Assembly: GCA_025352795.1 (NCBI GenBank)
Contig: JANXSF010000088.1
Span: forward strand, 1 to 64,000
Direction: 5' to 3'
Source of the DNA: Acidobacteriota bacterium
GTDB lineage: Bacteria > Acidobacteriota > Terriglobia > Bryobacterales > Bryobacteraceae
DNA length: 64,000 nucleotides
Positions 1 through 64,000 of this stretch are shown here, one piece after another. The notes beneath the pieces were generated by a model that worked only from the letters and a program-made list of their open reading frames with translations, was not told where the DNA came from and did not search any database. The position numbers and the translations under genes were made by a program. Position 1 is the stretch's first letter; each line of letters starts with the position of its first letter.

Positions 1-63
1 GTCGAAGTTCAATTTCGAGGTAAACTGTCCTTGCCATAAAGAATTCTACCGTGGTCTGACTCA

Positions 64-1491
64 CTAAGACAGAATCTTCTTCACCAACTCGCCATGCACA
101 TCGGTCAACCGGAAATCGCGGCCCATGTGACGATACGTAAGTCTTGTGTGATCCATGCCCAATAAATGCAGCATAGTCGCCTGCAAATCGTACACCGAAA
201 CTTTATCTTCCAGGATGCTCAAGCCCAGCGGATCGGTCTTGCCAATCACCTGCCCGCTCTTCACACCGGCACCGGTCATGAAGATGCTGTAGCCATCGGG
301 ATGATGGTCGCGACCAGCGTTATCGGCCTCTTCCGGTCTACGGATTTCAGACATAGGCGTGCGCCCGAATTCCCCGCCCCACACCAGTAACGTATCTTCC
401 AACATGCCGCGCTGCTTCAGATCTTTGATCAACGCCGCAGTGGGTTGGTCGCAAATGCTGGTAGCTGTGCGGATGCCCTTGTTGATGGCCGAATGATGAT
501 CCCAACTGCCTTGCGTCAACAACACAAAACGCACCCCACGTTCCAACAAGCGCCGAGCCAGCAGACAGTTGGTACCGAACTGTTTCGACTCCTTTCGATT
601 AATGCCGTAGGATTCAATGGTTTCCGGCTTCTCTTTGGAAAAGTCCAACAGTTCCGGCGCGTTCATCTGCATGCGATACGCAAGTTCGTACGAGTGCATG
701 CGCGAAGCAATTTCCTGATCGCCAGTGGACGCGTACCGTTCCTGATTCACATCGCGAATCAGATCAAGGCGTGCACGCTGCGAATCGTTGCTGACGCCAT
801 CGGGATTGGATAGATACAAAATCGGATCACCCGAATTTCGAAAAACAGTACCTGCATAGGTGGATGGTAGAAAGCCGTTGGTATAGTTATCGGAACCCGC
901 GCTGGTGCCTGCTCCCGATGCCAGCACCACAAACCCGGGCAGATTTTGCGATTCACTACCCAAGCCATAATTGACCCAAGCGCCCATGGAAGGACGTCCG
1001 CCGATCATGTGACCGCTGAACAAAAACAGTTGGCCAGGATGATGGTTGAACGCTTCGCTGTGCATGGATCGGATCAGGCAAAGGTCATCGGCAGTGCTGC
1101 CAATGTGGGGAAGTAATTCTGAAAGTTCCATTCCGCATTTGCCTTGCGGAGAAAACTGAAAAGGGCTACCCAACACGCTGGCAGTAGGCTTGATGAACGC
1201 TAGCTTCAGATCTTTAGTCATGGAAGGCGGCAATGGTTTACCGTGCCATTTTTGCAATTCAGGCTTCGGATCAAACAAGTCCATCTGACTGGGCGCACCT
1301 TCCATAAACAGGAACACTACGCGCTTGGCCTTGGCCGGAAAATGTGACTTTTTAGGAGCCAATGGATTTGCGATGGACGTGCGACCTTCGGCTTCCAACA
1401 GGTTTGCCAAGGCGATGGTGCCCAGGCCAGCAGCAGTGGATTGAAAGAAGCGTCGGCGTGTTTGGATGGCTTGGAATTGTTGAAATGTCAT
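64..1491 (-). CDS. DUF1501 family protein (secreted, sulfatase-like fold)
   Basis: A 475-residue protein with a Tat-type N-terminus (RRRFFQSTAAG at about residues 12-22, then a short hydrophobic stretch), which predicts export as a folded protein. The body matches the DUF1501 family, an alkaline-phosphatase/sulfatase-like fold common in Planctomycetes, Verrucomicrobia and Acidobacteria; the EGAPSQMDLFDPKP and GGEFGRTP motifs are typical. The biochemical activity of the family is not established. The gene starts 5 bp after the PSD1 cytochrome gene on the same strand, and this pairing is the usual one, so the two probably act together on an unknown substrate outside the cytoplasm. Family assignment is confident; function is not. 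Confidence 0.9.
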   Translation of the reverse strand: MTFQQFQAIQTRRRFFQSTAAGLGTIALANLLEAEGRTSIANPLAPKKSHFPAKAKRVVFLFMEGAPSQMDLFDPKPELQKWHGKPLPPSMTKDLKLAFIKPTASVLGSPFQFSPQGKCGMELSELLPHIGSTADDLCLIRSMHSEAFNHHPGQLFLFSGHMIGGRPSMGAWVNYGLGSESQNLPGFVVLASGAGTSAGSDNYTNGFLPSTYAGTVFRNSGDPILYLSNPDGVSNDSQRARLDLIRDVNQERYASTGDQEIASRMHSYELAYRMQMNAPELLDFSKEKPETIESYGINRKESKQFGTNCLLARRLLERGVRFVLLTQGSWDHHSAINKGIRTATSICDQPTAALIKDLKQRGMLEDTLLVWGGEFGRTPMSEIRRPEEADNAGRDHHPDGYSIFMTGAGVKSGQVIGKTDPLGLSILEDKVSVYDLQATMLHLLGMDHTRLTYRHMGRDFRLTDVHGELVKKILS

Positions 1492-1496
1492 GCGGG

Positions 1497-4070
1497 CTAT
1501 TCTCTTGTGATGAACTCGTCCAGGTTCAAGATGGTGCTGGCGATCAGTGTCCAGGTAGCACGGTCTAAGGGCTCAACCGAGGGCACTTCCCATGGCGCGA
1601 TTTTCTTTAGCGATGCTACGGGTTCTTTGTCGAGAAGTGCTTTTTGCTTGGCGAAGTAGTTGGCAAACAATTGAGCTTCTGCATCACTGGGCAGGCGGTT
1701 CAATGCCTGACGAAAGACATAACCCAACTTGCCTGGGAAGTCCGCCGGACCTTCACTCAGAGTGCGGAAGGCCAGCGCTTGCGCCGCTTCGAAAAACACG
1801 GGATCGTTCAACAAATTGAGTGCTTGCAAAGATGTGTTGGAACGCTCACGGCTGCACGCCGAGGACACACCTTTGGGGGCATCGAAGTTCATCAATTGCG
1901 GATAGGGAGTGGTCCGTAAGAAGGTGATGTACAGCCCACGACGATAGCGATCTGGCCCATCACTCAGCGGCCACGCATTCTTTCGATCCCCATAGCCTAA
2001 CTCCAGAACCCCGTTGGGCATCAGAGGACGAACAGACGGGCCGCCAATGGTTGGATTCAGCAACCCGGAGGCCGTTAGAGCTGCATCGCGCACAGCTTCG
2101 GCAGGTAGGCGAAGGCGCGATTGACGGGCTAGCAAGCGATTTTGCGGATCGACACTTTCCAGATCGGTGCGCGTTTTCGAGGATTGACGGTACGTGGCCG
2201 AAAGAACAATTTCTCGCAAAATGTTTTTCAGGCTCCAATCACTTTGGTAGCGGCTGGCCAGGTAGTCAAGCAATTCGGGATGCGATGGGGCGTCGCCACG
2301 AAGTCCGAAATCGTCCACAGTTTTCACTAAGCCAGTTCCGAAAAGTTCCGCCCAGTAGCGATTGACCACTACGCGCGCCGTTAGTGGATTCTCTTTGCTG
2401 GTGAGCCAATTGGCAAGGTCGGCCCGTGTGGCTTTCTGTTTTCCAAGAGCGGGCAGAAAGGCTGGAACATCGGGATTCACTTCAATTCCAAAGTCTTTAT
2501 AATTGCCCCGAACACGCACGTGACCTTGACGTGGCTGCCGCCTTTCTTCGGTAGAAAGAGCCTGTGTCAGTTGTGGATAATCGCCTTTGAGCTTCTTCAG
2601 TTTTGTATCCAACTGATCTAACTTCAGTTCCTTCCACTTCTTCGATCCCACCGCGAAATGATAGTTGCGAACGAAGTGGGTGGTTAAGACTTCACTTTCC
2701 CAGGGCGTGCGTTGAGCAGGCGGAAGTTGCACTATCTTTCCACCATCGCCATCTTCGGTTAACTTCAAAACGCAATCCCACGCCAAGTCCCAGTCCGTGC
2801 GTTCACCCAGGTGTTTGATGGTGTAGAGAATGTTCTTTTCCCAATCGGCCTGTAGTTCAGCGACGTTGTATTCCTTCAACAACAGTTCGCGTTTCGACTG
2901 ATATTCGGCACGTTTGGCTAAGTATGGACCCAGTTCGCCGGGCATGGGAGAGGGAACGGTAATCTCCTCAATGTTGTCAAAGAAGCCATACATGGCATAG
3001 AAATCTTTCTGCGAAGTGGGGTCGAACTTATGGTCGTGACATTGGGCGCAAGCAACGGTCAAACCCATCCACACGGAACCCACAGTGGCTGCGCGATCCA
3101 GCGTACTTTCAAAACGAAACTGTTCATTGTCGATGCCACCTTCCCGGTTGAACAACGTCATCCGCAGAAATCCGGCAGCGGTGCGTTGTTCAGCAGTGGC
3201 ACCGGGCAACTGATCCCCAGCTAGCTGTTCGCGCGTAAATTGATCGAAGGGCATATCGGCATCCAATGCGTTGATCACCCATTGACGAAAACGCCAGGCA
3301 TAGGGACGAAACCAATCTTTTTCATAGCCGTCGGAATCGGCATAGCGAGCCAGATCAAGCCAATGACGGGCCCAGCGTTCAGCGTAATGTTTGGAACTCA
3401 GCAAACGTTCCACTTGCCGTTCGTAGGCTCCAGACTGCTTGTCGTTTAAGAACTTTTCGGTTTCGGTGGGTGTGGGTGGTAAGCCAATCAGGTCGAAACT
3501 AAGACGACGCAGCAGCGTGATCTGGTCCGCTTCAGGCGACATGGCAATGTTATCTTTTTCAAGTCGCGCAAGTACTAAGCTGTCAATATGGTTCTTGGCC
3601 CATGCCGTGTTGGTTACGGTGGGTACGGCTGGATTACGAATTGGTTGAAAGGCCCAGTGATTGGACTTCGGACGTTCGGCTGCGGCAACGGGAGCAGAAC
3701 CGGCGGGCCACTTGGCACCCTGGTCAATCCAGGCACGCAAGACACCCACTTGATCCACAGAAAGTCGAGCTCCAGCGGGTGGCATCGGGGGGACGCCTTT
3801 CATTCCGGCCACTCGCTGGATAAGCGCGCTGGCTGCGGAATCCCCCGGTTTAATGGACGCACCGCCATAGCCACCTTTGAGGGCAAACTCACCGGCATCC
3901 AGACGCAGTCCGCTGGATTGCAGCTTGGCTCCGTGACAGGGCTGACAGCGAGTTTTAAAAATCGGTTCCACGTCGGACTTGAAGTCAACGGGGTGTTGGG
4001 TGGCGGGCGGCAAATCTTGAGCCGCAAGGTCGCAGGCAAGGAAGGCAACGAAAGCAAAGACGAACCGCAT
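1497..4070 (-). CDS. PSD1 / planctomycete cytochrome c domain protein (DUF1549-DUF1553)
   Basis: 857 residues. A signal peptide (residues 1-18) is followed by a PSCyt1 cytochrome c-like domain with one heme-binding CQPCH motif at residues 42-46. DUF1549 (about 155-365) and DUF1553 (about 545-810) follow, recognisable by ARYADSDGYEKDWFRPYAW and VNRYWAELFGTGLVKTVDDFG. The ATG is preceded by an AGGAG ribosome site. It is the first gene of a two-gene unit with the DUF1501 protein. Proteins of this type are abundant in polysaccharide-degrading soil and marine bacteria and are presumed periplasmic redox or hydrolytic proteins, but no reaction is proven. Confidence 0.9.
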   Translation of the reverse strand: MRFVFAFVAFLACDLAAQDLPPATQHPVDFKSDVEPIFKTRCQPCHGAKLQSSGLRLDAGEFALKGGYGGASIKPGDSAASALIQRVAGMKGVPPMPPAGARLSVDQVGVLRAWIDQGAKWPAGSAPVAAAERPKSNHWAFQPIRNPAVPTVTNTAWAKNHIDSLVLARLEKDNIAMSPEADQITLLRRLSFDLIGLPPTPTETEKFLNDKQSGAYERQVERLLSSKHYAERWARHWLDLARYADSDGYEKDWFRPYAWRFRQWVINALDADMPFDQFTREQLAGDQLPGATAEQRTAAGFLRMTLFNREGGIDNEQFRFESTLDRAATVGSVWMGLTVACAQCHDHKFDPTSQKDFYAMYGFFDNIEEITVPSPMPGELGPYLAKRAEYQSKRELLLKEYNVAELQADWEKNILYTIKHLGERTDWDLAWDCVLKLTEDGDGGKIVQLPPAQRTPWESEVLTTHFVRNYHFAVGSKKWKELKLDQLDTKLKKLKGDYPQLTQALSTEERRQPRQGHVRVRGNYKDFGIEVNPDVPAFLPALGKQKATRADLANWLTSKENPLTARVVVNRYWAELFGTGLVKTVDDFGLRGDAPSHPELLDYLASRYQSDWSLKNILREIVLSATYRQSSKTRTDLESVDPQNRLLARQSRLRLPAEAVRDAALTASGLLNPTIGGPSVRPLMPNGVLELGYGDRKNAWPLSDGPDRYRRGLYITFLRTTPYPQLMNFDAPKGVSSACSRERSNTSLQALNLLNDPVFFEAAQALAFRTLSEGPADFPGKLGYVFRQALNRLPSDAEAQLFANYFAKQKALLDKEPVASLKKIAPWEVPSVEPLDRATWTLIASTILNLDEFITRE

Positions 4071-4137
4071 CGGTCTCCTAAAAGTGGTGCTACTTTTACT
4101 GTATACCCAGACCAGCTAGAATCGAAATTGAGGTGTT

Positions 4138-4749
4138 ATGCCAACAACACTAACAGCACCAGAGCAAGGGACCGCGCCCATGGATCCCCAGCGCAAGGTG
4201 TGGACCAGGACTGAATGCGACCTGCTGGATCAGGCGGGTGTAATTGACCAGCAGCGTTTAGAACTGGTGGAAGGGGAATTGATCAACAAAATGGGCAAAA
4301 AGCGTCCCCAAGTGAATGCGCTGGGTTTAATGATGGGTTGGCTGAACAAAGTGTTTGGAGATCGGTTTATCCTTCAGGAAGCGCCGATTGACGTTTTTCC
4401 TGAGGACAATCCAACCAACGAACCTGAGCCCGAGGCGGTTGTCTTAAAGAGACCATTTCCAGAATTCCTTAAGGCAAATCCCAAGCCTCAAGATTTGAAT
4501 CTGGTGATTGAAGTTGCCGATACCAGCCTGTATTTCGATCTAACCAAGAAAGCGGAATTGTACGCCAGAGCGGAGATTATAGAGTATTGGGTGCTGGATG
4601 TTTCCGAACGTCGTCGCATGTTTGTGCATCGCGAACCACGCGATGGCAAGTATCAATCGGTAAAGGAATATACAGCGCAGGAGCGCGTTTCGCCGCTGGC
4701 GGCATCGGATGCACAGTTTTTTGTTGGTTCGGCGTTCGCGGGAGAATAA
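4138..4749 (+). CDS. Uma2 family (DUF820) restriction-endonuclease-fold protein
   Basis: 203 residues, matching the Uma2/DUF820 family of PD-(D/E)XK-fold proteins by LELVEGELINKM near residue 40, LVIEVADTSL near 122 and KAELYARAEIIEYWVLD near 140. The conserved Glu-x-Glu-Val and Lys of the nuclease core are present. The usual EPDxxV motif reads EPEAVV here, so the expected catalytic Asp is Glu. The family is found in large copy number in Cyanobacteria, Acidobacteria and Planctomycetes, and its substrate is unknown. It is divergent from the PSD1 gene across 67 bp, and the next gene begins 8 bp downstream. Confidence 0.85.
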   Translation: MPTTLTAPEQGTAPMDPQRKVWTRTECDLLDQAGVIDQQRLELVEGELINKMGKKRPQVNALGLMMGWLNKVFGDRFILQEAPIDVFPEDNPTNEPEPEAVVLKRPFPEFLKANPKPQDLNLVIEVADTSLYFDLTKKAELYARAEIIEYWVLDVSERRRMFVHREPRDGKYQSVKEYTAQERVSPLAASDAQFFVGSAFAGE

Positions 4750-4757
4750 ACAGAAAC

Positions 4758-5840
4758 ATGCCACGTCCCCCATTGGCTCTCTACCTTTTCGCCCTTAGCA
4801 TTTTCAGCGCATTCGCTATAGACCGCGCGGAGTTCATCCGCATGGTGACGGAGTTTTCTGAACCCGACGGGTACTTTGACACCGACAATCTGATCTCCAA
4901 CGAAACCACTTATCTGGACGCGGCAAGCGCCTTGCGGGAATTGCGCAAGCCGGGGGGCGTTTACTTGGGCGTCGGGCCTGATCAAAACTTTTCCTATATG
5001 GAGCACCTTCGCCCACAGGTTGCCTTTATGGTGGATATTCGACGTGGGAATCTGCTGGAACACATGCTGTTCCGTGCGCTGTTTGAACAATCACGGAATC
5101 GCATGGAGTATCTGTGTTTATTGCTCGGGAAGGCCGTCCCTGCGAATCTGAAGGAATGGAACGATGCGTCGATTCGTAAAATAGTTGAGTACATTGATTC
5201 AGCACGACCAAGTAAGGAACTGTTTGAAAGCGAATCCGCCGAAGTGCAAATGCGCATTCTGGGATTGGGCTTGAAGCTGACCCAAGAAGACCTGAGCACC
5301 ATTAGTGGACTCCACCAACGTTTCTTCGCCGATGGGCTGGACCTGCGCTTCAACACCCATGGGCGAGCGCCGCAACCTTACTATCCAAAATTTCGGGATC
5401 TGATTGTTGCCACTGGCACTTCCGGCAAGCCGGAAAGTTATCTGGCCACCGAAGAGAGTTTTCAATTCGTCAAGCAAATGCAGGAAGAGAATCGCGTAGT
5501 TCCTGTGATTGCCAATCTGGCTGGACCCAAGGCGCTGCGGCAGATCGCCGGATATGCCAAGGGGCGTAAGCTGACGATTCGAGCTTTTTATGTTTCCAAC
5601 GTGGAGCAATATCTAAGCCGCAATGGGGACCTGGAAAAGTTTGCGGAGAACGTGAAGGCACTTCCGCACGACGCGAGCAGCATTCTTATCCGCAGCATTT
5701 TTGGCGGCTTCACTCGAAGGTCCTACAGCGAACAGTTGATTCAACGGATGGAGAGCTTCGTTGCTGGATGGGATAGCGGCAAGCTTGGTTCGTACCAACA
5801 GATTGTGCGAGCCAGCCAGGCCGCTACTTTGACGCAGTAG
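4758..5840 (+). CDS. LIC_10091-like protein, putative exported
   Basis: 360 residues from the ATG at 4758; the open frame extends further upstream, but this start places a hydrophobic signal-like segment (residues 5-20, ending AFA) at the N-terminus. Motifs FSEPDGYFDTDNLISNE, YLGVGPDQNFSYMEHLRP and FMVDIRRGNLLEHMLFRALF resemble the LIC_10091 family, known from structural genomics as a Rossmann-like, methyltransferase-type fold without a defined activity. That family call is from memory of the motifs, not a search. The gene follows Uma2 by 8 bp and its 3' end overlaps the convergent BON-like gene by 17 bp. Confidence 0.7.
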   Translation: MPRPPLALYLFALSIFSAFAIDRAEFIRMVTEFSEPDGYFDTDNLISNETTYLDAASALRELRKPGGVYLGVGPDQNFSYMEHLRPQVAFMVDIRRGNLLEHMLFRALFEQSRNRMEYLCLLLGKAVPANLKEWNDASIRKIVEYIDSARPSKELFESESAEVQMRILGLGLKLTQEDLSTISGLHQRFFADGLDLRFNTHGRAPQPYYPKFRDLIVATGTSGKPESYLATEESFQFVKQMQEENRVVPVIANLAGPKALRQIAGYAKGRKLTIRAFYVSNVEQYLSRNGDLEKFAENVKALPHDASSILIRSIFGGFTRRSYSEQLIQRMESFVAGWDSGKLGSYQQIVRASQAATLTQ

Positions 5841-6237
5841 TACGGGGCTCGCTACGCACCACTTGAGCCCGACGGCGACCCTTCTCTAAATTGGCGGCGG
5901 ACTTGGCCCTTGCCGCATCGCTGATCTGTATATTGTTGACGACAGCACGGGCACCAGCGGCACGGGCCATGCGCGTTGCCGAGCCTTTGTGCTGCACCAC
6001 ATTGGCATTCCCTTCCCAAGTGACAATGCCGCCGCTGACCTTGTAACGGAACCCGTTCTTGCCGATTTTAGATCGTGCAAGCCGCTCCTTGATCGATGCA
6101 GAAATGGCCGCGTCAGTAGCAAGCGGCGCGGTGCCAATGCCGCGCTTATGGGTGGCAGGCGCAGGCGGATTCGCCGCTTGGGCAGTGCCAATCGGCAGAC
6201 AGAAAGTCAGTAACAGAAGGGCGGTAATGGTCCTCAT
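5824..6237 (-). CDS. secreted BON-domain-like protein
   Basis: 137 residues from the ATG at 6237, chosen because MRTITALLLLTFCLPIGTAQA is a clear signal peptide; the frame is open further upstream without signs of coding. The body (about residues 38-110: KERLARSKIG, YKVSGGIVTWEGNANV, HKGSATRMARAAGARAVVNNIQIS) has the pattern of a BON domain, a roughly 60-residue periplasmic alpha/beta fold thought to bind membranes or ligands. The C-terminus is basic. It converges on the LIC_10091-like gene with a 17-bp overlap. Confidence 0.75.
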   Translation of the reverse strand: MRTITALLLLTFCLPIGTAQAANPPAPATHKRGIGTAPLATDAAISASIKERLARSKIGKNGFRYKVSGGIVTWEGNANVVQHKGSATRMARAAGARAVVNNIQISDAARAKSAANLEKGRRRAQVVRSEPRTTASK

Positions 6238-6370
6238 GTAAGGTATAGTGCAAATCCGTCGGGAAAATTCGCAGGTTTTGTTGAGGTAATTTGGGGGGGT
6301 ACTGTGTTTTGCCGTAAGACATTTGTGGGCTTGGCGAGTTGGCTGATCCTCAATGCAGCATACTGATATC

Positions 6371-6517
6371 ATGTTGAAATTGATCGCAACTTCGGCTCAA
6401 CCGGATGGGCCAGTGCAATTAGGCGAGATGGAAATCGACGAGTGTGAGGCTGGTGATTTGCGGAATCGTCTAACCACTTTTGCACAGGATTGGGATGCGC
6501 CGGAAATTAATGTATAA
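6371..6517 (+). CDS. small ORF, possible antitoxin-like remnant
   Basis: A 48-residue frame ending RLTTFAQDWDAPEINV then TAA. The composition (acidic, with an FAxDWDxPE stretch) resembles the C-terminal part of short antitoxin-type proteins seen in soil bacteria, where a Tyr-Asp-Glu-Leu often follows; here the codon after Val is TAA and the next codons read Asp-Glu-Leu, so a Tyr codon may have become a stop. No toxin gene follows. No good ribosome site is visible. This is a weak call based on remembered sequence patterns. Confidence 0.3.
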   Translation: MLKLIATSAQPDGPVQLGEMEIDECEAGDLRNRLTTFAQDWDAPEINV

Positions 6518-6591
6518 GATGAATTGTCGTCGCGGTGACGGAGCTTTCCCAAAACTACGGGCACAATTCGGCATTTAGTGAAATCGGACTT

Positions 6592-6717
6592 CCGGCTGTC
6601 TTTTTGCCTTCGTCTCTTCGCCACCCACCACGATGGCATTGCTGACTCACAGCAGCCACTTTTCGGTCACCACAACCGAGGGAGTGCAAAGAGTTAGTTG
6701 AACTGAAAGACAGCCGG
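6592..6717. repeat. 12-bp perfect inverted repeat around 102 bp
   Basis: CCGGCTGTCTTT at 6592-6603 is exactly complemented by AAAGACAGCCGG at 6706-6717. The enclosed 102 bp have no coding signature. It could be the ends of a small non-autonomous element or the base stem of a structured RNA; no flanking target-site duplication was evident. Confidence 0.5.
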
Positions 6718-6824
6718 TCGTCACTGAAACAAACACAGGATGCCGCGCGCGGACTTACTGTTTGAGAAGACCGACGGCTGGGATGAAGATCCCGTTGCTA
6801 AGAGGACGCGTTAAACTGAAATCC

Positions 6825-7793
6825 ATGAAGGCTTTGTTGCAATTCAGGTTGATCTTGATATGGATAGTGATACCGATTTTTATTGTCTTAATGACCCTTG
6901 TGGTACCGCCCTTCATGGTAGAGTGCACGATCACTCACTACCGCTCCCTCTCGCCAGGCGACCATTACTTGACAGTCAAGGATTACGCCGAACAGGTAGA
7001 CAAGAACCGGGCAACTTTCTTGCAAATGTTGGGAGGTTTGGCTTTCCTATTTGGTGCCTACTGGACTGCACAGAATTACCAACTGGCTCGCAAAGGTGGA
7101 AACGTTGATCGTTTCATGAAGGCCGTGGATCAGTTGGGTGCCGTTGATAAAGATGGAAAGCCGATTATCGAGGTAAGGGTCGGAGCCATCTATTCGCTGA
7201 ATGCCTTGATCCGTGACTCCGAAGAAGAATATTGGAATAGCATTGAAACATTGTGCGCCTTCGTGCGTTTCCGAAAGTGGGATGGCGGTGTATCTAAAGT
7301 TGATGGGGCCGTTCACCCACCTGCCGATCTGCAAGCGGCACTTTACACCCTCGCGTTCCGTGGGAACCGGTGGGAGGACAAGTCGCGACTTGACCTCTCA
7401 AACGCCGACTTAAGAGGAGCCTACTTTGTAAGATCTGGAGACGACGATGCAGGTGCAAAATTGAGCAAGTGTTATTTTTGGGGTGCCGATCTTCGGGGGG
7501 CATATCTATCTCAAGCCGATATGCAAAACTGCCATCTTGAAGGGGCGGACCTCAGAGACGCAATCTTAGATGGCGCAAATTTCAAAGGGGCAAACCTCCA
7601 AGATACCGACGTTCGAGGTCTCATCTTAAGCGACTCCAAGAACCTGACTGTTGAGCAACTTACTGCCGCTATAGGTGATAAACATACGAAACTTCCCGAG
7701 GGGATAACCATTCCACCAAGCTGGTTTTTGCCAGACGGCGGTAAGCCAACACGCAGCCCGATATGGAAGCCAGACAGCAAATCGCAGAGTTAA
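6825..7793 (+). CDS. membrane-anchored pentapeptide-repeat protein
   Basis: About 322 residues from the ATG at 6825; in-frame ATG 6783 and TTG 6762 are alternatives. Two hydrophobic segments (about residues 7-30 and 66-84, the second with LGGLAFLFGAYWTAQNYQL) suggest a membrane-anchored N-terminus. A middle region contains EVRVGAIYSLNALIRDSEEEYW, seen in proteins that join this module to pentapeptide repeats. Pentapeptide A(D/N)LxG repeats follow (ADLRGAYL, ADMQNCHL, ADLRDAIL, ANFKGANL), expected to form a right-handed quadrilateral beta-helix. Function is unknown. It lies alone in accessory-looking DNA. Confidence 0.85.
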   Translation: MKALLQFRLILIWIVIPIFIVLMTLVVPPFMVECTITHYRSLSPGDHYLTVKDYAEQVDKNRATFLQMLGGLAFLFGAYWTAQNYQLARKGGNVDRFMKAVDQLGAVDKDGKPIIEVRVGAIYSLNALIRDSEEEYWNSIETLCAFVRFRKWDGGVSKVDGAVHPPADLQAALYTLAFRGNRWEDKSRLDLSNADLRGAYFVRSGDDDAGAKLSKCYFWGADLRGAYLSQADMQNCHLEGADLRDAILDGANFKGANLQDTDVRGLILSDSKNLTVEQLTAAIGDKHTKLPEGITIPPSWFLPDGGKPTRSPIWKPDSKSQS

Positions 7794-7832
7794 CCATCTA
7801 CTCTGGTCCTTCTGGCCTAGATTCCGAAGTTA

Positions 7833-7861
7833 GTGGGACGGGCTTCCCAGCCTGTTCTTCC
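7833..7861. repeat. imperfect hairpin repeat, GTGGGAC...GGC type
   Basis: A GTGGGACGGGCTTCCCAGCC core with partial self-complementarity. It resembles the elements at 7911-7935 and 53671-53695 and belongs to a family of short hairpin repeats I recognise from Solibacter-type genomes. It lies downstream of the pentapeptide gene and could act as a transcription terminator. Confidence 0.45.
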
Positions 7862-7910
7862 GAACGACGCAGCTTTATGGAATTCAAGAATTGAATCAGA
7901 AAACTGAAAA

Positions 7911-7935
7911 GGACAAGCCAGGAGGCATGTCCCAC
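7911..7935. repeat. imperfect hairpin repeat, inverted relative to 7833
   Basis: GGACAAGCCAGGAGGCATGT followed by CCCAC. Read on the other strand it is a variant of the 7833 and 53671 elements. It sits 28 bp beyond the end of the TIGR03435 gene, in terminator position for that gene. Confidence 0.45.
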
Positions 7936-7962
7936 CCAAACGCCGTTGATCGTGAGTTTAGC

Positions 7963-8695
7963 TCAATTCTCTGTGGGCACTCGCTGACACCTGTCGATTA
8001 CCAGCATCTGTAGGGGCACTTTCTTGGATTCGAGCTTCAGACCCAGTTGTTCCTGTACTGCGGTTAAAGATCGACGGGAGTGAAGAATCCGCACTCTCTG
8101 GAGGCGCGAAACTCAAATCAAAATCGAAGGTTCCCTTCATACCAGTCCTGTCCACCACCGGCGCGCCGAGCGGTCGCCCCAGCATAGAGGCAAGAACGAC
8201 CATGTCGGTGGCGCGCCCGATAATTCTGCCTCGAAACGTCGCTGCCTGCCCTGCGCGTGAGGCTTCGCTTGCGTGTAGCTTTGCCCCGTCCTTTCCCTTA
8301 ACAAGGGCGTACCCTGAGACAGTCTTCGTCTCCCGGTGCGTGACAAGCCCAAAACGTTCGGCGAGAAGCGACACAAGCATTGACTTCAGTCTCTCGGAAG
8401 TAAGTGTCCCCCCTTCCGGTCTAGCTGCAACGTCGTATTGCTCACTTCCCAGCAGTCCCTCTCGGAAAATCTGTTTTTCGTCGACCTCGTAGGCCATCTG
8501 AACCAGGATTTTGAGTGGAATGTTCGTCGCCGTAAAGGTAGTACCGCCGGAGTCGCTCCACGACGGTTTTCCAGCGCTGCTAGACGGGCTGACCCTTACA
8601 GATGCCACTTCGAACCTTTCGGTTGTCTGACCCTCAGTCGCGCAAGCGATCACCAGCGCAAGCGCGATCACGGAATTTGGAGCCGTTCCCCGCAT
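7963..8695 (-). pseudogene. TIGR03435 soil-associated protein, frameshifted near its C-terminus
   Basis: The frame from ATG 8695 gives a signal peptide and a TIGR03435-type body (FEVASVRVSP, ILVQMAYEV, QYDVAARPEG, LLAERFGLVTHRETKTVSGYALV, PVVDRTGMKGTFDFDLSF). After SLPSIF it runs into an atypical tail ending at 7958. Dropping one base at about 8065 restores the family ending: TAVQEQLGLKLESKKVP, then LQMLVIDRCQRVPTEN and a TGA at 7963-7965. The ancestral protein was therefore about 243 residues with the standard C-terminus. It is a recent +1 frameshift, a sequencing error, or a tolerated tail change. The family is greatly expanded in Solibacter and has no known function. Confidence 0.85.
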
Positions 8696-8963
8696 ACAAT
8701 TCTCCCCAATTGATTCTATGAGGTGGACCCCATCGGTTGGACAGAAAAACAGGCGTCCTTAGATGGACGAGCGGTGGTAACTGTGGGGCGGCTGTGAGGC
8801 CGCCATCCACTCCGGACTTGCATCGGCCGCTCGAGTTCCATCCCTGGAGAGCTCTTTCCTCCGTGCAAGCAACACGATTGTACTGTAGTGGCGGAAAAAT
8901 ACAAGAGAAAAGTTCGTGTACCGCGCCATCCACTCTGGTGCAAGGCGTAAAATCCCAGGGGGT
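8696..8963. other. intergenic stretch with no supported gene
   Basis: 268 bp between the TIGR03435 gene and the transposase tail. It holds short repeated phrases (GCCATCCACTC occurs near 8801 and 8927) and a GGTGGACCCCATCGGTTGGACA stretch that could be an old insertion-sequence end. No intact reading frame or RNA gene is evident. Confidence 0.5.
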
Positions 8964-9101
8964 TTAGGGGACAGAGTCCAGGACAGAGTCCCCCATCAAG
9001 GCGATGCTCTCCTCCTTTTCTCCCGGTATGGGAACAAGTCCGCCGGTGTTTTGTAAATTCAGCGCCTGGTGTGGACGCTTGCCAACTTCGGAATCAAGGT
9101 T
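8964..9101 (-). pseudogene. C-terminal fragment of an IS3/IS481-type transposase
   Basis: The frame reads GKRPHQALNLQNTGGLVPIPG and stops at 8964. The phrase RPHQALN is the well-known end of the catalytic domain of rve-type transposases (IS3, IS481 families). Nothing of the DDE core or orfA is found upstream; the sequence before it belongs to a different small frame. This is a remnant only, marking a past insertion and deletion. Confidence 0.6.
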
Positions 9102-9234
9102 TAGAAGCGGCTGCGGTGGAATCCAGTTCTTCCGGACGCACAACCGTGAAATCATTCGTGAAATAAGCTGTTACATCTTCGCCACGTGTGGCCATCTCTT
9201 GTGCGGTTTTAGTTGGTCTGAATGTTTCCGGCAT
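9094..9234 (-). pseudogene. small ORF resembling the N-terminus of a CopG-type antitoxin, probably truncated
   Basis: A 46-codon frame beginning MPETFRPTKTAQEMATRGED and continuing VTAYFTNDFTVVRP, then EELDSTAAASKP and a stop. The GEDVxAYFTNxFTVVRP phrase is what I remember from the N-terminus of ribbon-helix-helix antitoxins, which then continue with a VQRVNVD strand and ELDxxA helix. Here VVRP runs straight into EELDSTAA, as if the strand had been deleted. It begins 7 bp after the ybdD-like gene and overlaps the transposase remnant by a few bases. No toxin gene is present. Confidence 0.45.
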
Positions 9235-9241
9235 AAATTTT

Positions 9242-9418
9242 TCAACAGCACTTGGCGTTGGCATACTTCTGCCTTAGCCGCTCTTCGGAAAACTTGCGCC
9301 ATTCGGCGCCAGAGTGCTCCCTTCTATGCGATGCTAGATGTCGTTTGTAGGCGCTCTCATCGCTGATCTCACGCAGAATCCCTATCAATATCCGACCCAG
9401 TTTTTTTAAGAAGTTCAT
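9242..9418 (-). CDS. ybdD: YbdD/YjiX family protein, CstA-associated
   Basis: A 58-residue protein: MNFLKKLGRILIGILREISD, then ESAYKRHLASHRREH, ERLRQKYANAK and a terminal Cys-Cys. The short length, the Y-x3-HL and H-x-HS-x-W/F-ER-x-KY pattern and the CC ending fit the YbdD/YjiX (DUF466-type) family, which is almost always encoded just after cstA or btsT/yjiY. Its ATG overlaps the cstA TGA as ATGA, implying translational coupling. Its role in carbon-starvation peptide or pyruvate transport is unknown. Confidence 0.85.
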   Translation of the reverse strand: MNFLKKLGRILIGILREISDESAYKRHLASHRREHSGAEWRKFSEERLRQKYANAKCC

Positions 9419-11481
9419 ACTTCCTCCGCGCTCAATCGGCTCTGCACAAAGGGCGATTCTAAATTACGAGCATCGCGTTGACCTCGCAAAATTCCGGTCC
9501 ACAGCACAATAGAATCTACAAGGATCGTGGCCACCAACACTAGGAACACACCGCACACCACTGCATCCAACTGGTTATTGAAGATCAGCGCCTTCACTTC
9601 TCCTAACTTTCCTGCGGCTACCTTCCCTGCCGCAATGTTCGATTCAAACACCCCAGCTTGTGACAAAAATCCGATCCTGGGAACATCGCTGAAAATCTTT
9701 TGCAGCGCGGCTGTGAAGGTGACCGTGATCAACCATACCAGCGGTAAGATGGTGATCCACATGTACCGCGCCCGATGCATCTTGATGAGGATCGTCGTAC
9801 CGAGACACAACGCAATAATCGCCAGCAACTGATTGGCGATCCCAAACAGCGGCCATAGCGTATTGATGCCACCTAGCGGATCGAGGACGCCCTGCACTAG
9901 AAAATAACCCCAGCTTAGGACGATGACGAGGCTGGAAAAAATCACTCCAGGCATCCAACTGGTTCGACCCAAGGGTGCATAAACATGTCCCAATAAATCC
10001 TGCAACATGAAGCGGCCCACACGTGTTCCGGCGTCAATTACAGTAAGGATAAAGAGGGCCTCAAACATAATGGCAAAGTGATACCAGAAGCCAAGAATCG
10101 CATCGCCACCCAGACCTTTGGAAAAAATGTGAGCCATTCCTAATGCAAGGGATGGCGCACCGCCAGTGCGATAGAATAAGCTTTCTTCGCCAACACTTTT
10201 TGCAAGCGTGGCCATTTGATCGGCAGTCACCGGGAACCCCCAACTGCTGATCGTGGCGACGGCTGCTTGTGGCGTGGCCCCGATGATTCCAGCAGGAGAA
10301 TTCACCGCGAAGTACACGCCAGGGTCAAGCACGCAGGCGGCGATGATGGCCATGATAGCCACAAAACTTTCCAGCAACATGGACCCGTAACCAATGGGAA
10401 AAATGTGTGTCTCTTTGCAAATCATCTTGGGCGTGGTGCCTGAAGAGATCAACGAATGAAAGCCAGAGATTGCACCGCAGGCAATGGTGATGAAGCAGAA
10501 CGGGAAGACGGAGCCTGCGAAGATAGGCCCAGTGCCGTCGATGAATCGGGTCAACGGTGGCATCTGCAAGTTGGGACGAACGAACAAAATTCCGATGCCC
10601 AGCATCAGCACAACGCCTAATTTGACGAACGTTGATAGGTAATCGCGCGGGGCTAACAGCAGCCACACAGGCAGTGCGCTGGCACAAAATCCATAGATGA
10701 TCACAGCGATTGCCAGTGCCAATCCCGACAGTGTGAACCACGGTGCCCAGGTTGCGGAGTGCGCTACCCATTCCCCGGCGAAGATGCTGGCAAGTATAAG
10801 CAGGAAGCCAATCACTGAGGCTTCCAGCACTTTTCCAGGACGCCAAAATCGCAAGTAGAGCCCCATGAAAATGGCGATGGGCATGGTGGCCGCAATCGTG
10901 AAAGTGCCCCAGGGGCTGCCTTTCAAGGCATTCACTACAACCAGGGCAACCACTGCCAGCAGGATAATCATGATGAGCAACACGGTGATCAATGCAGTGA
11001 AACCGCCGACTTTGCCAATCTCTTCTTTGGCCATTTGTCCCAACGATTTTCCATCGCGCCGGACTGAACAAAACAGAATAATAAAGTCCTGAATGGCTCC
11101 GCCCAACACCGCGCCGATGATGATCCACAACGTCCCAGGCAAGTATCCGAACTGGGCGGCGAGCGTAGGCCCAACCAGCGGACCCGGCCCTGCAATGGCT
11201 GCAAAATGATGACCGAACACAATCCATTTATTGGTGGGTTCGAAATCATGTCCGTTGCGCATGCGTTCGGCAGGGGTGGCACGATTGTCGTCCAGCGCCA
11301 TCACCTTGGCCGCAATCCATGCTGCATAGAAGCGGTAGCCGGTGATGTAAGTGCATGCCGACGCCACTACCAGCCACATGGAGTTCACCGGTTCCCCACG
11401 ATTCATGGCGATTCCAGCCAATGTGAATGCAGCAACAATGGCGATCACCACCCAGACTAATTTCCCCAGAAGTTTATTCAT
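9415..11481 (-). CDS. cstA: carbon starvation protein CstA, peptide/pyruvate transporter family
   Basis: 688 residues with about 16 to 18 hydrophobic segments. CstA-family motifs are present: NGHDFEPTNKWIVFGHHFAAIAGPGPLVGPTLAAQFGYLPG near residue 75-115, and FHSLISSGTTPKMI near 345. Members are inner-membrane transporters for peptides (CstA) or pyruvate (BtsT), induced on carbon limitation; the substrate here cannot be read from sequence. It is the middle gene of a unit: a GNAT gene ends 12 bp upstream, and the ybdD-like gene overlaps its stop codon. A LytTR/histidine-kinase regulator such as that of btsT is not adjacent. Confidence 0.95.
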   Translation of the reverse strand: MNKLLGKLVWVVIAIVAAFTLAGIAMNRGEPVNSMWLVVASACTYITGYRFYAAWIAAKVMALDDNRATPAERMRNGHDFEPTNKWIVFGHHFAAIAGPGPLVGPTLAAQFGYLPGTLWIIIGAVLGGAIQDFIILFCSVRRDGKSLGQMAKEEIGKVGGFTALITVLLIMIILLAVVALVVVNALKGSPWGTFTIAATMPIAIFMGLYLRFWRPGKVLEASVIGFLLILASIFAGEWVAHSATWAPWFTLSGLALAIAVIIYGFCASALPVWLLLAPRDYLSTFVKLGVVLMLGIGILFVRPNLQMPPLTRFIDGTGPIFAGSVFPFCFITIACGAISGFHSLISSGTTPKMICKETHIFPIGYGSMLLESFVAIMAIIAACVLDPGVYFAVNSPAGIIGATPQAAVATISSWGFPVTADQMATLAKSVGEESLFYRTGGAPSLALGMAHIFSKGLGGDAILGFWYHFAIMFEALFILTVIDAGTRVGRFMLQDLLGHVYAPLGRTSWMPGVIFSSLVIVLSWGYFLVQGVLDPLGGINTLWPLFGIANQLLAIIALCLGTTILIKMHRARYMWITILPLVWLITVTFTAALQKIFSDVPRIGFLSQAGVFESNIAAGKVAAGKLGEVKALIFNNQLDAVVCGVFLVLVATILVDSIVLWTGILRGQRDARNLESPFVQSRLSAEEV

Positions 11482-11493
11482 GAATCTTGAAGT

Positions 11494-12309
11494 TTACCCG
11501 ATCTTGCTGAAGTTCGTTCTGGTATACATCACCCGGAAGCCATGCCGTTCGTAGTTCTGTTGTGACAAAGAACCAGGGGCTGTCATGGCCGTGGCAATTT
11601 CGCAGCCTTGCTTTTGAGCTTCCAGCAGGCGGTGTTGGATTAGAGCGGTTTGGGCACCACGTCCGCGTGACTGGCGCAATGTGGCATCGGCGCAGAATGT
11701 GGCAATGTCACCACGAATTTCCAGGGCCGCGGCAGCGATCAAGTGCCCATCCATTTCCACACCATACGGCTGAATCCCTTTGGCCTGATGAAGTATTCGA
11801 CCGCTATCGATGGCTTCCTCGCTGGGATTTTCCATTTCCGTGAACCCTTGTCCCAGCACGTTGGACCATAACTCACGGGCTGGTTCAACGATGGGCAGGC
11901 CGGGCACAAAGGGGAAAAGTTCAGCAGGAATGGGCCGGGCCAACACGTTTTCAAATTGGAATGGTTGAAAGTTGCGTTGATTGAGCAGAGCAACTGTTTC
12001 CGCATCGGCCAGTGGGCATAGCTCAATGAATATTTGGGCAGCACGATGCTTATAAAATTGTTCAATCTCGTAAAGCTCGTCTTCTTCAACCACTCCATTC
12101 ATACCCAGATTCAATACATGGGTCAGCGGAGATTCCACCGTGACGAACGAAGCGCGCGCCCCATTTACTACAAGGCAACAGGCTGCGGAATCAGTATAGA
12201 GTTCACGATGCGCAGCAGCATGAGCTTCGGCAGACAGGGCGCAGGAAAGTTCTATGCGTCGTGCCAATCCAAGATTGGCGTAGAAAAAGGTTGGTGGAGT
12301 TGGGGTCAA
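11494..12309 (-). CDS. GNAT family N-acetyltransferase
   Basis: 271 residues. The C-terminal half has the GNAT pattern: RGRGAQTALIQHRLLEA at about residues 214-230 is the acetyl-CoA-binding (Q/R-x2-G-x-G/A) loop, and ATAMTAPGSLSQQNYERHGF ends the fold. The N-terminal half (FEVENVLARP-like, residues 1-135) looks like a second, degenerate GNAT-type domain, giving a tandem arrangement. The acceptor substrate is unknown. It leads the cstA-ybdD unit with a 12-bp gap, so it may be co-transcribed with the transporter. Confidence 0.8.
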   Translation of the reverse strand: MTPTPPTFFYANLGLARRIELSCALSAEAHAAAHRELYTDSAACCLVVNGARASFVTVESPLTHVLNLGMNGVVEEDELYEIEQFYKHRAAQIFIELCPLADAETVALLNQRNFQPFQFENVLARPIPAELFPFVPGLPIVEPARELWSNVLGQGFTEMENPSEEAIDSGRILHQAKGIQPYGVEMDGHLIAAAALEIRGDIATFCADATLRQSRGRGAQTALIQHRLLEAQKQGCEIATAMTAPGSLSQQNYERHGFRVMYTRTNFSKIG

Positions 12310-12327
12310 TCTTCTAGAGTACCCAAA

Positions 12328-13983
12328 TTACATTCGGCGGATTTCAGCCATCAGTACGCCCAGCTTGCTATTGGAACCTGAATACGAATACGACGCTTCC
12401 AGCCGGCCTTTGCGCGCATCAAAGGCCAAGGCTGCAAAACGCACTTCTTCTGAACCCTTGGTGAACTTCTGCTTCCAATCGCGCATGCCGAAATGGACCG
12501 TGGCTTCACCGTCGTCCTTTGCGGCGGGGATGCGTAACAGAATTTCGTAATTACCTTTTGCCCGAACATCCACTTCCCAGAAGCCTATGGACGTGCGATC
12601 CCAACCCGCTTCCGGACCACGCCAATCCTGCCGGGTAAGGACGACGGGATTATCCACTTCTGTGCCGACGAAAATTCGCGGAGGAGCATAGCCTCTGGTC
12701 TCACTGACTTCCTGAAACCAGGCAACCATTTCCTGTCGTAATTTGGACACGATTTCCGGCTTGGCCACAGCGATATTCTTCGCCTCACTGGGATCGTTAT
12801 CCATATCGTAAAGTTCGGATCCGTTCACCAGCTTGTAGCGCTGCGTCCGCGCTGCTGCGTTTTGAAACAGCACAGGCTCATCACCACGATGCCATTGCGT
12901 GAAGATAGTTCGATCCGGCCATTGCGATGGCTGTCCTGTAAGCACTGGCACCAGACTGCGCCCATCGATTTTCAAATTCTCTGGCAATCGTACGCGGCAA
13001 AAATCAGCCAATGTGGGAAGGATGTCAATGTGGGCGGCAATGTAATTCACTTCCCAGCCGGGCTTGATGCGCGGTGGGAAGCGAACCAGAAAAGGAACTC
13101 GAATGCCGCCCTGATAAACGGAAGCTTTTATGCCTCGCATGCCGGCGTTATAACGTTCATGCTGGGGTCCGTTGTCAGTCATGAAAATCAAGATAGTATC
13201 GTCCAGCAGATACAATTTTTCCAACGTGTTTATTAAATTGGCGACGTTCTCATCGAGGTTTGCCACCATGCCATACACCTTTTCCGTCTTGGCACCCAGA
13301 TTCTTTCCGCGAAATGGGGCGACATAGGCATCGGCAATCTCCAACGGATCATGCGGTGCGTTAGGAGCTACGTAGCAGAAGAAAGGTTCTTCGCGATGAG
13401 CCGCCACAAATTCCTGAGCAGCACGAAAAAAGATGTCTGTGCAATAGCCTTTCTTCTGAACCAGCTTGCCGTTTTCATAGACGAATGGATTGGTGTAACT
13501 GGAGCCAGCAGGTGGGTCAGACGGCTGTCCAATGCCGCCGCCTTTGATGTAGACGCCCTCTTCAAAACCGCGATCCAAGGGGCGCATGGGGTAAGTATCG
13601 CCCAAATGCCACTTGCCAAAAATTCCCGTACGGTATCCTGCCTGCTTCAATATTTGCGGCAAGGTAACTTCATCGGTGTGCATCATGGAGCGACCAAGAT
13701 AGGTATCCACAACCCCAGTGCGATAGTTATAACGCCCGGTCATTAAACTGGCCCGCGTGGGCGAACAGACGGGACATACTTGAAACTGCGTGAACTGCGC
13801 CCCTTCCTTTCCAATGCGATCAATGTGTGTCGTATTCAAGTAAGGATTGCCATGCAGCGACAAGTCGCCGTAGCCCTGATCGTCACTGATGATCAGAACA
13901 ATGTTCGGTCTCTTGGTGCGCGGCTGGGCGAACAGTGTAGATGCCCCGGTGGCGCTGAGAAATGTTCTTCGAGTCCAATTCAT
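12328..13983 (-). CDS. arylsulfatase-type sulfatase, Tat-exported
   Basis: 551 residues from the ATG at 13983, preferred over 14022 because it begins MNWTRRTFLSATGAS, a Tat signal. Sulfatase core: PNIVLIISDDQGYGDLSLHG with the metal-binding Asp pair near residues 34-35, and CSPTRASLMTGRY with Cys73 as the formylglycine site. Later motifs include GKWHLGD and FMTDNGPQ. The C-terminal 110 residues form an extra domain seen in polysaccharide or mucin-type arylsulfatases. A formylglycine-generating enzyme is needed and is not in the window. Substrate unknown; sulfated glycans are likely. Confidence 0.93.
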   Translation of the reverse strand: MNWTRRTFLSATGASTLFAQPRTKRPNIVLIISDDQGYGDLSLHGNPYLNTTHIDRIGKEGAQFTQFQVCPVCSPTRASLMTGRYNYRTGVVDTYLGRSMMHTDEVTLPQILKQAGYRTGIFGKWHLGDTYPMRPLDRGFEEGVYIKGGGIGQPSDPPAGSSYTNPFVYENGKLVQKKGYCTDIFFRAAQEFVAAHREEPFFCYVAPNAPHDPLEIADAYVAPFRGKNLGAKTEKVYGMVANLDENVANLINTLEKLYLLDDTILIFMTDNGPQHERYNAGMRGIKASVYQGGIRVPFLVRFPPRIKPGWEVNYIAAHIDILPTLADFCRVRLPENLKIDGRSLVPVLTGQPSQWPDRTIFTQWHRGDEPVLFQNAAARTQRYKLVNGSELYDMDNDPSEAKNIAVAKPEIVSKLRQEMVAWFQEVSETRGYAPPRIFVGTEVDNPVVLTRQDWRGPEAGWDRTSIGFWEVDVRAKGNYEILLRIPAAKDDGEATVHFGMRDWKQKFTKGSEEVRFAALAFDARKGRLEASYSYSGSNSKLGVLMAEIRRM

Positions 13984-14154
13984 GAAAGTAATGTTACGAG
14001 TATCCATTGGATGCGGTTGCATCGCATCCGGTGTACAGGGCGCTCACCAAAAATGTTTCATTCCAATCTTGTGAGAATAACGCAGAATCGCTTCGGCAAG
14101 GGAAACTGAATTTTCTGCAAACGGAAGGCACGCGGTCCGAGCTACAATTCGAAT

Positions 14155-14661
14155 ATGGTTCGACTCGATACGGTATTAGAGTCCTGGAAGTCCGTCCGCG
14201 CTGATACGGTGCAGGCGCTTGAAGATTTCCCTTCTGCGGAACTTGATTTCCGGCCGACGGAAGACTTAATGACATTCCGGGAATTGGCGGTTCACATTCT
14301 GCAAAGCGGTGAAGCTTTGGCAGGAATGCTGTCTGCTGGAGATAAGACATTTCAGGGTCCGGATGCCAGAAAGCGCATGAATTCGTTTGCCAGGCCGTTG
14401 AGCCAGAGCCCTGATAGTGGCGAACTTTCCCGCAATTTGTCGGAGAGCGTGGCGTTGCGGTCGGCAGAGTTGGCGGTAAAAAGTCCCGAGTTTTATGCTG
14501 AGACCATCACCCGGTTTGATGGTGCTGAAGTAACACGACTTGAGATGCTGCAATTTGTGAAAGAACATGAATTAACGCATCGAGCCCAGATGTTTTTATG
14601 CCTGCGATTGAAGGGAATTGTTCCTCCAACCACACGTCGGAAATTGGCTGCAAAAAAATAA
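14155..14661 (+). CDS. DinB family putative metal-dependent enzyme
   Basis: 168 residues with the DinB/YfiT four-helix pattern. The likely metal ligands are His47 (ELAVHILQ) and His138 and His142 (EHELTHRAQM), all three present. Many family members act as thiol-dependent transferases with bacillithiol or other thiols; others are uncharacterised. The downstream LysW-like gene begins 70 bp later on the same strand. It is divergent from the sulfatase gene. Confidence 0.85.
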   Translation: MVRLDTVLESWKSVRADTVQALEDFPSAELDFRPTEDLMTFRELAVHILQSGEALAGMLSAGDKTFQGPDARKRMNSFARPLSQSPDSGELSRNLSESVALRSAELAVKSPEFYAETITRFDGAEVTRLEMLQFVKEHELTHRAQMFLCLRLKGIVPPTTRRKLAAKK

Positions 14662-14731
14662 CTGAAAAACGAGTCGTGCAAACACATATAGGTTTTGTAG
14701 AATAGCCCGTGAGGCTTCGGAGAAAATTCTT

Positions 14732-14968
14732 ATGGTGAAATGCCCCCTTTGTGACGCAAATATTGACGTCGAAGAAGATGAATTGGATGAAGGCGATGAG
14801 CTTAATTGCGACGAATGCGCTGCGCTGCTGCGCGTGAGCGACAAGACGCCGCTGGAGCTTGTCTCAGCCGATGATGAAGACGACGACGATGAAGACGACG
14901 ACGATCTTGATGATTTGGATGAAGATGATGAAGAGGATGCCGAACAAGAGGAAGAGGATTGGCAGTAG
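14732..14968 (+). CDS. LysW-like zinc-ribbon carrier protein with long acidic tail ending in Gln
   Basis: 78 residues. The N-terminal 45 match LysW, the amino-group carrier of lysine/arginine biosynthesis: Cys4-x2-Cys7 and Cys26-x2-Cys29 zinc ribbon and SDKTPLELV. Classical LysW is about 54 residues and ends EDWGE, whose terminal Glu is conjugated to the substrate. Here about 25 Asp/Glu residues are inserted (48-75) and the end is EEEDWQ, with Gln last. Unless the Gln is deamidated, as with the Gln form of Pup, it could not carry a substrate in the usual way. No lysX/argX, lysZ or other lysine genes are nearby. GGAGA lies 9 bp before the ATG. Confidence 0.75.
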   Translation: MVKCPLCDANIDVEEDELDEGDELNCDECAALLRVSDKTPLELVSADDEDDDDEDDDDLDDLDEDDEEDAEQEEEDWQ

Positions 14969-15317
14969 GCTTGCCCTGTGCCTTCTGGTATTCCAGCTAA
15001 CGCTAGGGAACTGTTTGCTTGAAGGCCAAGGAAAAGGGAAGAAACCTCCGTCATTCAGTGTGATTGCCGGAACGGTATTTCGTCCCCCTGGTTTTGCGCT
15101 GCCTGGGGCGGAAGTTACTTTGAAGCCCGAAAAAGGCAAAGGCCAGCAACGAATGATTTCTAATATGCGGGGTGAATTTGCGTTCCGGGTTCCCTCTGAA
15201 TTTGCGCGGTATACTGTAAGCGTCAAGGCCAAAGGATTTGAGAAGACAGAAAAGATGACGGAAGTAGGGATTGAACAACGGGTGGATGTGGCTTTTGAGC
15301 TAAAGCCTTCTGACTGA
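14937..15317 (+). CDS. secreted carboxypeptidase-regulatory-like domain protein
   Basis: 126 residues from the ATG at 14937, which overlaps the last 32 bp of the LysW-like gene. A basic N-terminus and hydrophobic core (RLALCLLVFQLTLG) form a signal peptide. The rest is one CarboxypepD_reg-like beta-sandwich: VIAGTVFRPPGFALPGAEVTL, GEFAFRVP, YTVSVKAKGFEK. These domains are usually surface or TonB-receptor-associated. The adjacent gene at 15360 encodes a second such protein, so they may form a pair. Longer in-frame starts fall inside the acidic-repeat region and are unlikely. Confidence 0.75.
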   Translation: MPNKRKRIGSRLALCLLVFQLTLGNCLLEGQGKGKKPPSFSVIAGTVFRPPGFALPGAEVTLKPEKGKGQQRMISNMRGEFAFRVPSEFARYTVSVKAKGFEKTEKMTEVGIEQRVDVAFELKPSD

Positions 15318-15359
15318 AACCGATCTCTGCAATCTGACATCTCACCATTTGTGAGGACC

Positions 15360-15752
15360 ATGCGTTTTCGTTCCATTCTTAGTTTATGCATTGCAACTAC
15401 GCTGTTTACTGCGGCGATAGCCATTGCTCAAGTTCAATTTCCAAGTGGTGGGAAGAAGGATAAAGAAGATCCAACAATTCGCACGGCGCAGGGGACCGTT
15501 CGCAATGCGAATGAAGAAATTGTGGTGGGTGCCGTGGTGCAGATCAAGAACGTGAAAAGCCTGCAGATCCGGTCCTTTATCACCAAAGACGACGGAATGT
15601 TTACCTTCAACAATTTGGCACGGGATGTGGATTATGAACTTCGTGCTGAAGGAAAAGGATTCGCATCGCCAATGAAATTGCTTTCCACTTTCGACAATCG
15701 TAAGGTGGCTGTGTTGAATCTGAAATTGGAAAACAAGGTTGAGAAAAAATGA
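15360..15752 (+). CDS. secreted carboxypeptidase-regulatory-like domain protein
   Basis: 130 residues from ATG 15360, with a GAGG ribosome site 4 to 7 bp upstream. The signal peptide ends near AIAIAQ (about residue 24). A single CarboxypepD_reg-like domain follows (QGTVRNANEEIVVGAVVQIKN, DDGMFTFNNLARDVDYELRAEGKGF). It lies 42 bp after the similar protein at 14937 and overlaps the redoxin gene by ATGA, so the set is likely one operon. Function unknown. Confidence 0.8.
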   Translation: MRFRSILSLCIATTLFTAAIAIAQVQFPSGGKKDKEDPTIRTAQGTVRNANEEIVVGAVVQIKNVKSLQIRSFITKDDGMFTFNNLARDVDYELRAEGKGFASPMKLLSTFDNRKVAVLNLKLENKVEKK

Positions 15753-16300
15753 TCCGCAGGTTGCCGCTTATTGCAGTGCTGATCAGCGCGGCCCAGGCGG
15801 CAACCCCTTCCCTCCGTTTGAGCGACATCAATCATCAACCAGTTGAAATTCAAGCCAGTAAATCAATGGCTACGGTAGTGATTTTTGTATCGACATTCTG
15901 CCCTGTCTCCAACGCTTACCACGACCGGTACAAGCAGTTGGTTTCGAAGTTTGCAGCCAAATCAGTCCAATTTGTGTTCATCAATTCCAACGATAACGAG
16001 ACGTTGGATGACGTGAAGGAGCACATTCGTGCCGCCGAACTATCGTTCCCTGTTTACAAGGATTGGAAGAATAGCGTTGCCGATAAGCTGGGAGCGTCAA
16101 TGACTCCCGAAGCGTTTGTTTTGGACCGCAAGGGCGAGGTGCTGTATCACGGGGCCGTGGACGATTCCAAGAACGAGGCTCGCGTAAAGATCAGCGCGCT
16201 GCACGATGCCATTGCCAACGTTTTGAACCGGAAGTCAGTTGCGAAAAAAGAGTTGAAAGCCTTTGGTTGTACAATCCACCGTTATCGGAAAATTTCTTAA
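15749..16300 (+). CDS. exported redoxin / thioredoxin-like protein with CxxS
   Basis: 183 residues. A signal peptide (1-17) is followed by a thioredoxin-fold domain: ATVVIFVSTFCPVSNAYHDRY puts the single active Cys at 51 in a CPVS motif, and SMTPEAFVLDRKGEVLYHG contains the cis-Pro region. The second Cys of CxxC is replaced by Ser, so it is more likely a peroxiredoxin-like or thiol-binding protein than a dithiol oxidoreductase. A Cys at about residue 175 (AFGCTIHRY) may resolve. ATGA overlap with the preceding gene; tlpA-like gene follows with no gap. Confidence 0.8.
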   Translation: MIRRLPLIAVLISAAQAATPSLRLSDINHQPVEIQASKSMATVVIFVSTFCPVSNAYHDRYKQLVSKFAAKSVQFVFINSNDNETLDDVKEHIRAAELSFPVYKDWKNSVADKLGASMTPEAFVLDRKGEVLYHGAVDDSKNEARVKISALHDAIANVLNRKSVAKKELKAFGCTIHRYRKIS

Positions 16301-16301
16301 C

Positions 16302-16778
16302 ATGCGCTTGCTCGTTGGACTACTACTCATCCCGTCGGCCATCTGGGCCCAGCCAGCTAACCCTTTGCCCGTCGTAAGTGAAGCAAATTACGCGTCTACA
16401 GTAGCTGCCAACAAAGGCAAGGTGGTGCTGGTAAATTTCTGGGCTACGTGGTGCGTCCCCTGTCGTAAGGAGATGCCTGCATTAGTGAAAATGGCCGCAC
16501 GGCTGGAGTCCAAGGGCTTCACGTTAGTGACCATATCTGGGGATGAAGCTGAAGCGGAAAGCGAAGCTCGAAAGTTTCTAATAGCGAATGCCGTGAAGCC
16601 GCCCACCTACATTAGAAAAGCCAAGGACGAAGACAAGTTCATCACTTTGGTGGACGCCAAATGGAACGGGTCGTTGCCAACGCTGTTTCTGTATGATCGC
16701 AAAGGTGTCAAGGTTAAAGCCTGGTACGGGGAAACGTCTCTGGAGGTGGTCGAGGCGCAGATCGCCAAGTTGTTTTAG
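16302..16778 (+). CDS. TlpA-type periplasmic thioredoxin
   Basis: 158 residues from ATG 16302, which gives a clean signal peptide (MRLLVGLLLIPSAIWAQ). The thioredoxin fold has a complete WCVPC motif (Cys51, Cys54) and the SLPTLFLYDRKG cis-Pro loop. TlpA/ResA-type proteins reduce disulfides of secreted proteins, often for cytochrome c maturation. Its start lies 1 bp after the redoxin gene. It is the last gene before a hairpin repeat, which may end the transcript. Confidence 0.88.
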   Translation: MRLLVGLLLIPSAIWAQPANPLPVVSEANYASTVAANKGKVVLVNFWATWCVPCRKEMPALVKMAARLESKGFTLVTISGDEAEAESEARKFLIANAVKPPTYIRKAKDEDKFITLVDAKWNGSLPTLFLYDRKGVKVKAWYGETSLEVVEAQIAKLF

Positions 16779-16817
16779 CCTGAGTTATAGGTCACGGCGC
16801 GGTAACACAATGATTTA

Positions 16818-16844
16818 ACCGAGCCGTGACCGCGAGGGAGCGGT
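16818..16844. repeat. 27-bp dispersed repeat, copy 1
   Basis: The phrase begins ACCGAGCCGTGACCGCGAGG and ends GAGCGGT, identical to copies at 40100-40126 and 57392-57418. A degenerate opposite-strand arm (GGTCACGGCGCGGTA, about 16791-16805) precedes it, so the copy can form an imperfect hairpin. It lies between convergent tlpA and rlmH and could serve as a bidirectional terminator. Confidence 0.85.
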
Positions 16845-16863
16845 CACTTCTACAGGACACATC

Positions 16864-17283
16864 CTAGCGTGGATAGGGATGCCCGCTCAGCGTCGCTAAT
16901 GCCCTGTAGACTTGTTCGGCGAGCATGGCTCGGGCCAGTTCATGGGGCCACGTCATTGCCGACAAGCTCAGCAACAGATCCCCTTTTTTCCGCCAGGCTG
17001 GGGGTAAACCATCGTGGCCACCAATTAGGAACACTACGTCCCTTGCATCCAACTGCGCTTTTTGAAACCAGCAGGCGAACTGCGGGGAATCGAAAGTTTT
17101 CCCCAGCGGATCAAGCAATACTTTACAGGCACTCGGATGCTGCTTCCAGGGATCGAAACGTGTGGGCTGGATCTCCCGCGATTGGCAAGGTATGTATCGG
17201 GAAGCCATCTTCAAATACTCTGCGGCCATCGCATTGGCAGCAGCGTTTTTGGGTTTCCCGATGAAATACAGATAGATTTGCAA
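16864..17283 (-). CDS. rlmH: 23S rRNA (pseudouridine1915-N3)-methyltransferase RlmH
   Basis: 139 residues from the TTG at 17283. This start is chosen because it yields the family N-terminus (QIYLYFIGK) and is preceded by TAGGCGG at a good distance; longer frames run into the upstream gene. RlmH motifs: DVVFLIGGHDGLP near residue 90, LSLSAMTWPHELARAMLAEQVYRA, and GHPYPR at the end. The usual terminal HPYHR reads HPYPR. It methylates pseudouridine 1915 in helix 69 of 23S rRNA using S-adenosylmethionine. It begins 10 bp after the CPBP protease gene. Confidence 0.9.
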   Translation of the reverse strand: MQIYLYFIGKPKNAAANAMAAEYLKMASRYIPCQSREIQPTRFDPWKQHPSACKVLLDPLGKTFDSPQFACWFQKAQLDARDVVFLIGGHDGLPPAWRKKGDLLLSLSAMTWPHELARAMLAEQVYRALATLSGHPYPR

Positions 17284-17293
17284 CAGCCGCCGC

Positions 17294-17986
17294 CTACATC
17301 CAGTATTCCCACTTCCCAGTGGCAATCACATAGAGCGATAAGCATAAGTTGGTGACGCCATGAACCATGTACATGTCAGCCAACGACTTGGTCCTGACCA
17401 TCCACCAGTTGTAGATGACACCGGTAAGCAATCCGACGTCCCAATATGGCCCATGTTCGGATGCGAATAGTGCGGCAGTGATCCAGAAAGCCTGCGGGGC
17501 GTAGGTGCCCAGTGGAACGCGTTCAAAATCGTTGTCGATCAGCCAGCGCATCAACCAGCCTCGAAAAAAAAGCTCTTCCAGGATCGGCACCAAAAGAGCG
17601 GCTCGAGACATTCGCAAAATGAGTTGGAAAGGGTCCTGTAACAATCCCGGCTGCATAGAGATTTGGATTCTGCCGACGATATCGTTCTGAAAAATCCAAT
17701 GATTGCGATAGCCAGGGAATAGCGCATCGGGCCCAATCCAAAGGACGAACACGGCAACACCCACGGCAATGGATGCGATGGGTGCTTTCATCCGAAAGCT
17801 AATAATATGACGGCTGAAAAACCAGATGGCTGCGGCCACTACCACGAACCGAAGAATCTGCTCCGTGCCAGGGGCAATAGGAAGATATTTTCCGCCAGCC
17901 AGAAATACCATGAACACGAGGAACGGCCCGATGTAAGGCGCTGAGGGATGTTTGATCAACGCTTTGTTCCTGGCAAATTTATCCAA
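17294..17986 (-). CDS. CPBP-family intramembrane protease, CAAX-type, exosortase-associated kind
   Basis: 230 residues, polytopic (about six membrane segments). ABI/CPBP motifs: EELFFRGWLMRW (Glu137, Glu138, Arg142), SEHGPYW (His178) and MVHGVTNL (His209, Asn213). Its size and motif spacing resemble the CAAX prenyl protease-related family found with exosortase/PEP-CTERM systems. No exosortase is in the window. Its ATG overlaps the end of the TPR lipoprotein gene by 8 bp, and rlmH follows after 10 bp, so all three are probably one transcript. Confidence 0.8.
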   Translation of the reverse strand: MDKFARNKALIKHPSAPYIGPFLVFMVFLAGGKYLPIAPGTEQILRFVVVAAAIWFFSRHIISFRMKAPIASIAVGVAVFVLWIGPDALFPGYRNHWIFQNDIVGRIQISMQPGLLQDPFQLILRMSRAALLVPILEELFFRGWLMRWLIDNDFERVPLGTYAPQAFWITAALFASEHGPYWDVGLLTGVIYNWWMVRTKSLADMYMVHGVTNLCLSLYVIATGKWEYWM

Positions 17987-20294
17987 GCTTTTGAATTAAA
18001 GCTTGAATGTCTTTGGCATCTTTTTCACTCGGTTTTGAGCGCATGGCATCGGCCAAAGCTTTCTTAGCGGAAACCTTATCCCCTTTTTGAGCGAAAGCCA
18101 TTGCCAAATGATACTTAAAGGTGGCGGCATTGGCATGTGCCGGATTCTTCGTGATCAGTTCATTAATTACGTTGATCGCGTTGTCTGGAAGATTCTTCTT
18201 GATGTAGATCCATCCCAGCGTATCGGCAATGTTGGCATCACTTGGATTCTTCTGTTTGGCCCGCTGTGCCAGCGTTAGCGCCTGGTCCAGATCGCTACCT
18301 TCTTCCGCAATCATGAATGCCAGATTATTGAGAGCAACCTCGTTATTGGGTTGTAGCTTGAGAATCTTTTCATACAAGGGGCGAGCTTGCGCCTGATTCC
18401 CTTGCACGTGCAGCAACATGGCTAGTTCAGCGTAAGGAGTGGCGTCATTGGGAAGGAGTTCAACTGCACGACGCAAGTATTCAATGGCGTTCTTGCTATC
18501 GCCCAGTTGACGATACGCAATGCCCATGCGGACATACATGGCGCCATCTTTCGGATTCTGGTCAAGCACTTCCTTGTAATAAGGAATTGCTTCCTGAACC
18601 TTATTGTTGCGGATGGCAATGTTTCCGTAGGCGATCTTAAGTGCCGTACGCTCCGGGTGCAATTCGATTTCTTTCTTCACAGCAGTCATCGCCATATCGT
18701 ACTTACCCTGGATCATGTACGTTTCAGTGATGCCCATCAGCCCCCGAATATCAGGTGGATTGGAATGATAGATATCGTTGAAAATCTTCTCTGCTTCTGA
18801 GAATCTTTTTTCCTGGAAATAAATAAAGGCTTGTTGATATTTGGCGTCGTTAGAATCTGGATTGGTCTTCAACGTCTGTTCCAGTTCCACTAGCGCCTGC
18901 TTCAATTCACCCGTACCCATTAAGGCGCTGGAAATGATTAACCGCGCACTCACATTGTTCGGATTCACCGCCAAAATTTCTTTGCCGGAGGTCATCGCAT
19001 TGGCCCATTCGCCGCGTGAGAGTTGAATTTGCGAAAGCGCCAAACGAGGTGGAATGTAGTCTGGCCGCAACTTAATGGAATCCTGAAACTGCACCTTGGC
19101 CGCTTCTACATCGCCCTTCTGCATTAATGCCCGACCAAGGTTAAATCGCAAAACGAAATTTTCTGGCATCTTCGAAACAACCGATTGCATATCGGCAATG
19201 GCATTGGCTTGTTGTTCGGGTTTGCCACCATATAATTGCAGCGTGGCGCGCATGGAAATGGAATCGGGATCCGTCGGATCTTCCTTTAGCAACGATTCCA
19301 CCAGGGCAAGAGCTTCAGGAAGCTTGTTTTGAGCTACCTTGATTTCAACCAGCCGCTTGCCGAAATCTTTGTGCTTATCTTTTTGCGCTTTTTCGCCAGC
19401 TTCATAAGTCTTTTGGGCGTTATCGAAATCACGAATCCGATAGTAGAAATCCCCCGCCATAATGTATGCGTTGGGGTACGTTTTAGGATCGGAAATCAAT
19501 TTGTTCAAGGCAGCCTTCATTTCCGGCTCTTTACGATTCAGGAAATAATGGGTCGCCAAGTTCACCAGCAAAGTTCCATCGGCGGGATTGTCTCTGGCTT
19601 TCTGATTGATGATCTTGTCCGCTTCGGCATAGTTGTTGGCCCGCGCATAAACCATGAATAGGAAATCGTAGGCCGGATAATACGTTTTATCCTTGACGAT
19701 CAGTGCCTTTAACTTCGCTTCGCCTTCTTCCGGTTTCCCGGTGTTGTAAAGCGTTTGAGCCAGAATCAAAACCAATCCGGGCTGATCTGGTTTGGCAGCG
19801 TCCGCTTGTTGAAAATAGGCAAGAGCTCCTGGGACGTCCTTGTCCGTCAACGCTATATAGCCGTTCAAACGCAAGGCATCGTAAGATTTGGGGTTCTTTT
19901 TGGTCAACCGGTTGGCCAAATCTTTTAGTTCCGGCAACAAACCTTTGAACTTGATTGGATCCACCAGGTAAGCAGTTAAATAAAGGTCAGCCAATTTGCT
20001 GAACGCGTCGTTGTTGTCTGGCTGCAACTCCACCGCCCGACGCAAGGAATTGACAGCCTCCCCAGGACGACCTCGCTTCAATTCCGCTAATCCAAGCTTG
20101 TACCAGGCTTCGCCGAAACGCTGATCTTCCTTCAACGCACGACGATACATGATGGCAGCTTCGTTGAATTTGCCATTGTCAAAGTACTTATTGCCGTTGG
20201 TCAGGTGCTTTTTTTTGCGGGAATCAGGGTCGCCGGTGCAGCCAACGAAACTGATGAGAAGGGCTAGTGTGAGGAGGAGTCGTAGTACTTTCAT
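17979..20294 (-). CDS. TPR-repeat lipoprotein, PrsT-like
   Basis: 771 residues from ATG 20294; the start gives a lipoprotein-type signal (MKVLRLLLTLALLISFVGC, Cys at residue 19). At least 15 tetratricopeptide repeats follow, e.g. FGEAWYKLGLAELKRGRPGEA and PNNEVALNNLAFMIAEEGSDL. Large TPR lipoproteins of this build are recurrent in exosortase/PEP-CTERM export loci (PrsT type). It overlaps the CPBP protease gene by 8 bp, which supports a common role in envelope or exopolysaccharide assembly. Confidence 0.85.
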   Translation of the reverse strand: MKVLRLLLTLALLISFVGCTGDPDSRKKKHLTNGNKYFDNGKFNEAAIMYRRALKEDQRFGEAWYKLGLAELKRGRPGEAVNSLRRAVELQPDNNDAFSKLADLYLTAYLVDPIKFKGLLPELKDLANRLTKKNPKSYDALRLNGYIALTDKDVPGALAYFQQADAAKPDQPGLVLILAQTLYNTGKPEEGEAKLKALIVKDKTYYPAYDFLFMVYARANNYAEADKIINQKARDNPADGTLLVNLATHYFLNRKEPEMKAALNKLISDPKTYPNAYIMAGDFYYRIRDFDNAQKTYEAGEKAQKDKHKDFGKRLVEIKVAQNKLPEALALVESLLKEDPTDPDSISMRATLQLYGGKPEQQANAIADMQSVVSKMPENFVLRFNLGRALMQKGDVEAAKVQFQDSIKLRPDYIPPRLALSQIQLSRGEWANAMTSGKEILAVNPNNVSARLIISSALMGTGELKQALVELEQTLKTNPDSNDAKYQQAFIYFQEKRFSEAEKIFNDIYHSNPPDIRGLMGITETYMIQGKYDMAMTAVKKEIELHPERTALKIAYGNIAIRNNKVQEAIPYYKEVLDQNPKDGAMYVRMGIAYRQLGDSKNAIEYLRRAVELLPNDATPYAELAMLLHVQGNQAQARPLYEKILKLQPNNEVALNNLAFMIAEEGSDLDQALTLAQRAKQKNPSDANIADTLGWIYIKKNLPDNAINVINELITKNPAHANAATFKYHLAMAFAQKGDKVSAKKALADAMRSKPSEKDAKDIQALIQKLG

Positions 20295-20428
20295 ATGTAT
20301 GTTATCGAAACTTTGGTGTTTTCTATTAACTACTTCACCACAAAAAGCAGATGGTTGCAATGGAGCCACCATCCAGCTATCGTCCTAACTTTCGTTATAG
20401 TTAGCGGTGATTTAAGAATACGCAGCTT

Positions 20429-23400
20429 TTAATCTACAGCGATGGTGGGTACAACTGGTCCCTTCAAAGGGCTATCGACAGAACCAGAGCGGATCATTAC
20501 GGGTAGGCTATCGCCCCTTAAATGAGCCCCTGGAATGCGGAAGTTGATTTGATAGACGCCCACCAAACCGGGGGCGAAGGTGCTGGAATCAACAATGATT
20601 TCGGCTTCCTTGTAGCGGTAATCCCCAAAATACAGTTTAATCGCGTCAGTCTTAATCACCTTGTCGGTAGGCGATGCGGCGCCTAATGCCAGAGTAGTCC
20701 CTTTGGGAACACCCAGCCCCACGGCATACATGGTTAAACGTTCGTCGCGCTTAGCGGGATTGCTTTTCGAGATTTTTTCACCATTGGCCCGTACGATCAG
20801 AGCCTCCTGCGATCCGGGAGCAGTAATCACAGCCGGTGCTACCTTGGCAATAGTCACCGCCACCGACCCCGACGCTGCTTTACGATCCACATTGCGGATG
20901 ACGATGGTGTTGCGGCCAACCGTGGCGTCAGACGGAATCAGAGCATTAATCTGATTGGCGGAAGTCAAAACTAAGGGCAGTGGCGTTTGCCCCAACGTGA
21001 CACACAAACCTCCCATAAAGGTGGGAAGAGGATTGGTGCTTGCACTAGCCAGTGTTCCTAGATTTTGACCGAAAATTGAAATCAACCCATTTTGAGAAAT
21101 CGCCGGTTGATAGCTTGCCAGGTTTACCAAGCCATCGCGACTGGGCAACGGGATATCCGCACGATTCGGAACATCAATGGGAACCACGCTGATCCCGCTA
21201 TTGGTCACGGCATAAGCGACGTTGTCCGTCAAATCGACAACTAGTGTTCGGCCATCAATGTTCACCCGCGCAGTTCCAGCCAGTGTCGATAGCGGACCTT
21301 CCAGGGACTGCGTAGTACGCAACGTTTGGCCGCTTACCGGATCAAGCAATTCAATTGCGCCAACGTCGAGCTGTGCCGCCGTGCCCGCAGCCGCTGCTGG
21401 TTGAGTGAATCGGGCATAAACCGTTCCACTTCCCGTAGCAACTGCGGAAATGGACCGAGTGGTGGTGGTAGTGGTTACGACTCCAGGGAAGCCTGGGAAT
21501 CCGCCGCCGCCTTGTACCGGGGTGGTGGGTTGCAGACCAGTTCCGCTAATGGGCGACAAGCTTTGGTTCAACACCAAACCGTTAGCTACAAAATATTGGC
21601 CGCGCGGACCAGCGGCAACCGGACCATAGTAACCCTGAATCGGATTCGTCGCTACTTGGCGGGACTGCACAAAATCATCGACGGCAGCATCATATAAGTA
21701 AACGTTTCCATTCCCTGCCATGAGAAGGGCGAACTCACCGTTGGGTGTGGCGGCCATGGTTCGAGGTGCGGGAATAGTGGCCGTTCCGATGATCTGGCTG
21801 ATGGTGCGTGGCACCATTTCATTACCAACTACTCGCCACAAAGTTCCATTGCTCATCACAACCAAAGGTCCACGCTGGGTGGCAACAATGATGCTTGGCT
21901 GAATTGGAGCGTAAAAACCATTGAATGGAATGGGCGGCATAACAATTTTAGTAGACACTGCCAACCTGTCCAAATCGATCACACTGATAAATTCCGATCC
22001 CGAATTTGCCACATAAAGCACGTTGCCGTCAGGACTCATCGCCAATGAACGGGGAAGTTGACCCACCTTGATGGAGGCCATCATTTTCTTGGTCTTCTTA
22101 TCCAACACTTCAATTCGATTCATGCCGGAATTGGCGATATATATACGCTGGCGGGTGGTGTCATCGGCCATGTCCACCAATGCCTCGTTGGGCGAAAGAC
22201 TTACGTCCACGGGAAGTATGGTTCCGCGCGCTTCACTATTACGGCTGTTCTGATAAACCCGGATACGAGGAGCAATGTTCACCGCTTGCGCCGAGGTAAG
22301 CAGAAAATCATGAGCAGGAACAGTTCCCAAACTCCGCCCGGCCAAGCTGTTAAAGGTGAATTCCAAAGCCGTATCGTTGCCCACCCGAGTCACTCGGGTA
22401 GTTGGTGCCGTTTGGGCAACCGTATTTTGAACAGTGTTCCGACCAGGTACCGCAGTGACGGGAACGTTTGGAGGCAGAATGATTACACCGCCGCCAGGAG
22501 CACCGCCGCCGGGTCCAACAACAACTCCGCCACCGACGCCCAATCCAGGAATTGCCGCAGCCCCGCCCAGAGATTGCAATAGGGTAAGGGTGGCTTGAAC
22601 GGGGGTAGTGCTGCGACCGTCATTGAGCATAGCCGTGACAGCTTTGCGACCTTCCGGTGCCGTCTGGCATTGATCACTGGCTAAAAGAAGCGTTTGGACA
22701 GAAGGACGAAGCAGCGTGTTTTGATTCAGCGTATTCAGCGGAACAATCGTCAAACCCGATTCAGATAACGCGTAAAGTGTGCCGCCATCAATGCTTAAAA
22801 CCATTTTCCCAGCGAGATTTTCTGGTAACTGCAGCGCTGTATTGATAAGAAGGTTGTCCGGATCGTTCACCAGAAGATGGGTAACATTCGCCCTGGCTGC
22901 TGGACTTTGAATAGGGGCAATGTTGAACGCAGCGTAAATTTTGGACCCGTCAGGAGCAAACACGCTGCCCCCTTGATTCTGCTGTAAATTGAACTGTTGT
23001 CCAACCTGCACAAAACCTTGCGCATTGATTGTTGTGGAGAATGGAAACATGGCGTTAGCGGCGTTTTCAGCAGCCAATACGGACAATGTTTTTGTATCGA
23101 AAAGGCGCAGTCCCAACATGAACCGACTACCATTGGCAGCGATCGAGATGTTCGTCGAAACATCCCCAATTTCACGACTCTTAGGAACCGTTCCAGAAAA
23201 AGCATCGTAAACAAAAACCACCCGATTCGTGGCTTGATACGAATTCACGCCAATGATCTTTGTCCCGTCAGGAGTGGCCATCAGTTGGCTTCGATTCGCC
23301 AAGTAAATACGACCAGCAGTGGCGGGCAGAGTGGGCGGAAGAGGCGGAGGTGGGGCAACAGCCACCGGAACAAGCGCACTGCCAACATCGACCACCGATG

Positions 23401-23848
23401 GATCGTAAATGAGCAGCGTGTTTAATAAGTTATTGGTTCCCGAGCCGATGGTTGTGATCAACACACGACCGTCGACGCCAACCGCGACGCCTTCGGGTCG
23501 GGCAGGCAGACTGATTTTGGCGACAATCACCAGCCGGTCTACATCAATTACGTTCAAGGACGTGCTGTTGTGACAGGTGACATAGAGGCGTTTGCCATCA
23601 CGGGAAAGAGCAGCGGCAAGAGGCAGGGAATCCGTACGGATTGAGTTAGTTACGCGGCGCTGGGTAAGGGAATAGACGTCAATTTGATCGTACGGCGAGG
23701 GGCGAACTAAGTAGATGCGTGCCCTGGGCTCATCCAGAATAATATCGGAAGCTCCACCAGTGACGTTTACAACCGTGCCGATTGTGGCCGCTTGCATGGC
23801 AAGCTGAAAGAGGACGAAATATGTAAAAACGCGCGTAAGAAGCCTCAT
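20429..23848 (-). CDS. giant secreted beta-propeller protein with TIGR03437 C-terminal domain
   Basis: 1139 residues from ATG 23848, which begins a signal peptide (MRLLTRVFTYFVLFQLAMQA). Two YncE/NHL-like propeller regions are seen (about 35-380, LPLAAALSRDGKRLYVTCHNST; and about 550-900, RQRIYIANSGMNRIEVLDK, SLAMSPDGNVLYVANSGSEF), joined by a Gly/Pro-rich linker near 440-470. The C-terminal 220 residues (NLASYQPAISQNGLISIFGQNLG) are the TIGR03437 domain described from Solibacter. Such proteins are likely surface-exposed. Promoter not identified; the stop is 134 bp before the TPR lipoprotein start. Confidence 0.88.
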   Translation of the reverse strand: MRLLTRVFTYFVLFQLAMQAATIGTVVNVTGGASDIILDEPRARIYLVRPSPYDQIDVYSLTQRRVTNSIRTDSLPLAAALSRDGKRLYVTCHNSTSLNVIDVDRLVIVAKISLPARPEGVAVGVDGRVLITTIGSGTNNLLNTLLIYDPSVVDVGSALVPVAVAPPPPLPPTLPATAGRIYLANRSQLMATPDGTKIIGVNSYQATNRVVFVYDAFSGTVPKSREIGDVSTNISIAANGSRFMLGLRLFDTKTLSVLAAENAANAMFPFSTTINAQGFVQVGQQFNLQQNQGGSVFAPDGSKIYAAFNIAPIQSPAARANVTHLLVNDPDNLLINTALQLPENLAGKMVLSIDGGTLYALSESGLTIVPLNTLNQNTLLRPSVQTLLLASDQCQTAPEGRKAVTAMLNDGRSTTPVQATLTLLQSLGGAAAIPGLGVGGGVVVGPGGGAPGGGVIILPPNVPVTAVPGRNTVQNTVAQTAPTTRVTRVGNDTALEFTFNSLAGRSLGTVPAHDFLLTSAQAVNIAPRIRVYQNSRNSEARGTILPVDVSLSPNEALVDMADDTTRQRIYIANSGMNRIEVLDKKTKKMMASIKVGQLPRSLAMSPDGNVLYVANSGSEFISVIDLDRLAVSTKIVMPPIPFNGFYAPIQPSIIVATQRGPLVVMSNGTLWRVVGNEMVPRTISQIIGTATIPAPRTMAATPNGEFALLMAGNGNVYLYDAAVDDFVQSRQVATNPIQGYYGPVAAGPRGQYFVANGLVLNQSLSPISGTGLQPTTPVQGGGGFPGFPGVVTTTTTTRSISAVATGSGTVYARFTQPAAAAGTAAQLDVGAIELLDPVSGQTLRTTQSLEGPLSTLAGTARVNIDGRTLVVDLTDNVAYAVTNSGISVVPIDVPNRADIPLPSRDGLVNLASYQPAISQNGLISIFGQNLGTLASASTNPLPTFMGGLCVTLGQTPLPLVLTSANQINALIPSDATVGRNTIVIRNVDRKAASGSVAVTIAKVAPAVITAPGSQEALIVRANGEKISKSNPAKRDERLTMYAVGLGVPKGTTLALGAASPTDKVIKTDAIKLYFGDYRYKEAEIIVDSSTFAPGLVGVYQINFRIPGAHLRGDSLPVMIRSGSVDSPLKGPVVPTIAVD

Positions 23849-23922
23849 TGGTCCACTACTATAACCCACTTTACACTTTAAAGTTTCGTTAAGCTAGGCC
23901 CACCTGACACTGGGCAAGGGCA

Positions 23923-24558
23923 CTAGCGTGGTATTAGTTCAATGGGAGCATTAATCCAGTAGTCTGGCTGAAATGTGCGCATTTCATCATGATTTCCATA
24001 TCCATAGCTGACCGCGCAAACCTTTACCCCAGCTCGCTTGCCAGCTTCCATATCAGCTGGCGCATCGCCAATAAAAAGGCAATCCGCCGGACTGACCCCG
24101 AACAGTTCCACCGTCTTCAAAATCACGTCAGGTTCAGGCTTAGCCGGAAATCCGTCGGTGCCTTGCACATGTTCAAAGTGGTGAATTAAGCCAAATTTCT
24201 GAAGGATGATTTTGGTCGCCGGAGTGCCCTTGGTGGTAGCCGTCGATTTGCGTCCCGGCAAACCCTGGAGCATTTCCGGGATTCCTTCAAAGACGCGGGT
24301 CTGGCTGTGTTCCCGGGCATGATAAATGGTGCGGTAATCGGCGATCATCGCATCACAGCGTTCCTTGGTAAGCCCCGCGTCCAAGTCATGAAACAGAGCT
24401 TCTAAATGCAGCCCAATGTAGGATCTAAGGAATTCGTAGGATTGCGGTGGGAGTTGGTACTTCTCAAGAACTTGCGCTACGGAAGGACAAATGTCGACGG
24501 CGCTGTCTGTCAGCGTGCCGTCGACATCAAAAATATAAACCGGAAATGCAGGAATCAC
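23923..24558 (-). CDS. HAD-family phosphatase, phosphoglycolate-phosphatase-like
   Basis: 211 residues of the HAD superfamily: motif [12 protein letters not shown] with nucleophile Asp11 and acid/base Asp13, motif II in [10 protein letters not shown], Lys in [11 protein letters not shown] and motif [18 protein letters not shown]. The helical cap is of the Gph/PGP type. Substrate is probably a small phosphate ester such as 2-phosphoglycolate. It overlaps ftsH by 4 bp (ATGA) and so is translationally coupled as the third gene of tilS-ftsH-HAD. Confidence 0.88.
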
Positions 24559-26477
24559 GCGGGCTGAGGTCCATCCATTAATGGCGGGACTCGCAATCCG
24601 CCACTTGGTTTCGATTCAGGCTTCAGAGTTTGCGACTTCATATCACCACCTTTGCCCGTCTGCGGATTCTTGATCGCTGCCAACGTTTCCCCGTTGATCA
24701 ACTGAATCACTTCCGCACCGTCCAGAACTTCACGTTCCAACAATGCCTCAGCAACTCGAATTAGAGCATCGGAATGGGATTCAATAATGCCCCGAGCCCG
24801 TTTGTAGCCCTTGTCCACCATGCCCCGCACTTGCTCATCGATCTTGATCGCCGTAGCTTCACTGTAATCCCGATGCTGAGCAATTTCACGACCCAGGAAA
24901 ATCTGCTCTTCCTTTTTGCCGAAGCTCATTGGACCCAGATCGCTCATACCCCATTCGCAAACCATCTTGCGAGCCAAATCGGTGGCCCGTTCAATGTCGT
25001 TTCCGGCACCGGTGGTAATGTGCTTCATGAAGATTTCTTCGGCAATACGACCAGCCATCAAAATCGTAATCTGCGCATCCAGATATTGAGTGTCGTAAGA
25101 GTGCTTATCGTCAATCGGCAACTGCATGGTTAGACCCAGAGCCATTCCCCGAGGAATGATGGTGACCTTATGCAGCGGATCTGCTTCTGGAATCAAAACG
25201 GCAACCACCGCGTGACCCGCTTCATGATAAGCAGTGTTCTTCTTTTCGTCTTCGCTCAAGACCATGGAACGACGTTCAACGCCCATCATGACCTTGTCTT
25301 TGGCCAGTTCAAAATCGAACTGAGTGACCACTTTACGATTTTGCCGAGCAGCGATTAGAGCAGCTTCATTCACCAGATTGGCTAGATCGGCACCAGAAAA
25401 TCCAGGGGTTCCACGAGCGATGACGTTCAGTTCCACGTCGTCAGACAGCGGAGTTTTCTTGGTGTGTACCTTAAGAATCTGCTCGCGACCCTTCACGTCA
25501 GGACGGCTGACCACTACTCGTCGATCAAAACGGCCAGGGCGCAACAATGCTGGATCAAGGACGTCGGGACGATTGGTGGCTGCCACCAGAATCACACCTT
25601 CGTTCGATTCAAACCCATCCATTTCAACCAGCAACTGGTTCAGGGTTTGTTCGCGTTCATCATGTCCACCACCCAACCCAGCGCCACGATGACGGCCCAC
25701 AGCGTCAATTTCGTCAATGAAGATGATGCAGGGAGCGTTCTTCTTGCCTTGTTCAAACAGATCGCGAACGCGGCTTGCACCTACGCCAACAAACATTTCC
25801 ACAAAGTCCGAACCGGAAATAGAAAAGAACGGTACGTTTGCTTCGCCAGCAATGGCCCGGGCCAGCAGCGTCTTACCGGTACCCGGCGACCCTACCAACA
25901 GCACACCTTTAGGAATGCGACCACCTAACTTTTGAAACTTTTGCGGTTCGCGCAGGAATTCAATAATTTCCTGCAGCTCTTCTTTCGCTTCATCCACGCC
26001 AGCCACGTCTTTAAAGGTGACTTTCTTTTGCTGCGAGGAGTGCAATCGCGCTCGACTCTTGCCAAAGCTCAACGCCTTATTGCCACCGCTTTGCATTTGC
26101 CGCATCATGAAAATCCAAAACGCGAACAGCAGCACAAAGGGAACAATGTTCACAAGAATGGAAATCAGGTTTCCACTGGAAGTTTCGGCAATCGTCACAT
26201 TGACGTTCTTCTCCCGCAGGGTCTTATAGATGTCGGGGTAGTTGATGGGAAGAGTGGTCTTCAAGTTGGCTGAAGGATCGTCGGCATAAATGCCAGTGAC
26301 TTCACTGCCATTCACATTGACACTTTTCACCTTGCCCGCTTCTACTTCCTTTACAAACTCACTAAAAGATAGAGATGCCGTGGACTTGCCTTTCCCACGA
26401 GGGATCACGGTCCAAAGGATAACCGCCATACACATGATGACGACCCAGATAATTGCCGTTCTAACGTTAGAATTCAT
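24555..26477 (-). CDS. ftsH: ATP-dependent zinc metalloprotease FtsH
   Basis: 640 residues, the usual FtsH length. Two membrane segments (about 6-25 and 106-126) flank a periplasmic domain. The AAA+ domain has Walker A GSPGTGKT at 196-203, Walker B IIFIDEID at 251-258 and the SRH region [19 protein letters not shown]. Zinc-protease motif HEAGH at 418-422. FtsH degrades membrane and short-lived cytosolic proteins. The ATG follows GAGGAACAA. It lies between tilS and the HAD gene; tilS-ftsH adjacency is conserved widely. Confidence 0.98.
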
Positions 26478-26563
26478 TTGTTCCTCAATATTAGAGACGT
26501 CACAATGCCTCTAATCGATTCATAAGAGCACTACAAATGCCAGTACTGTTTACCTGACCATCC

Positions 26564-27940
26564 CTATTTTCTTCGCATCACGCTCAATTTTAGAACTTTT
26601 TGCGAACCGGTCTGCGCACGGTAACCCTTGGCAACTCCAAACTTTTCAGCCCAAAGGATTTGATCCCCAAGACATATAATCGGCCAATGACGCCTTTCCC
26701 ATAAGGGGATGCGGAAATCCTGGAACAGAGTTTTTAACTTTGCCTCTTCAGATGACCCTTCCGGATGGTACTTATCGCCCGGCATCCAATTCCGAAGCAT
26801 CAACGAGCTTCCAGTACTACTTAGATCAAGATCGGTACTACCTTCAGTATAAACGTATTCTTGTTCAACCAATTGCGTCGAAATGGTGGTGATGCCGTCG
26901 GGCAGCTCTACATTGCCGGGAATCGGCAAAGGAATTTCGTAGTTCCGATTTTCCAATGTATCCAAACCGGGTTCTGCAAAACGAACCCAATCGAACGAAC
27001 GAAAAACGTCGATCCCCGGAACTTGCACCCTTCCAGAACCTTCCACGCTGTTCAACAAAAGGAGAACGCTTTCAATATGGTTGAAGTCGATTTGCCGCAG
27101 GTGACCCTTGAACTGCTCAATCATCGCCCGAATCAATCGACGCTGCACCGCTGTTGGCAATCGAAGAATCGCATCTACCGGAGCCACAAAAGCAGTCCCC
27201 GTATGTTTCCAGATTGTGGGAAGCAGACGGTTCATCTCTTCCTGCCAATAGGCTTCCTCAGAAGCCGACAATTCCGCTAACTGCGCCAGCACTTCCACAA
27301 TGTTCGGATTCCATTCGTCCCGCAAAGTGGGAATCAACTGATGGCGAATTCGATTCCGCACTAACGCCGTATCCCGATTGGTGGCGTCTTCCCGCCAATC
27401 CATACCCTGCCCTTCCAGCCAGCTTTCCACTTGGTCCCGTTCCAGATCCAGCAGCGGTCGAATCAGTCCTTCGCGGGTAGTTGCTAAAACTCCAGCAAGT
27501 CCACGGGGTCCGGTGCCGCGCATCAATCGAAACAAAACCGTTTCCGCCTGGTCCGATTTGGTATGCCCAGTAGCCACGCGGTCAATCACGTCATCTTTAA
27601 TCAGGCTAAGGAACCAGGACTTCCTTGCATCACGGGCAGCTTGCTCTAAATTATCCTGTTGTTCATAGTGCCAATCGAGGGAAAGAAATTCCAGTCCCAG
27701 ACTCTGTGCCATTTGCCGCACACGAGCTTCATCGGCATCGGACTCTGCACCACGCAGATGATGATTGACATGAAGCACGGTCAGTGGGCCATGTCCAAGC
27801 TGCCACAGCATGTGCAGAAGCATAGTGGAATCGGCTCCTCCAGACACGGCGACGCCAAGACGGCATCCTTGGGGAATCATGTTATAACGAGAGATCGAAT
27901 CGCTGACTAGTTCAAATACGTCCACAGAGCTAGTAATCAT
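26564..27940 (-). CDS. tilS: tRNA(Ile)-lysidine synthase TilS
   Basis: 458 residues. The N-type ATP pyrophosphatase loop SGGADS sits at 33-38, followed by VNHHLRGAESDADE and ATGHTKSDQAETVLFRLMRGTG, the signature of TilS. The C-terminal domain (about 375-458, LRNWMPGDKYHPEGSS, KLKTLFQDFRIPLWERRHWPI) is present. It converts the wobble cytidine of tRNA-Ile(CAU) to lysidine, which is essential for AUA decoding. First gene of tilS-ftsH-HAD; divergent from a membrane protein gene. Confidence 0.96.
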   Translation of the reverse strand: MITSSVDVFELVSDSISRYNMIPQGCRLGVAVSGGADSTMLLHMLWQLGHGPLTVLHVNHHLRGAESDADEARVRQMAQSLGLEFLSLDWHYEQQDNLEQAARDARKSWFLSLIKDDVIDRVATGHTKSDQAETVLFRLMRGTGPRGLAGVLATTREGLIRPLLDLERDQVESWLEGQGMDWREDATNRDTALVRNRIRHQLIPTLRDEWNPNIVEVLAQLAELSASEEAYWQEEMNRLLPTIWKHTGTAFVAPVDAILRLPTAVQRRLIRAMIEQFKGHLRQIDFNHIESVLLLLNSVEGSGRVQVPGIDVFRSFDWVRFAEPGLDTLENRNYEIPLPIPGNVELPDGITTISTQLVEQEYVYTEGSTDLDLSSTGSSLMLRNWMPGDKYHPEGSSEEAKLKTLFQDFRIPLWERRHWPIICLGDQILWAEKFGVAKGYRAQTGSQKVLKLSVMRRK

Positions 27941-28017
27941 TGTAATACTTGAAGCTGCAAATTAACTGGAGAAAAACGTTGTAACGATTCGCTGTGACGT
28001 ATGGCTCCGCAGCTTCC

Positions 28018-29643
28018 ATGCTTATAAATATAAAAACACAGGATTCGTTTTATTCGCGTTGGGCGGGTCGATGTGGCGCTTTTGTGGAAAGACATGCGGT
28101 AGTTCTTGCCATCGTGCTTGTGGCAATCGCTTCCTTGCGGATCGCTGCCACTTGGCAGGTATTTAGTGTCACCATTGACGAAGCAGCGCACATCACCTGC
28201 GGCATGGAGTGGTTGGATCATCATACTTACAACCGGGAAGATCAGCACCCACCGCTAGCCCGCGTCGCTGCTGCATTGGGACCCTATCTGTTAGGGATTC
28301 GCAGTAAGAATCAGCCCAGTGCATCGGAAGAAGGTGCTGCGATTCTAATGGCGCAAGAACGATTGCAACGCAATCTAACGGCGGCGCGAGCTGGAATATT
28401 GCCATTTTTCTGGATCTCATGCGCAGTGGTATTTATTGGAACCCGCATCCTTCTGGGCCAAGTAGGTTCTGTATTCGCACTCTTTTTATGGTCGAATCTA
28501 CCCCTTGTCCTTGCTCACTCTTCTTTAGCCACAACCGACATGGCACTCACCGCCATGCTGGGATGCACAGTCTTAGCTTCCGTCTATTGGTTTAAGAACC
28601 CTACTGTGGTGCGGGCCTTGGTGCTGGGGATTGCGGGCGCTCTAGCAGTACTTTCCAAGTTCTCAAGCCTGCCGTTTTTGGCATTCGGCTTAATCGCCAT
28701 CCTATTGTGGAAGCCGCAAATACTACTTCAAATTCGGTTGAGACACATTCTCTCTTTAGTCGTTTCCATTTCCGTTGCGAGCTTGGTGATTTGGTCGGCA
28801 TATTGGTTTTCCTACGGACCAGTACGGAACGCATCCTTCACCTTACCCGCCCCCGAATTCTTCAGTGGTCTCATTTCCGTGAAAGAGCACAATGAGCAAG
28901 GCCATCCCGCATACCTCCTTGGATCCATCAGCAACACTGGTTTCAAACTCTACTACCCAGTGGCCTTTGGAGTCAAAACGCCCCTGCCGTTTTTAGCACT
29001 CTTAGCGATAGACACAGGTCTGTGTCTCTACAAGTGGCGAAAGGAATCACAGTACGGATACCCGCTAGCATTCTCCTGTGGCATTTTAACTTTCGCCATT
29101 CTGCTGAGTAGAATAAACATCGGCCTGCGCCATATCTTACCGGTGTATCTTGGCTTTTGCATAATCTCCGCATTCGCCATTGTCTGGCTACTCCGAAGCC
29201 GCTTAGGCACTTGGATCGCCGTGACTTTAACAATTTGCTTCGCAGTCTCCAGTGCCCTGGCTCATCCAGATTATCTTGCCTACTTTAATCCCATAGCAGC
29301 GCATCAACCGGAGAAGTTCCTAATCGACTCTGACCTGGATTGGGGTCAGGACATGAAACGTCTGGCGATCCGCCTACAAGAGTTGAAAGTCGCCGAATTC
29401 ACCTACAAGCCTTTAATTTACGTACAATTGGCCGGAGCCGAGCTTCCCCCGGTTCGCATGATGGATATGGAGCATCCTTCGCTTGGTTGGCACGCAGGTC
29501 ACATTACAGCATTGAAGCTGCAGCAGTACGAAATTGTATTGGAACGGCCCAATGCCAAATTCTGGACGAACGAAATCGCACCAGTCGAACATGTAGGTCG
29601 TGGAATTTTGCTGTGGCACATCACTGAATTGCCTACGCCTTAA
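28018..29643 (+). CDS. polytopic membrane protein, GT39-like glycosyltransferase
   Basis: 541 residues from ATG 28018 (GTG 27994 is an alternative). About eleven membrane segments. Near the N-terminus, TWQVFSVTIDEAAHITCGMEWLDHHTYNREDQHPPLARV has the acidic first-loop pattern of GT-C-fold enzymes such as PMT/ArnT, which transfer sugars from polyprenyl phosphate. The C-terminus (DSDLDWGQDMKRLAIRLQEL) also occurs in that group. Acceptor unknown. Another membrane protein starts 7 bp after its stop, suggesting a shared glycan pathway. Confidence 0.8.
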   Translation: MLINIKTQDSFYSRWAGRCGAFVERHAVVLAIVLVAIASLRIAATWQVFSVTIDEAAHITCGMEWLDHHTYNREDQHPPLARVAAALGPYLLGIRSKNQPSASEEGAAILMAQERLQRNLTAARAGILPFFWISCAVVFIGTRILLGQVGSVFALFLWSNLPLVLAHSSLATTDMALTAMLGCTVLASVYWFKNPTVVRALVLGIAGALAVLSKFSSLPFLAFGLIAILLWKPQILLQIRLRHILSLVVSISVASLVIWSAYWFSYGPVRNASFTLPAPEFFSGLISVKEHNEQGHPAYLLGSISNTGFKLYYPVAFGVKTPLPFLALLAIDTGLCLYKWRKESQYGYPLAFSCGILTFAILLSRINIGLRHILPVYLGFCIISAFAIVWLLRSRLGTWIAVTLTICFAVSSALAHPDYLAYFNPIAAHQPEKFLIDSDLDWGQDMKRLAIRLQELKVAEFTYKPLIYVQLAGAELPPVRMMDMEHPSLGWHAGHITALKLQQYEIVLERPNAKFWTNEIAPVEHVGRGILLWHITELPTP

Positions 29644-29650
29644 GAGAGCT

Positions 29651-31036
29651 ATGGAAGTCACTTCACAAACCAAATCAAAGATCACGAACCTTATCGCCAT
29701 GGTGGCGGTTCTATTCCCGCCCGTCTGGTTCGGAGGAAATGGATTGTTCGCATTCTTCAGTGGCGATGATTTTATGAACCTGTATGGTTATTGGAGCAAA
29801 CCATTCCTCGCCACCCTACAAGCCAACTTCTTTTACTTTTCGTCCTTCTACAGACCTCTTGGTGGATTGGCATACTTGGGACTTTATTCCATTTTCGGAC
29901 TCAATCCGCTGCCCTTCCGGTTGGCCTGTTTTGCTATTTTATTTTTCAATCTATTCCTGCTGTACAAGCTGGCTTTGACCCTTACCGGATCGAAGGAGAC
30001 TGCACTGCTCACCACTTTATTTGGTTCCCATCACGGTGGGTATTTTGACTACTACTTCAATACAGGAACCATTTACGACTTACTGTGCTACACGTTTTTC
30101 AGCTTGGGATTGTACCTATACATCACCAAAAGCAAAGTAATCTATATTGTGCTCTGCTTTATTTGCGCACTCAACGCCAAGGAAATGGGCGTTACATTTC
30201 CAGCGGTGGTCCTGGCTTACGAACTGATTTTTCATTGGCCTGGGTTTGAGATTCAAAACATGAAAAGTTGGTTTGTTGAACGAGGCTTCATCCCGCTGCT
30301 GCTGGTGTTGCTGTTGGTTCCCTACGTTATTTCAAAACTCTCCGCTGCCAGTATTTTTTCCGGCAACCAGGAGTATAAACTGGACCTTGGCGTGGCTCAG
30401 TATTTTGCAAATAGTATCCACTATCTGGACTTAATGCTCTACTACAACCAAGGCTGGGCCACCGTTCCCATACTGCTTTGCTTCATGCTGGGCATGGTTA
30501 TCATTGCACTGGCATTCCAATCCAGAATTCTACTTTTCAGCACTTTCTTCGCGCTCATCACGCCACTACCCATCCTCTTCATCCATTCCCGAGGATCTAT
30601 TTTCGTGCTGTACATTCCGATGATTGGATTCACTCTCTACATGGCGACGCTTCTGGTCCTTTTGCGCGACAAATTCTTCAGCAATGTCCCGTGGCGCAAG
30701 CCGATCACGTTTAGCATTGTCTATGCTCTGTTCTTTTGGTGGCATGCGAAGAATGCACCGTTCTTTAGCGAAATCACTGGGATTCGGCAAACGGTAAATC
30801 AACTCTCAGCCTTGAACCTGAACCCTAAATTGGGTGCACGCATTCTTTTGTTGAACGATCCATTTGAAAAAGATGAGTGGACGCCGCTTTTCATTGGCCG
30901 CCTGCTGTATCATGACCAGGAGTTAATCGTGGATCGAATTAAAATGATGGAAAGGAAGCCCACGGTTGAAGAGATCAAGTCGTATGATTTTGTGTTGAAC
31001 TACCAGACCGGACAACTGAAGCTGGTAGGAAAGTGA
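29651..31036 (+). CDS. polytopic membrane protein, glycosyltransferase-like
   Basis: 461 residues from ATG 29651, with a GAGAG ribosome site just upstream. About ten membrane segments. The first loop FSGDDFMNLYGYW carries an acidic pair as in GT-C-type enzymes, and YRPLGGLAYLGLYSIFGLNPLPFR is typical of uncharacterised membrane proteins of that kind. The assignment is weaker than for the upstream gene. It is followed by a KdsC-like phosphatase 55 bp downstream. Confidence 0.65.
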   Translation: MEVTSQTKSKITNLIAMVAVLFPPVWFGGNGLFAFFSGDDFMNLYGYWSKPFLATLQANFFYFSSFYRPLGGLAYLGLYSIFGLNPLPFRLACFAILFFNLFLLYKLALTLTGSKETALLTTLFGSHHGGYFDYYFNTGTIYDLLCYTFFSLGLYLYITKSKVIYIVLCFICALNAKEMGVTFPAVVLAYELIFHWPGFEIQNMKSWFVERGFIPLLLVLLLVPYVISKLSAASIFSGNQEYKLDLGVAQYFANSIHYLDLMLYYNQGWATVPILLCFMLGMVIIALAFQSRILLFSTFFALITPLPILFIHSRGSIFVLYIPMIGFTLYMATLLVLLRDKFFSNVPWRKPITFSIVYALFFWWHAKNAPFFSEITGIRQTVNQLSALNLNPKLGARILLLNDPFEKDEWTPLFIGRLLYHDQELIVDRIKMMERKPTVEEIKSYDFVLNYQTGQLKLVGK

Positions 31037-31091
31037 AACATCGCGAATCATGATATAACGAGTACTGAATCTAACTGGAGAAAAATAAGCT

Positions 31092-31625
31092 TTGACACTT
31101 GAACAACGGGCTGCGCGTGTGCGGCTGCTACTGACCGATGTTGACGGCGTGATGACCGATGGCAAGCTGTACAATGTCCCTGGTCCAGACGGGAAAATGT
31201 GGGAGACCAAAGGGTTCGACGCGCAGGACGGAATCGCCCTGCAATGGCTGGGCTGGTACGGAATCACCTGCGGGCTGATCAGCGGACGCGTTTCGCCAGC
31301 CACCGAAGAACGTGCCAAGCAATGCAAGTTTAAGTATATTTACCAGGGTCACATTGAAAAGATTCCGATCTTTGAAGAAATCATGTCGCAAGCTGGCGTG
31401 ACTCCCGATGAAGTAGTCTACGTAGGTGACGATTTAACCGACGTCACCATCATGCGCCGAGTTGGATTTTCCGTTTGCCCCGCCAATGCCCGTCCCGAAG
31501 TGAAGAACGTAGCAAATCTGGTTACGCAAGGTGGCGGCGGCCATGGGGTGCTGCGGGAAGTGGCCGAACTCATCCTGAAATCGCAAGGCCATTGGGATGA
31601 ACTGCTGAAGAAATACGAATGCTAG
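31092..31625 (+). CDS. KdsC-like HAD phosphatase
   Basis: 177 residues starting at a TTG, with CTGGAG upstream. The motif LLLTDVDGVMTDGKLY contains the nucleophile Asp16 and Asp18; GLISGRVSPATEERAKQC, DEVVYVGDDLTDVTIMRRVG and NARPEVKNVANLVTQGGGGHG fit the tetrameric, cap-less KdsC group, which dephosphorylates KDO-8-phosphate or related sialic acid precursors. kdsA, kdsB and kpsF are not adjacent, so the substrate is uncertain. Its stop overlaps the start of the ACT protein gene. Confidence 0.88.
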   Translation: MTLEQRAARVRLLLTDVDGVMTDGKLYNVPGPDGKMWETKGFDAQDGIALQWLGWYGITCGLISGRVSPATEERAKQCKFKYIYQGHIEKIPIFEEIMSQAGVTPDEVVYVGDDLTDVTIMRRVGFSVCPANARPEVKNVANLVTQGGGGHGVLREVAELILKSQGHWDELLKKYEC

Positions 31626-32278
31626 AACAGGAAACTATCGCCTTTGTGGTCCGTGGCCGGAACGGTACGGGAGTGCTGCATCAACTGACCGGCGTGATCG
31701 CCAATCACGAAGGCGATATTTCCCAGGTGGCGATTCTGGAAAGCCACCCCGAATCTCGCGTTTATTTTGAGGTGACCATGCCCGGCGAACCAGGCATGAT
31801 GTTTGCCGAACTACGCCAGCTCAGTATTGTGGCAGCAGTAGATCGTTTTGAGACGATGCAAAAAATCTACGGCAAGCGGATCATCATCATGGGCGGTGGC
31901 GCGCAGGTCGGCCAAGTGGCCATTGGTGCCATATCGGAAGCAGACCGTCACAACATCCGCGGCGAAAAGATTTCTGTGGATACAATTCCGCTGGTCGGTG
32001 AAACTCCGCTGGCCGAAGCAGTGCGCGCAGTAAGCCGTCTGCCTAGGGCCAAAGCATTGGTGCTGGCTGGATCTTTAATGGGCGGCCAGATTGAACTGGC
32101 TGTACGTGAAGTTCGGGCGCAGGGGTTACTGGTAGTGAGTTTGAATATGGCAGGCAGTGTCCCCGATGCGGCGGATCTGGTAGTTACAGATCCAGTGCAG
32201 GCCGGGGTAATGGCAGTGATGGCCGTCGCCGATACGGCTAAGTTCACTGTGGAAAAGTTGAAGCGCCGAGTATTTTAA
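31619..32278 (+). CDS. ACT domain / DUF5612-type regulatory protein
   Basis: 219 residues. Residues 5-80 form an ACT domain (FVVRGRNGTGVLHQLTGVIANHEGDISQVAIL), a ligand-binding fold normally sensing amino acids. Residues 90-215 (IIIMGGGAQVGQVAIGAISEADRHNIRGEKISVDTIPLVGE, VLAGSLMGGQIELAVREV) have a Rossmann-like GGGxxVG loop and look like DUF5612, described with ACT domains mainly in methanogens. Ligand and target are unknown. It overlaps the KdsC-like gene by 7 bp and is followed by a strong terminator. Confidence 0.75.
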   Translation: MLEQETIAFVVRGRNGTGVLHQLTGVIANHEGDISQVAILESHPESRVYFEVTMPGEPGMMFAELRQLSIVAAVDRFETMQKIYGKRIIIMGGGAQVGQVAIGAISEADRHNIRGEKISVDTIPLVGETPLAEAVRAVSRLPRAKALVLAGSLMGGQIELAVREVRAQGLLVVSLNMAGSVPDAADLVVTDPVQAGVMAVMAVADTAKFTVEKLKRRVF

Positions 32279-32360
32279 GGGGAATCGCTTGAGGACTCCC
32301 ACTTTTCAAGTTCGACTGTATTTGGGATAGTGCTTTGAACGGGGCGTCCTGACGTTCCCG

Positions 32361-32388
32361 TAAAAGACCACTAACTTGCGGTCTTTTA
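32361..32388. terminator. bidirectional intrinsic terminator
   Basis: TAAAAGACC at 32361-32369 pairs perfectly with GGTCTTTTA at 32380-32388 across a 10-base loop, with T-rich and A-rich flanks on both sides. It lies between the convergent ACT gene (ends 32278) and zinc-finger gene (ends 32395), so it can end both transcripts. Confidence 0.85.
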
Positions 32389-32394
32389 ACCACA

Positions 32395-33012
32395 CTACTT
32401 CACAACAATCGCAAACTCACGTTGTAAATCCTTCGCTACTCCATATATCCGCACGAAATACGTCCCATCCGGCAGACCTGCAGGGACATTCAACGTAAGT
32501 CGACCATTCCCTGCTGAGGCCGCACTACTCAACTTTTCCAACCCTGTTTCCCCAACAATCGTCAACCGATACGTTGGCGAATCAGGAAGCCCTTCTGCAT
32601 CCAGAGTTAATACCAGCGCCCTGTTCGCCTGGGCCCGCGGCTGACCAATATCGCCACCCCTCTGCGATACCAGTGAAAGTTGTTGCGGTTCCGAAACTGG
32701 CGATGTCGCTCGCGGAACAACCGCTATCGCAATCAGACCAATTGCGCAAATCGACGCTGCAAAAGCGGGTAACGGCCTTGCCACCAGCCCCAGGAACCCT
32801 GGCGTTCTCTTCCAAAGACCCCGATTCGATGGCTTTTGCTCAAGTTGCTTGCCTACCGCACGAATATGAGTAATAAAAACATCTGTTTTTTGTAAGGCAT
32901 CCTGACAGGAATCGCAGACAAGAAGGTGCTCTTCCACCAGTCCACAATCCTGAACTGCAAGTTTGCCCATGGCATACTGCTCAATTTGTTGCTCTGATAA
33001 GTGATCGTTCAT
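32395..33012 (-). CDS. zinc-finger membrane protein, putative anti-sigma factor
   Basis: 205 residues from ATG 33012. An HC-x-C-type zinc-binding motif (His29, Cys33, Cys36 in EEHLLVCDSCQDAL) as in ZAS-type anti-sigma factors, one membrane segment at about 83-101, and an external C-terminal beta-rich domain (about 125-205, TLDAEGLPDSPTYRLTIVGE). It lies 107 bp after the sigma factor gene on the same strand, the usual place for a cognate anti-sigma factor. The proposal that it binds this sigma factor is inference from that position. Confidence 0.78.
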   Translation of the reverse strand: MNDHLSEQQIEQYAMGKLAVQDCGLVEEHLLVCDSCQDALQKTDVFITHIRAVGKQLEQKPSNRGLWKRTPGFLGLVARPLPAFAASICAIGLIAIAVVPRATSPVSEPQQLSLVSQRGGDIGQPRAQANRALVLTLDAEGLPDSPTYRLTIVGETGLEKLSSAASAGNGRLTLNVPAGLPDGTYFVRIYGVAKDLQREFAIVVK

Positions 33013-33119
33013 CACTATGACCATTGTATGTTGCTCCATTCCTAATATTTCCCAAACCGGTCTCACGAACCGTACTACTTTGTTGCAAGGGTGGCCTCTT
33101 AATTGGGCCCCTCTTACTA

Positions 33120-33815
33120 TTAGTCGGAGGAGGAGGCAGAAGATCTCATACTTTTGTTTTCCAGATTATTCCTACCCACCCTTTTGCGCCCTAAATTACC
33201 AAAACGAGCCTTCGCTCTGGACTTCAGTAACCTAAACTGGGTCTCCGACAGCTCCATTTCTTCACAAATCTGCTCCTGCGACTCTTCATACAGATAAAAT
33301 CGAATCAAAATTTCCCTGTCGCGAAGGGAAATGTCACTCAGCACCGCCTCCATCAAGGTGGTTTTTTCCTCGTCCAGAATCTGCATTTCCGGATTTATTC
33401 TGCCATCAGGCACCCGGGAACCGTTTTGCAGATCCAAGTGATTATTCCTCATGTGCACAATTTCATCAATATGTGACGCAACCTGCCGCCGGACCACAGT
33501 ACGTACGAATCCCATTAAACGCTCTGGTTCACGAAGATCGCCGCGCTTAATGGCATTGATCACAATCAGAAACGTGTCGTGGATCTTGTCGTCCAGTTCC
33601 TGCAAGCCCAACTGACGGCACAAATAGAGGCGAATCCCACGGGAAAACATGCGGTAGAGTTCTTCCATGCCGCTGGGATCATCGTTCTGTATTTTTGCTA
33701 CCAGACGAGCCCAATCCACAGCAGAAACCGGCGAGTGCTTTGCCAGCGGTTTTTCCTCCGACAGAACTTCCGGGTTGGTTCCGATACTAGACATCTGGAA
33801 CATGGTTAGATTCAT
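33120..33815 (-). CDS. sigma-70 family RNA polymerase sigma factor (ECF type)
   Basis: 231 residues with region 2 at about 38-105 (PSGMEELYRMFSRGIRLYLCRQLG, DKIHDTFLIVINAIKRGDLREPERLMGFVRTVVRR) and region 4 at about 165-212 (LSDISLRDREILIRFYLYEESQEQICEEMELSETQFRLLKSRAKARF). A Ser-rich tail ends the protein. Its ATG overlaps the stop of the CHAT-TPR gene (ATGA), so expression is coupled to that gene, with the zinc-finger gene following. The stimulus and promoters recognised are unknown. Confidence 0.9.
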   Translation of the reverse strand: MNLTMFQMSSIGTNPEVLSEEKPLAKHSPVSAVDWARLVAKIQNDDPSGMEELYRMFSRGIRLYLCRQLGLQELDDKIHDTFLIVINAIKRGDLREPERLMGFVRTVVRRQVASHIDEIVHMRNNHLDLQNGSRVPDGRINPEMQILDEEKTTLMEAVLSDISLRDREILIRFYLYEESQEQICEEMELSETQFRLLKSRAKARFGNLGRKRVGRNNLENKSMRSSASSSD

Positions 33816-36226
33816 CCTTTTCCCACTACGAAAAACGCCGACCAGTATTTGGGGCGATTGCGGAACGATTGCGACCGCAAACAGCCGAGCTGTGCCTGAC
33901 GAAGCGCCTCAGCTATGGATTCCGACGTCATCCTATTCTTCCTCAGGCCAATTTTTTCGTATAGCCGTACAAACATTTCACCGGAATCGTCTGGGGTTGA
34001 CCAATAACTGGCAATGGTGGTTTGTGCTCCAGCCGCCAACCAGGCTCTGGTCAAACCCATCAATCCACTGCCCGCGCGGCCAGCACCTTCCCCCGATCCG
34101 CAACCGTTCAAAGTGACCAACTTGGCGCTGGTTTCAAGGGTAGCTGCTTCGTTGGCAGTAATTAAATCTGGCACGCCCTTGGCGTTCAAGCTCAACACAA
34201 GCGCCGATTCCATTTGCGGCAAAGCCTTTTTTACAAAGTGGGCAGCAATGTGAATCACCTGCGGATTCTTTGCCAAGGCTGCCCGCAACTGATTTGGCGA
34301 AACGTTGGCACCTTGCAACAGTTGCACCAGTCCACCGGGCTGAAACGCTTTCACACAACGGGCCAGTTCCGCAGCAGTTGCTGGAAGGCGTGGCAGTGGC
34401 GCAATACTTTTTACGGGCTGTGAACCTGCCTGGAATCTACCGTCGGCTCGGTTATAAATGGCATCCGCTACACCCAGAAACCCTTGTGACGAATTGGCTG
34501 GCAAATCTGCGCCAAGCAGGATGCCGGGTACGATCCGCAATGCGTGTTGCTCAACTAGGAATTGCCCCTTCAGCCCAAAGGGGAGCGCAGCAAAGGGCAC
34601 AGCAAACAGGTCCCGATCCAGTATCAGCACCCAGTTCTTCTTAGTTTTCAAAGTTGTTTGGGCACTTCCAAACAAGGAAGCAGACAGTGGGATTCCCGCT
34701 TGCAGGTATCCTTTATCCAAACGAACTGACTCAACGAAGGTGTCTATCTGTGCAGCCAATTTACCCTGGTCGATCAACGGATAAATTGCAATAGAATTGC
34801 TGGTTAGAACCCATAAACAAGAGCCGTTTGCCGCGATATGGAAGCTAAGCAATGCTTCGTCGGGACGCATTCCGTGCTGTAGTTTTTGTTGGACAAGTTG
34901 CGGTGGCTCTTCGGCAACAATCAGGTTTTCTAACCCGGCTTTCACTTCCATTTCGCGTAGTTGAAAACGCTGCCCTGCCGCCTGTGAATTGAGTAACGGA
35001 CTTTCACCCTTGCTGGCCATCAGACTTTCCGTATTTCGAAGCTGCGCCATAGTTTCAAAGTATTCTTCAGGCAAATTGGCAGCCGGATGACGTTTGAGTT
35101 CCCGAAAGCTCCAGGCATGATTTTCCTGCGCGGTTAGAAAGCTCTCCCAAATCAGCATTAAGTTGCCCGTGCGGATTGCTTCACAAGTAATGATAGAAAG
35201 GTAGGAATCATAAATGGTTTGCAGATCAGTTTCTGCGGCAGCGCGTAAGCCGTCCACCGGGATCACTTGCAATTTCCAATGACGAATAAAACGAATCGCC
35301 TTTCGAAGATCGGCCAAGGCCAGATCGAACTTGCCCAAGGATTGGTAGGCCAACCCTCGCATATGTAGAATTGTCCAGGATTGCATGGACGTAAGCGCAG
35401 GGCATTGCACAGCGGAAGTAAGCCAACGAATCGCTTCTTCTGACCTACCTTGCCTGGTACGCAAAATTCCCAGCTTGCTGAAAGAAAGACAAAGCTCCGT
35501 ACCCTGCGCCTGCTGGCGAAGCTGTAGAGCTTTGAACAATGCCGTTTCAGCTTCGTCCAGAAAGCCCATTTCCATTCTTTCGTAACCCATCTGGTCCCAG
35601 GAGAAAGCTTCTAAAACAAGATCCCCATCAACCACTGCTGCGGCAATCGCTTTGTGAAAATACTTTTCCGCCAAAGGCCAATTCCCTTTTCGAGCCTCAA
35701 TTTGACCCAACTGGTTAAACACGTTGGATACGTAACGAGCCTTTTCGTCACCCGCAAGTTTGGCCTCAGCCTTCGATGCCGCCCTAGAAGCGGAATCCAA
35801 ATCTCCATGTTGCAGGTATACCGAGGCGAGCATGAGTTGTGCGGAACGGATAGTTCGATCTTCATGAATGGTTTCGGCAATGCGCAGCGCCTCCTGGTTG
35901 GCTTCCACCGCTGAACGGAAGTCCAGCAGAGCCAGACGAATGGCTCCCAGGTTATTTAGAAGTCTAGCTTCGGCAACAGCATCGTGCCGCTGCTTCGCTA
36001 AGTCAGCCGCAGCTTGATACTGTGCCGCAGCTTGTAGAAATTTTCCGGTTTTGTGGAATTGGCGGGCTCTATCCTTGAACACCTTAAACACAGGGTTTTC
36101 CCAAGCGGTTGGTGGTGCAACTGGACGATGGGAGTTAGAGCTGCCAGTAAGGAATAGGACCAGCGGAAACACCAGCAGCTTATTTGCATACCAGCAGTTC
36201 CCGGTTTTTAGGCGAGTCAGTTTCAA
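33812..36226 (-). CDS. TPR-CHAT protein, caspase-like peptidase
   Basis: 804 residues. A basic N-terminus with a hydrophobic segment at about 15-30 suggests an exported or membrane-tethered protein. TPR repeats run from about 50 to 300 (AEARLLNNLGAIRLALLDFRSA, LQLRQQAQGTELCLSFSKLG). A CHAT domain occupies about 520-804 with the catalytic pair His663 (HIAAHF) and Cys709 (LNGCGSG) both intact. The start is a TTG without a clear ribosome site, so the N-terminus is uncertain. It leads the sigma/zinc-finger unit, which suggests a protease coupled to transcription control. Confidence 0.88.
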   Translation of the reverse strand: MKLTRLKTGNCWYANKLLVFPLVLFLTGSSNSHRPVAPPTAWENPVFKVFKDRARQFHKTGKFLQAAAQYQAAADLAKQRHDAVAEARLLNNLGAIRLALLDFRSAVEANQEALRIAETIHEDRTIRSAQLMLASVYLQHGDLDSASRAASKAEAKLAGDEKARYVSNVFNQLGQIEARKGNWPLAEKYFHKAIAAAVVDGDLVLEAFSWDQMGYERMEMGFLDEAETALFKALQLRQQAQGTELCLSFSKLGILRTRQGRSEEAIRWLTSAVQCPALTSMQSWTILHMRGLAYQSLGKFDLALADLRKAIRFIRHWKLQVIPVDGLRAAAETDLQTIYDSYLSIITCEAIRTGNLMLIWESFLTAQENHAWSFRELKRHPAANLPEEYFETMAQLRNTESLMASKGESPLLNSQAAGQRFQLREMEVKAGLENLIVAEEPPQLVQQKLQHGMRPDEALLSFHIAANGSCLWVLTSNSIAIYPLIDQGKLAAQIDTFVESVRLDKGYLQAGIPLSASLFGSAQTTLKTKKNWVLILDRDLFAVPFAALPFGLKGQFLVEQHALRIVPGILLGADLPANSSQGFLGVADAIYNRADGRFQAGSQPVKSIAPLPRLPATAAELARCVKAFQPGGLVQLLQGANVSPNQLRAALAKNPQVIHIAAHFVKKALPQMESALVLSLNAKGVPDLITANEAATLETSAKLVTLNGCGSGEGAGRAGSGLMGLTRAWLAAGAQTTIASYWSTPDDSGEMFVRLYEKIGLRKNRMTSESIAEALRQAQLGCLRSQSFRNRPKYWSAFFVVGKG

Positions 36227-36281
36227 AGAAGATAAATTTGTTTTCGGGGAATCGGACAGGAATCGATACGGCGATCAGTTC

Positions 36282-36313
36282 CCAAGAGTACCCCTGACAG
36301 GAATACTCCTAGG
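36282..36313. promoter_or_regulatory. imperfect palindrome, candidate operator of the CHAT-sigma operon
   Basis: The left half (CCAAGAGTACCCCTG) and the right half (CAGGAATACTCCTAGG) are near-complementary around A36297. It lies about 56 bp upstream of the CHAT start on the minus strand. Role as an operator is an inference. Confidence 0.45.
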
Positions 36314-36343
36314 AATGATACCAGACAAACCGTACAAACGGTC

Positions 36344-36364
36344 AACCCATTTCCTGGGTTTTTT
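36344..36364 (+). terminator. intrinsic terminator-like hairpin
   Basis: AACCCA-TTTCC-TGGGTT stem-loop at 36344-36360 followed by TTTT. No plus-strand gene lies upstream, so if active it would end an unannotated small RNA or early transcript. Confidence 0.5.
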
Positions 36365-36666
36365 GAGGCAATCATGCGTCTGTCACGCAAGAGTAAAACG
36401 CCTGTAAAGCGTTTCGATTACAGCAGATCGATGATGATGATAATCGGATCCATATTGTGAGTACCAAATCTCTTGGCAAGCCAAAGATTTCTGGTTCAAG
36501 AGTATGTTCCCTAAAAATCGGACAAGTGCCGAAGAGTTCGTAAACCCTTGATTACAAGCAATATCTAATTATTTAAGAACGGTGAATTACTTTCGGACGA
36601 TTGCAAAAGAGATGGATTCCCGCCTCACCATTAAGGTAAACTGTTCATAATAAGAAAGATTCACTC

Positions 36667-37257
36667 ATGCATACACGACGTTTGATTTCGTTTCTCGTAG
36701 GAATTTGGATTTGTGGCAGCCTCTTTATGATGTGGATTGTCAACCAGAACACAGAAGGGGTTAGCCGCTTGCTAGTAGCGCAACCTCAAAAGATGCAGCA
36801 AATCATCTTTACTTTGACCGAGTCGGAGAAAAGAAACCTTTTCCTCTACGCGGGTAATGAGCTTACCCGTTACTATGCCAACGACTGGGAATGGATTCAG
36901 CTTTTCCTAGGCGCGGCCATTGTCGCAATTTTGATTTCTGCCAGACAATCTAAGCAATTTATCATTGTGGCCTCTCTGATGGTTGTTTGTGTCCTGGCAA
37001 CTCATTTTCTGCTTACTCCACAATTGATTGGTTTGGGAAGGAACCTGGATTTTGGACCGCCAGACCAGTTCGCCGCCGAACGCAGACAACATGCCTCTAT
37101 CTGGAACCTTTATATAGGACTGGATCTGGTGAAGCTTGCCTTAGGGTTGGGACTTACTGCGCAGTTACTCAAACGGGGCCCTGATGAAAAGCGCAGACGG
37201 CGCTCAGGGAAGGTCGATGAGATCCAATATCCCAATTACGGCCATATCGATGGGTGA
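36667..37257 (+). CDS. membrane protein of unknown function
   Basis: 196 residues with about four membrane segments (8-25, 78-93, 98-116, 150-166) and a charged C-terminal tail (KRGPDEKRRRRSGKVDE). The layout resembles small DUF4149-like membrane proteins but I cannot assign a family. Its last 54 bp overlap the end of the convergent microcompartment vertex gene, an unusually long antisense overlap. No function is proposed. Confidence 0.7.
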   Translation: MHTRRLISFLVGIWICGSLFMMWIVNQNTEGVSRLLVAQPQKMQQIIFTLTESEKRNLFLYAGNELTRYYANDWEWIQLFLGAAIVAILISARQSKQFIIVASLMVVCVLATHFLLTPQLIGLGRNLDFGPPDQFAAERRQHASIWNLYIGLDLVKLALGLGLTAQLLKRGPDEKRRRRSGKVDEIQYPNYGHIDG

Positions 37258-37473
37258 TTCCGGCCTGCCCACCGTGGTCATTGCCGAGTAACCTTCCAGA
37301 ACCAATAACACCCGATCGCCAACTCCGGCATCGGCTGAATCCACGGCAATCACCGCATCGCCACGGTTTGATCCGTCCAATTCCAAGGGTTGGACGATGA
37401 GAAGTTTTTGGCCCACGTGGCTTTCATGTTTTTGAGTGGCCACCACTTCGCCAATCACTTTGGCGATCAGCAT
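37204..37473 (-). CDS. microcompartment vertex protein (BMC-P, EutN/CcmL family)
   Basis: 89 residues with the EutN/CcmL pentamer pattern: MLIAKVIGEVVATQKHESHVGQKLLIVQPL, VIAVDSADAGVGDRVLLVLEG and PIDMAVIGILD. Five such subunits cap each vertex of a bacterial microcompartment shell. It is the third of three consecutive paralogs and its ATG overlaps the stop of the second. Its 3' end overlaps the convergent membrane gene by 54 bp. Confidence 0.93.
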   Translation of the reverse strand: MLIAKVIGEVVATQKHESHVGQKLLIVQPLELDGSNRGDAVIAVDSADAGVGDRVLLVLEGYSAMTTVGRPESPIDMAVIGILDLIDLP

Positions 37474-37742
37474 GAACGCTCCACCCTAACGGAATCCACA
37501 ATCCCCACCACCGTCATATCTGTTGGAACTTCAATGGGTAGGAAAGGAAAGCTGGATTCTTTGCCCTTGCAATAATAAATCAGTTCGCCAGCCCCGGCCC
37601 CCACTGCGTCAGTGCAAATGATCTGTTTCCCGGTTGGTTTTTGTTCGGGAGTAAGTGGCTGAATGATCAGCAACCGTTGACCACCAAGGCGCGGATCCTT
37701 AACTTCTGCCCAAACCCGTCCAATGACTTGGCCAAGGTACAT
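37467..37742 (-). CDS. microcompartment vertex protein (BMC-P, EutN/CcmL family)
   Basis: 91 residues, second of three paralogs: MYLGQVIGRVWAEVKDPRLGGQRLLIIQPL, TDAVGAGAGELIYYCKGKE, PTDMTVVGIVDSV. Compared with its neighbours it has an acid/aromatic loop (KGKESSFPFLPIEV). Starts 3 bp after the first paralog's stop and overlaps the third gene by 7 bp. Three distinct vertex proteins in one locus are characteristic of PVM-type compartments. Confidence 0.93.
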   Translation of the reverse strand: MYLGQVIGRVWAEVKDPRLGGQRLLIIQPLTPEQKPTGKQIICTDAVGAGAGELIYYCKGKESSFPFLPIEVPTDMTVVGIVDSVRVERSC

Positions 37743-37745
37743 GGG

Positions 37746-38039
37746 TCACTTCCTCTTGTTGTCATTCGAATCAGAATCAAGGGAAACCGTGTCCACAATT
37801 CCGATTATCGCTGAATCAATCGGAGTGTCCTTGCAACCATCGGCCATACGAGCAGAAGATCCGCTGACGGCCAACACCACTTCTTTGAAACCGGCACTCA
37901 CCGTATCTACAGAAATGACGTAACCTGCTTCGTCTTTTCCGTCGGGACTGATGGGCTTTAAAATAAGAAGCTTTTTGCCTTCCAGACGCGGATCTTTACG
38001 TGTAGCCACAACGGTACCAACAACGCGAGCCAGAATCAT
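37746..38039 (-). CDS. microcompartment vertex protein (BMC-P, EutN/CcmL family)
   Basis: 97 residues, first of three paralogs: MILARVVGTVVATRKDPRLEGKKLLILKPI, VISVDTVSAGFKEVVLAVSGSSARM, PIDSAIIGIVDTV, and a charged tail (DSDSNDNKRK). It lies 12 bp downstream of the hexamer gene. The three paralogs differ in their loops, which would allow different vertex identities. Confidence 0.93.
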   Translation of the reverse strand: MILARVVGTVVATRKDPRLEGKKLLILKPISPDGKDEAGYVISVDTVSAGFKEVVLAVSGSSARMADGCKDTPIDSAIIGIVDTVSLDSDSNDNKRK

Positions 38040-38051
38040 AGATTCAGAACC

Positions 38052-38339
38052 CTACTTGGTCGAGCTCTTGCCAATTGGCAGAACATCTTCCAAACTTTGA
38101 TGCGGTCGCGGGATCACATGCACCGCCACCAGTTCTCCAACGCGGCGGGCGGCAGCGGCTCCAGCATCGGTGGCGGCGCGAACAGCAGCCACATCGCCCC
38201 GAACCATTGCTGTCACATACCCCGAGCCGATTTTTTCCCAGCCTACCAGCGACACCTTGGCAGCCTTTACCATAGCGTCGGCCGCTTCAATCATGGCGAT
38301 CAAGCCACGAGTTTCGACCATTCCTAATGCTTCACCCAT
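38052..38339 (-). CDS. microcompartment hexameric shell protein (BMC-H)
   Basis: 95 residues matching a single-domain BMC-H protein: [68 protein letters not shown] in consecutive motifs ([13 protein letters not shown] forms the pore-side strand). Hexamers tile the shell facets. This is the only facet protein in the window, so more shell genes are expected elsewhere or the shell is simple. Encoded between the aldolase and the vertex genes. Confidence 0.95.
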
Positions 38340-38387
38340 TTTCGTTCCTATCTCCTTGGCCGGACCGGCGCGTAAATTCTATTATCC

Positions 38388-39167
38388 TCATTTCAACTCG
38401 CGGGTGCGCACCGCTTCTTCAACAAATGCAATCAATTCCTGGCGGGTCAGCGTAATCTTATCGGACCCCTGCCCTAAATCTTCAGCCACTACCGGGCACC
38501 CAGGGGACGACGAAGCCCTGGACACCACACCATAGCGCGATCTGGAATCAAACAGCTTGTCCACTTCTTCGCGAGGCAGCACCTTCGGTCCGCCCAGCAG
38601 TTCGCTCACTAAAGCGATGCGCGCGGTATGTTCCAGCGTCTCCATCTTGAAATAAGCTTTCCAAAGATCTTCGCCATAACAGACGGCTCCGTGATTGGCC
38701 ATCAGCAGCGCATCGTATTTGGGGATGTAAGGCACCATGCCATCGGTCAGCGCGGACGTTCCAGGCAGGCCATATTCGGCTAGAGGAACGCAACCCAGGC
38801 CGATGATCACTTCCGGTAAAATGGCCATGTTCAATGGACGCCCGGCCACTGCAAATCCAGTAGCTACCGGGGGATGGCAATGCACCACAGCGCGGACATC
38901 GGGACGCATGGAATAAATGGTAAGGTGCATAAGAATTTCGCTGGTGCGCTCACGCTTGCCTTCAATCTTGTTGCCATGCATGTCACAAATAATCAAATCG
39001 TCGGGCTTCATCATGCCCTTGGAAATTCCCGTAGGCGTGCAAAGAATACGAGCCTGATCAAGCCGGTAGCTGACGTTGCCATCATTCGATGCCACCCAGC
39101 CTTTTTGATAAACCAGCTTGCCGATTTCAACAATAATTTCGCGCAGTTCGCGCTCGATCAACGGCAT
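38388..39167 (-). CDS. class II aldolase, fuculose/rhamnulose-1-phosphate type, probable compartment cargo
   Basis: 259 residues. Zinc and catalytic residues of the class II aldolase family are all present: Glu77 (SEILMH), His96 and His98 (VVHCHPP), His159 (MANHGAV). It would split a ketose-1-phosphate such as L-fuculose-1-phosphate into dihydroxyacetone phosphate and lactaldehyde. Beyond the catalytic domain, a flexible Ser/Gly/Pro linker (about 208-234) leads to an amphipathic helix (ITLTRQELIAFVEEAVRTREL, 238-258), the form of a microcompartment encapsulation peptide. It is the first gene of the shell locus, 48 bp upstream of BMC-H. Confidence 0.9.
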   Translation of the reverse strand: MPLIERELREIIVEIGKLVYQKGWVASNDGNVSYRLDQARILCTPTGISKGMMKPDDLIICDMHGNKIEGKRERTSEILMHLTIYSMRPDVRAVVHCHPPVATGFAVAGRPLNMAILPEVIIGLGCVPLAEYGLPGTSALTDGMVPYIPKYDALLMANHGAVCYGEDLWKAYFKMETLEHTARIALVSELLGGPKVLPREEVDKLFDSRSRYGVVSRASSSPGCPVVAEDLGQGSDKITLTRQELIAFVEEAVRTRELK

Positions 39168-39255
39168 TGCAATTCTACGATTGTAACAAACAGGTATTCA
39201 TCAGCCATATTTTGTTTTCACAGACCATAGCCCAACCAACGCTAGAATGGAATGA

Positions 39256-40062
39256 GTGGATAAGCGACGGATGTGCCCGCAATGCCGGGCGATGATTACA
39301 ACTGACGATAAAGTTTGCCCGTATTGTCAGGCTCAAGTGGGTGCCCGTGCAATTGATGTGCGGTCCCCAGATAACTTGATGGGCGGACTCATGCCTGCCA
39401 ATCGGTTTGTGACGTCATTACTCTTGCTGGTGAACGCAGCAATCTTTTTGACGATCTATGTTTCCAGCAACAAGGATTTCCTCACCTCCGGTTATAAAGA
39501 TGGTCGAGCCATTTTATACGCTGGCGAATGGTGGCGGCTGATCACAGCGGGCTACCTGCACGCTAACCTGCTGCACATTGGAATGAATGCCTGGGCCATT
39601 TTCGACATGGGAGCTTTTGTCGAAGATCTGATTGGTGCCAAGCGCATGTTCACTATATACACCGTGGCCACGGTTTGCGGTTTTCTATTGAGTTCCTGGT
39701 GGAACCCCGTGATTCCATCGCTGGGGGCCAGCGCCGGAGCGTTCGGGCTGATTGGAGCGCTGATCGCCTATGGTGTAAATTCCCGCAGCATGCAGGGCGA
39801 GGCCATTAAGCGTTACTACATTGAATCGGCTGTATTCGGAATCGTGGTGGGTCTGATTGGCATATTCCCTATTGACAACGCTGCCCACTTGGGCGGACTA
39901 GTTGGCGGATTCCTCACCGCATGGGTAGCAGGGGAAGCTCGCTTAGTGAACGATTGGAAAGAAAAGGTATGGACGTTGGGCGCAGCCCTGTCCTTGATCC
40001 TGACGCTAGCAGCATTCGCCCGCATGTACCTGCGTTTCCTTGAAATCTCCGCCGGCAAATAA
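39256..40062 (+). CDS. rhomboid-family intramembrane serine protease with N-terminal zinc ribbon
   Basis: 268 residues from a GTG (in-frame ATG at 39271 is possible). A two-CxxC zinc ribbon (Cys7, Cys10, Cys21, Cys24) precedes six to seven membrane segments. Rhomboid motifs: HIGMN (107-111), GASAG with nucleophile Ser159, and DNAAHLGGLVGG with His211. It should cleave single-pass membrane proteins. It is divergent from the aldolase across 88 bp. Substrate unknown. Confidence 0.9.
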   Translation: MDKRRMCPQCRAMITTDDKVCPYCQAQVGARAIDVRSPDNLMGGLMPANRFVTSLLLLVNAAIFLTIYVSSNKDFLTSGYKDGRAILYAGEWWRLITAGYLHANLLHIGMNAWAIFDMGAFVEDLIGAKRMFTIYTVATVCGFLLSSWWNPVIPSLGASAGAFGLIGALIAYGVNSRSMQGEAIKRYYIESAVFGIVVGLIGIFPIDNAAHLGGLVGGFLTAWVAGEARLVNDWKEKVWTLGAALSLILTLAAFARMYLRFLEISAGK

Positions 40063-40099
40063 CCGGTGCGCGCATAGACTTGGACACGAAGGATCCGAT

Positions 40100-40126
40100 A
40101 CCGAGCCGTGACCGCGAGGGAGCGGT
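40100..40126. repeat. 27-bp dispersed repeat, copy 2
   Basis: Identical to the phrase at 16818-16844 and 57392-57418 (ACCGAGCCGTGACCGCGAGG, then GAGCGGT). It lies in the 170-bp gap after the rhomboid gene and is flanked by GGATCCGATA and ACCTGACTC. No opposite arm is obvious here. Confidence 0.85.
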
Positions 40127-40232
40127 ACCTGACTCAAAGGTGATGCCGATCCAACGATCCCAATTCGTCGCAGTGCAAGCGCGTCCCATAAATTACTGGT
40201 GATCCTCCCCCTCCAAGGTAAGATGGAATTGG

Positions 40233-41249
40233 ATGAATATCGACAATGGCAAGGGTGCGGGACGGGGAATCCCTTCCTGGCTGGTTCCAGTTTTTGGATA
40301 CGGTGTATCCATTGCGTGCCTGGTCTGGGTCTACCAGGGAACCAACTGGAAAGCGCAATGGGCACTGATCCGCGGTACGGAATGGTATTGGGTTCTGGCG
40401 GCCGTGGTCTGCGATATTGCAGTCTATGTTGTTCAGGGATGGCGCTGGAATTTACTACTCAGCCCGGTGGGAGCCATTCCCATTGTGAAATCCGTCCAAG
40501 CCATTTACATCGGACTGTTCGCCAATGAAATTCTGCCATTTAAACCAGGCGAAGTCATCCGCTGCTTCCTCCAATCCCGATGGTCTGGCGTGGACTTTCC
40601 GGTGGTGCTCTCCTCTGTAGTCATCGAACGTTTAATTGATGGAATCTGGTTGATTCTTGGCTTTGTGGTGGTAGCAACCACGGTTCATGTCCCACGTATT
40701 TTCCTCATGGGCGGCCTGCTATTAGCAACAGTATTGGTCATGATTGCCGTGCTGATGTTTGTAGCCATGGCGCGCAAGCACCACCAAAAATCAGGTCCGC
40801 AAAGCACCGTGCAACGCTGGCTCAATCATCTTTCCGATGGCTTGGAAAAAATGGGAGATTCACCCTCTTTTTTCTATTCAGCGGCGCTCAGCCTTGTCTA
40901 TTTGTTGCTGCAAATTGGCCCCATCTATTTTCTGATGTGTGGCTATTTCGATAAGTACAACATGGTGGGTGTAGCGGCGGTAGTTTTGGTGCTATTGCGC
41001 TTGGGGACCATTGCCCCACAAGCACCCAGCAATGTTGGTTCCTTTCAAGCTTTAGTCATTGTCGGGTTGCGCATTATGGGCGTGGAACGGCAACAGGCTG
41101 CCGGCTTTGCTACGCTCCTTTTCGTGGTCGTCACGTTGCCCCTTTGGGTGGCCGGATTCTTCGCATTGATCGCCACACGAATGCGCCTGGACGACATTCG
41201 GCGCGATGCGCGTGAGCTTCATCAGCCAAACCCACGTATAATCTCCTAA
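40233..41249 (+). CDS. lysylphosphatidylglycerol-synthase TM region / flippase-like membrane protein
   Basis: 338 residues with about eight membrane segments. Motifs typical of the UPF0104/AglD/LPG_synthase_TM family: VQGWRWNLLLSP near residue 70, FANEILPFKPGEVIRCFLQSRW near 95 and VVIERLIDGIW near 128, and APSNVGSFQALVI near 270. Family members move lipid-linked substrates or are the membrane part of MprF. The soluble synthetase domain is missing. Its stop overlaps the PIG-L gene start (TAATG). Confidence 0.85.
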   Translation: MNIDNGKGAGRGIPSWLVPVFGYGVSIACLVWVYQGTNWKAQWALIRGTEWYWVLAAVVCDIAVYVVQGWRWNLLLSPVGAIPIVKSVQAIYIGLFANEILPFKPGEVIRCFLQSRWSGVDFPVVLSSVVIERLIDGIWLILGFVVVATTVHVPRIFLMGGLLLATVLVMIAVLMFVAMARKHHQKSGPQSTVQRWLNHLSDGLEKMGDSPSFFYSAALSLVYLLLQIGPIYFLMCGYFDKYNMVGVAAVVLVLLRLGTIAPQAPSNVGSFQALVIVGLRIMGVERQQAAGFATLLFVVVTLPLWVAGFFALIATRMRLDDIRRDARELHQPNPRIIS

Positions 41250-42109
41250 TGCGATTGCTGTTATTGATTTCACTGATTGCCGCTGCTTCCTCCGCTCAGG
41301 AACCGTTGCGCATCATCGCCATTGGAGCGCATCCCGACGATTGCGACATTAAGTTTGCAGGCACCGCTGCGCAGTTTGCGCGCATGGGACACAAGGTGAA
41401 GTTTCTTAGCGTCACCAACGGAGATGCCGGACACCAGACCATGGGCGGAGGTCAGTTGGCCATGCGACGCAAAGCAGAGACCCAGGAATCTGCACGGCGC
41501 GTGGGTATAGCCGAATATGAAGTGTTAGATAACCATGATGGAGAATTGCTGCCTACCGTGGAAATTCGTAAGCAGATTATTCGCGCCATTCGACTATGGA
41601 ATGCCGATATTGTAATTGCCCCGCGACCCAACGATTATCACCCCGACCATCGCTACACCGGAGTGCTGGTGCAGGATGCAGCCTATATGGTAGTGGTCCC
41701 GAACGTGGTCAGCGACGTTCCCCCACTTAAGAAAAATCCGCTGTTCTTGTACTATTCTGATCGCTTTCAAAAGCCTGCACCATTCCGACCAGATATTGTT
41801 GTGTCTATCGACGATGTGCTGGAGAAGAAAATAGCGGCGCTGGATGCCCACGTCTCGCAATTCTATGAGTGGCTGCCTTGGGTAGACGGTCAGTTGGATA
41901 AAGTTCCGGCTGATCCAAAAGCTCGCTTGGCGTATCTGCGCAGCGCTCGCAAGCAGCCGATTGATCCAATAGTGAAAGCGTCACTGGTGAAATGGTATGG
42001 GGCGGCAAAGGCGGAAACGGTGGACTTTGTAGAATCGTTTGAGATCTGCGAATACGGGCGCCAACCGAAGGAACAGGAAATCAGGGCGTTGTTTCCAATG
42101 CTGAAATAG
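41249..42109 (+). CDS. PIG-L / LmbE-family deacetylase
   Basis: 286 residues with a signal-like N-terminus (MRLLLLISLIAAASSAQ). The zinc site AHPDD (His28, Asp30, Asp31) and HPDH (His131, His134) are intact, as expected for a metal-dependent N-acetyl-sugar or similar deacetylase. A cytoplasmic BshB/MshB role seems unlikely given the signal peptide. Start overlaps the upstream flippase-like gene by one base; the selA gene begins 2 bp after its stop. Confidence 0.9.
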   Translation: MRLLLLISLIAAASSAQEPLRIIAIGAHPDDCDIKFAGTAAQFARMGHKVKFLSVTNGDAGHQTMGGGQLAMRRKAETQESARRVGIAEYEVLDNHDGELLPTVEIRKQIIRAIRLWNADIVIAPRPNDYHPDHRYTGVLVQDAAYMVVVPNVVSDVPPLKKNPLFLYYSDRFQKPAPFRPDIVVSIDDVLEKKIAALDAHVSQFYEWLPWVDGQLDKVPADPKARLAYLRSARKQPIDPIVKASLVKWYGAAKAETVDFVESFEICEYGRQPKEQEIRALFPMLK

Positions 42110-42111
42110 CC

Positions 42112-43452
42112 GTGCCAGAAATCGACCCGAAACATCAGAACCAACTTCGTAATCTGCCTTCGGTAGATGCTGTTTTACGGCAACTTCCAAAAGACGTGCG
42201 AGCATTGCCCCACAGTTTGGTAACCGGGGAAATCCGCCGCGTAGTGGAAGCTTGTCGTCAACGGCTGACCGCCGGGGAAAATGTAGATCTGGAAGTGATT
42301 CCCCAACTGGTGCAAAGATCCCTTCAAGAACTTTCCGACCCTAGTTTGAGGCGCGTGATCAATGCCACGGGCGTGGTGTTGCATACCAATTTGGGGCGTG
42401 CCCCGCTGGGTGCCGTGACTGTGCAAGCAGGCTATTCTAATTTGGAATACGACATTGAAACGGGTCGACGTGGCCGGCGCGACAGTCATGTCAGCGCATT
42501 GCTCGATCGATTGTTAGCTGCTCCGTCCATCGTAGTGAACAACAACGCCGCAGCCGTGTATCTGGTGTTGAACGAATTGGCCGCTGGTGGGGAAGTAATT
42601 ATCAGCCGGGGGGAATTAATTGAGATTGGGGATGAGTTCCGCATCCCAGACATCATGAATCGGGCTGGCGTCACAATTCGGGAAGTGGGCACTACCAATC
42701 GAACCAGAATTGAAGATTATCGCAATGCAATCACACCCAGCACTCGTCTGATTCTGCGGGTGCATCCCAGTAATTTTCACATCCAAGGGTTCACGGCAAA
42801 GCCTTCCCTGCAGGAGCTTACCGCACTTTCGCGCGAATGCAACGTGCCGGTTTACGAGGATCTTGGCAGTGGATGCCTGGTGGACCTGCAAGCTTACGGA
42901 GTGGACGAACCGCTGGTGCGGGATAGCTTAGCGGCCGGAGTGAACGTGGTTTCCTTCAGTGGCGATAAACTGCTGGGTGGCAGTCAGGCTGGTTTTATAA
43001 CCGGGCAAGCGGATTTGGTGGGACGCATCCGACGCAATCCCATGTTTCGAGCCATGCGTGTAGATAAGCTGACCACAGAAGTGTTGTCTCAAAAACTGCG
43101 CGCTTTACTGTTTGAGAATTACGACGACGTGCCCGCCCTGGCCATGATCCGGCTTACACCGGAGGCCATCAAGATACGTGCAAAGGCGCTGCTAGCCCAA
43201 TCCGGGCAAGCAAGTTGGTACATCAAAGAAGGGCGATCGGTGATAGGTGGCGGCTCCACTCCAGAACAATCGCTTGGCACCTGGCTGTTAGCTATCCCCA
43301 ATGAAAAAGGCACTTCAATAGAGAGGCGACTTAGAACCGCAGATCTAGCGGTGATCACGCGAATTGAAGACAATACGATTCTGGTGGACCTGCGCACCGT
43401 GTTCCCGGCTGAGGAGCAGGAGCTTTTGGAATTGCTGATAGCCGCGTGTTAA
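42112..43452 (+). CDS. selA: L-seryl-tRNA(Sec) selenium transferase SelA
   Basis: 446 residues from a GTG start. SelA signature: RRVINATGVVLHTNLGRAPL at 80-99, EYDIETGRRGRRDSH, and the PLP-binding Lys286 in VVSFSGDKLLGGSQAG. It converts seryl-tRNA(Sec) to selenocysteyl-tRNA(Sec) using selenophosphate. selB usually follows but is absent, and the next gene is efp on the other strand; selD and tRNA-Sec are not in the window. It follows the PIG-L gene by 2 bp and overlaps efp by 4 bp at the 3' end. Confidence 0.93.
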   Translation: MPEIDPKHQNQLRNLPSVDAVLRQLPKDVRALPHSLVTGEIRRVVEACRQRLTAGENVDLEVIPQLVQRSLQELSDPSLRRVINATGVVLHTNLGRAPLGAVTVQAGYSNLEYDIETGRRGRRDSHVSALLDRLLAAPSIVVNNNAAAVYLVLNELAAGGEVIISRGELIEIGDEFRIPDIMNRAGVTIREVGTTNRTRIEDYRNAITPSTRLILRVHPSNFHIQGFTAKPSLQELTALSRECNVPVYEDLGSGCLVDLQAYGVDEPLVRDSLAAGVNVVSFSGDKLLGGSQAGFITGQADLVGRIRRNPMFRAMRVDKLTTEVLSQKLRALLFENYDDVPALAMIRLTPEAIKIRAKALLAQSGQASWYIKEGRSVIGGGSTPEQSLGTWLLAIPNEKGTSIERRLRTADLAVITRIEDNTILVDLRTVFPAEEQELLELLIAAC

Positions 43453-44006
43453 GCGCGTTCCAGGTAACTGCCGTCGGAAGTTGAAACTCGGATCACTTCG
43501 CCTTCGCTGATGAATGCGGGAACCATCACAATCAGTCCGGTTTCAGTTTTGGCGGGTTTGGTCACGTTCGATACGGTTGAGCCTTTCAAGCCTGGTTCAG
43601 TTTCAACAACTTTCATTTCAACCGACGGTGGCAATTCAATCCCAATCGCTTTGCCTTCATGAAACTCTACATTGAGCTTGAGCTGCGGAATCAGATAATT
43701 GACTGCGTCACCCAAAGTGTCTTTGGTGAAGTGCATTTGCTCAAAGTCTACGGTGTTCATGAAGTAGTAGAAATCGCCGTCATCGTACATATATTCCATT
43801 TCGTGGTCTTCCAAAACAGCGCGATCCACTTTGTCTTCCGATGAAAAGCGATGTTCAAACATGGAGCCGGTGCGAAGGCTGCGCATCTTCACCTGCACGA
43901 AGCCGCGCAGATTGCCCGGTGTGCGATGAGACATTGTGAAGACGGAATGGAGTTCCTTATTAAAAAGAATCACCATGCCTGGGCGCAATTGTGTTGCCGT
44001 AATCAT
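43449..44006 (-). CDS. efp: elongation factor P
   Basis: 185 residues, the usual three-domain EF-P length (KOW-like, OB, C-terminal). It relieves ribosome stalling at polyproline stretches. The modified-residue loop reads SHRTPGNLRGF, so the tip position (residue 32, Lys34 in E. coli or Arg32 in Pseudomonas) is Asn in a PGNLRG context. It would therefore not be a substrate for EpmA or EarP. A GGAG ribosome site is upstream. It lies 41 bp after the histidine kinase on the same strand. Confidence 0.97.
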   Translation of the reverse strand: MITATQLRPGMVILFNKELHSVFTMSHRTPGNLRGFVQVKMRSLRTGSMFEHRFSSEDKVDRAVLEDHEMEYMYDDGDFYYFMNTVDFEQMHFTKDTLGDAVNYLIPQLKLNVEFHEGKAIGIELPPSVEMKVVETEPGLKGSTVSNVTKPAKTETGLIVMVPAFISEGEVIRVSTSDGSYLERA

Positions 44007-44047
44007 GTAAAAGAAAAACTCCTAAATATTGCCAAGAATTGGAACTC

Positions 44048-46387
44048 TTAGTTTACCAGAGCAACCGCTTCATCCACGCATTCTAAAGCGGCAGGTGTTG
44101 GGAAATAGGTTTCCAATACCCGTCGCAAATTGTCGATTTTCACAGGTTTTGATAAATAATCGTCCATTCCAGCAGCCAGGCATCGTTCCCGATCTCCAAC
44201 CAGGGCGTTGGCAGTCAGCGCGACAATTGGAATCCGAGTTCCCCGTGGTGAATCCTGTTCCAGTTGGCGGATGCGTCCCACTGCTTCAAACCCGTCCATT
44301 TCCGGCATTTGGCAATCCATGAAAATCAAATCAAAACTGGCGGATTCCCACTTCCTGACAGCCTCTAATCCGTTTACAGCAATATCCACACGGCAACCCA
44401 ATTTTTGAAGGAAACGGCTGGCCACTTTTTGATTCACCAGATTGTCTTCTGCTAACAGGATCCGCAACCCGAAGTTGGCGATGATAGAGCTGACTTCCGG
44501 CACCAGAATTCTACTGGGCAACTGGTGCCGGGTAAGCAGTGTGTACTCCTGTTCAGCCTTCGACATTCCGGCAAGTTTGTTGAGGATTTGCAACATTTCG
44601 GTCTGCCGCAAAGGAAGCGAGATAAACGCTGAAAATCCTGATTCCTTCCAGCTTTCAGCGTAAGACAAAGTAGCCGGGCTGGACAGTAAAACGAACGAAG
44701 TATCGGGATAGCGCTTGTCGTCCACCAGAGATCGGATTTCAACGCAGATCTCCGGTTCCGGCTTTGACAAAGTGAGCAGTACAAAACGATAGGGATCGGC
44801 ACTGGCCGCAGCTCGCTCCATCATCTTGCGAACGGAATGCCACTCCGTCCACGCTTGGCAGCGTATTCCGCTTGACTGCAATACTTCCTGAGTAATACTG
44901 CGACGGATTTCCGCACTGTCAATCACCAGGACGCGCAGATCGGCAAGGGCGGGAAGGGGTTCCTGCGCAATGGCGGCGGCTTGCACCGTAAGCGGTAATG
45001 TGACAGTGAATGTGGAACCATTTCCAGGGGTACTCTTCAGTTCAATCAAACCATTCATCAGCCGCGTCAGTTCCAGGGAGATGGCCAAACCCAGGCCAGT
45101 GCCCCCAAAGCGCCGAGTGGTGGACGAACCTGCCTGCGTGAACTTTTCAAAAATCAGTTGCTGTTTGTCTAACGGGACACCACAGCCGGTATCTGTAATT
45201 TGAATTGAAATTCGCGATGCAATGGATTGCACGTCAATCAATACATAGCCGCTCTCCGTAAATTTCACGGCGTTGCTGACAAGGTTCAAAAATATCTGAC
45301 GGATTCTGCCCGCATCGCCAATGACCGCAGTGGGCGCGCCCAAACGGTATCGAAGGGCCAAGTAGATTCCCTTCTGCTGCGCCTTCGCCATGAATAGATC
45401 CAGCACATTATGCAGGATAACCTGCAAATCGCAAGGCATCGGTTCCAGCTCCATCTTGCCCGCTTCCACTTTCGATAGATCCAAAATGTCGTTGATCAGC
45501 GTCAATAGCGAAGCACCGGAACTGCGGATGGTTTCGGCATACTCATGCTGGTGCGGGTCAAGGTGCGTGTCGAGCAGCAGATCAGTCATGCCGATAATGC
45601 CGTTCATCGGCGTCCGAATCTCATGACTCATCGATGCCAGAAATTCGCTCTTCGCCTGCACCGCGGCCAGTGCCTTATGTTTTGCCGCCTCCAATTCAGT
45701 AATCAATAAATCGGTCTGTTCACGTTGCGCAAGCTCGGTATCTTTCGCCGAAGTCAGCTCCCAAGCGTAATGGCTTAACTTGCTAGACAACTCATCTTTG
45801 GCGATGATTTCTTCCTGCAGCTTGGCGCTATGCAAGCGAAGTTCGCTTTCTTTCGTCCAGTTATCTAGAGTCTGACGACGCATTTGGTTAGACAGATAGC
45901 CACAAATTGCTGCTTCTACCTGGAATAGGCTAAAGAAAACCAGAGCTCTTGCCTGACCGCTGGAAACATAAAGGTACTGTAAATCGACAAAAACCAGGGC
46001 CACACAAAGGCACCACCAGTCCTTGTAGACAATCAGGATGGTAACCCCAATCGAAAATAAGAGATAGTGCAGTTCCCCTACCGGATGAAGCTGGTGTAGC
46101 TCAAAAGTACCCATCAATTGGAGTGCTAAAGCGCCGAACGCACGAGTCGCAAAATGAGTTGGAAGATAGAAGCTGGCCAATTGGAATAAACCGATCAACG
46201 CGATGCTGGCAGCTAGCGCTTTCCACCAGGGGCCGTAAATCGCATACAAAATAAGCGTGAACCCTAAATGACCCATCAGCGCCAGGTTAACGATTCTGTT
46301 CCCGCGCAGGTAAACCGGGTGCATCGCTAGCCCCTCTGATGTAGTTATCGCATCTTGCTGGCGAAATTTTTGGCTGATCGGTTCCAA
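44048..46387 (-). CDS. hybrid sensor histidine kinase with degenerate first receiver
   Basis: 779 residues. Five or six membrane segments (about 33-165) form the sensor, followed by a coiled-coil linker (170-245), HisKA with phospho-His255 ([12 protein letters not shown]), HATPase_c (GTGLGLAIS near 430) and two receivers. The first (about 483-605) keeps the opening VLVID but lacks a clear phospho-acceptor Asp; the second (641-762) has Asp691 in [13 protein letters not shown]. No separate response regulator is adjacent. Signal unknown. Confidence 0.92.
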
Positions 46388-46495
46388 GTGGTTCGACTAA
46401 CACGCCCTTGTCAGCCTTATCGTCCAGTAGTGTGTAACGAACATGAAAGTTCAGCAGATTTTCATACGGAATGGAGTATCATGAAATGAATCCAC

Positions 46496-47953
46496 ATGAT
46501 TCCTGAACATCTCCCCGAAGGGTTGACCTTCGATGATGTACTGCTCCAGCCGGCCCGTAGCAATGTTCTTCCCGCCATGGCGGACACCCGGACCCGGCTT
46601 AGCCGCAACATCTTCCTCAATATTCCTATTGTTAGCTCAGCCATGGATACGGTCACCGAATCCCATATGGCCATCGCCCTGGCCCAACAAGGCGGCGTAG
46701 GCTTCATCCATCGCAACATGACCATTGAGCGTCAAGCCGAAGAAGTAGATCGGGTAAAGCGCTCTGAAAGTGGCATGATTGTTGACCCCGTCACCATTTC
46801 ACCTGACAAGAAAATTGCCGACGCCCTGGATTTAATGCAGCGGTTCCGCATTTCCGGTGTCCCAGTTACCCAGAACGGCAAACTGGTAGGCATTCTAACC
46901 AATCGCGATCTGCGCTTTGAAACCCGGTACGACCTGCCTATTTCCCAGGTAATGACCAAGGAAAACCTGATCACCGTTCCAGTAGGAACCACTCTGGAAG
47001 ATGCCGAAGAAATTCTGCATCGTCATCGCGTGGAAAAACTTCTGGTGGTGGATGACTCCTACAATTTGAAAGGGCTGATAACTGTCAAGGACATTCAGAA
47101 GAAGCTGAAGTATCCCAATGCCGCCAAAGATGAGCAGGGACGATTGCGCACTGGCGCAGCAGTTGGTTCCACCGGCGATTTCCTGGAACGAGCTCAAGCC
47201 TTAGTGGCGAAAAAAGTGGACATTCTGGCCATTGATTCCGCTCACGGCCATAGTGAAGGAGTGCTCAATGCGCTGGCCACTCTGAAAAAATTTCTTCCAT
47301 CGCATATCAATGTAATCGCCGGGAACGTGGGCACGTTCGAAGGTGCCAGGGACCTGATTGAGTTCGGCGCTGATGGTGTGAAAGTTGGCATCGGCCCCGG
47401 TTCCATCTGCACAACGCGCGTTGTTTCCGGCGCTGGCATGCCCCAAATCACAGCTATTGCTGAAGCAGCGAAGGCCACTCGGGCGGCGGGCGTTCCGTTG
47501 ATTTCCGACGGCGGCATTAAATATTCTGGCGACGTCACAAAGGCCATCGCATCCGGAGCCGATGTGGTGATGATCGGCAGCCTGCTGGCCGGTACCGACG
47601 AAAGTCCAGGCGAGACGATTCTCTATCAAGGCCGTACATTCAAGAGTTATCGTGGAATGGGATCGTTAGGGGCAATGGCCATCGGCTCTACCGATCGGTA
47701 TAGTCAGGAAGCTGGCGGCAAACTGGTTCCAGAAGGGATTGAAGGTCGCGTCCCATACAAGGGTCCACTTTCTGAAATGGTATTTCAATTAGTGGGCGGT
47801 TTGAAAGCGGGCATGGGTTACTGCGGTTGCGCCACTATTCCAGAGTTGCAGGATCGTTCCAAATTCGTGCGCGTTTCCATGGCTGGCTTACGCGAAGGCC
47901 ACGTGCACGATGTGATTATCACCAAAGAAGCGCCTAACTATCGTGTCGAGTAA
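46496..47953 (+). CDS. guaB: IMP dehydrogenase
   Basis: 485 residues, full length. The catalytic Cys305 is in [11 protein letters not shown], the phosphate loop in [19 protein letters not shown], and two CBS domains span about 95-205. It converts IMP to XMP with NAD, the committed step of GMP synthesis. It is divergent from the histidine kinase across about 108 bp. No guaA is nearby. Confidence 0.98.
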
Positions 47954-47996
47954 GCGTTGAAGAGTAAAGCCCTCGCGATACAATGAGGAAGTACAT

Positions 47997-49196
47997 ATGA
48001 ACAGAAGATATCTTGCCCTTTCATTCGGTGCGGTAGCTGTGATTGGCGTAGCGGTTGCTGCGGACCAAGCGAAAAAAATCACACTCCCCGCGCCCTATCA
48101 CACCAAATCCTCCACCAACCGTGCCCAAGTAATCCCACGGCCAGATGGAGCCCAATTGAATCTTCCGAAGGGATTCACGATTGACGAATACGCCTCAGGA
48201 TTTGAACGCCCACGATTCATGTTGGCTGGGCCGAGTGGTGAAATCCTGCTGAGCGATACGGTGGCCAACGGTAGCGTTTATGTGCTCACCGATAAGAACA
48301 AAGATTTCAAGGCAGATGAAGATCGCAAGAAACTGATCAGCAGCCTGGACCGTCCTTATGGTTTGTCTTGGTGGAAAGATTATCTATACGTAGCCGAAGC
48401 CACCAGTGTGAAGCGCTATAAGTACGATAAAGCCGCAATGACCGCTGGACCGGGCGAAGAACTGGTGAACTTCAAAGACTTTGGCAAAGGTCACACCACA
48501 CGAACCATTCTCTTTGATAAAAAGGCCGAGAAAATGTACGTCACCGTTGGGTCGGAATCGAATGTATCGCCGGGGGAAGATCCACGACGCGCTGCCATCA
48601 ACCGCTACAATCCCGATGGAACTGGTCATGAAATCTTTGCATCTGGGGTGCGCAATGTAATTGGAATGCGCTTCTACCCCGGCACGCAAGACCTGTGGGC
48701 TGCGGTTCAGGAACGCGACGGCCTGGGCGATGATCTGGTGCCCGATTACTTCACCAAAATCAAGCAGGGCGGCTTTTACGGCTGGCCCTATTCTTACATT
48801 GGGCCTAACGAAGATCCTCGTAATAAAGATTTGAAACCGGAACTGGTGAAGAAAACCATTACGCCTGACATCGCTCTGGGTGCCCATGTGGCCGTGCTGG
48901 ACGCCATGTTCTACACCGGCAAACAGTTCCCTGCCAAATATCGCGGAGGAGCGTTCCTGTGCTTCCACGGATCTTGGAACCGCTCGGAAAGAGTCGGCTA
49001 TTCTGTAGTGTTTCAGCCGTTCAAAGGCGGCAAACCATCCGGTGAAAAGGAGGACTTCCTAACCGGCTGGATGATGGCTCCCGACAAGCGCGAAGTTTGG
49101 GGACGTCCAGTAGGATTGTTTGAGTTACCTGACGGAAGTCTGCTGGTTTCTGAGGATGGTGGAAACAAGATTTGGCGAATCTCCTACAAAGGGTAA
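47997..49196 (+). CDS. PQQ-type sugar (sorbosone-like) dehydrogenase
   Basis: 399 residues with a signal peptide (about 1-20). Six-bladed propeller motifs: LPKGFTIDEYASGFERPRFMLAGPSGEILLSDT, RTILFDKKAEKMYVTVGSESN, HEIFASGVRNVIGMRFYPGTQDLWAAVQERDGLGDDLVPDYF and GGFYGWPYSYIG. These fit the soluble glucose/sorbosone dehydrogenase family, periplasmic quinoprotein enzymes that pass electrons onward. A multiheme cytochrome gene overlaps its 3' end by 25 bp, suggesting an electron acceptor. PQQ synthesis genes are not in the window. Confidence 0.9.
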   Translation: MNRRYLALSFGAVAVIGVAVAADQAKKITLPAPYHTKSSTNRAQVIPRPDGAQLNLPKGFTIDEYASGFERPRFMLAGPSGEILLSDTVANGSVYVLTDKNKDFKADEDRKKLISSLDRPYGLSWWKDYLYVAEATSVKRYKYDKAAMTAGPGEELVNFKDFGKGHTTRTILFDKKAEKMYVTVGSESNVSPGEDPRRAAINRYNPDGTGHEIFASGVRNVIGMRFYPGTQDLWAAVQERDGLGDDLVPDYFTKIKQGGFYGWPYSYIGPNEDPRNKDLKPELVKKTITPDIALGAHVAVLDAMFYTGKQFPAKYRGGAFLCFHGSWNRSERVGYSVVFQPFKGGKPSGEKEDFLTGWMMAPDKREVWGRPVGLFELPDGSLLVSEDGGNKIWRISYKG

Positions 49197-49810
49197 TCAT
49201 CGCATTTAGTTTTGTTTTGGTGATGCAGGCCGCCCCCGCATCGGGTCGGCCTTTTTCTCACAAATTACACTTGAAACTGAAGCCTACGTGCGTTAGTTGC
49301 CACCAGACAGTACCCACCAGCACCAAAGCGGAAGACAATAATCTGCCCAAACCTGAAGTGTGCCTGCCGTGTCATCAGACGGTTGAGATCAAGCAGCCAG
49401 CTTCCCTGGCCGTCAGCAAGTTCAATCATCAATTGCACGGGAAAATGGGTAATTTAGCACCCTTGTTTGCATCAGCGATGGACAAGAAAACGTATCTATC
49501 GAAACCAGGCGATGCCAGGCGTCATCTGGACTCGAAAAATGCTTGTGCTGCATGCCATCGGGGGATGGAGGAATCAGAATCGCTGATCGCCAAAGTCGCC
49601 TTCCCGGCGATGGCTGATTGTCTTGTTTGCCATACCAAGATCGACCCTCCGTTTTCGTGTGAAAAGTGCCACGACGCAAAAGCAGATCTACGTCCCAGCA
49701 ATCATCTCGCCGATTTTCTGGATTCACACAACCGGAAGAATCATACCTGGGATAAGGATACTTGCGCGGTGTGTCATGGCGTGAGATTCACCTGTTTAGG
49801 GTGTCACTAA
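49172..49810 (+). CDS. heptaheme c-type cytochrome
   Basis: 212 residues from a TTG inside the 3' end of the dehydrogenase gene, giving a signal-type N-terminus (VIIAFSFVLVMQAAPASG). Seven CxxCH heme sites are present: CVSCH, CLPCH, CAACH, CLVCH, CEKCH, CAVCH and CLGCH, the last at the very C-terminus. SHKLHLKLKPTC and FNHQLHG provide further His ligands. The layout is of class III/NapC-independent multiheme cytochromes found in periplasmic electron transfer. Overlap suggests coupling to the quinoprotein, its probable electron donor. Confidence 0.85.
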   Translation: MANLLQRVIIAFSFVLVMQAAPASGRPFSHKLHLKLKPTCVSCHQTVPTSTKAEDNNLPKPEVCLPCHQTVEIKQPASLAVSKFNHQLHGKMGNLAPLFASAMDKKTYLSKPGDARRHLDSKNACAACHRGMEESESLIAKVAFPAMADCLVCHTKIDPPFSCEKCHDAKADLRPSNHLADFLDSHNRKNHTWDKDTCAVCHGVRFTCLGCH

Positions 49811-50211
49811 TTCAACATTGATTGAGTCACACGGGCAACATCGCTTGCCATGAAATCCTTGCCCTTAAACAGTAGAGGTTCGCCTGACCACTGCGCCAGA
49901 GCATAGGCGGCGCAGTCTCCAAAATTTAGTCCCGCTGGGTGACGGCCTTTTCCAAAACGCCGGAACGCTGAACGAGCAACAAAGAGCTGTTCTTCATCGA
50001 ATGCCACGGTTTCTACGGAAGCGCGCCGCAGAAAAAGGTCTAAGTCGGAACCAGCATCCTCACCCCTTCTTCCTTCTAAAACCATTACTGCTTCCAAAAC
50101 GGAAACCGACGAAATCAGTCGACGCGAGGCATTCTCTATCAGCCACGCAAACTCAATCCTTTCTGGCTCATCTTGAAGTATGGCGAGAACAGCGGACGTG
50201 TCCAATGTCAC
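49807..50211 (-). CDS. vapC: PIN-domain toxin, VapC family
   Basis: 134 residues from a GTG that overlaps the antitoxin TGA (GTGA). The PIN acidic residues are all there: Asp4 (LDTSAV), Glu40 (SVLEAVMVLE), Asp99 (NFGDCAAYALA) and Asp119 (FKGKDF). VapC proteins are tRNA- or rRNA-cleaving endoribonucleases held inactive by VapB. Its antitoxin partner upstream contains an in-frame stop (see next entry), so either the toxin is silent, the antitoxin is made by restart, or a distant antitoxin exists. Confidence 0.92.
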   Translation of the reverse strand: MTLDTSAVLAILQDEPERIEFAWLIENASRRLISSVSVLEAVMVLEGRRGEDAGSDLDLFLRRASVETVAFDEEQLFVARSAFRRFGKGRHPAGLNFGDCAAYALAQWSGEPLLFKGKDFMASDVARVTQSMLN

Positions 50212-50465
50212 TGGGTGGGCACTCCAAATTCGTCATAACCCAGAATCTCATCCGCGCTGAGTTTGGAGATGATTGGCCGTTTGGCGCAACGCAACCCAAT
50301 CTCATTCAGTTCACCCGAAATGGAACGGCCAGCCCGAGCCCGCTGAAGCCGTTCATACCTTTCTGAAACAGCTGCACGCACCGCTTCCGTTAAGGTTTCT
50401 CCGGTGAGATCTGACAGTTTGCGAGCTAGAAGTTCAGTTTATTCATTTTTGATGCTGATCGGCAT
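50208..50465 (-). pseudogene. vapB: VapB-type antitoxin interrupted by a stop at codon 9
   Basis: An 86-codon reading frame in VapB position. It starts MPISIKNE at ATG 50465, then TAA at 50439-50441, then continues in the same frame: TELLARKLSDLTGETLTEA, VRAAVSERYERLQRAR and so on to TGA 50208, which overlaps the toxin start. The sequence (SIKNExTELLARKLSDLTGETLTEAVRAAV) is the Rv0623/PSK-type antitoxin fold, and one base change (such as CAA to TAA) explains the stop. No frameshift is involved. No in-frame ATG follows soon, so normal expression is doubtful. Confidence 0.85.
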
Positions 50466-50470
50466 TAGAT

Positions 50471-50512
50471 ATAATCTACCTTTCATGAATCATATCATGA
50501 TAGGTAGATTAT
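50471..50512. promoter_or_regulatory. 11-bp perfect inverted repeat, probable VapB operator
   Basis: ATAATCTACCT at 50471-50481 is exactly complemented by AGGTAGATTAT at 50502-50512 around 20 bp that themselves contain palindromic ATGAATCATATCATG-like sequence. It starts 6 bp upstream of the antitoxin ATG, where VapB complexes typically bind to repress their own promoter. The palindrome is intact though the antitoxin is broken. Confidence 0.75.
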
Positions 50513-50515
50513 TGG

Positions 50516-50968
50516 TTATTCCATCTTCATATGGGGATCGCAAACAGGCCAGGGGGCAAACCCGATGGTCTTATCTTTACGATTCACCAATAAATTAATG
50601 GTTTCCTTGGGGCCTACAGTCCAGATCTGAATCACCGTTTCTTCACAGGAACGAGTCTTGTTCACCGAAATGGTCGCCCCTTTGCCAATCAGGCTATTCG
50701 GCCCCCAATCGGACAGAAACTTATCGTAGCTATAGTTGGGACAAGGGTTGCTATCGGTGCATCCCCACAACCCGTAAGCAGCCTTGTAATCTTTTTTGTT
50801 GAGCAATTCGTGAAAGCCACTCAATTGGCCACGCTCTTTGAAATCGCGCAGAAAAAAGTAAAGGGCCCCGGATGCAGCGGCAATAATCACAGCCGCCATC
50901 ACAAGACCCTTGACGATTTTTTCTCGCTTCGCGTCACTTCTTCCGTAGTTGTCCAGATAACTAGCCAT
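50516..50968 (-). CDS. single-pass membrane protein of unknown function
   Basis: 150 residues. A charged cytoplasmic N-terminus (MASYLDNYGRSDAKREKIVKG), one membrane segment (about 21-42) and an external domain with Cys pairs (WGCTDSNPCPNY, SCEET, VCDP) that could form disulfides. The phrase FHELLNKKDYKAAYGLWGC suggests a small helical domain seen in DUF4878-like proteins, but I cannot assign a family. It is transcribed toward the VapBC locus. Confidence 0.7.
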   Translation of the reverse strand: MASYLDNYGRSDAKREKIVKGLVMAAVIIAAASGALYFFLRDFKERGQLSGFHELLNKKDYKAAYGLWGCTDSNPCPNYSYDKFLSDWGPNSLIGKGATISVNKTRSCEETVIQIWTVGPKETINLLVNRKDKTIGFAPWPVCDPHMKME

Positions 50969-51014
50969 ACTGAAAAATGGACACTGCTAGGTCAACATTT
51001 GTTCCCAAAAAGGC

Positions 51015-51542
51015 TTATTTGGCCACGGGATAGGCTTTATCGTACGCCGTGGTGGAATCCTTGGTGATTTCCAATGAGGTCTTGAAGAACACCGTGTTCG
51101 AAACATCCACCACTATATCCAATCCGCTTGCATCGGCCATCTTCTTCACTACATCCTGCATGCGTGTAGCTGCCCGACCCAAAATCTCGTTCCGTTCCCG
51201 ATCCACATCGCCCTGCACGTCTTCGTTCAAACGAGTCAATTCCCGCTGCTTGCGAGTCCCCGTGATCTGCATTTCCTGCTCGGCTTGCGGTGTTAATTTG
51301 CCAGCCATGGTTTGTAACTTGTTCTGGATATCGGCCAGTTCTTTCTGCAGACGATCAATGGCATCGGTCTTGGGTTTGAACTTGGCTTCCAGCTCAAGCT
51401 GAGCTTTTTTGATCTCAGCAGTGTCAAGAACAGCCTTTTGCAGGTTGATAATCCCGACCTTTGATTGCGCCATCGACAAGGATGCACTTGCCACAAGACC
51501 CAGTGCCAGAACCAGCAAAGGACGGCTAGAAAATTTCAGCAT
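51015..51542 (-). CDS. OmpH/Skp-family periplasmic chaperone
   Basis: 175 residues from ATG 51542, preceded by AAGGAG at suitable distance; the signal peptide ends near SMAQ. The Skp pattern follows: KVGIINLQKAVLDTAEIKKAQLEL, a long coiled coil (about 45-130, QKELADIQNKLQTMAGKLTPQ), and GLDIVVDVSNTVFFKTSLEITKDST at the end. Skp trimers hold unfolded outer-membrane proteins in the periplasm. BamA, often adjacent elsewhere, is absent. Length is in the usual range. Confidence 0.88.
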   Translation of the reverse strand: MLKFSSRPLLVLALGLVASASLSMAQSKVGIINLQKAVLDTAEIKKAQLELEAKFKPKTDAIDRLQKELADIQNKLQTMAGKLTPQAEQEMQITGTRKQRELTRLNEDVQGDVDRERNEILGRAATRMQDVVKKMADASGLDIVVDVSNTVFFKTSLEITKDSTTAYDKAYPVAK

Positions 51543-51618
51543 TGCGAAAACAGACTCCTTATGCACTATTTAAGTACTTTCCAGGGTATCACAGGGGGCG
51601 CTTTAGTGTAAAAAAGCT

Positions 51619-53187
51619 TCAGTTTACAAGTGCTTCCACTAAAGTCCTGCCCACCGATCCACTGGGAATTTCCACGCCCACAACTGTAGCCAATGTTGGC
51701 GCCATGTCATTGACGGCTGCCGTGCCATGATAGTTTCCAGCTTTAAAGGGAGCTCCCATCAAAATTAGTGGCACATGTGTATCGTAACCAAAGGGGGAAT
51801 GGTGCGTGGTTCCAGTTGTTTTGGTGGTGAAAAAGCTGTAAGGTTCGGTAACAATCACTAAATCTGGACTGCGCTCTGGAAAATATCCATTGGCGATTCG
51901 TAAACCAACGCTATCCAGCACCAGACGCCCTTCTACGATCTGGTCGCGCGTGTAAACCCGCATGATCCCCGGAAGACGGCGTACAGCTTCAGCAGCCTGG
52001 GTTCGTGCGTCAGCCATGCTCACCTTTCGGGCAGCGGCCAAGCCGGCATTCAGACAAGGGGCGTCGAAGTTCTTGTTTACGACCCACTCCCCTTCCCCGT
52101 ACAGTTCGCTGAGGCGGGCATTGATGGCCACTTTCACATCCGTTGCATTCAGCCGTTGGCCAGGCATTTTTCGAGCCTTCTGCACTTCAGGAACAGGTGC
52201 CACGCCATGATCAGCAGTGAACCCTACAATGTAATTGCTTCGTCCAACTTTGCTGTCAAGAAGCGTGAACAATTTCCCCAACAGACGATCCGTACGAATA
52301 GCTATATCGCGCACTTGCGGATCATCGGGTCCAACCAGATGGCCAACGTAATCGTTGGCCGAATAGCTGACCGTCAGCAAATCCAAAGCTCCCCGTTGCC
52401 CAAGTTTTTCCTTAACAATCGCCGCTTCCACCAGCTCTTCGATCAATTCATTTCCATAGGGGCTGTTCTCTAATTCGACATAGAGTTTCTTGTCTTTGGT
52501 ATTGGGCATTATCTTCAGTGGTGGACCAGCTTCCAACAAGGGCTTCCACTGCGCACCGGCGAACTTATCGGCAGGATGGGTATCGTTTATCTTTGCCACC
52601 CAGTCGGGAAGTGCGTTGAAGTACCAGGTGCTTGATACCCAATTGCCGCTTTCCGAATCGAACCAATATGCCGCATCGGCCATCCGACCTGACGGCAGAA
52701 TAGCACTACGATCCTTAATGGAAATCCCAATCACTTTGCTATCCCACAATCCTGACATCTTCATTTCATCGCCCAGCGTGCTTACCAGCAGACGTCGAGG
52801 GGTACCAACCGTCTTTGTAACTGCTCCCAGACTTTTCATGCTCGGGTCCAGATCCTCAACGCTGGTCACGTCTTTACCCGCATCCCTATCCCACCATTCG
52901 TTGCCAACAATACCGCTGATGTTGGGCGTTGCCCCGGTGAGCATGGTGGAATGACCCACTGCCGTCACCGTTGGAAAGTGTTGATAGTTGGCATTGGTGA
53001 ATACGGCACCATTCTCCAACAACCTGGCCAATCCGGCGTTGTAATCCTTGCGGAATCGCAACAGATAATCGTAGCGGAACTGGTCCACCGCAATGAACAC
53101 TACCAGCTTGGGCTGGTGTTTGACAGTGGTCTTCGTCTGAGCTTGCGCGGTTAGCGCTAGGGTAAGGGCAAGAACAAGAAGTTTCAT
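51619..53187 (-). CDS. alkaline phosphatase superfamily protein, PafA/NPP-like
   Basis: 522 residues with a signal peptide (1-17). The N-terminal metal and nucleophile region reads VVFIAVDQFRYDYLLR (Asp35) and HFPTVTAVGHSTMLTG (Thr73 as nucleophile, as in the Thr-type PafA phosphatases). Further ligands appear in STSYSANDYVGH-like DLLTVSYSANDYVGH and FTADHGVAPVPE. It should be a periplasmic phosphate-ester hydrolase. It ends 3 bp after the DUF4920 gene begins its upstream position, on the same strand, so the two are probably co-transcribed. Confidence 0.9.
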   Translation of the reverse strand: MKLLVLALTLALTAQAQTKTTVKHQPKLVVFIAVDQFRYDYLLRFRKDYNAGLARLLENGAVFTNANYQHFPTVTAVGHSTMLTGATPNISGIVGNEWWDRDAGKDVTSVEDLDPSMKSLGAVTKTVGTPRRLLVSTLGDEMKMSGLWDSKVIGISIKDRSAILPSGRMADAAYWFDSESGNWVSSTWYFNALPDWVAKINDTHPADKFAGAQWKPLLEAGPPLKIMPNTKDKKLYVELENSPYGNELIEELVEAAIVKEKLGQRGALDLLTVSYSANDYVGHLVGPDDPQVRDIAIRTDRLLGKLFTLLDSKVGRSNYIVGFTADHGVAPVPEVQKARKMPGQRLNATDVKVAINARLSELYGEGEWVVNKNFDAPCLNAGLAAARKVSMADARTQAAEAVRRLPGIMRVYTRDQIVEGRLVLDSVGLRIANGYFPERSPDLVIVTEPYSFFTTKTTGTTHHSPFGYDTHVPLILMGAPFKAGNYHGTAAVNDMAPTLATVVGVEIPSGSVGRTLVEALVN

Positions 53188-53190
53188 TCG

Positions 53191-53643
53191 TTAATCAAGA
53201 ACCACAGCGCCTACGCCCTGAATCTGGTAAATGGTCTTTCCACTTTTGACGGACTTAGGGTCAAACTTACGACCCTGTTCTTCAGCTTCGTGCTTGGCAC
53301 GGGCAATCATTTGATCCCGCGTCAATTCCATTTTTTCCAGTTTGCCTTCAGCAATGGCCATCTTGCCCACTGATTCTTTGGGAAATACAATGTCGCCATC
53401 GTTGACTTTAATCCGCAGCGACTTGCCTTCATCGGTGAGGCTCATCCAGCAGCCAGCCATTTGGCAGACTTCAGCCACTTTGCCTTTCACTTGAACCGTC
53501 TTCCCGGCAAGGGGTTCTGGGTCGGAAAGCACTGCGGCAACAGCCATGGGTTTTGGAAGGGCTAATGGTTTACCAAGTTTTTGATCTGCAAGCGCAGAAA
53601 CAGATAGTGCAAGTCCGGCAAATAGTAGAGCGGTAGTTCGCAT
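53191..53643 (-). CDS. DUF4920-type secreted protein
   Basis: 150 residues with a signal peptide (1-19). The region KTVQVKGKVAEVCQMAGCWMSL fits DUF4920, small periplasmic OB-like proteins with a conserved Cys pair (CQMAGCWM) that could bind metal. Gene order is DUF4920 then the alkaline-phosphatase-like gene 3 bp downstream. Function unknown. Confidence 0.8.
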   Translation of the reverse strand: MRTTALLFAGLALSVSALADQKLGKPLALPKPMAVAAVLSDPEPLAGKTVQVKGKVAEVCQMAGCWMSLTDEGKSLRIKVNDGDIVFPKESVGKMAIAEGKLEKMELTRDQMIARAKHEAEEQGRKFDPKSVKSGKTIYQIQGVGAVVLD

Positions 53644-53670
53644 ACTTCAAGAATATCGCAAGATTACCAG

Positions 53671-53695
53671 TGGGATAGGCATCCTTGCCTGTCCA
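53671..53695. repeat. hairpin repeat, GGGATAGGCATCC type
   Basis: TGGGATAGGCATCCTTGCCT then GTCCA folds on itself with a GGGATAGGCA/TTGCCTGTCC stem and one G-T pair. It is the clearest member of the family with elements at 7833 and 7911. It lies between the TPR gene end (53699) and the DUF4920 gene start, thus in terminator position for the TPR gene. Confidence 0.6.
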
Positions 53696-53698
53696 GCG

Positions 53699-55747
53699 CT
53701 ACCGATTCTTTTCTTTCTTAGGAGCTTGCGTGTTGTCTTTGGCCAATCGACTCTTAGCCTTTTCCAACTTCTTTTGAATGCCTGCAATATCCACGCTTTC
53801 GCGTTCCCCAACACCAGCCGCTTCATACGCCTTCACGGATTTTTCCCAGGAGTTGATGGCTTCTTTGGTCCTTTCCTGCTTGAAATAAACTTCAGCCAGA
53901 TGATCGTAAATGGTCGAATCTTTGGGCACCCGTTCAATTGACCTCTTCAACAGGTCTTCGGCTTCCTCATACTTACCCTGACGGAATGCCAGCCAGCCCA
54001 TGGAATCCAAATAAGCACCGTTGCCGGGCTCCATGTCCAACGCTTTTTGAATCAGGGCACGAGCTTCAGGCAGCCGTAAATTACGATCTGCAAACATGTA
54101 GCCGAGGTAGTTTAAGGCACCACCATTCATTGGATTCAATTCGATCACTTTTCTAAACTCAACTTCAGCCAGATCGAACTTTTTCTGCTTTTCATACATC
54201 GCCCCACGAGTAAATGAAATGCCTTCTTTTTCCTCTTTTGTAGTGCTCAGTTTTTCCGCTTCGTCAATCGCCTTGGCCATTTCCAGATAGTTCTTGGCAT
54301 GGTCATAGGCTTGGGCGATGCTCAAAAAAGTTTCGCGATCCGTGGGCTTGCCTTCCAGTAGTGTCTTGAGCGATGCCACAGCATCGGCATTGCGGCCTAA
54401 CTCCCCAAGGGCACTGGCCCGAACCACGGTAATCATGCGATCTTTTGGGAATTTTTTCAGGGCACTGTCGGCTTCGTCTACCGCTTTTTGATACTCGCGA
54501 TTTTGGCGATAAGTATCCACAACTTGAGCCGTCGCACGGGATGCCAGCGCGGAGTCCAGTTCGGCTAATGTGCGAAAAGTTTCCACCGCCTTGCCGTACT
54601 GTTCACCTTGGCGATATAAAAGCCCCAGCCGTTCCAGCAAAGTGGCTCTGGTCTGCCGTTCTTGCGCTGAATAAGTTTTCTTTTGCGTGCTGGCCAGCAA
54701 TTCTTTCAGCGAAGTAATCGCTTCTGCCGATTTCCCCTGGCTTTCGTACAAGTTCACTTCGTTGTAGCGAATCTCAGGATTATTGGCGTCAATGTCTTTC
54801 GCTTTGTTGTGCTGCTGCCAGGCTTTGTCAAAGTTGTTTTGTTGACGATAAATTTGGGAAAGGCGTAATCGCGAAACAAAATCTTTAGGATCTTCCGTCG
54901 CCATCTCTTCAAACAATTTGGCAGCTTCATCTACTTTGTCTGCTAGCAGCAAAGTGCTGGCCAACTGTTTCTTAATCTCGTCATTATCGGGCTGTAGTCC
55001 CAGAGCTTTTTTGTATGTCTCTGCGGCAAGATTGTAATCATGCATCTGCTCATAGGACCCGGCCAACGCAGTCAAGGTCCGCATGGACGGATTCTTATCA
55101 GTGACCTTCTTCAGAAGTTCTGCGGCCTTATTTGTATCGCCAAGATCAGCGTAAACCAACGCTAGCCCAGCCATGGCGTCTTCATTTTCAGGATCGATCA
55201 ACAGAGCCTTCTTAAACGCTCTTTCCGATTCAACTGAATTGGTGCCCATCTTCTGCAGGCGTCCCAGCATCACCCAGCTTTCCAGATCCAGAGGTTCTTT
55301 TTCGGTGATCTTGGTGTACTGTTCAATGGAATTTTTCAGCATAGTTTCATTGATGCTGCGGCTTTGGCCTTGCGGATCGCCAATTAGCCGGGAATAAATA
55401 CGACCCAAAATGCGCCGAGGAAGAATATTGTCAGGGTTCGCTTTCAGTGCGTCTTCAGCTTCGCGAACAGCTTCGCGGATGCGGCCACCTTGTACATAAA
55501 GGTCGGAAATATCTTCTGTGATGAAGGTTGCACCGGGGTCCGCTTTCAATGCGGATTTAAAGTGCTCAATGGCCTTGCCTACATATTCACCTTTGTTTCC
55601 ATAAGCGCCAGCAAGTTCGGTATAAATTCTACCCATTGAGTAGTTGTAGTAGGCCGCAGCACGGTCCTCATCTTTATCTGGCGCTTGTGCGAATACGCAA
55701 GCACCTGTTATTACGATTGCAAGAGCAGTTTTGCCAAGACGGAACAT
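53699..55747 (-). CDS. secreted TPR-repeat protein
   Basis: 682 residues with a signal peptide (about 1-20, LAIVITGACVFAQ). About 13 tetratricopeptide repeats extend over the rest (LGRIYSRLIGDPQGQSR, NEDAMAGLALVYADLGDTNKAAEL, MNGGALNYLGYMFADRNLRL), ending in a basic tail. Similar to Acidobacterial TPR proteins; likely a scaffold for envelope complexes. No neighbour gives a clear function; a hairpin repeat lies just past its stop. Confidence 0.85.
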   Translation of the reverse strand: MFRLGKTALAIVITGACVFAQAPDKDEDRAAAYYNYSMGRIYTELAGAYGNKGEYVGKAIEHFKSALKADPGATFITEDISDLYVQGGRIREAVREAEDALKANPDNILPRRILGRIYSRLIGDPQGQSRSINETMLKNSIEQYTKITEKEPLDLESWVMLGRLQKMGTNSVESERAFKKALLIDPENEDAMAGLALVYADLGDTNKAAELLKKVTDKNPSMRTLTALAGSYEQMHDYNLAAETYKKALGLQPDNDEIKKQLASTLLLADKVDEAAKLFEEMATEDPKDFVSRLRLSQIYRQQNNFDKAWQQHNKAKDIDANNPEIRYNEVNLYESQGKSAEAITSLKELLASTQKKTYSAQERQTRATLLERLGLLYRQGEQYGKAVETFRTLAELDSALASRATAQVVDTYRQNREYQKAVDEADSALKKFPKDRMITVVRASALGELGRNADAVASLKTLLEGKPTDRETFLSIAQAYDHAKNYLEMAKAIDEAEKLSTTKEEKEGISFTRGAMYEKQKKFDLAEVEFRKVIELNPMNGGALNYLGYMFADRNLRLPEARALIQKALDMEPGNGAYLDSMGWLAFRQGKYEEAEDLLKRSIERVPKDSTIYDHLAEVYFKQERTKEAINSWEKSVKAYEAAGVGERESVDIAGIQKKLEKAKSRLAKDNTQAPKKEKNR

Positions 55748-55834
55748 TCGACCCCCCCGTTTCCGGGCGATTTAATTTCACTTCCAGTATATACTCCCGG
55801 CATTCCGGGCAAGAGGGCTTGCTAGCCTAGAGGT

Positions 55835-56782
55835 TTGACGGACAACCTCTACCCTCTGGTTACAATTATCGGCCCAACAGGTTCAGGCAAGAGCGATTTA
55901 GCCCTTACCCTAGCCCATTTATATGATGGAGAGATTTTGAATTGCGACTCATTACAAGTTTTCCGCTACTTCCAAATCGGTACCGCCAAGTTACCAGCAG
56001 AGGCGCACCAAGGGATCCCTCACCATTTAATAGACATCTGTAACCCAGACGCGCTGATGAGCGCTGGCGAGTACGCAAGACTCGCAAAAGAATCGTTAAA
56101 AGGCATTACCCATCGCCAAAAACTGCCCATCCTCTGCGGTGGGACGGGGTTCTATTTAAAGGCGCTGTTGGAAGGCTTGTCCCCCAGCCCAGAGCGCAAT
56201 GAGGTACTGCGACGGAAACTGGCCGCCAGGGAAGCCGCTGCGACGGGATCGTTACATCGCATCCTCACACGGCTGGATCAAGAGGCCGCGGGGCGCATTC
56301 AACCGCAGGACGTAAACAAAACCATGCGCGCATTAGAGATTCGAATTCTGGCGGGCAAGCCGGGTTCCGATTTTATGGCAGGCAAACGCCAGGGGCTGGA
56401 AGGATATCGCATTTTGAAAATCGGATTGAACCCACCGCGCCCGCTGTTGCACCAACGTTTGAATGAACGCTGCGTGCGCATGTTTGAAGACGGATTGCTG
56501 GATGAAGTGAAAAGCATTCTGGCCCGTGGCTATTCAGAAGACGCAAAGCCGTTCGAATCCATCGGCTATAAAGAGTCGCTGGCCTTGCTTCTTGGGCAGA
56601 TGGATTTCAAGCAGGCTTTGGAACTGGCCCAAATTCACAGCCGTCAATATGCCAAGCGGCAATTGACATGGTTCCGTCGCGATGAAGCGGTGATGTGGAT
56701 TCCTGAGTTCGGCAATACAGCCACAGCCCAGCAGAAAGCCAAAGAACTTGTTAGAAGTTTTCTTCACAACGAAACTTTTTAA
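55835..56782 (+). CDS. miaA: tRNA dimethylallyltransferase MiaA
   Basis: 315 residues from a TTG start with AGAGG just before it. The P-loop GPTGSGKSDLAL is at about 12-23, followed by NCDSLQVFRYFQIGTAKL (normally DSRQVY), GGTGFYLKALLEGL, and the C-terminal RQLTWFRRDE motif that contacts tRNA. It adds an isopentenyl group to A37 of UNN-reading tRNAs. It is divergent from the TPR gene with 87 bp between starts. Confidence 0.95.
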   Translation: MTDNLYPLVTIIGPTGSGKSDLALTLAHLYDGEILNCDSLQVFRYFQIGTAKLPAEAHQGIPHHLIDICNPDALMSAGEYARLAKESLKGITHRQKLPILCGGTGFYLKALLEGLSPSPERNEVLRRKLAAREAAATGSLHRILTRLDQEAAGRIQPQDVNKTMRALEIRILAGKPGSDFMAGKRQGLEGYRILKIGLNPPRPLLHQRLNERCVRMFEDGLLDEVKSILARGYSEDAKPFESIGYKESLALLLGQMDFKQALELAQIHSRQYAKRQLTWFRRDEAVMWIPEFGNTATAQQKAKELVRSFLHNETF

Positions 56783-56945
56783 CGGAACGAATGCTGACTT
56801 GGTTCGTATGTAATTTCATACAAGGCATGTGACAACGGGTGTTCCGGAGGGAAAGCCCGCTGCTGGCCGAAATGTAAATCAAAAGCAATATGTAATCGGC
56901 CCGTGGCTGCAATCGGCACCGAGTCAACTAAGGAGAACTCTGTTT

Positions 56946-57257
56946 ATGAAAAAGATACTTTTGTTGTGCGTCACCCTGACCATGGCTTTTGCCAGCGCCA
57001 CCACTCACAAAATTGTGCTGTATGAAAACGCCACCCTCAATGGCAAAGAACTAAAAGCCGGCGAGTACAAGGTGGAAATTGACAACGGTAAAATTGTAAT
57101 GAAACTAGGCAAAACAACCGTTGAAGCCCCCATTCAAGTGGAAAACACCAGTGAAAAGTACGTCAAGACTGCGGTGCGTTATCTGAATAGCGAAGGGAAG
57201 TACCAGATCAAGGAAATCCGCGTCGGCGGGACCAATATGAAGGTAACCGTCAACTAG
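56946..57257 (+). CDS. small secreted protein of unknown function
   Basis: 103 residues from ATG 56946, with AAGGAGA a few bases upstream. The signal peptide (MKKILLLCVTLTMAFASA) is followed by an all-beta domain rich in Lys (HKIVLYENATLNGKELKAGEYKVEI, KTTVEAPIQVENTSEKYVKTAVRY). Similar small proteins with a LKAGEYKVEI motif occur in Acidobacteria and resemble carbohydrate-binding or cell-surface modules, but I cannot name the family. A strong hairpin lies downstream. Confidence 0.75.
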   Translation: MKKILLLCVTLTMAFASATTHKIVLYENATLNGKELKAGEYKVEIDNGKIVMKLGKTTVEAPIQVENTSEKYVKTAVRYLNSEGKYQIKEIRVGGTNMKVTVN

Positions 57258-57350
57258 TGTTCTGATGTGGGGCAGGCGTTCAGCCCAATGCCGCATTTCC
57301 TGGAATCGGACAGCTTCAAGTGTGAAGCGAAGCTATCAGGTTTTTGAAAG

Positions 57351-57425
57351 ACCGCTCCCTCGCGGTCACGGCTAGGTAACATACTGATGCTACCGAGCCG
57401 TGACCGCGAGGGAGCGGTTTTTTTT
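57351..57425 (+). terminator. 23-bp perfect inverted repeat plus T-run, terminator-like; contains 27-bp repeat copy 3
   Basis: ACCGCTCCCTCGCGGTCACG then GCT at 57351-57373 is exactly complemented at 57396-57418 across 22 bases, and eight T residues follow. The right arm is the same 27-bp repeat as at 16818 and 40100. It stands 94 bp past the small secreted protein gene and would be a strong terminator for it. Confidence 0.75.
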
Positions 57426-57511
57426 AACTTGGGGATGCGGGAAAACTATAGGGCATTAGGCATTCAGCCTGCCAGCTTACCTAAATAGTTGTTATCAGCG
57501 TTCATCGGCGT

Positions 57512-57544
57512 CCATCAGCGGCAATTAATCCGAGCCGCTGATGG
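57512..57544. repeat. inverted repeat with 11-bp arms
   Basis: CCATCAGCGGC at 57512-57522 and GCCGCTGATGG at 57534-57544 are perfect complements across 11 bases. The flanking phrase GTTATCAGCGTTCATCGGCG resembles a dispersed repeat. It ends 29 bp before the next gene start. Confidence 0.6.
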
Positions 57545-57573
57545 GCGCGGTTGCGGCTTGCTAAAGTTAAGTA

Positions 57574-58740
57574 ATGTACCGAATCCTGGCGGCCCTCTTG
57601 TTTTTTGTTCTTCCAGCAGCCGCCGAATCTGTGGTGGTGTTGCCGTTCATCAACCTGACCAAGAATCTGAACCTCAACTGGTTAGGCGAAAGTGCCGCCG
57701 ATTCCATTCAAGAAGCGCTCTACGGGGAAGGGCTTTTAGTGCTGGACCGTGACGCCCGGCAAGAAGCCTACCGGCGCTTGAGCGTCCGAGCCTACGTACA
57801 AATTTCCAAAGCCACAATGGTGAAGATTGGAGATGAACTGGACGCCCGCTCGCTGGTTTTTGGCAGCTTTGAATTAGAAGAAAAGCCTGCGGGTCAACGT
57901 CCCAGCGTCAAACTTGTGGCCCGTATGATTGATTTACGCGGACGCAAACAGAGTACGGAATTTTTTGAAACAGGTTCGCTCGATGATCTTTCTGTGCTGG
58001 AAATGAATCTTGCCTGGCAGGCGTTGAAATTTCTATCGCCAAAAACATCAGTCACCCAAGGCGACTTTCTGCTACGTCATCCAGGCGCTAGAGTCGATGC
58101 CAAAGAAAGTTACATTCGCGGATTGCTTTCCAATAACCCGGAACAGAAACATCATTTGTTGGCGCAAGCAGCGCGACTTGATCCCACTTATTCCCAACCC
58201 TGCTTTCAATTGGGAACCATTCAATACGAAAAAGAAAATTACCGTGTTGCGGCCGATTGGTTCGCCCGTGTAAAGCCGAACGACCCCCGCTATCGTCGAG
58301 CGCAGTTCATGCTGGGTTTAAGCCACTATTGGTCAGCCAATTATCAGGGAGCGTTGAAATCTTTTTCGTTCGTGGTAACTGAAGTTCCCGTAAACGAAGT
58401 ATTGTGCAACCTTGGCCTGTCCCAAATGCGCACCAACATGCCCGGTGCCATTGAGAATCTGAAAAAAGCCGTGGAAGCCGATGATGCCGACGTGGATTAT
58501 CATTTCAACTTAGGCTACGCACTTTGGCGCAAAGGTGATTTCGACGCCGCTTCAGAGCAGTTTCGCGCAGTGCTGGATCGCTTTGCCGATGATACAGAAG
58601 CCAAGCTGTTGCTGACACGCTCCGAAAAGCGGCAAGGGCAGCGGCCAGGCGATGCCTCAACGGAAGGGCTGGAACGATTGAAAGAAGAGTATGAAGAATC
58701 GGTGTATTGGCAGTTGAAGGCGATGGTAGAAAAGAAATAG
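57574..58740 (+). CDS. secreted TPR protein with FlgO/TolB-like N-terminal domain
   Basis: 388 residues with a signal peptide (1-17). Residues about 18-145 (SVVVLPFINLTKNLNLNWLGESAADSIQEALYGEGLLVLDRD, DARSLVFGSFEL) resemble the FlgO/CsgG/TolB-like domain that senses or tethers at the envelope. TPR repeats occupy about 160-355 (PTYSQPCFQLGTIQYEKENY, DVDYHFNLGYALWRKGDFDAA). Converges on the following gene with one base between stops. Function unknown. Confidence 0.82.
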   Translation: MYRILAALLFFVLPAAAESVVVLPFINLTKNLNLNWLGESAADSIQEALYGEGLLVLDRDARQEAYRRLSVRAYVQISKATMVKIGDELDARSLVFGSFELEEKPAGQRPSVKLVARMIDLRGRKQSTEFFETGSLDDLSVLEMNLAWQALKFLSPKTSVTQGDFLLRHPGARVDAKESYIRGLLSNNPEQKHHLLAQAARLDPTYSQPCFQLGTIQYEKENYRVAADWFARVKPNDPRYRRAQFMLGLSHYWSANYQGALKSFSFVVTEVPVNEVLCNLGLSQMRTNMPGAIENLKKAVEADDADVDYHFNLGYALWRKGDFDAASEQFRAVLDRFADDTEAKLLLTRSEKRQGQRPGDASTEGLERLKEEYEESVYWQLKAMVEKK

Positions 58741-58741
58741 T

Positions 58742-59509
58742 CTAAAACTTTTTCAACCCCATTAACATTGCCCTGCTATCACCGCGCGCCGGGCTTACAA
58801 CCGTATGCACCGGACGCCACTCTTCATTCATAGAACCTAAATACAATACACTTTTCCGATCTGGCCCCATCAGGATAACCGTGAATTTTTTATCGGGATA
58901 ATGCAGCGCACGGTACTGCAGATCGGTAGCCGGTTCCTTCCAGCGTTCGTCAGCAGGTTGACCCAGCTTGCGGATGACGGAAAAATAATCGTCCTTAGCC
59001 GATAAACCCAGATCTTCCTGCATCACAGTGCTGTACTCCACCCGTGAGCGACTGAAATAGCTGACCGCTAAAAAGCAACCAAGCACACCGAAAATCAGCA
59101 CACCGAAAATCACCAAAATCAATTTAGATTCCGTTCCCGAACTGGAGCGGATGCCGATCACTTCGGCAGGGGTTGGCTTGCGCACCTCCAACGGTTCCGC
59201 AGGACTGGGACCAACAGGGCGCGGCATTTGAATCACTCGCCGTTCTGTGGGCCAAAGTTGACCGGCTTTTAATTCCAATTCCTTGGCCAGACCGACGATC
59301 ATCATCGGCTCATCTATTTTTGAGACGTCTCCGAGAAAGCGACGAGGTACCCACGCCTCCTGACCAGTCTTAGTATTGTGCACCAGAATTTCAGACCAGG
59401 TGGCACGCCGATAAAACCATTCATTGTGGTCCACACCAATAATGGGTGGATAAAAGGAGAAGGGGCGATCACCTAATGTTTCGAGTTGTGGCGCGCCAGA
59501 AGAGGACAT
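58742..59509 (-). CDS. single-pass membrane protein of unknown function
   Basis: 255 residues. The N-terminal 95 residues (PIIGVDHNEWFYRRATWSEILVHNTKTGQEAWVPRRFLGDVSK) look like a small beta domain of SH3-like kind, followed by a Pro-rich stretch, one membrane segment (about 126-150) and a C-terminal external domain. No family recognised. Opposed to the TPR gene at its 3' end and upstream of the DUF1080 gene's stop in the same direction, with a 9-bp gap. Confidence 0.7.
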   Translation of the reverse strand: MSSSGAPQLETLGDRPFSFYPPIIGVDHNEWFYRRATWSEILVHNTKTGQEAWVPRRFLGDVSKIDEPMMIVGLAKELELKAGQLWPTERRVIQMPRPVGPSPAEPLEVRKPTPAEVIGIRSSSGTESKLILVIFGVLIFGVLGCFLAVSYFSRSRVEYSTVMQEDLGLSAKDDYFSVIRKLGQPADERWKEPATDLQYRALHYPDKKFTVILMGPDRKSVLYLGSMNEEWRPVHTVVSPARGDSRAMLMGLKKF

Positions 59510-59518
59510 GTAGCCCTT

Positions 59519-60112
59519 TTAGTGTAGTATCTCTCGCATACGCAGGTTACGGTAATAAGTGACACTCTTAGGATCGTGCGCCTGTAACGCCAAGTACCCT
59601 TTGTTGAAGGTATTTTTGGTATCCACGTAATCGTTCACCACAACTTTACCGTTCACCTTGATGGTGACGTGGTTTCCCACAACACGGATATTTTGAGTGA
59701 ACCAAACGTCGTCATCAACAAGATGGTCCATCACATTTTGGAAGTTGTAGAGACTGCCAGTGCGCTTGGGATCAGTGTGGGAATTGTTCACTTGCGCTTC
59801 GTAGCCTTTTGGAAACCCCTCCATAAATTCGGCGCGAAAGTACATACCGGAATTGGAACCCTTGGTGGTTTTGGCCTGCGCTTCAAATTCGCAATCGACA
59901 CATTGCTTGGTCATCCAAAACAGATGGCTTCGATCCCCTTGGGCAACAATGGTGCCATTTTCAACTTTCCATTGGTCCGCACGTTCCGAAGCTTTCCATC
60001 CTTTCAGATCTTTGCCATTGAACATTTTGATCCACTTGCCATCCTTCGCTTGCACCATAGGAAGCAGCAGAAGACAGAAGGCAAATACAGACATAGGATT
60101 TACAATTCGCAT
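59519..60112 (-). CDS. DUF1080 (3-keto-disaccharide hydrolase) family protein
   Basis: 197 residues from ATG 60112; the signal peptide (MRIVNPMSVFAFCLLLLPMVQA) supports this start. DUF1080 motifs: WIKMFNGKDLKGWKASERADQWKVENGTIVAQG, DCEFEAQAKTTKGSNSGMYFRAEFMEG, VNGKVVVNDYVDT and GYLALQAHDPKSVTYYRNLRMREI at the end. Members hydrolyse 3-keto glucosides in Bacteroides and are abundant in Planctomycetes and Acidobacteria. Divergent from the CehA-like gene across 18 bp. Confidence 0.9.
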   Translation of the reverse strand: MRIVNPMSVFAFCLLLLPMVQAKDGKWIKMFNGKDLKGWKASERADQWKVENGTIVAQGDRSHLFWMTKQCVDCEFEAQAKTTKGSNSGMYFRAEFMEGFPKGYEAQVNNSHTDPKRTGSLYNFQNVMDHLVDDDVWFTQNIRVVGNHVTIKVNGKVVVNDYVDTKNTFNKGYLALQAHDPKSVTYYRNLRMREILH

Positions 60113-60130
60113 TCCAATAGAATATCTTGC

Positions 60131-62335
60131 ATGGACCGCACTACCCAACTCTTCTTCACACTTTTTTTTCTGACAACGGAAAGCACCCTCGCCGCCAGCT
60201 TGCCGCTGGTCGATAAAGTGGACCACCAACCGCTTGCAGCAAGCGTTCTACGCCTGATCGATGCGATGGAAATGATTGGCGAGCCGCTGCCTGCCGCAGA
60301 AATTGCCGAATTGAAAAGCACCTCATCCACTAACCGTATCCAAGAAATCCTGGATAAGCACTGCCTTCTGGCGGTGAATATCAATCCTGAAAGTCGCGTA
60401 AAGGTGATGGAAGGGCATGCCAAACATGAATTGGTTGAGCAGGGCTGGCGTTCGTTCTTGGTGAAAGTGGCCAATGAAGCGGGCATTACCGCCGTGCTGG
60501 GAGTCAATAGTCCACAGGCAGATAGGTTATTCAATTTATCAGCAGGTGCTGTCCCCCGCATGTGGATCGACATCCAAATGGTGAACAGGCAACCGATGAA
60601 AGAGCGATTAAGCGGCTTGGAGCTGGAATACCGGATTCTTCAAGTTTATTCTCGGGACAAGGGCAGGCGCGAGGCCAAGTTGTCTTTTAACGTCGGCCAA
60701 GGCACGCAGGACCTTGGCTTTCGTGCCGATCTGGACCTCCTGTTCACCGCCAGCCCCGCAGCGAAGATAACGCTTCGTGTCATTGATTCCGACGGCAAAC
60801 CCACCACCGCATCATTTGTGATTAAAGACAAGTTGGGCCGCATTTATCCATCACGTGCCAAGCGTCTGGCACCAGACTTTGCCTTTCATCCGCAGGTGTA
60901 TCGCGCCGATAAAGAATACGTTCTATTGCCGCCAGGGGATTATTCCGTGGAATCCACCAGAGGTCCTGAATATCGCAAGAAAGTGCATCAGCTTCATGTT
61001 ACTGAAAAGCCGATGGAGTTAGCTGTCCACCTGGAACGATGGATTGATCCGGCCAAGCAGCACTGGTATTCCGGCGATCATCACATTCATGCCGCTGGAT
61101 GTTCGCATTATGAAAAGCCAACGGAAGGCGTCTACCCGGAAGACATGATGCGTCACATTGTAGGAGAGGATTTAAAGGTGGGCTCAGTGCTTACCTGGGG
61201 CCCTTCCTGGTATTTCCAGAAGACGTTTTTCGAAGGCAAAGACAACAAACTTTCATCGCTTGAAAACAAGATGCGTTACGACGTGGAAGTTTCAGGATTT
61301 CCATCGAGTCATACAGGCCATATTTGCTTGCTGCGGCTCAAGCAACAGGACTATCCCGGAACCAGCCGCATTGAGGACTGGCCCAGTTGGGGCATCCCGA
61401 TATTTCGTTGGGCCAAGGCGCAAGGGGCCATTACCGGATTCGCCCATTCCGGATGGGGCTTGACGCAGACAACGGCTACGCTGCCCAGTGACGAAGTACC
61501 TGCGTTTGACGGCATCGGCGCTAATGAGTTCATCGTTGGCGTGACGCACGACCTGGTGGATTTCATCTCCACGGTGGACACGCCATTCCCTTCGGAACTA
61601 AACATTTGGTACCACACGCTGAACGTTGGTTATCGTACACGCATCAGCGGGGAGACGGATTTCCCATGCATTTATGGGGATCGAGTGGGGATGGGTCGCA
61701 GCTATGTTCGGCAGGAAAAATCGCTGGAATACGATGATTGGGCGGTGGGCATTCGCGAAGGCCGCAATTATGTGAGTGATGGCAAAAGTCACTTGATAGA
61801 CTTCCGAGTGAATGAAGTAAGGATGGGTGACGGGGCAAGCGAGGTAAATCTTCGAGCACCGGGCAAAGTGACGGTTTCAGTGAACGTGGCTGCTTTACTG
61901 GATCAAACGCCAGACGAAAAAATCAGGCGTGCGCATTTTGACAAGCAGCCCTATTGGGAATTAGAGCGGGCGCGTTTGGGCAATGGCCGACTCGTGCCGG
62001 TGGAATTGATTGTCAACGGGAAGGCGATTGCCAGGCAGGAAATAGATGCTGATGGGGTGCAACGGAAAATCGAGTTCGACGCGCAGATTGACGTAAGCAG
62101 TTGGGTGGCAATTCGAATTCTGCCATCTTCGCACACTAATCCGATTTGGGTTTTAGTGGATGGCAAGCCAGTAAGAGCATCGAAGAAGAGCGCTGAGTGG
62201 TGCCTTGCAGCGGTTGAAAAGTGCAGGACTCAGAAGATGCCACGAATCCGGCTGGAAGAACGTGGAGACGCGGAACGGGCGTATGATTTCGCCAGGAATG
62301 CATATCTGCAGCGGTTGCGGGAAAGTGAGCGGTAA
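60131..62335 (+). CDS. CehA/McbA-type metallohydrolase
   Basis: 734 residues from ATG 60131, beginning a signal peptide; longer in-frame starts lie antisense to the DUF1080 gene and are unlikely. The central PHP-like domain has HWYSGDHHIHAAGCSHY (His317, His318, His320 region), HSGWG near 450 and VGMGRSYVRQEK near 525, fitting metallohydrolases such as CehA that act on carbamate or phosphoester bonds. Flanking beta-rich domains (about 195-300) are typical. Substrate unknown. Probably periplasmic. Confidence 0.82.
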   Translation: MDRTTQLFFTLFFLTTESTLAASLPLVDKVDHQPLAASVLRLIDAMEMIGEPLPAAEIAELKSTSSTNRIQEILDKHCLLAVNINPESRVKVMEGHAKHELVEQGWRSFLVKVANEAGITAVLGVNSPQADRLFNLSAGAVPRMWIDIQMVNRQPMKERLSGLELEYRILQVYSRDKGRREAKLSFNVGQGTQDLGFRADLDLLFTASPAAKITLRVIDSDGKPTTASFVIKDKLGRIYPSRAKRLAPDFAFHPQVYRADKEYVLLPPGDYSVESTRGPEYRKKVHQLHVTEKPMELAVHLERWIDPAKQHWYSGDHHIHAAGCSHYEKPTEGVYPEDMMRHIVGEDLKVGSVLTWGPSWYFQKTFFEGKDNKLSSLENKMRYDVEVSGFPSSHTGHICLLRLKQQDYPGTSRIEDWPSWGIPIFRWAKAQGAITGFAHSGWGLTQTTATLPSDEVPAFDGIGANEFIVGVTHDLVDFISTVDTPFPSELNIWYHTLNVGYRTRISGETDFPCIYGDRVGMGRSYVRQEKSLEYDDWAVGIREGRNYVSDGKSHLIDFRVNEVRMGDGASEVNLRAPGKVTVSVNVAALLDQTPDEKIRRAHFDKQPYWELERARLGNGRLVPVELIVNGKAIARQEIDADGVQRKIEFDAQIDVSSWVAIRILPSSHTNPIWVLVDGKPVRASKKSAEWCLAAVEKCRTQKMPRIRLEERGDAERAYDFARNAYLQRLRESER

Positions 62336-62347
62336 GGGATGAGTTTG

Positions 62348-62377
62348 TTGACACGTCAGGATTTGCAAAAGTATTTT
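62348..62377 (+). promoter_or_regulatory. candidate sigma-70-type promoter
   Basis: TTGACA at 62348-62353 (perfect -35) and TATTTT at 62372-62377 with 18 bp between. It is 40 bp upstream of ATG 62418, the apparent start of the interrupted nuclease gene. Confidence 0.5.
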
Positions 62378-62417
62378 GCAGCAAACGCATTGCCGAACCA
62401 TGTTACTTTCATCTTGT

Positions 62418-63293
62418 ATGACGAATCCCGTTGACCGTAAACCGCAGACTGATGATGATTGAACTGTTCATGCACTCAATATCCACGGTCTCTTTTTCGA
62501 AAGGGCATGCCAACGAATCATCGAAGAATCAGCAACTTGGAAGATCGAAGCAGTGGAGTATCCGGTTATGTATCGTAATCAGGAAACAGCCTTGGATATC
62601 CGAGCCGATGCAAAGGTCAATGGTCGTGATACTGCACTGCTCATCGAGTGTAAGAAGAATAATCCAGACTTCACACAATGGATATTCTTTCCTAAGAGGG
62701 TCGAACAGGGATTCTTCCTGATTCCAGCCGTCTCACCTGGAGATGGGAAGTACTTGGAGCGTGTTCCTCTAAGTCAAGACTTGAAAATCGTTGATGCTGG
62801 AAGAGAAACAAAAGCGTCTTATTCGAGCAAAAGCGACGATAGGCAAAAGACAAAAACATCGAACTCAGCCATTTCGGATGCCGCGAGACAGATCAGTATC
62901 ACCACACATTCGCTCTGGACATCTGAACAAGCCGCCTCTCACCGTAAGTATCCCCATAGTTTTATCTTGCCGGTAATCGTAACAACAGCCAACCTCTTCA
63001 TTTGTGAGTTCGAGTCCAAAGAGATCAACATCCTAACAGGTGAGATTCCTTTCGATCAGGCCAAACTCTTTCCAGTTGAAAGATTGGTTTACGAGTATGC
63101 GATGCCAGCAAGTCTTCAAGTTGAATTTCAAAGCGGTCCCGCCCAAGGACTAAGAGTGGATTGCTTAACTCGCCAACACATCATCGTTATGAACAGTTCC
63201 TCCTTTCAGGATTTTCTTAACGTTGGCGTTTCTGAATTGATGAAGTTTCCATCCACACATCCTTCCTTGGAGCCTCGGATTCGGATTGCCTAG
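62418..63293 (+). pseudogene. PD-(D/E)XK-like nuclease domain protein with in-frame TGA at codon 15
   Basis: The frame starts at ATG 62418 (MTNPVDRKPQTDDD), meets TGA at 62460-62462 and continues coherently (TVHALNIHGLFFERACQRII, EESATWKIEAVEYPVMYRNQ) to TAG 63293. Without the stop it is about 291 residues. The core LDIRADAKVNGRDTALLIECKKN has the Asp...Glu-x-Lys pattern of restriction-endonuclease-fold proteins. Between the stop and the GTG at 62553 no usual start codon exists, so only a shorter product (246 residues) could be made. A single base change (TGG to TGA) explains it. Function unknown. Confidence 0.65.
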
Positions 63294-63324
63294 AATGACG
63301 AAGCAGCATACCTCCCAAACGCTG

Positions 63325-63634
63325 CTAAAGATGCTTGTACATAAGGGTTTGTAGATAACCAATCCCCTTCCACTCCGCAATCTCCCGCGCATTGGCAACA
63401 TCGGGCGAAGGCAACCGCAACGCGATCTGCACCCACGAACCAACTTTGCCACCAGCTTTGAACCACTACGCCGATCCACAACCTGCACCACAGATTGCTG
63501 CTTGAGAAATGCGCGACCCTCCGAGCTCGCCCACCACTTCGATTCATCCCGTTCGTTCGCGAACTTCGGAAAGCCTGATTTTTTAATTTGCGTTTTTCCA
63601 CTTTCTTACTCCTCTTGCGAGGCGTAAGATTCAT
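63325..63634 (-). pseudogene. CopG-type (ribbon-helix-helix) antitoxin remnant, frameshifted
   Basis: Three frames carry pieces of one protein in order. Frame 1 from ATG 63634 gives MNLTPRKRSKKVEKRKLKNQ; frame 2 gives FPKFANERDESKWWASSEGR then SGSKLVAKLV; frame 3 gives VQIALRLPSPDVANAREIAE then WKGIGYLQTLM. The WW-SxEGR and RLPxPDVxxAREIAxxKGIGYQTLM phrases are standard for CopG/BrnA-type antitoxins. At least two indels break it, so it cannot be functional. No partner toxin is adjacent. Confidence 0.75.
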
Positions 63635-63668
63635 GAGAGGTCGATAGTAATTCGAATCAGGACTGCGG

Positions 63669-64000
63669 CTAAGCTTCTTTCAAGCTGGCGATAAGGGAAT
63701 CGCGGGCACGGGTAATGTGGTGCCGCATGGCAATGGTCACGCGTGCTACGTCGCGAGCTTCCAGGGCACCGAAGATTTCTTCGTGCTCATCCTGCTCTTC
63801 TTTAAGCCTTGAGACGCCTGAATCAATGCCCATATGAATGTGGGCGATTTTCAAATGCGCGTTGAGACTGTTATAGACTTCGTAAAGTCGCTGATTGTCT
63901 GAAAGCCGAATGATAGAAAAATGAAAATCGTTGTTGTCTCGTTCGTGCTGCAAACGATCCTGTTCATTTTTCACTGGTTTGCGCAGCGATTGGACCAAAG
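63669..64000 (-). CDS. GntR-family regulator, C-terminal FCD domain (partial)
   Basis: The last 110 residues of a FadR/GntR-type transcription regulator, running off the right end of the window. The visible part is the FCD ligand-binding domain: NEQDRLQHERDNNDFHFSIIRLSDNQRLYEVYNSLNAHLKIAHI, DEHEEIFGALEARDVARVTIAMRHHITRARDSLIASL. The His and Asp residues that bind metal in FCD domains (DFH, EHEEI, HH) are present. The DNA-binding part lies beyond the window. Confidence 0.88.
   Translation of the reverse strand, partial: LVQSLRKPVKNEQDRLQHERDNNDFHFSIIRLSDNQRLYEVYNSLNAHLKIAHIHMGIDSGVSRLKEEQDEHEEIFGALEARDVARVTIAMRHHITRARDSLIASLKEA

Follow-up and report, generated by a model that had tools for sequence, protein, structure and literature searches.

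Among the genes of the window, by which we mean the whole 64,000-nucleotide stretch of acidobacterial DNA analysed here, is one whose small product resembles the amino-group carrier protein LysW, carries a long run of acidic residues and ends in glutamine. In known LysW and ArgW proteins the substrate is loaded on the C-terminal glutamate of an EDWGE motif, this motif is recognised by LysX or ArgX via GSWGR, and the E54A change in ArgW results in auxotrophy (PMC10433800). What, then, does a LysW-like protein with a different end do? A sequence-only reading offered two answers: either a Dop-like or deamidase-like step exposes a glutamate, or the protein has left lysine biosynthesis.

The protein and its LysW ancestry

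The gene occupies positions 14732–14968 of the forward strand, runs from ATG to TAG, and encodes 78 residues, of which residues 2–47 match a LysW zinc-ribbon model. The features first picked out in it are all present: cysteines at 4/7 and 26/29, a TPLELV segment at 39–44, an acidic run and an EEEDWQ end. The whole protein has 40 Asp/Glu and 3 Lys/Arg, a net charge of −37. The acidic tail (residues 46–78, encoded at 14867–14965 of the same strand and ending in EDWQ) has 26 Asp/Glu among its 33 residues; Trp77 is conserved and Gln78 is not. Block means of confidence in an AF2 model are 86–90 over residues 1–40, 76 over residues 41–50 and 56–60 in the tail from residue 51, and the tail is polyacidic and predicted to be disordered.

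Homologues (E ≤ 0.001) were found in 172 of 200 genomes sampled from the window's family (f1, the genomes labelled as the same family as the window), and in public species genomes all 23 relatives code for a zinc ribbon with an acidic tail after it. Between the window and locus L013, codons 1–46 gave a dN of 0.023 and a dS of 0.83 (dN/dS about 0.03, NG86), so these 46 codons are under strong purifying selection in that comparison. The open reading frame is real rather than a chance one, since homologues are so widespread in the family and dN is so low relative to dS.

In the Pfam scan of the window protein, the model named first was the LysW globular domain (PF21344, 27.2 bits against a cut-off of 27). 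The curated LysW models stayed below their cut-offs (TIGR01206, 16.6 against 53.2; NF041070, 20.9 against 75), as they did for the EDWGQ-ended LysW of locus L161 (47.1 and 55.3, respectively). A profile built from the 23 relatives matched LysW structures in the PDB (3wwl, 2.4e-11; 5k2m, 1.8e-9; 3vpb, 8.6e-4), and a Foldseek search with the AF2 model returned LysW or LysW complexes as all of its top six PDB matches (prob 1.00, rmsd 1.2–2.1), with E-values of just 0.013–0.065, the domain being so small. By profile and predicted structure, the window protein has the LysW zinc-ribbon fold. In a domain tree of 79 rows, 42 acidic proteins were split from 37 LysW proteins of LysX loci by a branch with 82/88 support, which is modest because the alignment has 49 columns; in this tree the acidic proteins are one clade, separate from true LysW.

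Probable departure from amino-group carriage

An exposed Glu could be used by a LysX/RimK-type ligase. Such a ligase was not found in the window's genome, which is 96.6% complete (best match 31.7 bits against a cut-off of 275.6), and none of 200 genomes of the window's family had a LysX-model match at E ≤ 1e-25, in a search that did match its positive control, E. coli (presumably via its RimK). In a phylum-wide sample of 396 genomes, LysX was matched at 1e-30 in 92, none of them from f1 (3 sampled) or f2 (43 sampled). The window's genome does contain diaminopimelate decarboxylase (lysA, 506 bits) and ArgJ (argJ, 406 bits), which on these matches belong to the standard routes to lysine and arginine; in agreement with the sequence-only reading, the list of open reading frames from 9 to 22 kb includes no lys or arg gene.

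The homologues agree. Of 219 loci read, 218 gave proteins (L065 gave none), 181 of them unique, and not one of these 181 acidic proteins ends in EDWGE, for which reason a sequencing error masking that end in the window was rejected; the EDWGE end sits on the separate LysW clade, beside LysX. Counts for the window's family cover 116 unique proteins from 118 loci and leave out ten public-genome loci of assumed family, including L025 and L029, which are clearly outside it; counting them in, for 126 proteins, makes hardly any difference. The last residue is Lys in 43 of the 116, Arg in 24, Trp in 23, His in 14, Tyr in 3, Gln, Glu and Ser in 2 each, and Ala, Val and Asn in 1 each. With the last residue so poorly conserved, Gln as a site of deamidation was rejected. 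A carrier that becomes charged once its Gln is deamidated would account for the LysW fold and ancestry, but it has next to no chance of being correct, given that Gln is last in just 2 of 116 proteins, that the ligase was found neither in the window's genome nor in the 200 family genomes, and that lysA and argJ are present. On these grounds, the window protein is very probably not an amino-group carrier. The first of the two original proposals, a step exposing Glu, is not supported, and the second, an exit from lysine biosynthesis, is supported, with LysX missing from the family search, a separate acidic clade, and lysA and argJ in the same genome.

Carrier and acidic paralogue can be found together. 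LysX exceeds its cut-off in 43 genomes, and at least 12 of these (a hand count) have an acidic-profile match somewhere other than the LysX locus, so the two coexist. A second standard LysW was not found in the window's own genome, where the second, weak protein match (C83) is a 56-residue open reading frame that we take to resemble a Trm112-type protein, and three more PF21344 matches are under the cut-off at 12.5–13 bits.

The deamidase idea may have a counterpart, in true LysW rather than in the window protein. LysW beside LysX was read in 41 of the 43 genomes that pass the LysX cut-off; in G307 and G498, outside these 41 full stretches, both LysW proteins end in EDWGE. The end was visible in 40 of the 41, and it is EDWGE in 35 and EDWGQ in 5 (G204, G201, G209, G569 and G396, from four families). 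At locus L161 the EDWGQ-ended LysW lies at 5662–5850 and an EgtC-like amidohydrolase at 8964–9602; further loci with such a LysW are L263, L268, L294 and L296. This small Ntn-type protein was found in 5 of 5 Gln-type stretches, in 5 of 35 Glu-type stretches, and in G231, where LysW is off the contig. It starts with MCR in 7 of 8 sequences, EgtC amidohydrolases are its sole solved relatives below an E of 0.001, and its best NCBIfam match is again EgtC, at a sub-threshold score (52.7 against 218.65). The 41 LysX stretches divide into 11 with the amidohydrolase only, 28 with LysK only, none with both and 2 with neither; the contig ends before the usual place of LysK in both of the last two and in one of the 11 (L265). 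In G204, LysK was not found when the stretch was extended to about 13 kb beyond LysX. In the domain tree a branch (89/80) sets apart the ten LysW proteins from amidohydrolase operons, with Gln and Glu ends interspersed among them. A search of the LysX proteins of Gln-type operons for a changed ligase motif, using an ad hoc pattern, gave nothing usable.

EgtC cleaves a gamma-glutamyl amide. Because the same bond occurs in LysW-lysine and in a C-terminal Gln, one enzyme could both make LysW-Glu from LysW-Gln and release lysine; by analogy, the EgtC-like protein could be a deamidase of LysW-Gln and a replacement for LysK. Among the open-access papers listed, nothing relevant turned up on LysW with LysK and a glutamine amidotransferase, or on LysW with a C-terminal glutamine. 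If the proposal is true, this would be a novel mechanism for priming and unloading such carriers.

The acidic tail and its gene neighbourhood

In the window's family the conserved feature of the tail is its tryptophan. Trp is within the last two residues in 107 of the 116 family proteins and within the last three in 108, while 2000 shuffles of the same tails put it within those three in 10.3 proteins on average and in 22 at most. Any aromatic residue is found in the last three in 112 of 116 (shuffle maximum 41). Families other than f1 and f2 contributed 39 proteins: 14 have Trp among the last three residues (shuffle mean 2.3, maximum 7), and 25 have an aromatic residue of any kind there (mean 8.0, maximum 17). 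The 16 unique f2 tails have no such Trp and an aromatic in the last three in 3, against a shuffle mean of 2.0, and so no signal. Since related sequences are not independent, these shuffles test position and not events. By these counts, the window's family shows a strong acidic-aromatic tip, several other families also have one, and f2 has none; the terminal Gln of the window protein is incidental, and Trp is the residue conserved. At L154, L155, L157, L160, L163, L166 and L170–L172, acidic tails end in Phe, Tyr or Trp despite different flanking genes, which suggests selection for the tip in those families too.

Across the clade the tail varies in length and sequence while its mean acidity holds at 60–77%. 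This constancy, together with the net charge of the window protein, is what a polyanion would show, that is, a metal or cation buffer or a nucleic-acid mimic in which charge alone matters. Neither the terminal Trp of the window's family nor the conserved folded domain would be needed for this, and we consider such a role quite improbable.

The gene next downstream begins inside the tail. It encodes a secreted CarboxypepD_reg protein (PF13620; 14937–15317, forward strand) starting at 14937 or 14928, out of frame within the acidic-tail codons. From the stop of the acidic gene to the hydrophobic stretch of the next frame the window has no ATG, GTG or TTG, so the start must lie within those codons, and the same is true of 55 of the 116 unique family loci. 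The GAx runs of the acidic tail, read in +1, encode Met, Lys and Arg of the secreted protein; this is how 14928–14968 comes to hold both its start codon and its basic n-region. These 55 loci, the window's among them, would suit a reading in which the tail is mainly a by-product of a translation device that furnishes the following gene with its start and signal-peptide n-region. This is very unlikely: 25 of the 116 loci lack an overlapping downstream frame and 24 of these 25 keep Trp in the last two residues, so that the terminal Trp is independent of the overlapping gene, and acidic tails also occur in families with other downstream genes.

The remaining neighbours are as originally described. 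After the first CarboxypepD_reg gene come a second small secreted protein of this type (15360–15752; the frame opens at a GTG at 15351 and has an ATG at 15360), a Redoxin/AhpC-TSA thioredoxin-fold protein named by Pfam (15749–16300) and a thioredoxin/AhpC-TSA protein (16263–16778, true start probably downstream of 16263) with a WCVPC motif that looks TlpA-like by eye. A DinB-family protein is directly upstream (14155–14661); all of these genes are on the forward strand. Neighbourhoods were compared over 82 loci, leaving out L161, where no acidic protein was found. Relatives of the window gene have genes for CarboxypepD_reg and thioredoxin-fold proteins (Pfam names) downstream, one or two of each, and upstream either a DinB gene (similar to the window's in 6 of 82 loci) or one for a 129-residue protein without a Pfam match. 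This conserved protein of about 129 residues (cluster 8) is upstream in 18 of 82 loci, and at L032 its frame starts 476 bases before the acidic gene; the genes further upstream of it are often, we presume, FolE-like and 6-pyruvoyl-tetrahydropterin synthase (PTPS)-like.

Thioredoxin-fold genes downstream would fit a redox-regulated holdase, in which oxidation releases zinc and the freed disordered tail binds unfolding clients. The analogy is with mycobacterial Ruc (Rv0991c), described as a zinc ribbon with a variable, disordered, hydrophilic tail (PMC7448276), the same architecture as here. The thioredoxin-fold neighbours, though, look exported from their N-termini, while the window protein has no signal peptide by eye; the Pfam scan of the window protein names LysW first; and the terminal Trp would be superfluous in a purely client-binding tail. 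A holdase thus appears improbable.

Linkage to LarE and a possible adaptor role

LarE inserts sulfur during synthesis of the nickel-pincer cofactor, and the gene directly downstream of the acidic one encodes it in eight further families of acidobacteria (f16, f25, f34, f40, f47, f63, f76 and f85). A TIGR00268 match lies on the same strand within 100 nt of the acidic gene in at least 20 genomes of eight families and within 1.1 kb in at least seven further genomes, and a PP-loop motif is within 300 nt of the gene for 19 of the 181 unique proteins. The LarE start overlaps the acidic stop as ATGA or GTGA in 15 of these 19 adjacent loci. A terminal Glu in 17 of the 19 LarE-linked members was considered as evidence of a carrier and set aside, because in 15 of 19 the overlapping LarE start takes its first base from that last codon. 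LarE-linked members are near the base of the acidic clade in a tree drawn with a midpoint root, so the linkage may be old.

It is possible, if unlikely, that the protein is a LarE or nickel-pincer accessory throughout the clade, delivering sulfur or metal to LarE or serving as its scaffold, and that the window's family has lost just the gene linkage. The direct 5′ position and the stop/start overlap favour this, as does the finding of LarC in 26 of 30 genomes tested, the window's own included. In G250 (locus L156, family f33), LarC, at C16:39176–40477, is some 5 kb away from the acidic gene. LarE was found at 1e-40 in 132 of 145 genomes with an A1 match and in 151 of 251 without, counts that ignore relatedness and in which some A1 matches are true LysW; since LarE is also present in those 151 genomes, the co-occurrence is loose. 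Among the 13 A1-match genomes in which LarE was not found at 1e-40, at least three (G209, G210 and G238) have true LysW loci, and others have acidic proteins. Against an accessory role, the 82-locus comparison showed no linkage in f1 or f2, although the acidic protein is nearly universal there, and LarE was not matched in G272, G320 and G518, f2 genomes that have the acidic protein. The window's genome itself has LarE, unlinked (309.6 bits), and LarC elsewhere. In G350 (L169) the acidic protein ends in DDWDE, LarE was not found in the genome, and the gene immediately downstream of the acidic one is that which follows LarE in other genomes.

The explanation that we prefer, at a little under an even chance, is that the window protein is a LysW paralogue that lost its carrier job and now serves as a small non-covalent adaptor with an acidic-aromatic docking tail. 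The paralogue has lost the C-terminal Glu and keeps the zinc-ribbon fold, and LysX was not found in the family genomes searched; the folded domain and acidic tail may dock on a basic patch of a partner protein, with the terminal Trp inserted into one of its pockets, by analogy with the acidic-aromatic tips of SSB. The LysW fold, the separate acidic clade, the lack of a LysX match in 200 family genomes and the low dN/dS are consistent with this, and the position of Trp, exceeding shuffles and kept where no frame overlaps, argues for a docking tip. Because the gene directly precedes larE in eight families, a LarE-type PP-loop enzyme or another nickel-pincer step is the best candidate for the partner. 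The adaptor is less well served by f2, where the tip lacks Trp, by the families without larE linkage, by G350, which keeps the protein with no LarE found, and by the loose co-occurrence, short alignment and weak Foldseek E-values given above.

A bolder version, which we consider improbable, is that a LysW paralogue of ancient origin was recruited throughout Acidobacteriota as a dedicated protein cofactor for PP-loop sulfurtransferases of the LarE type, and that the window's family was then freed from larE and its tail remodelled to a Trp-ended docking motif. If true, this would be a carrier-like LarE partner, which we have not met in any description of nickel-pincer cofactor synthesis; in the open-access library searched, a single paper mentions both LarE and LysW, as separate table or reference entries. 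In the adaptor explanation, a biosynthetic carrier protein has been turned to something else and retained in the majority of the genomes sampled from two large families, so that an annotation as 'LysW-like' says little about lysine pathways. The linkage to LarE offers a testable route to the job of the acidic protein.

Comparison with known systems places the protein as follows. SSB proteins have a disordered acidic tail ending in an aromatic residue (Phe), a likeness that exceeds chance in the window's family and not in f2; in the acidic protein Trp replaces Phe, often followed by one Lys, Arg or His, and a DNA-binding domain was not recognised. Pup, whose C-terminal Gln is deamidated by Dop, is also small and acidic, and the window protein shares its last residue, which its family does not conserve. 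Ruc resembles it in combining a small zinc ribbon with a variable disordered tail, (PMC7448276); in the Pfam scan of the window protein, LysW is the first name given and a relation to Ruc was not detected. With LysW/ArgW (PF21344, TIGR01206, NF041070; PDB 3WWL, 5K2M, 3VPB) it shares the zinc-ribbon fold, the CxxC spacing, the P-L-E-L segment and a Trp near the C-terminus; where the carriers have EDWGE, a terminal Glu and a LysX partner, none of which was found for the window protein, the acidic clade has added an acidic tail of about 12–50 residues.
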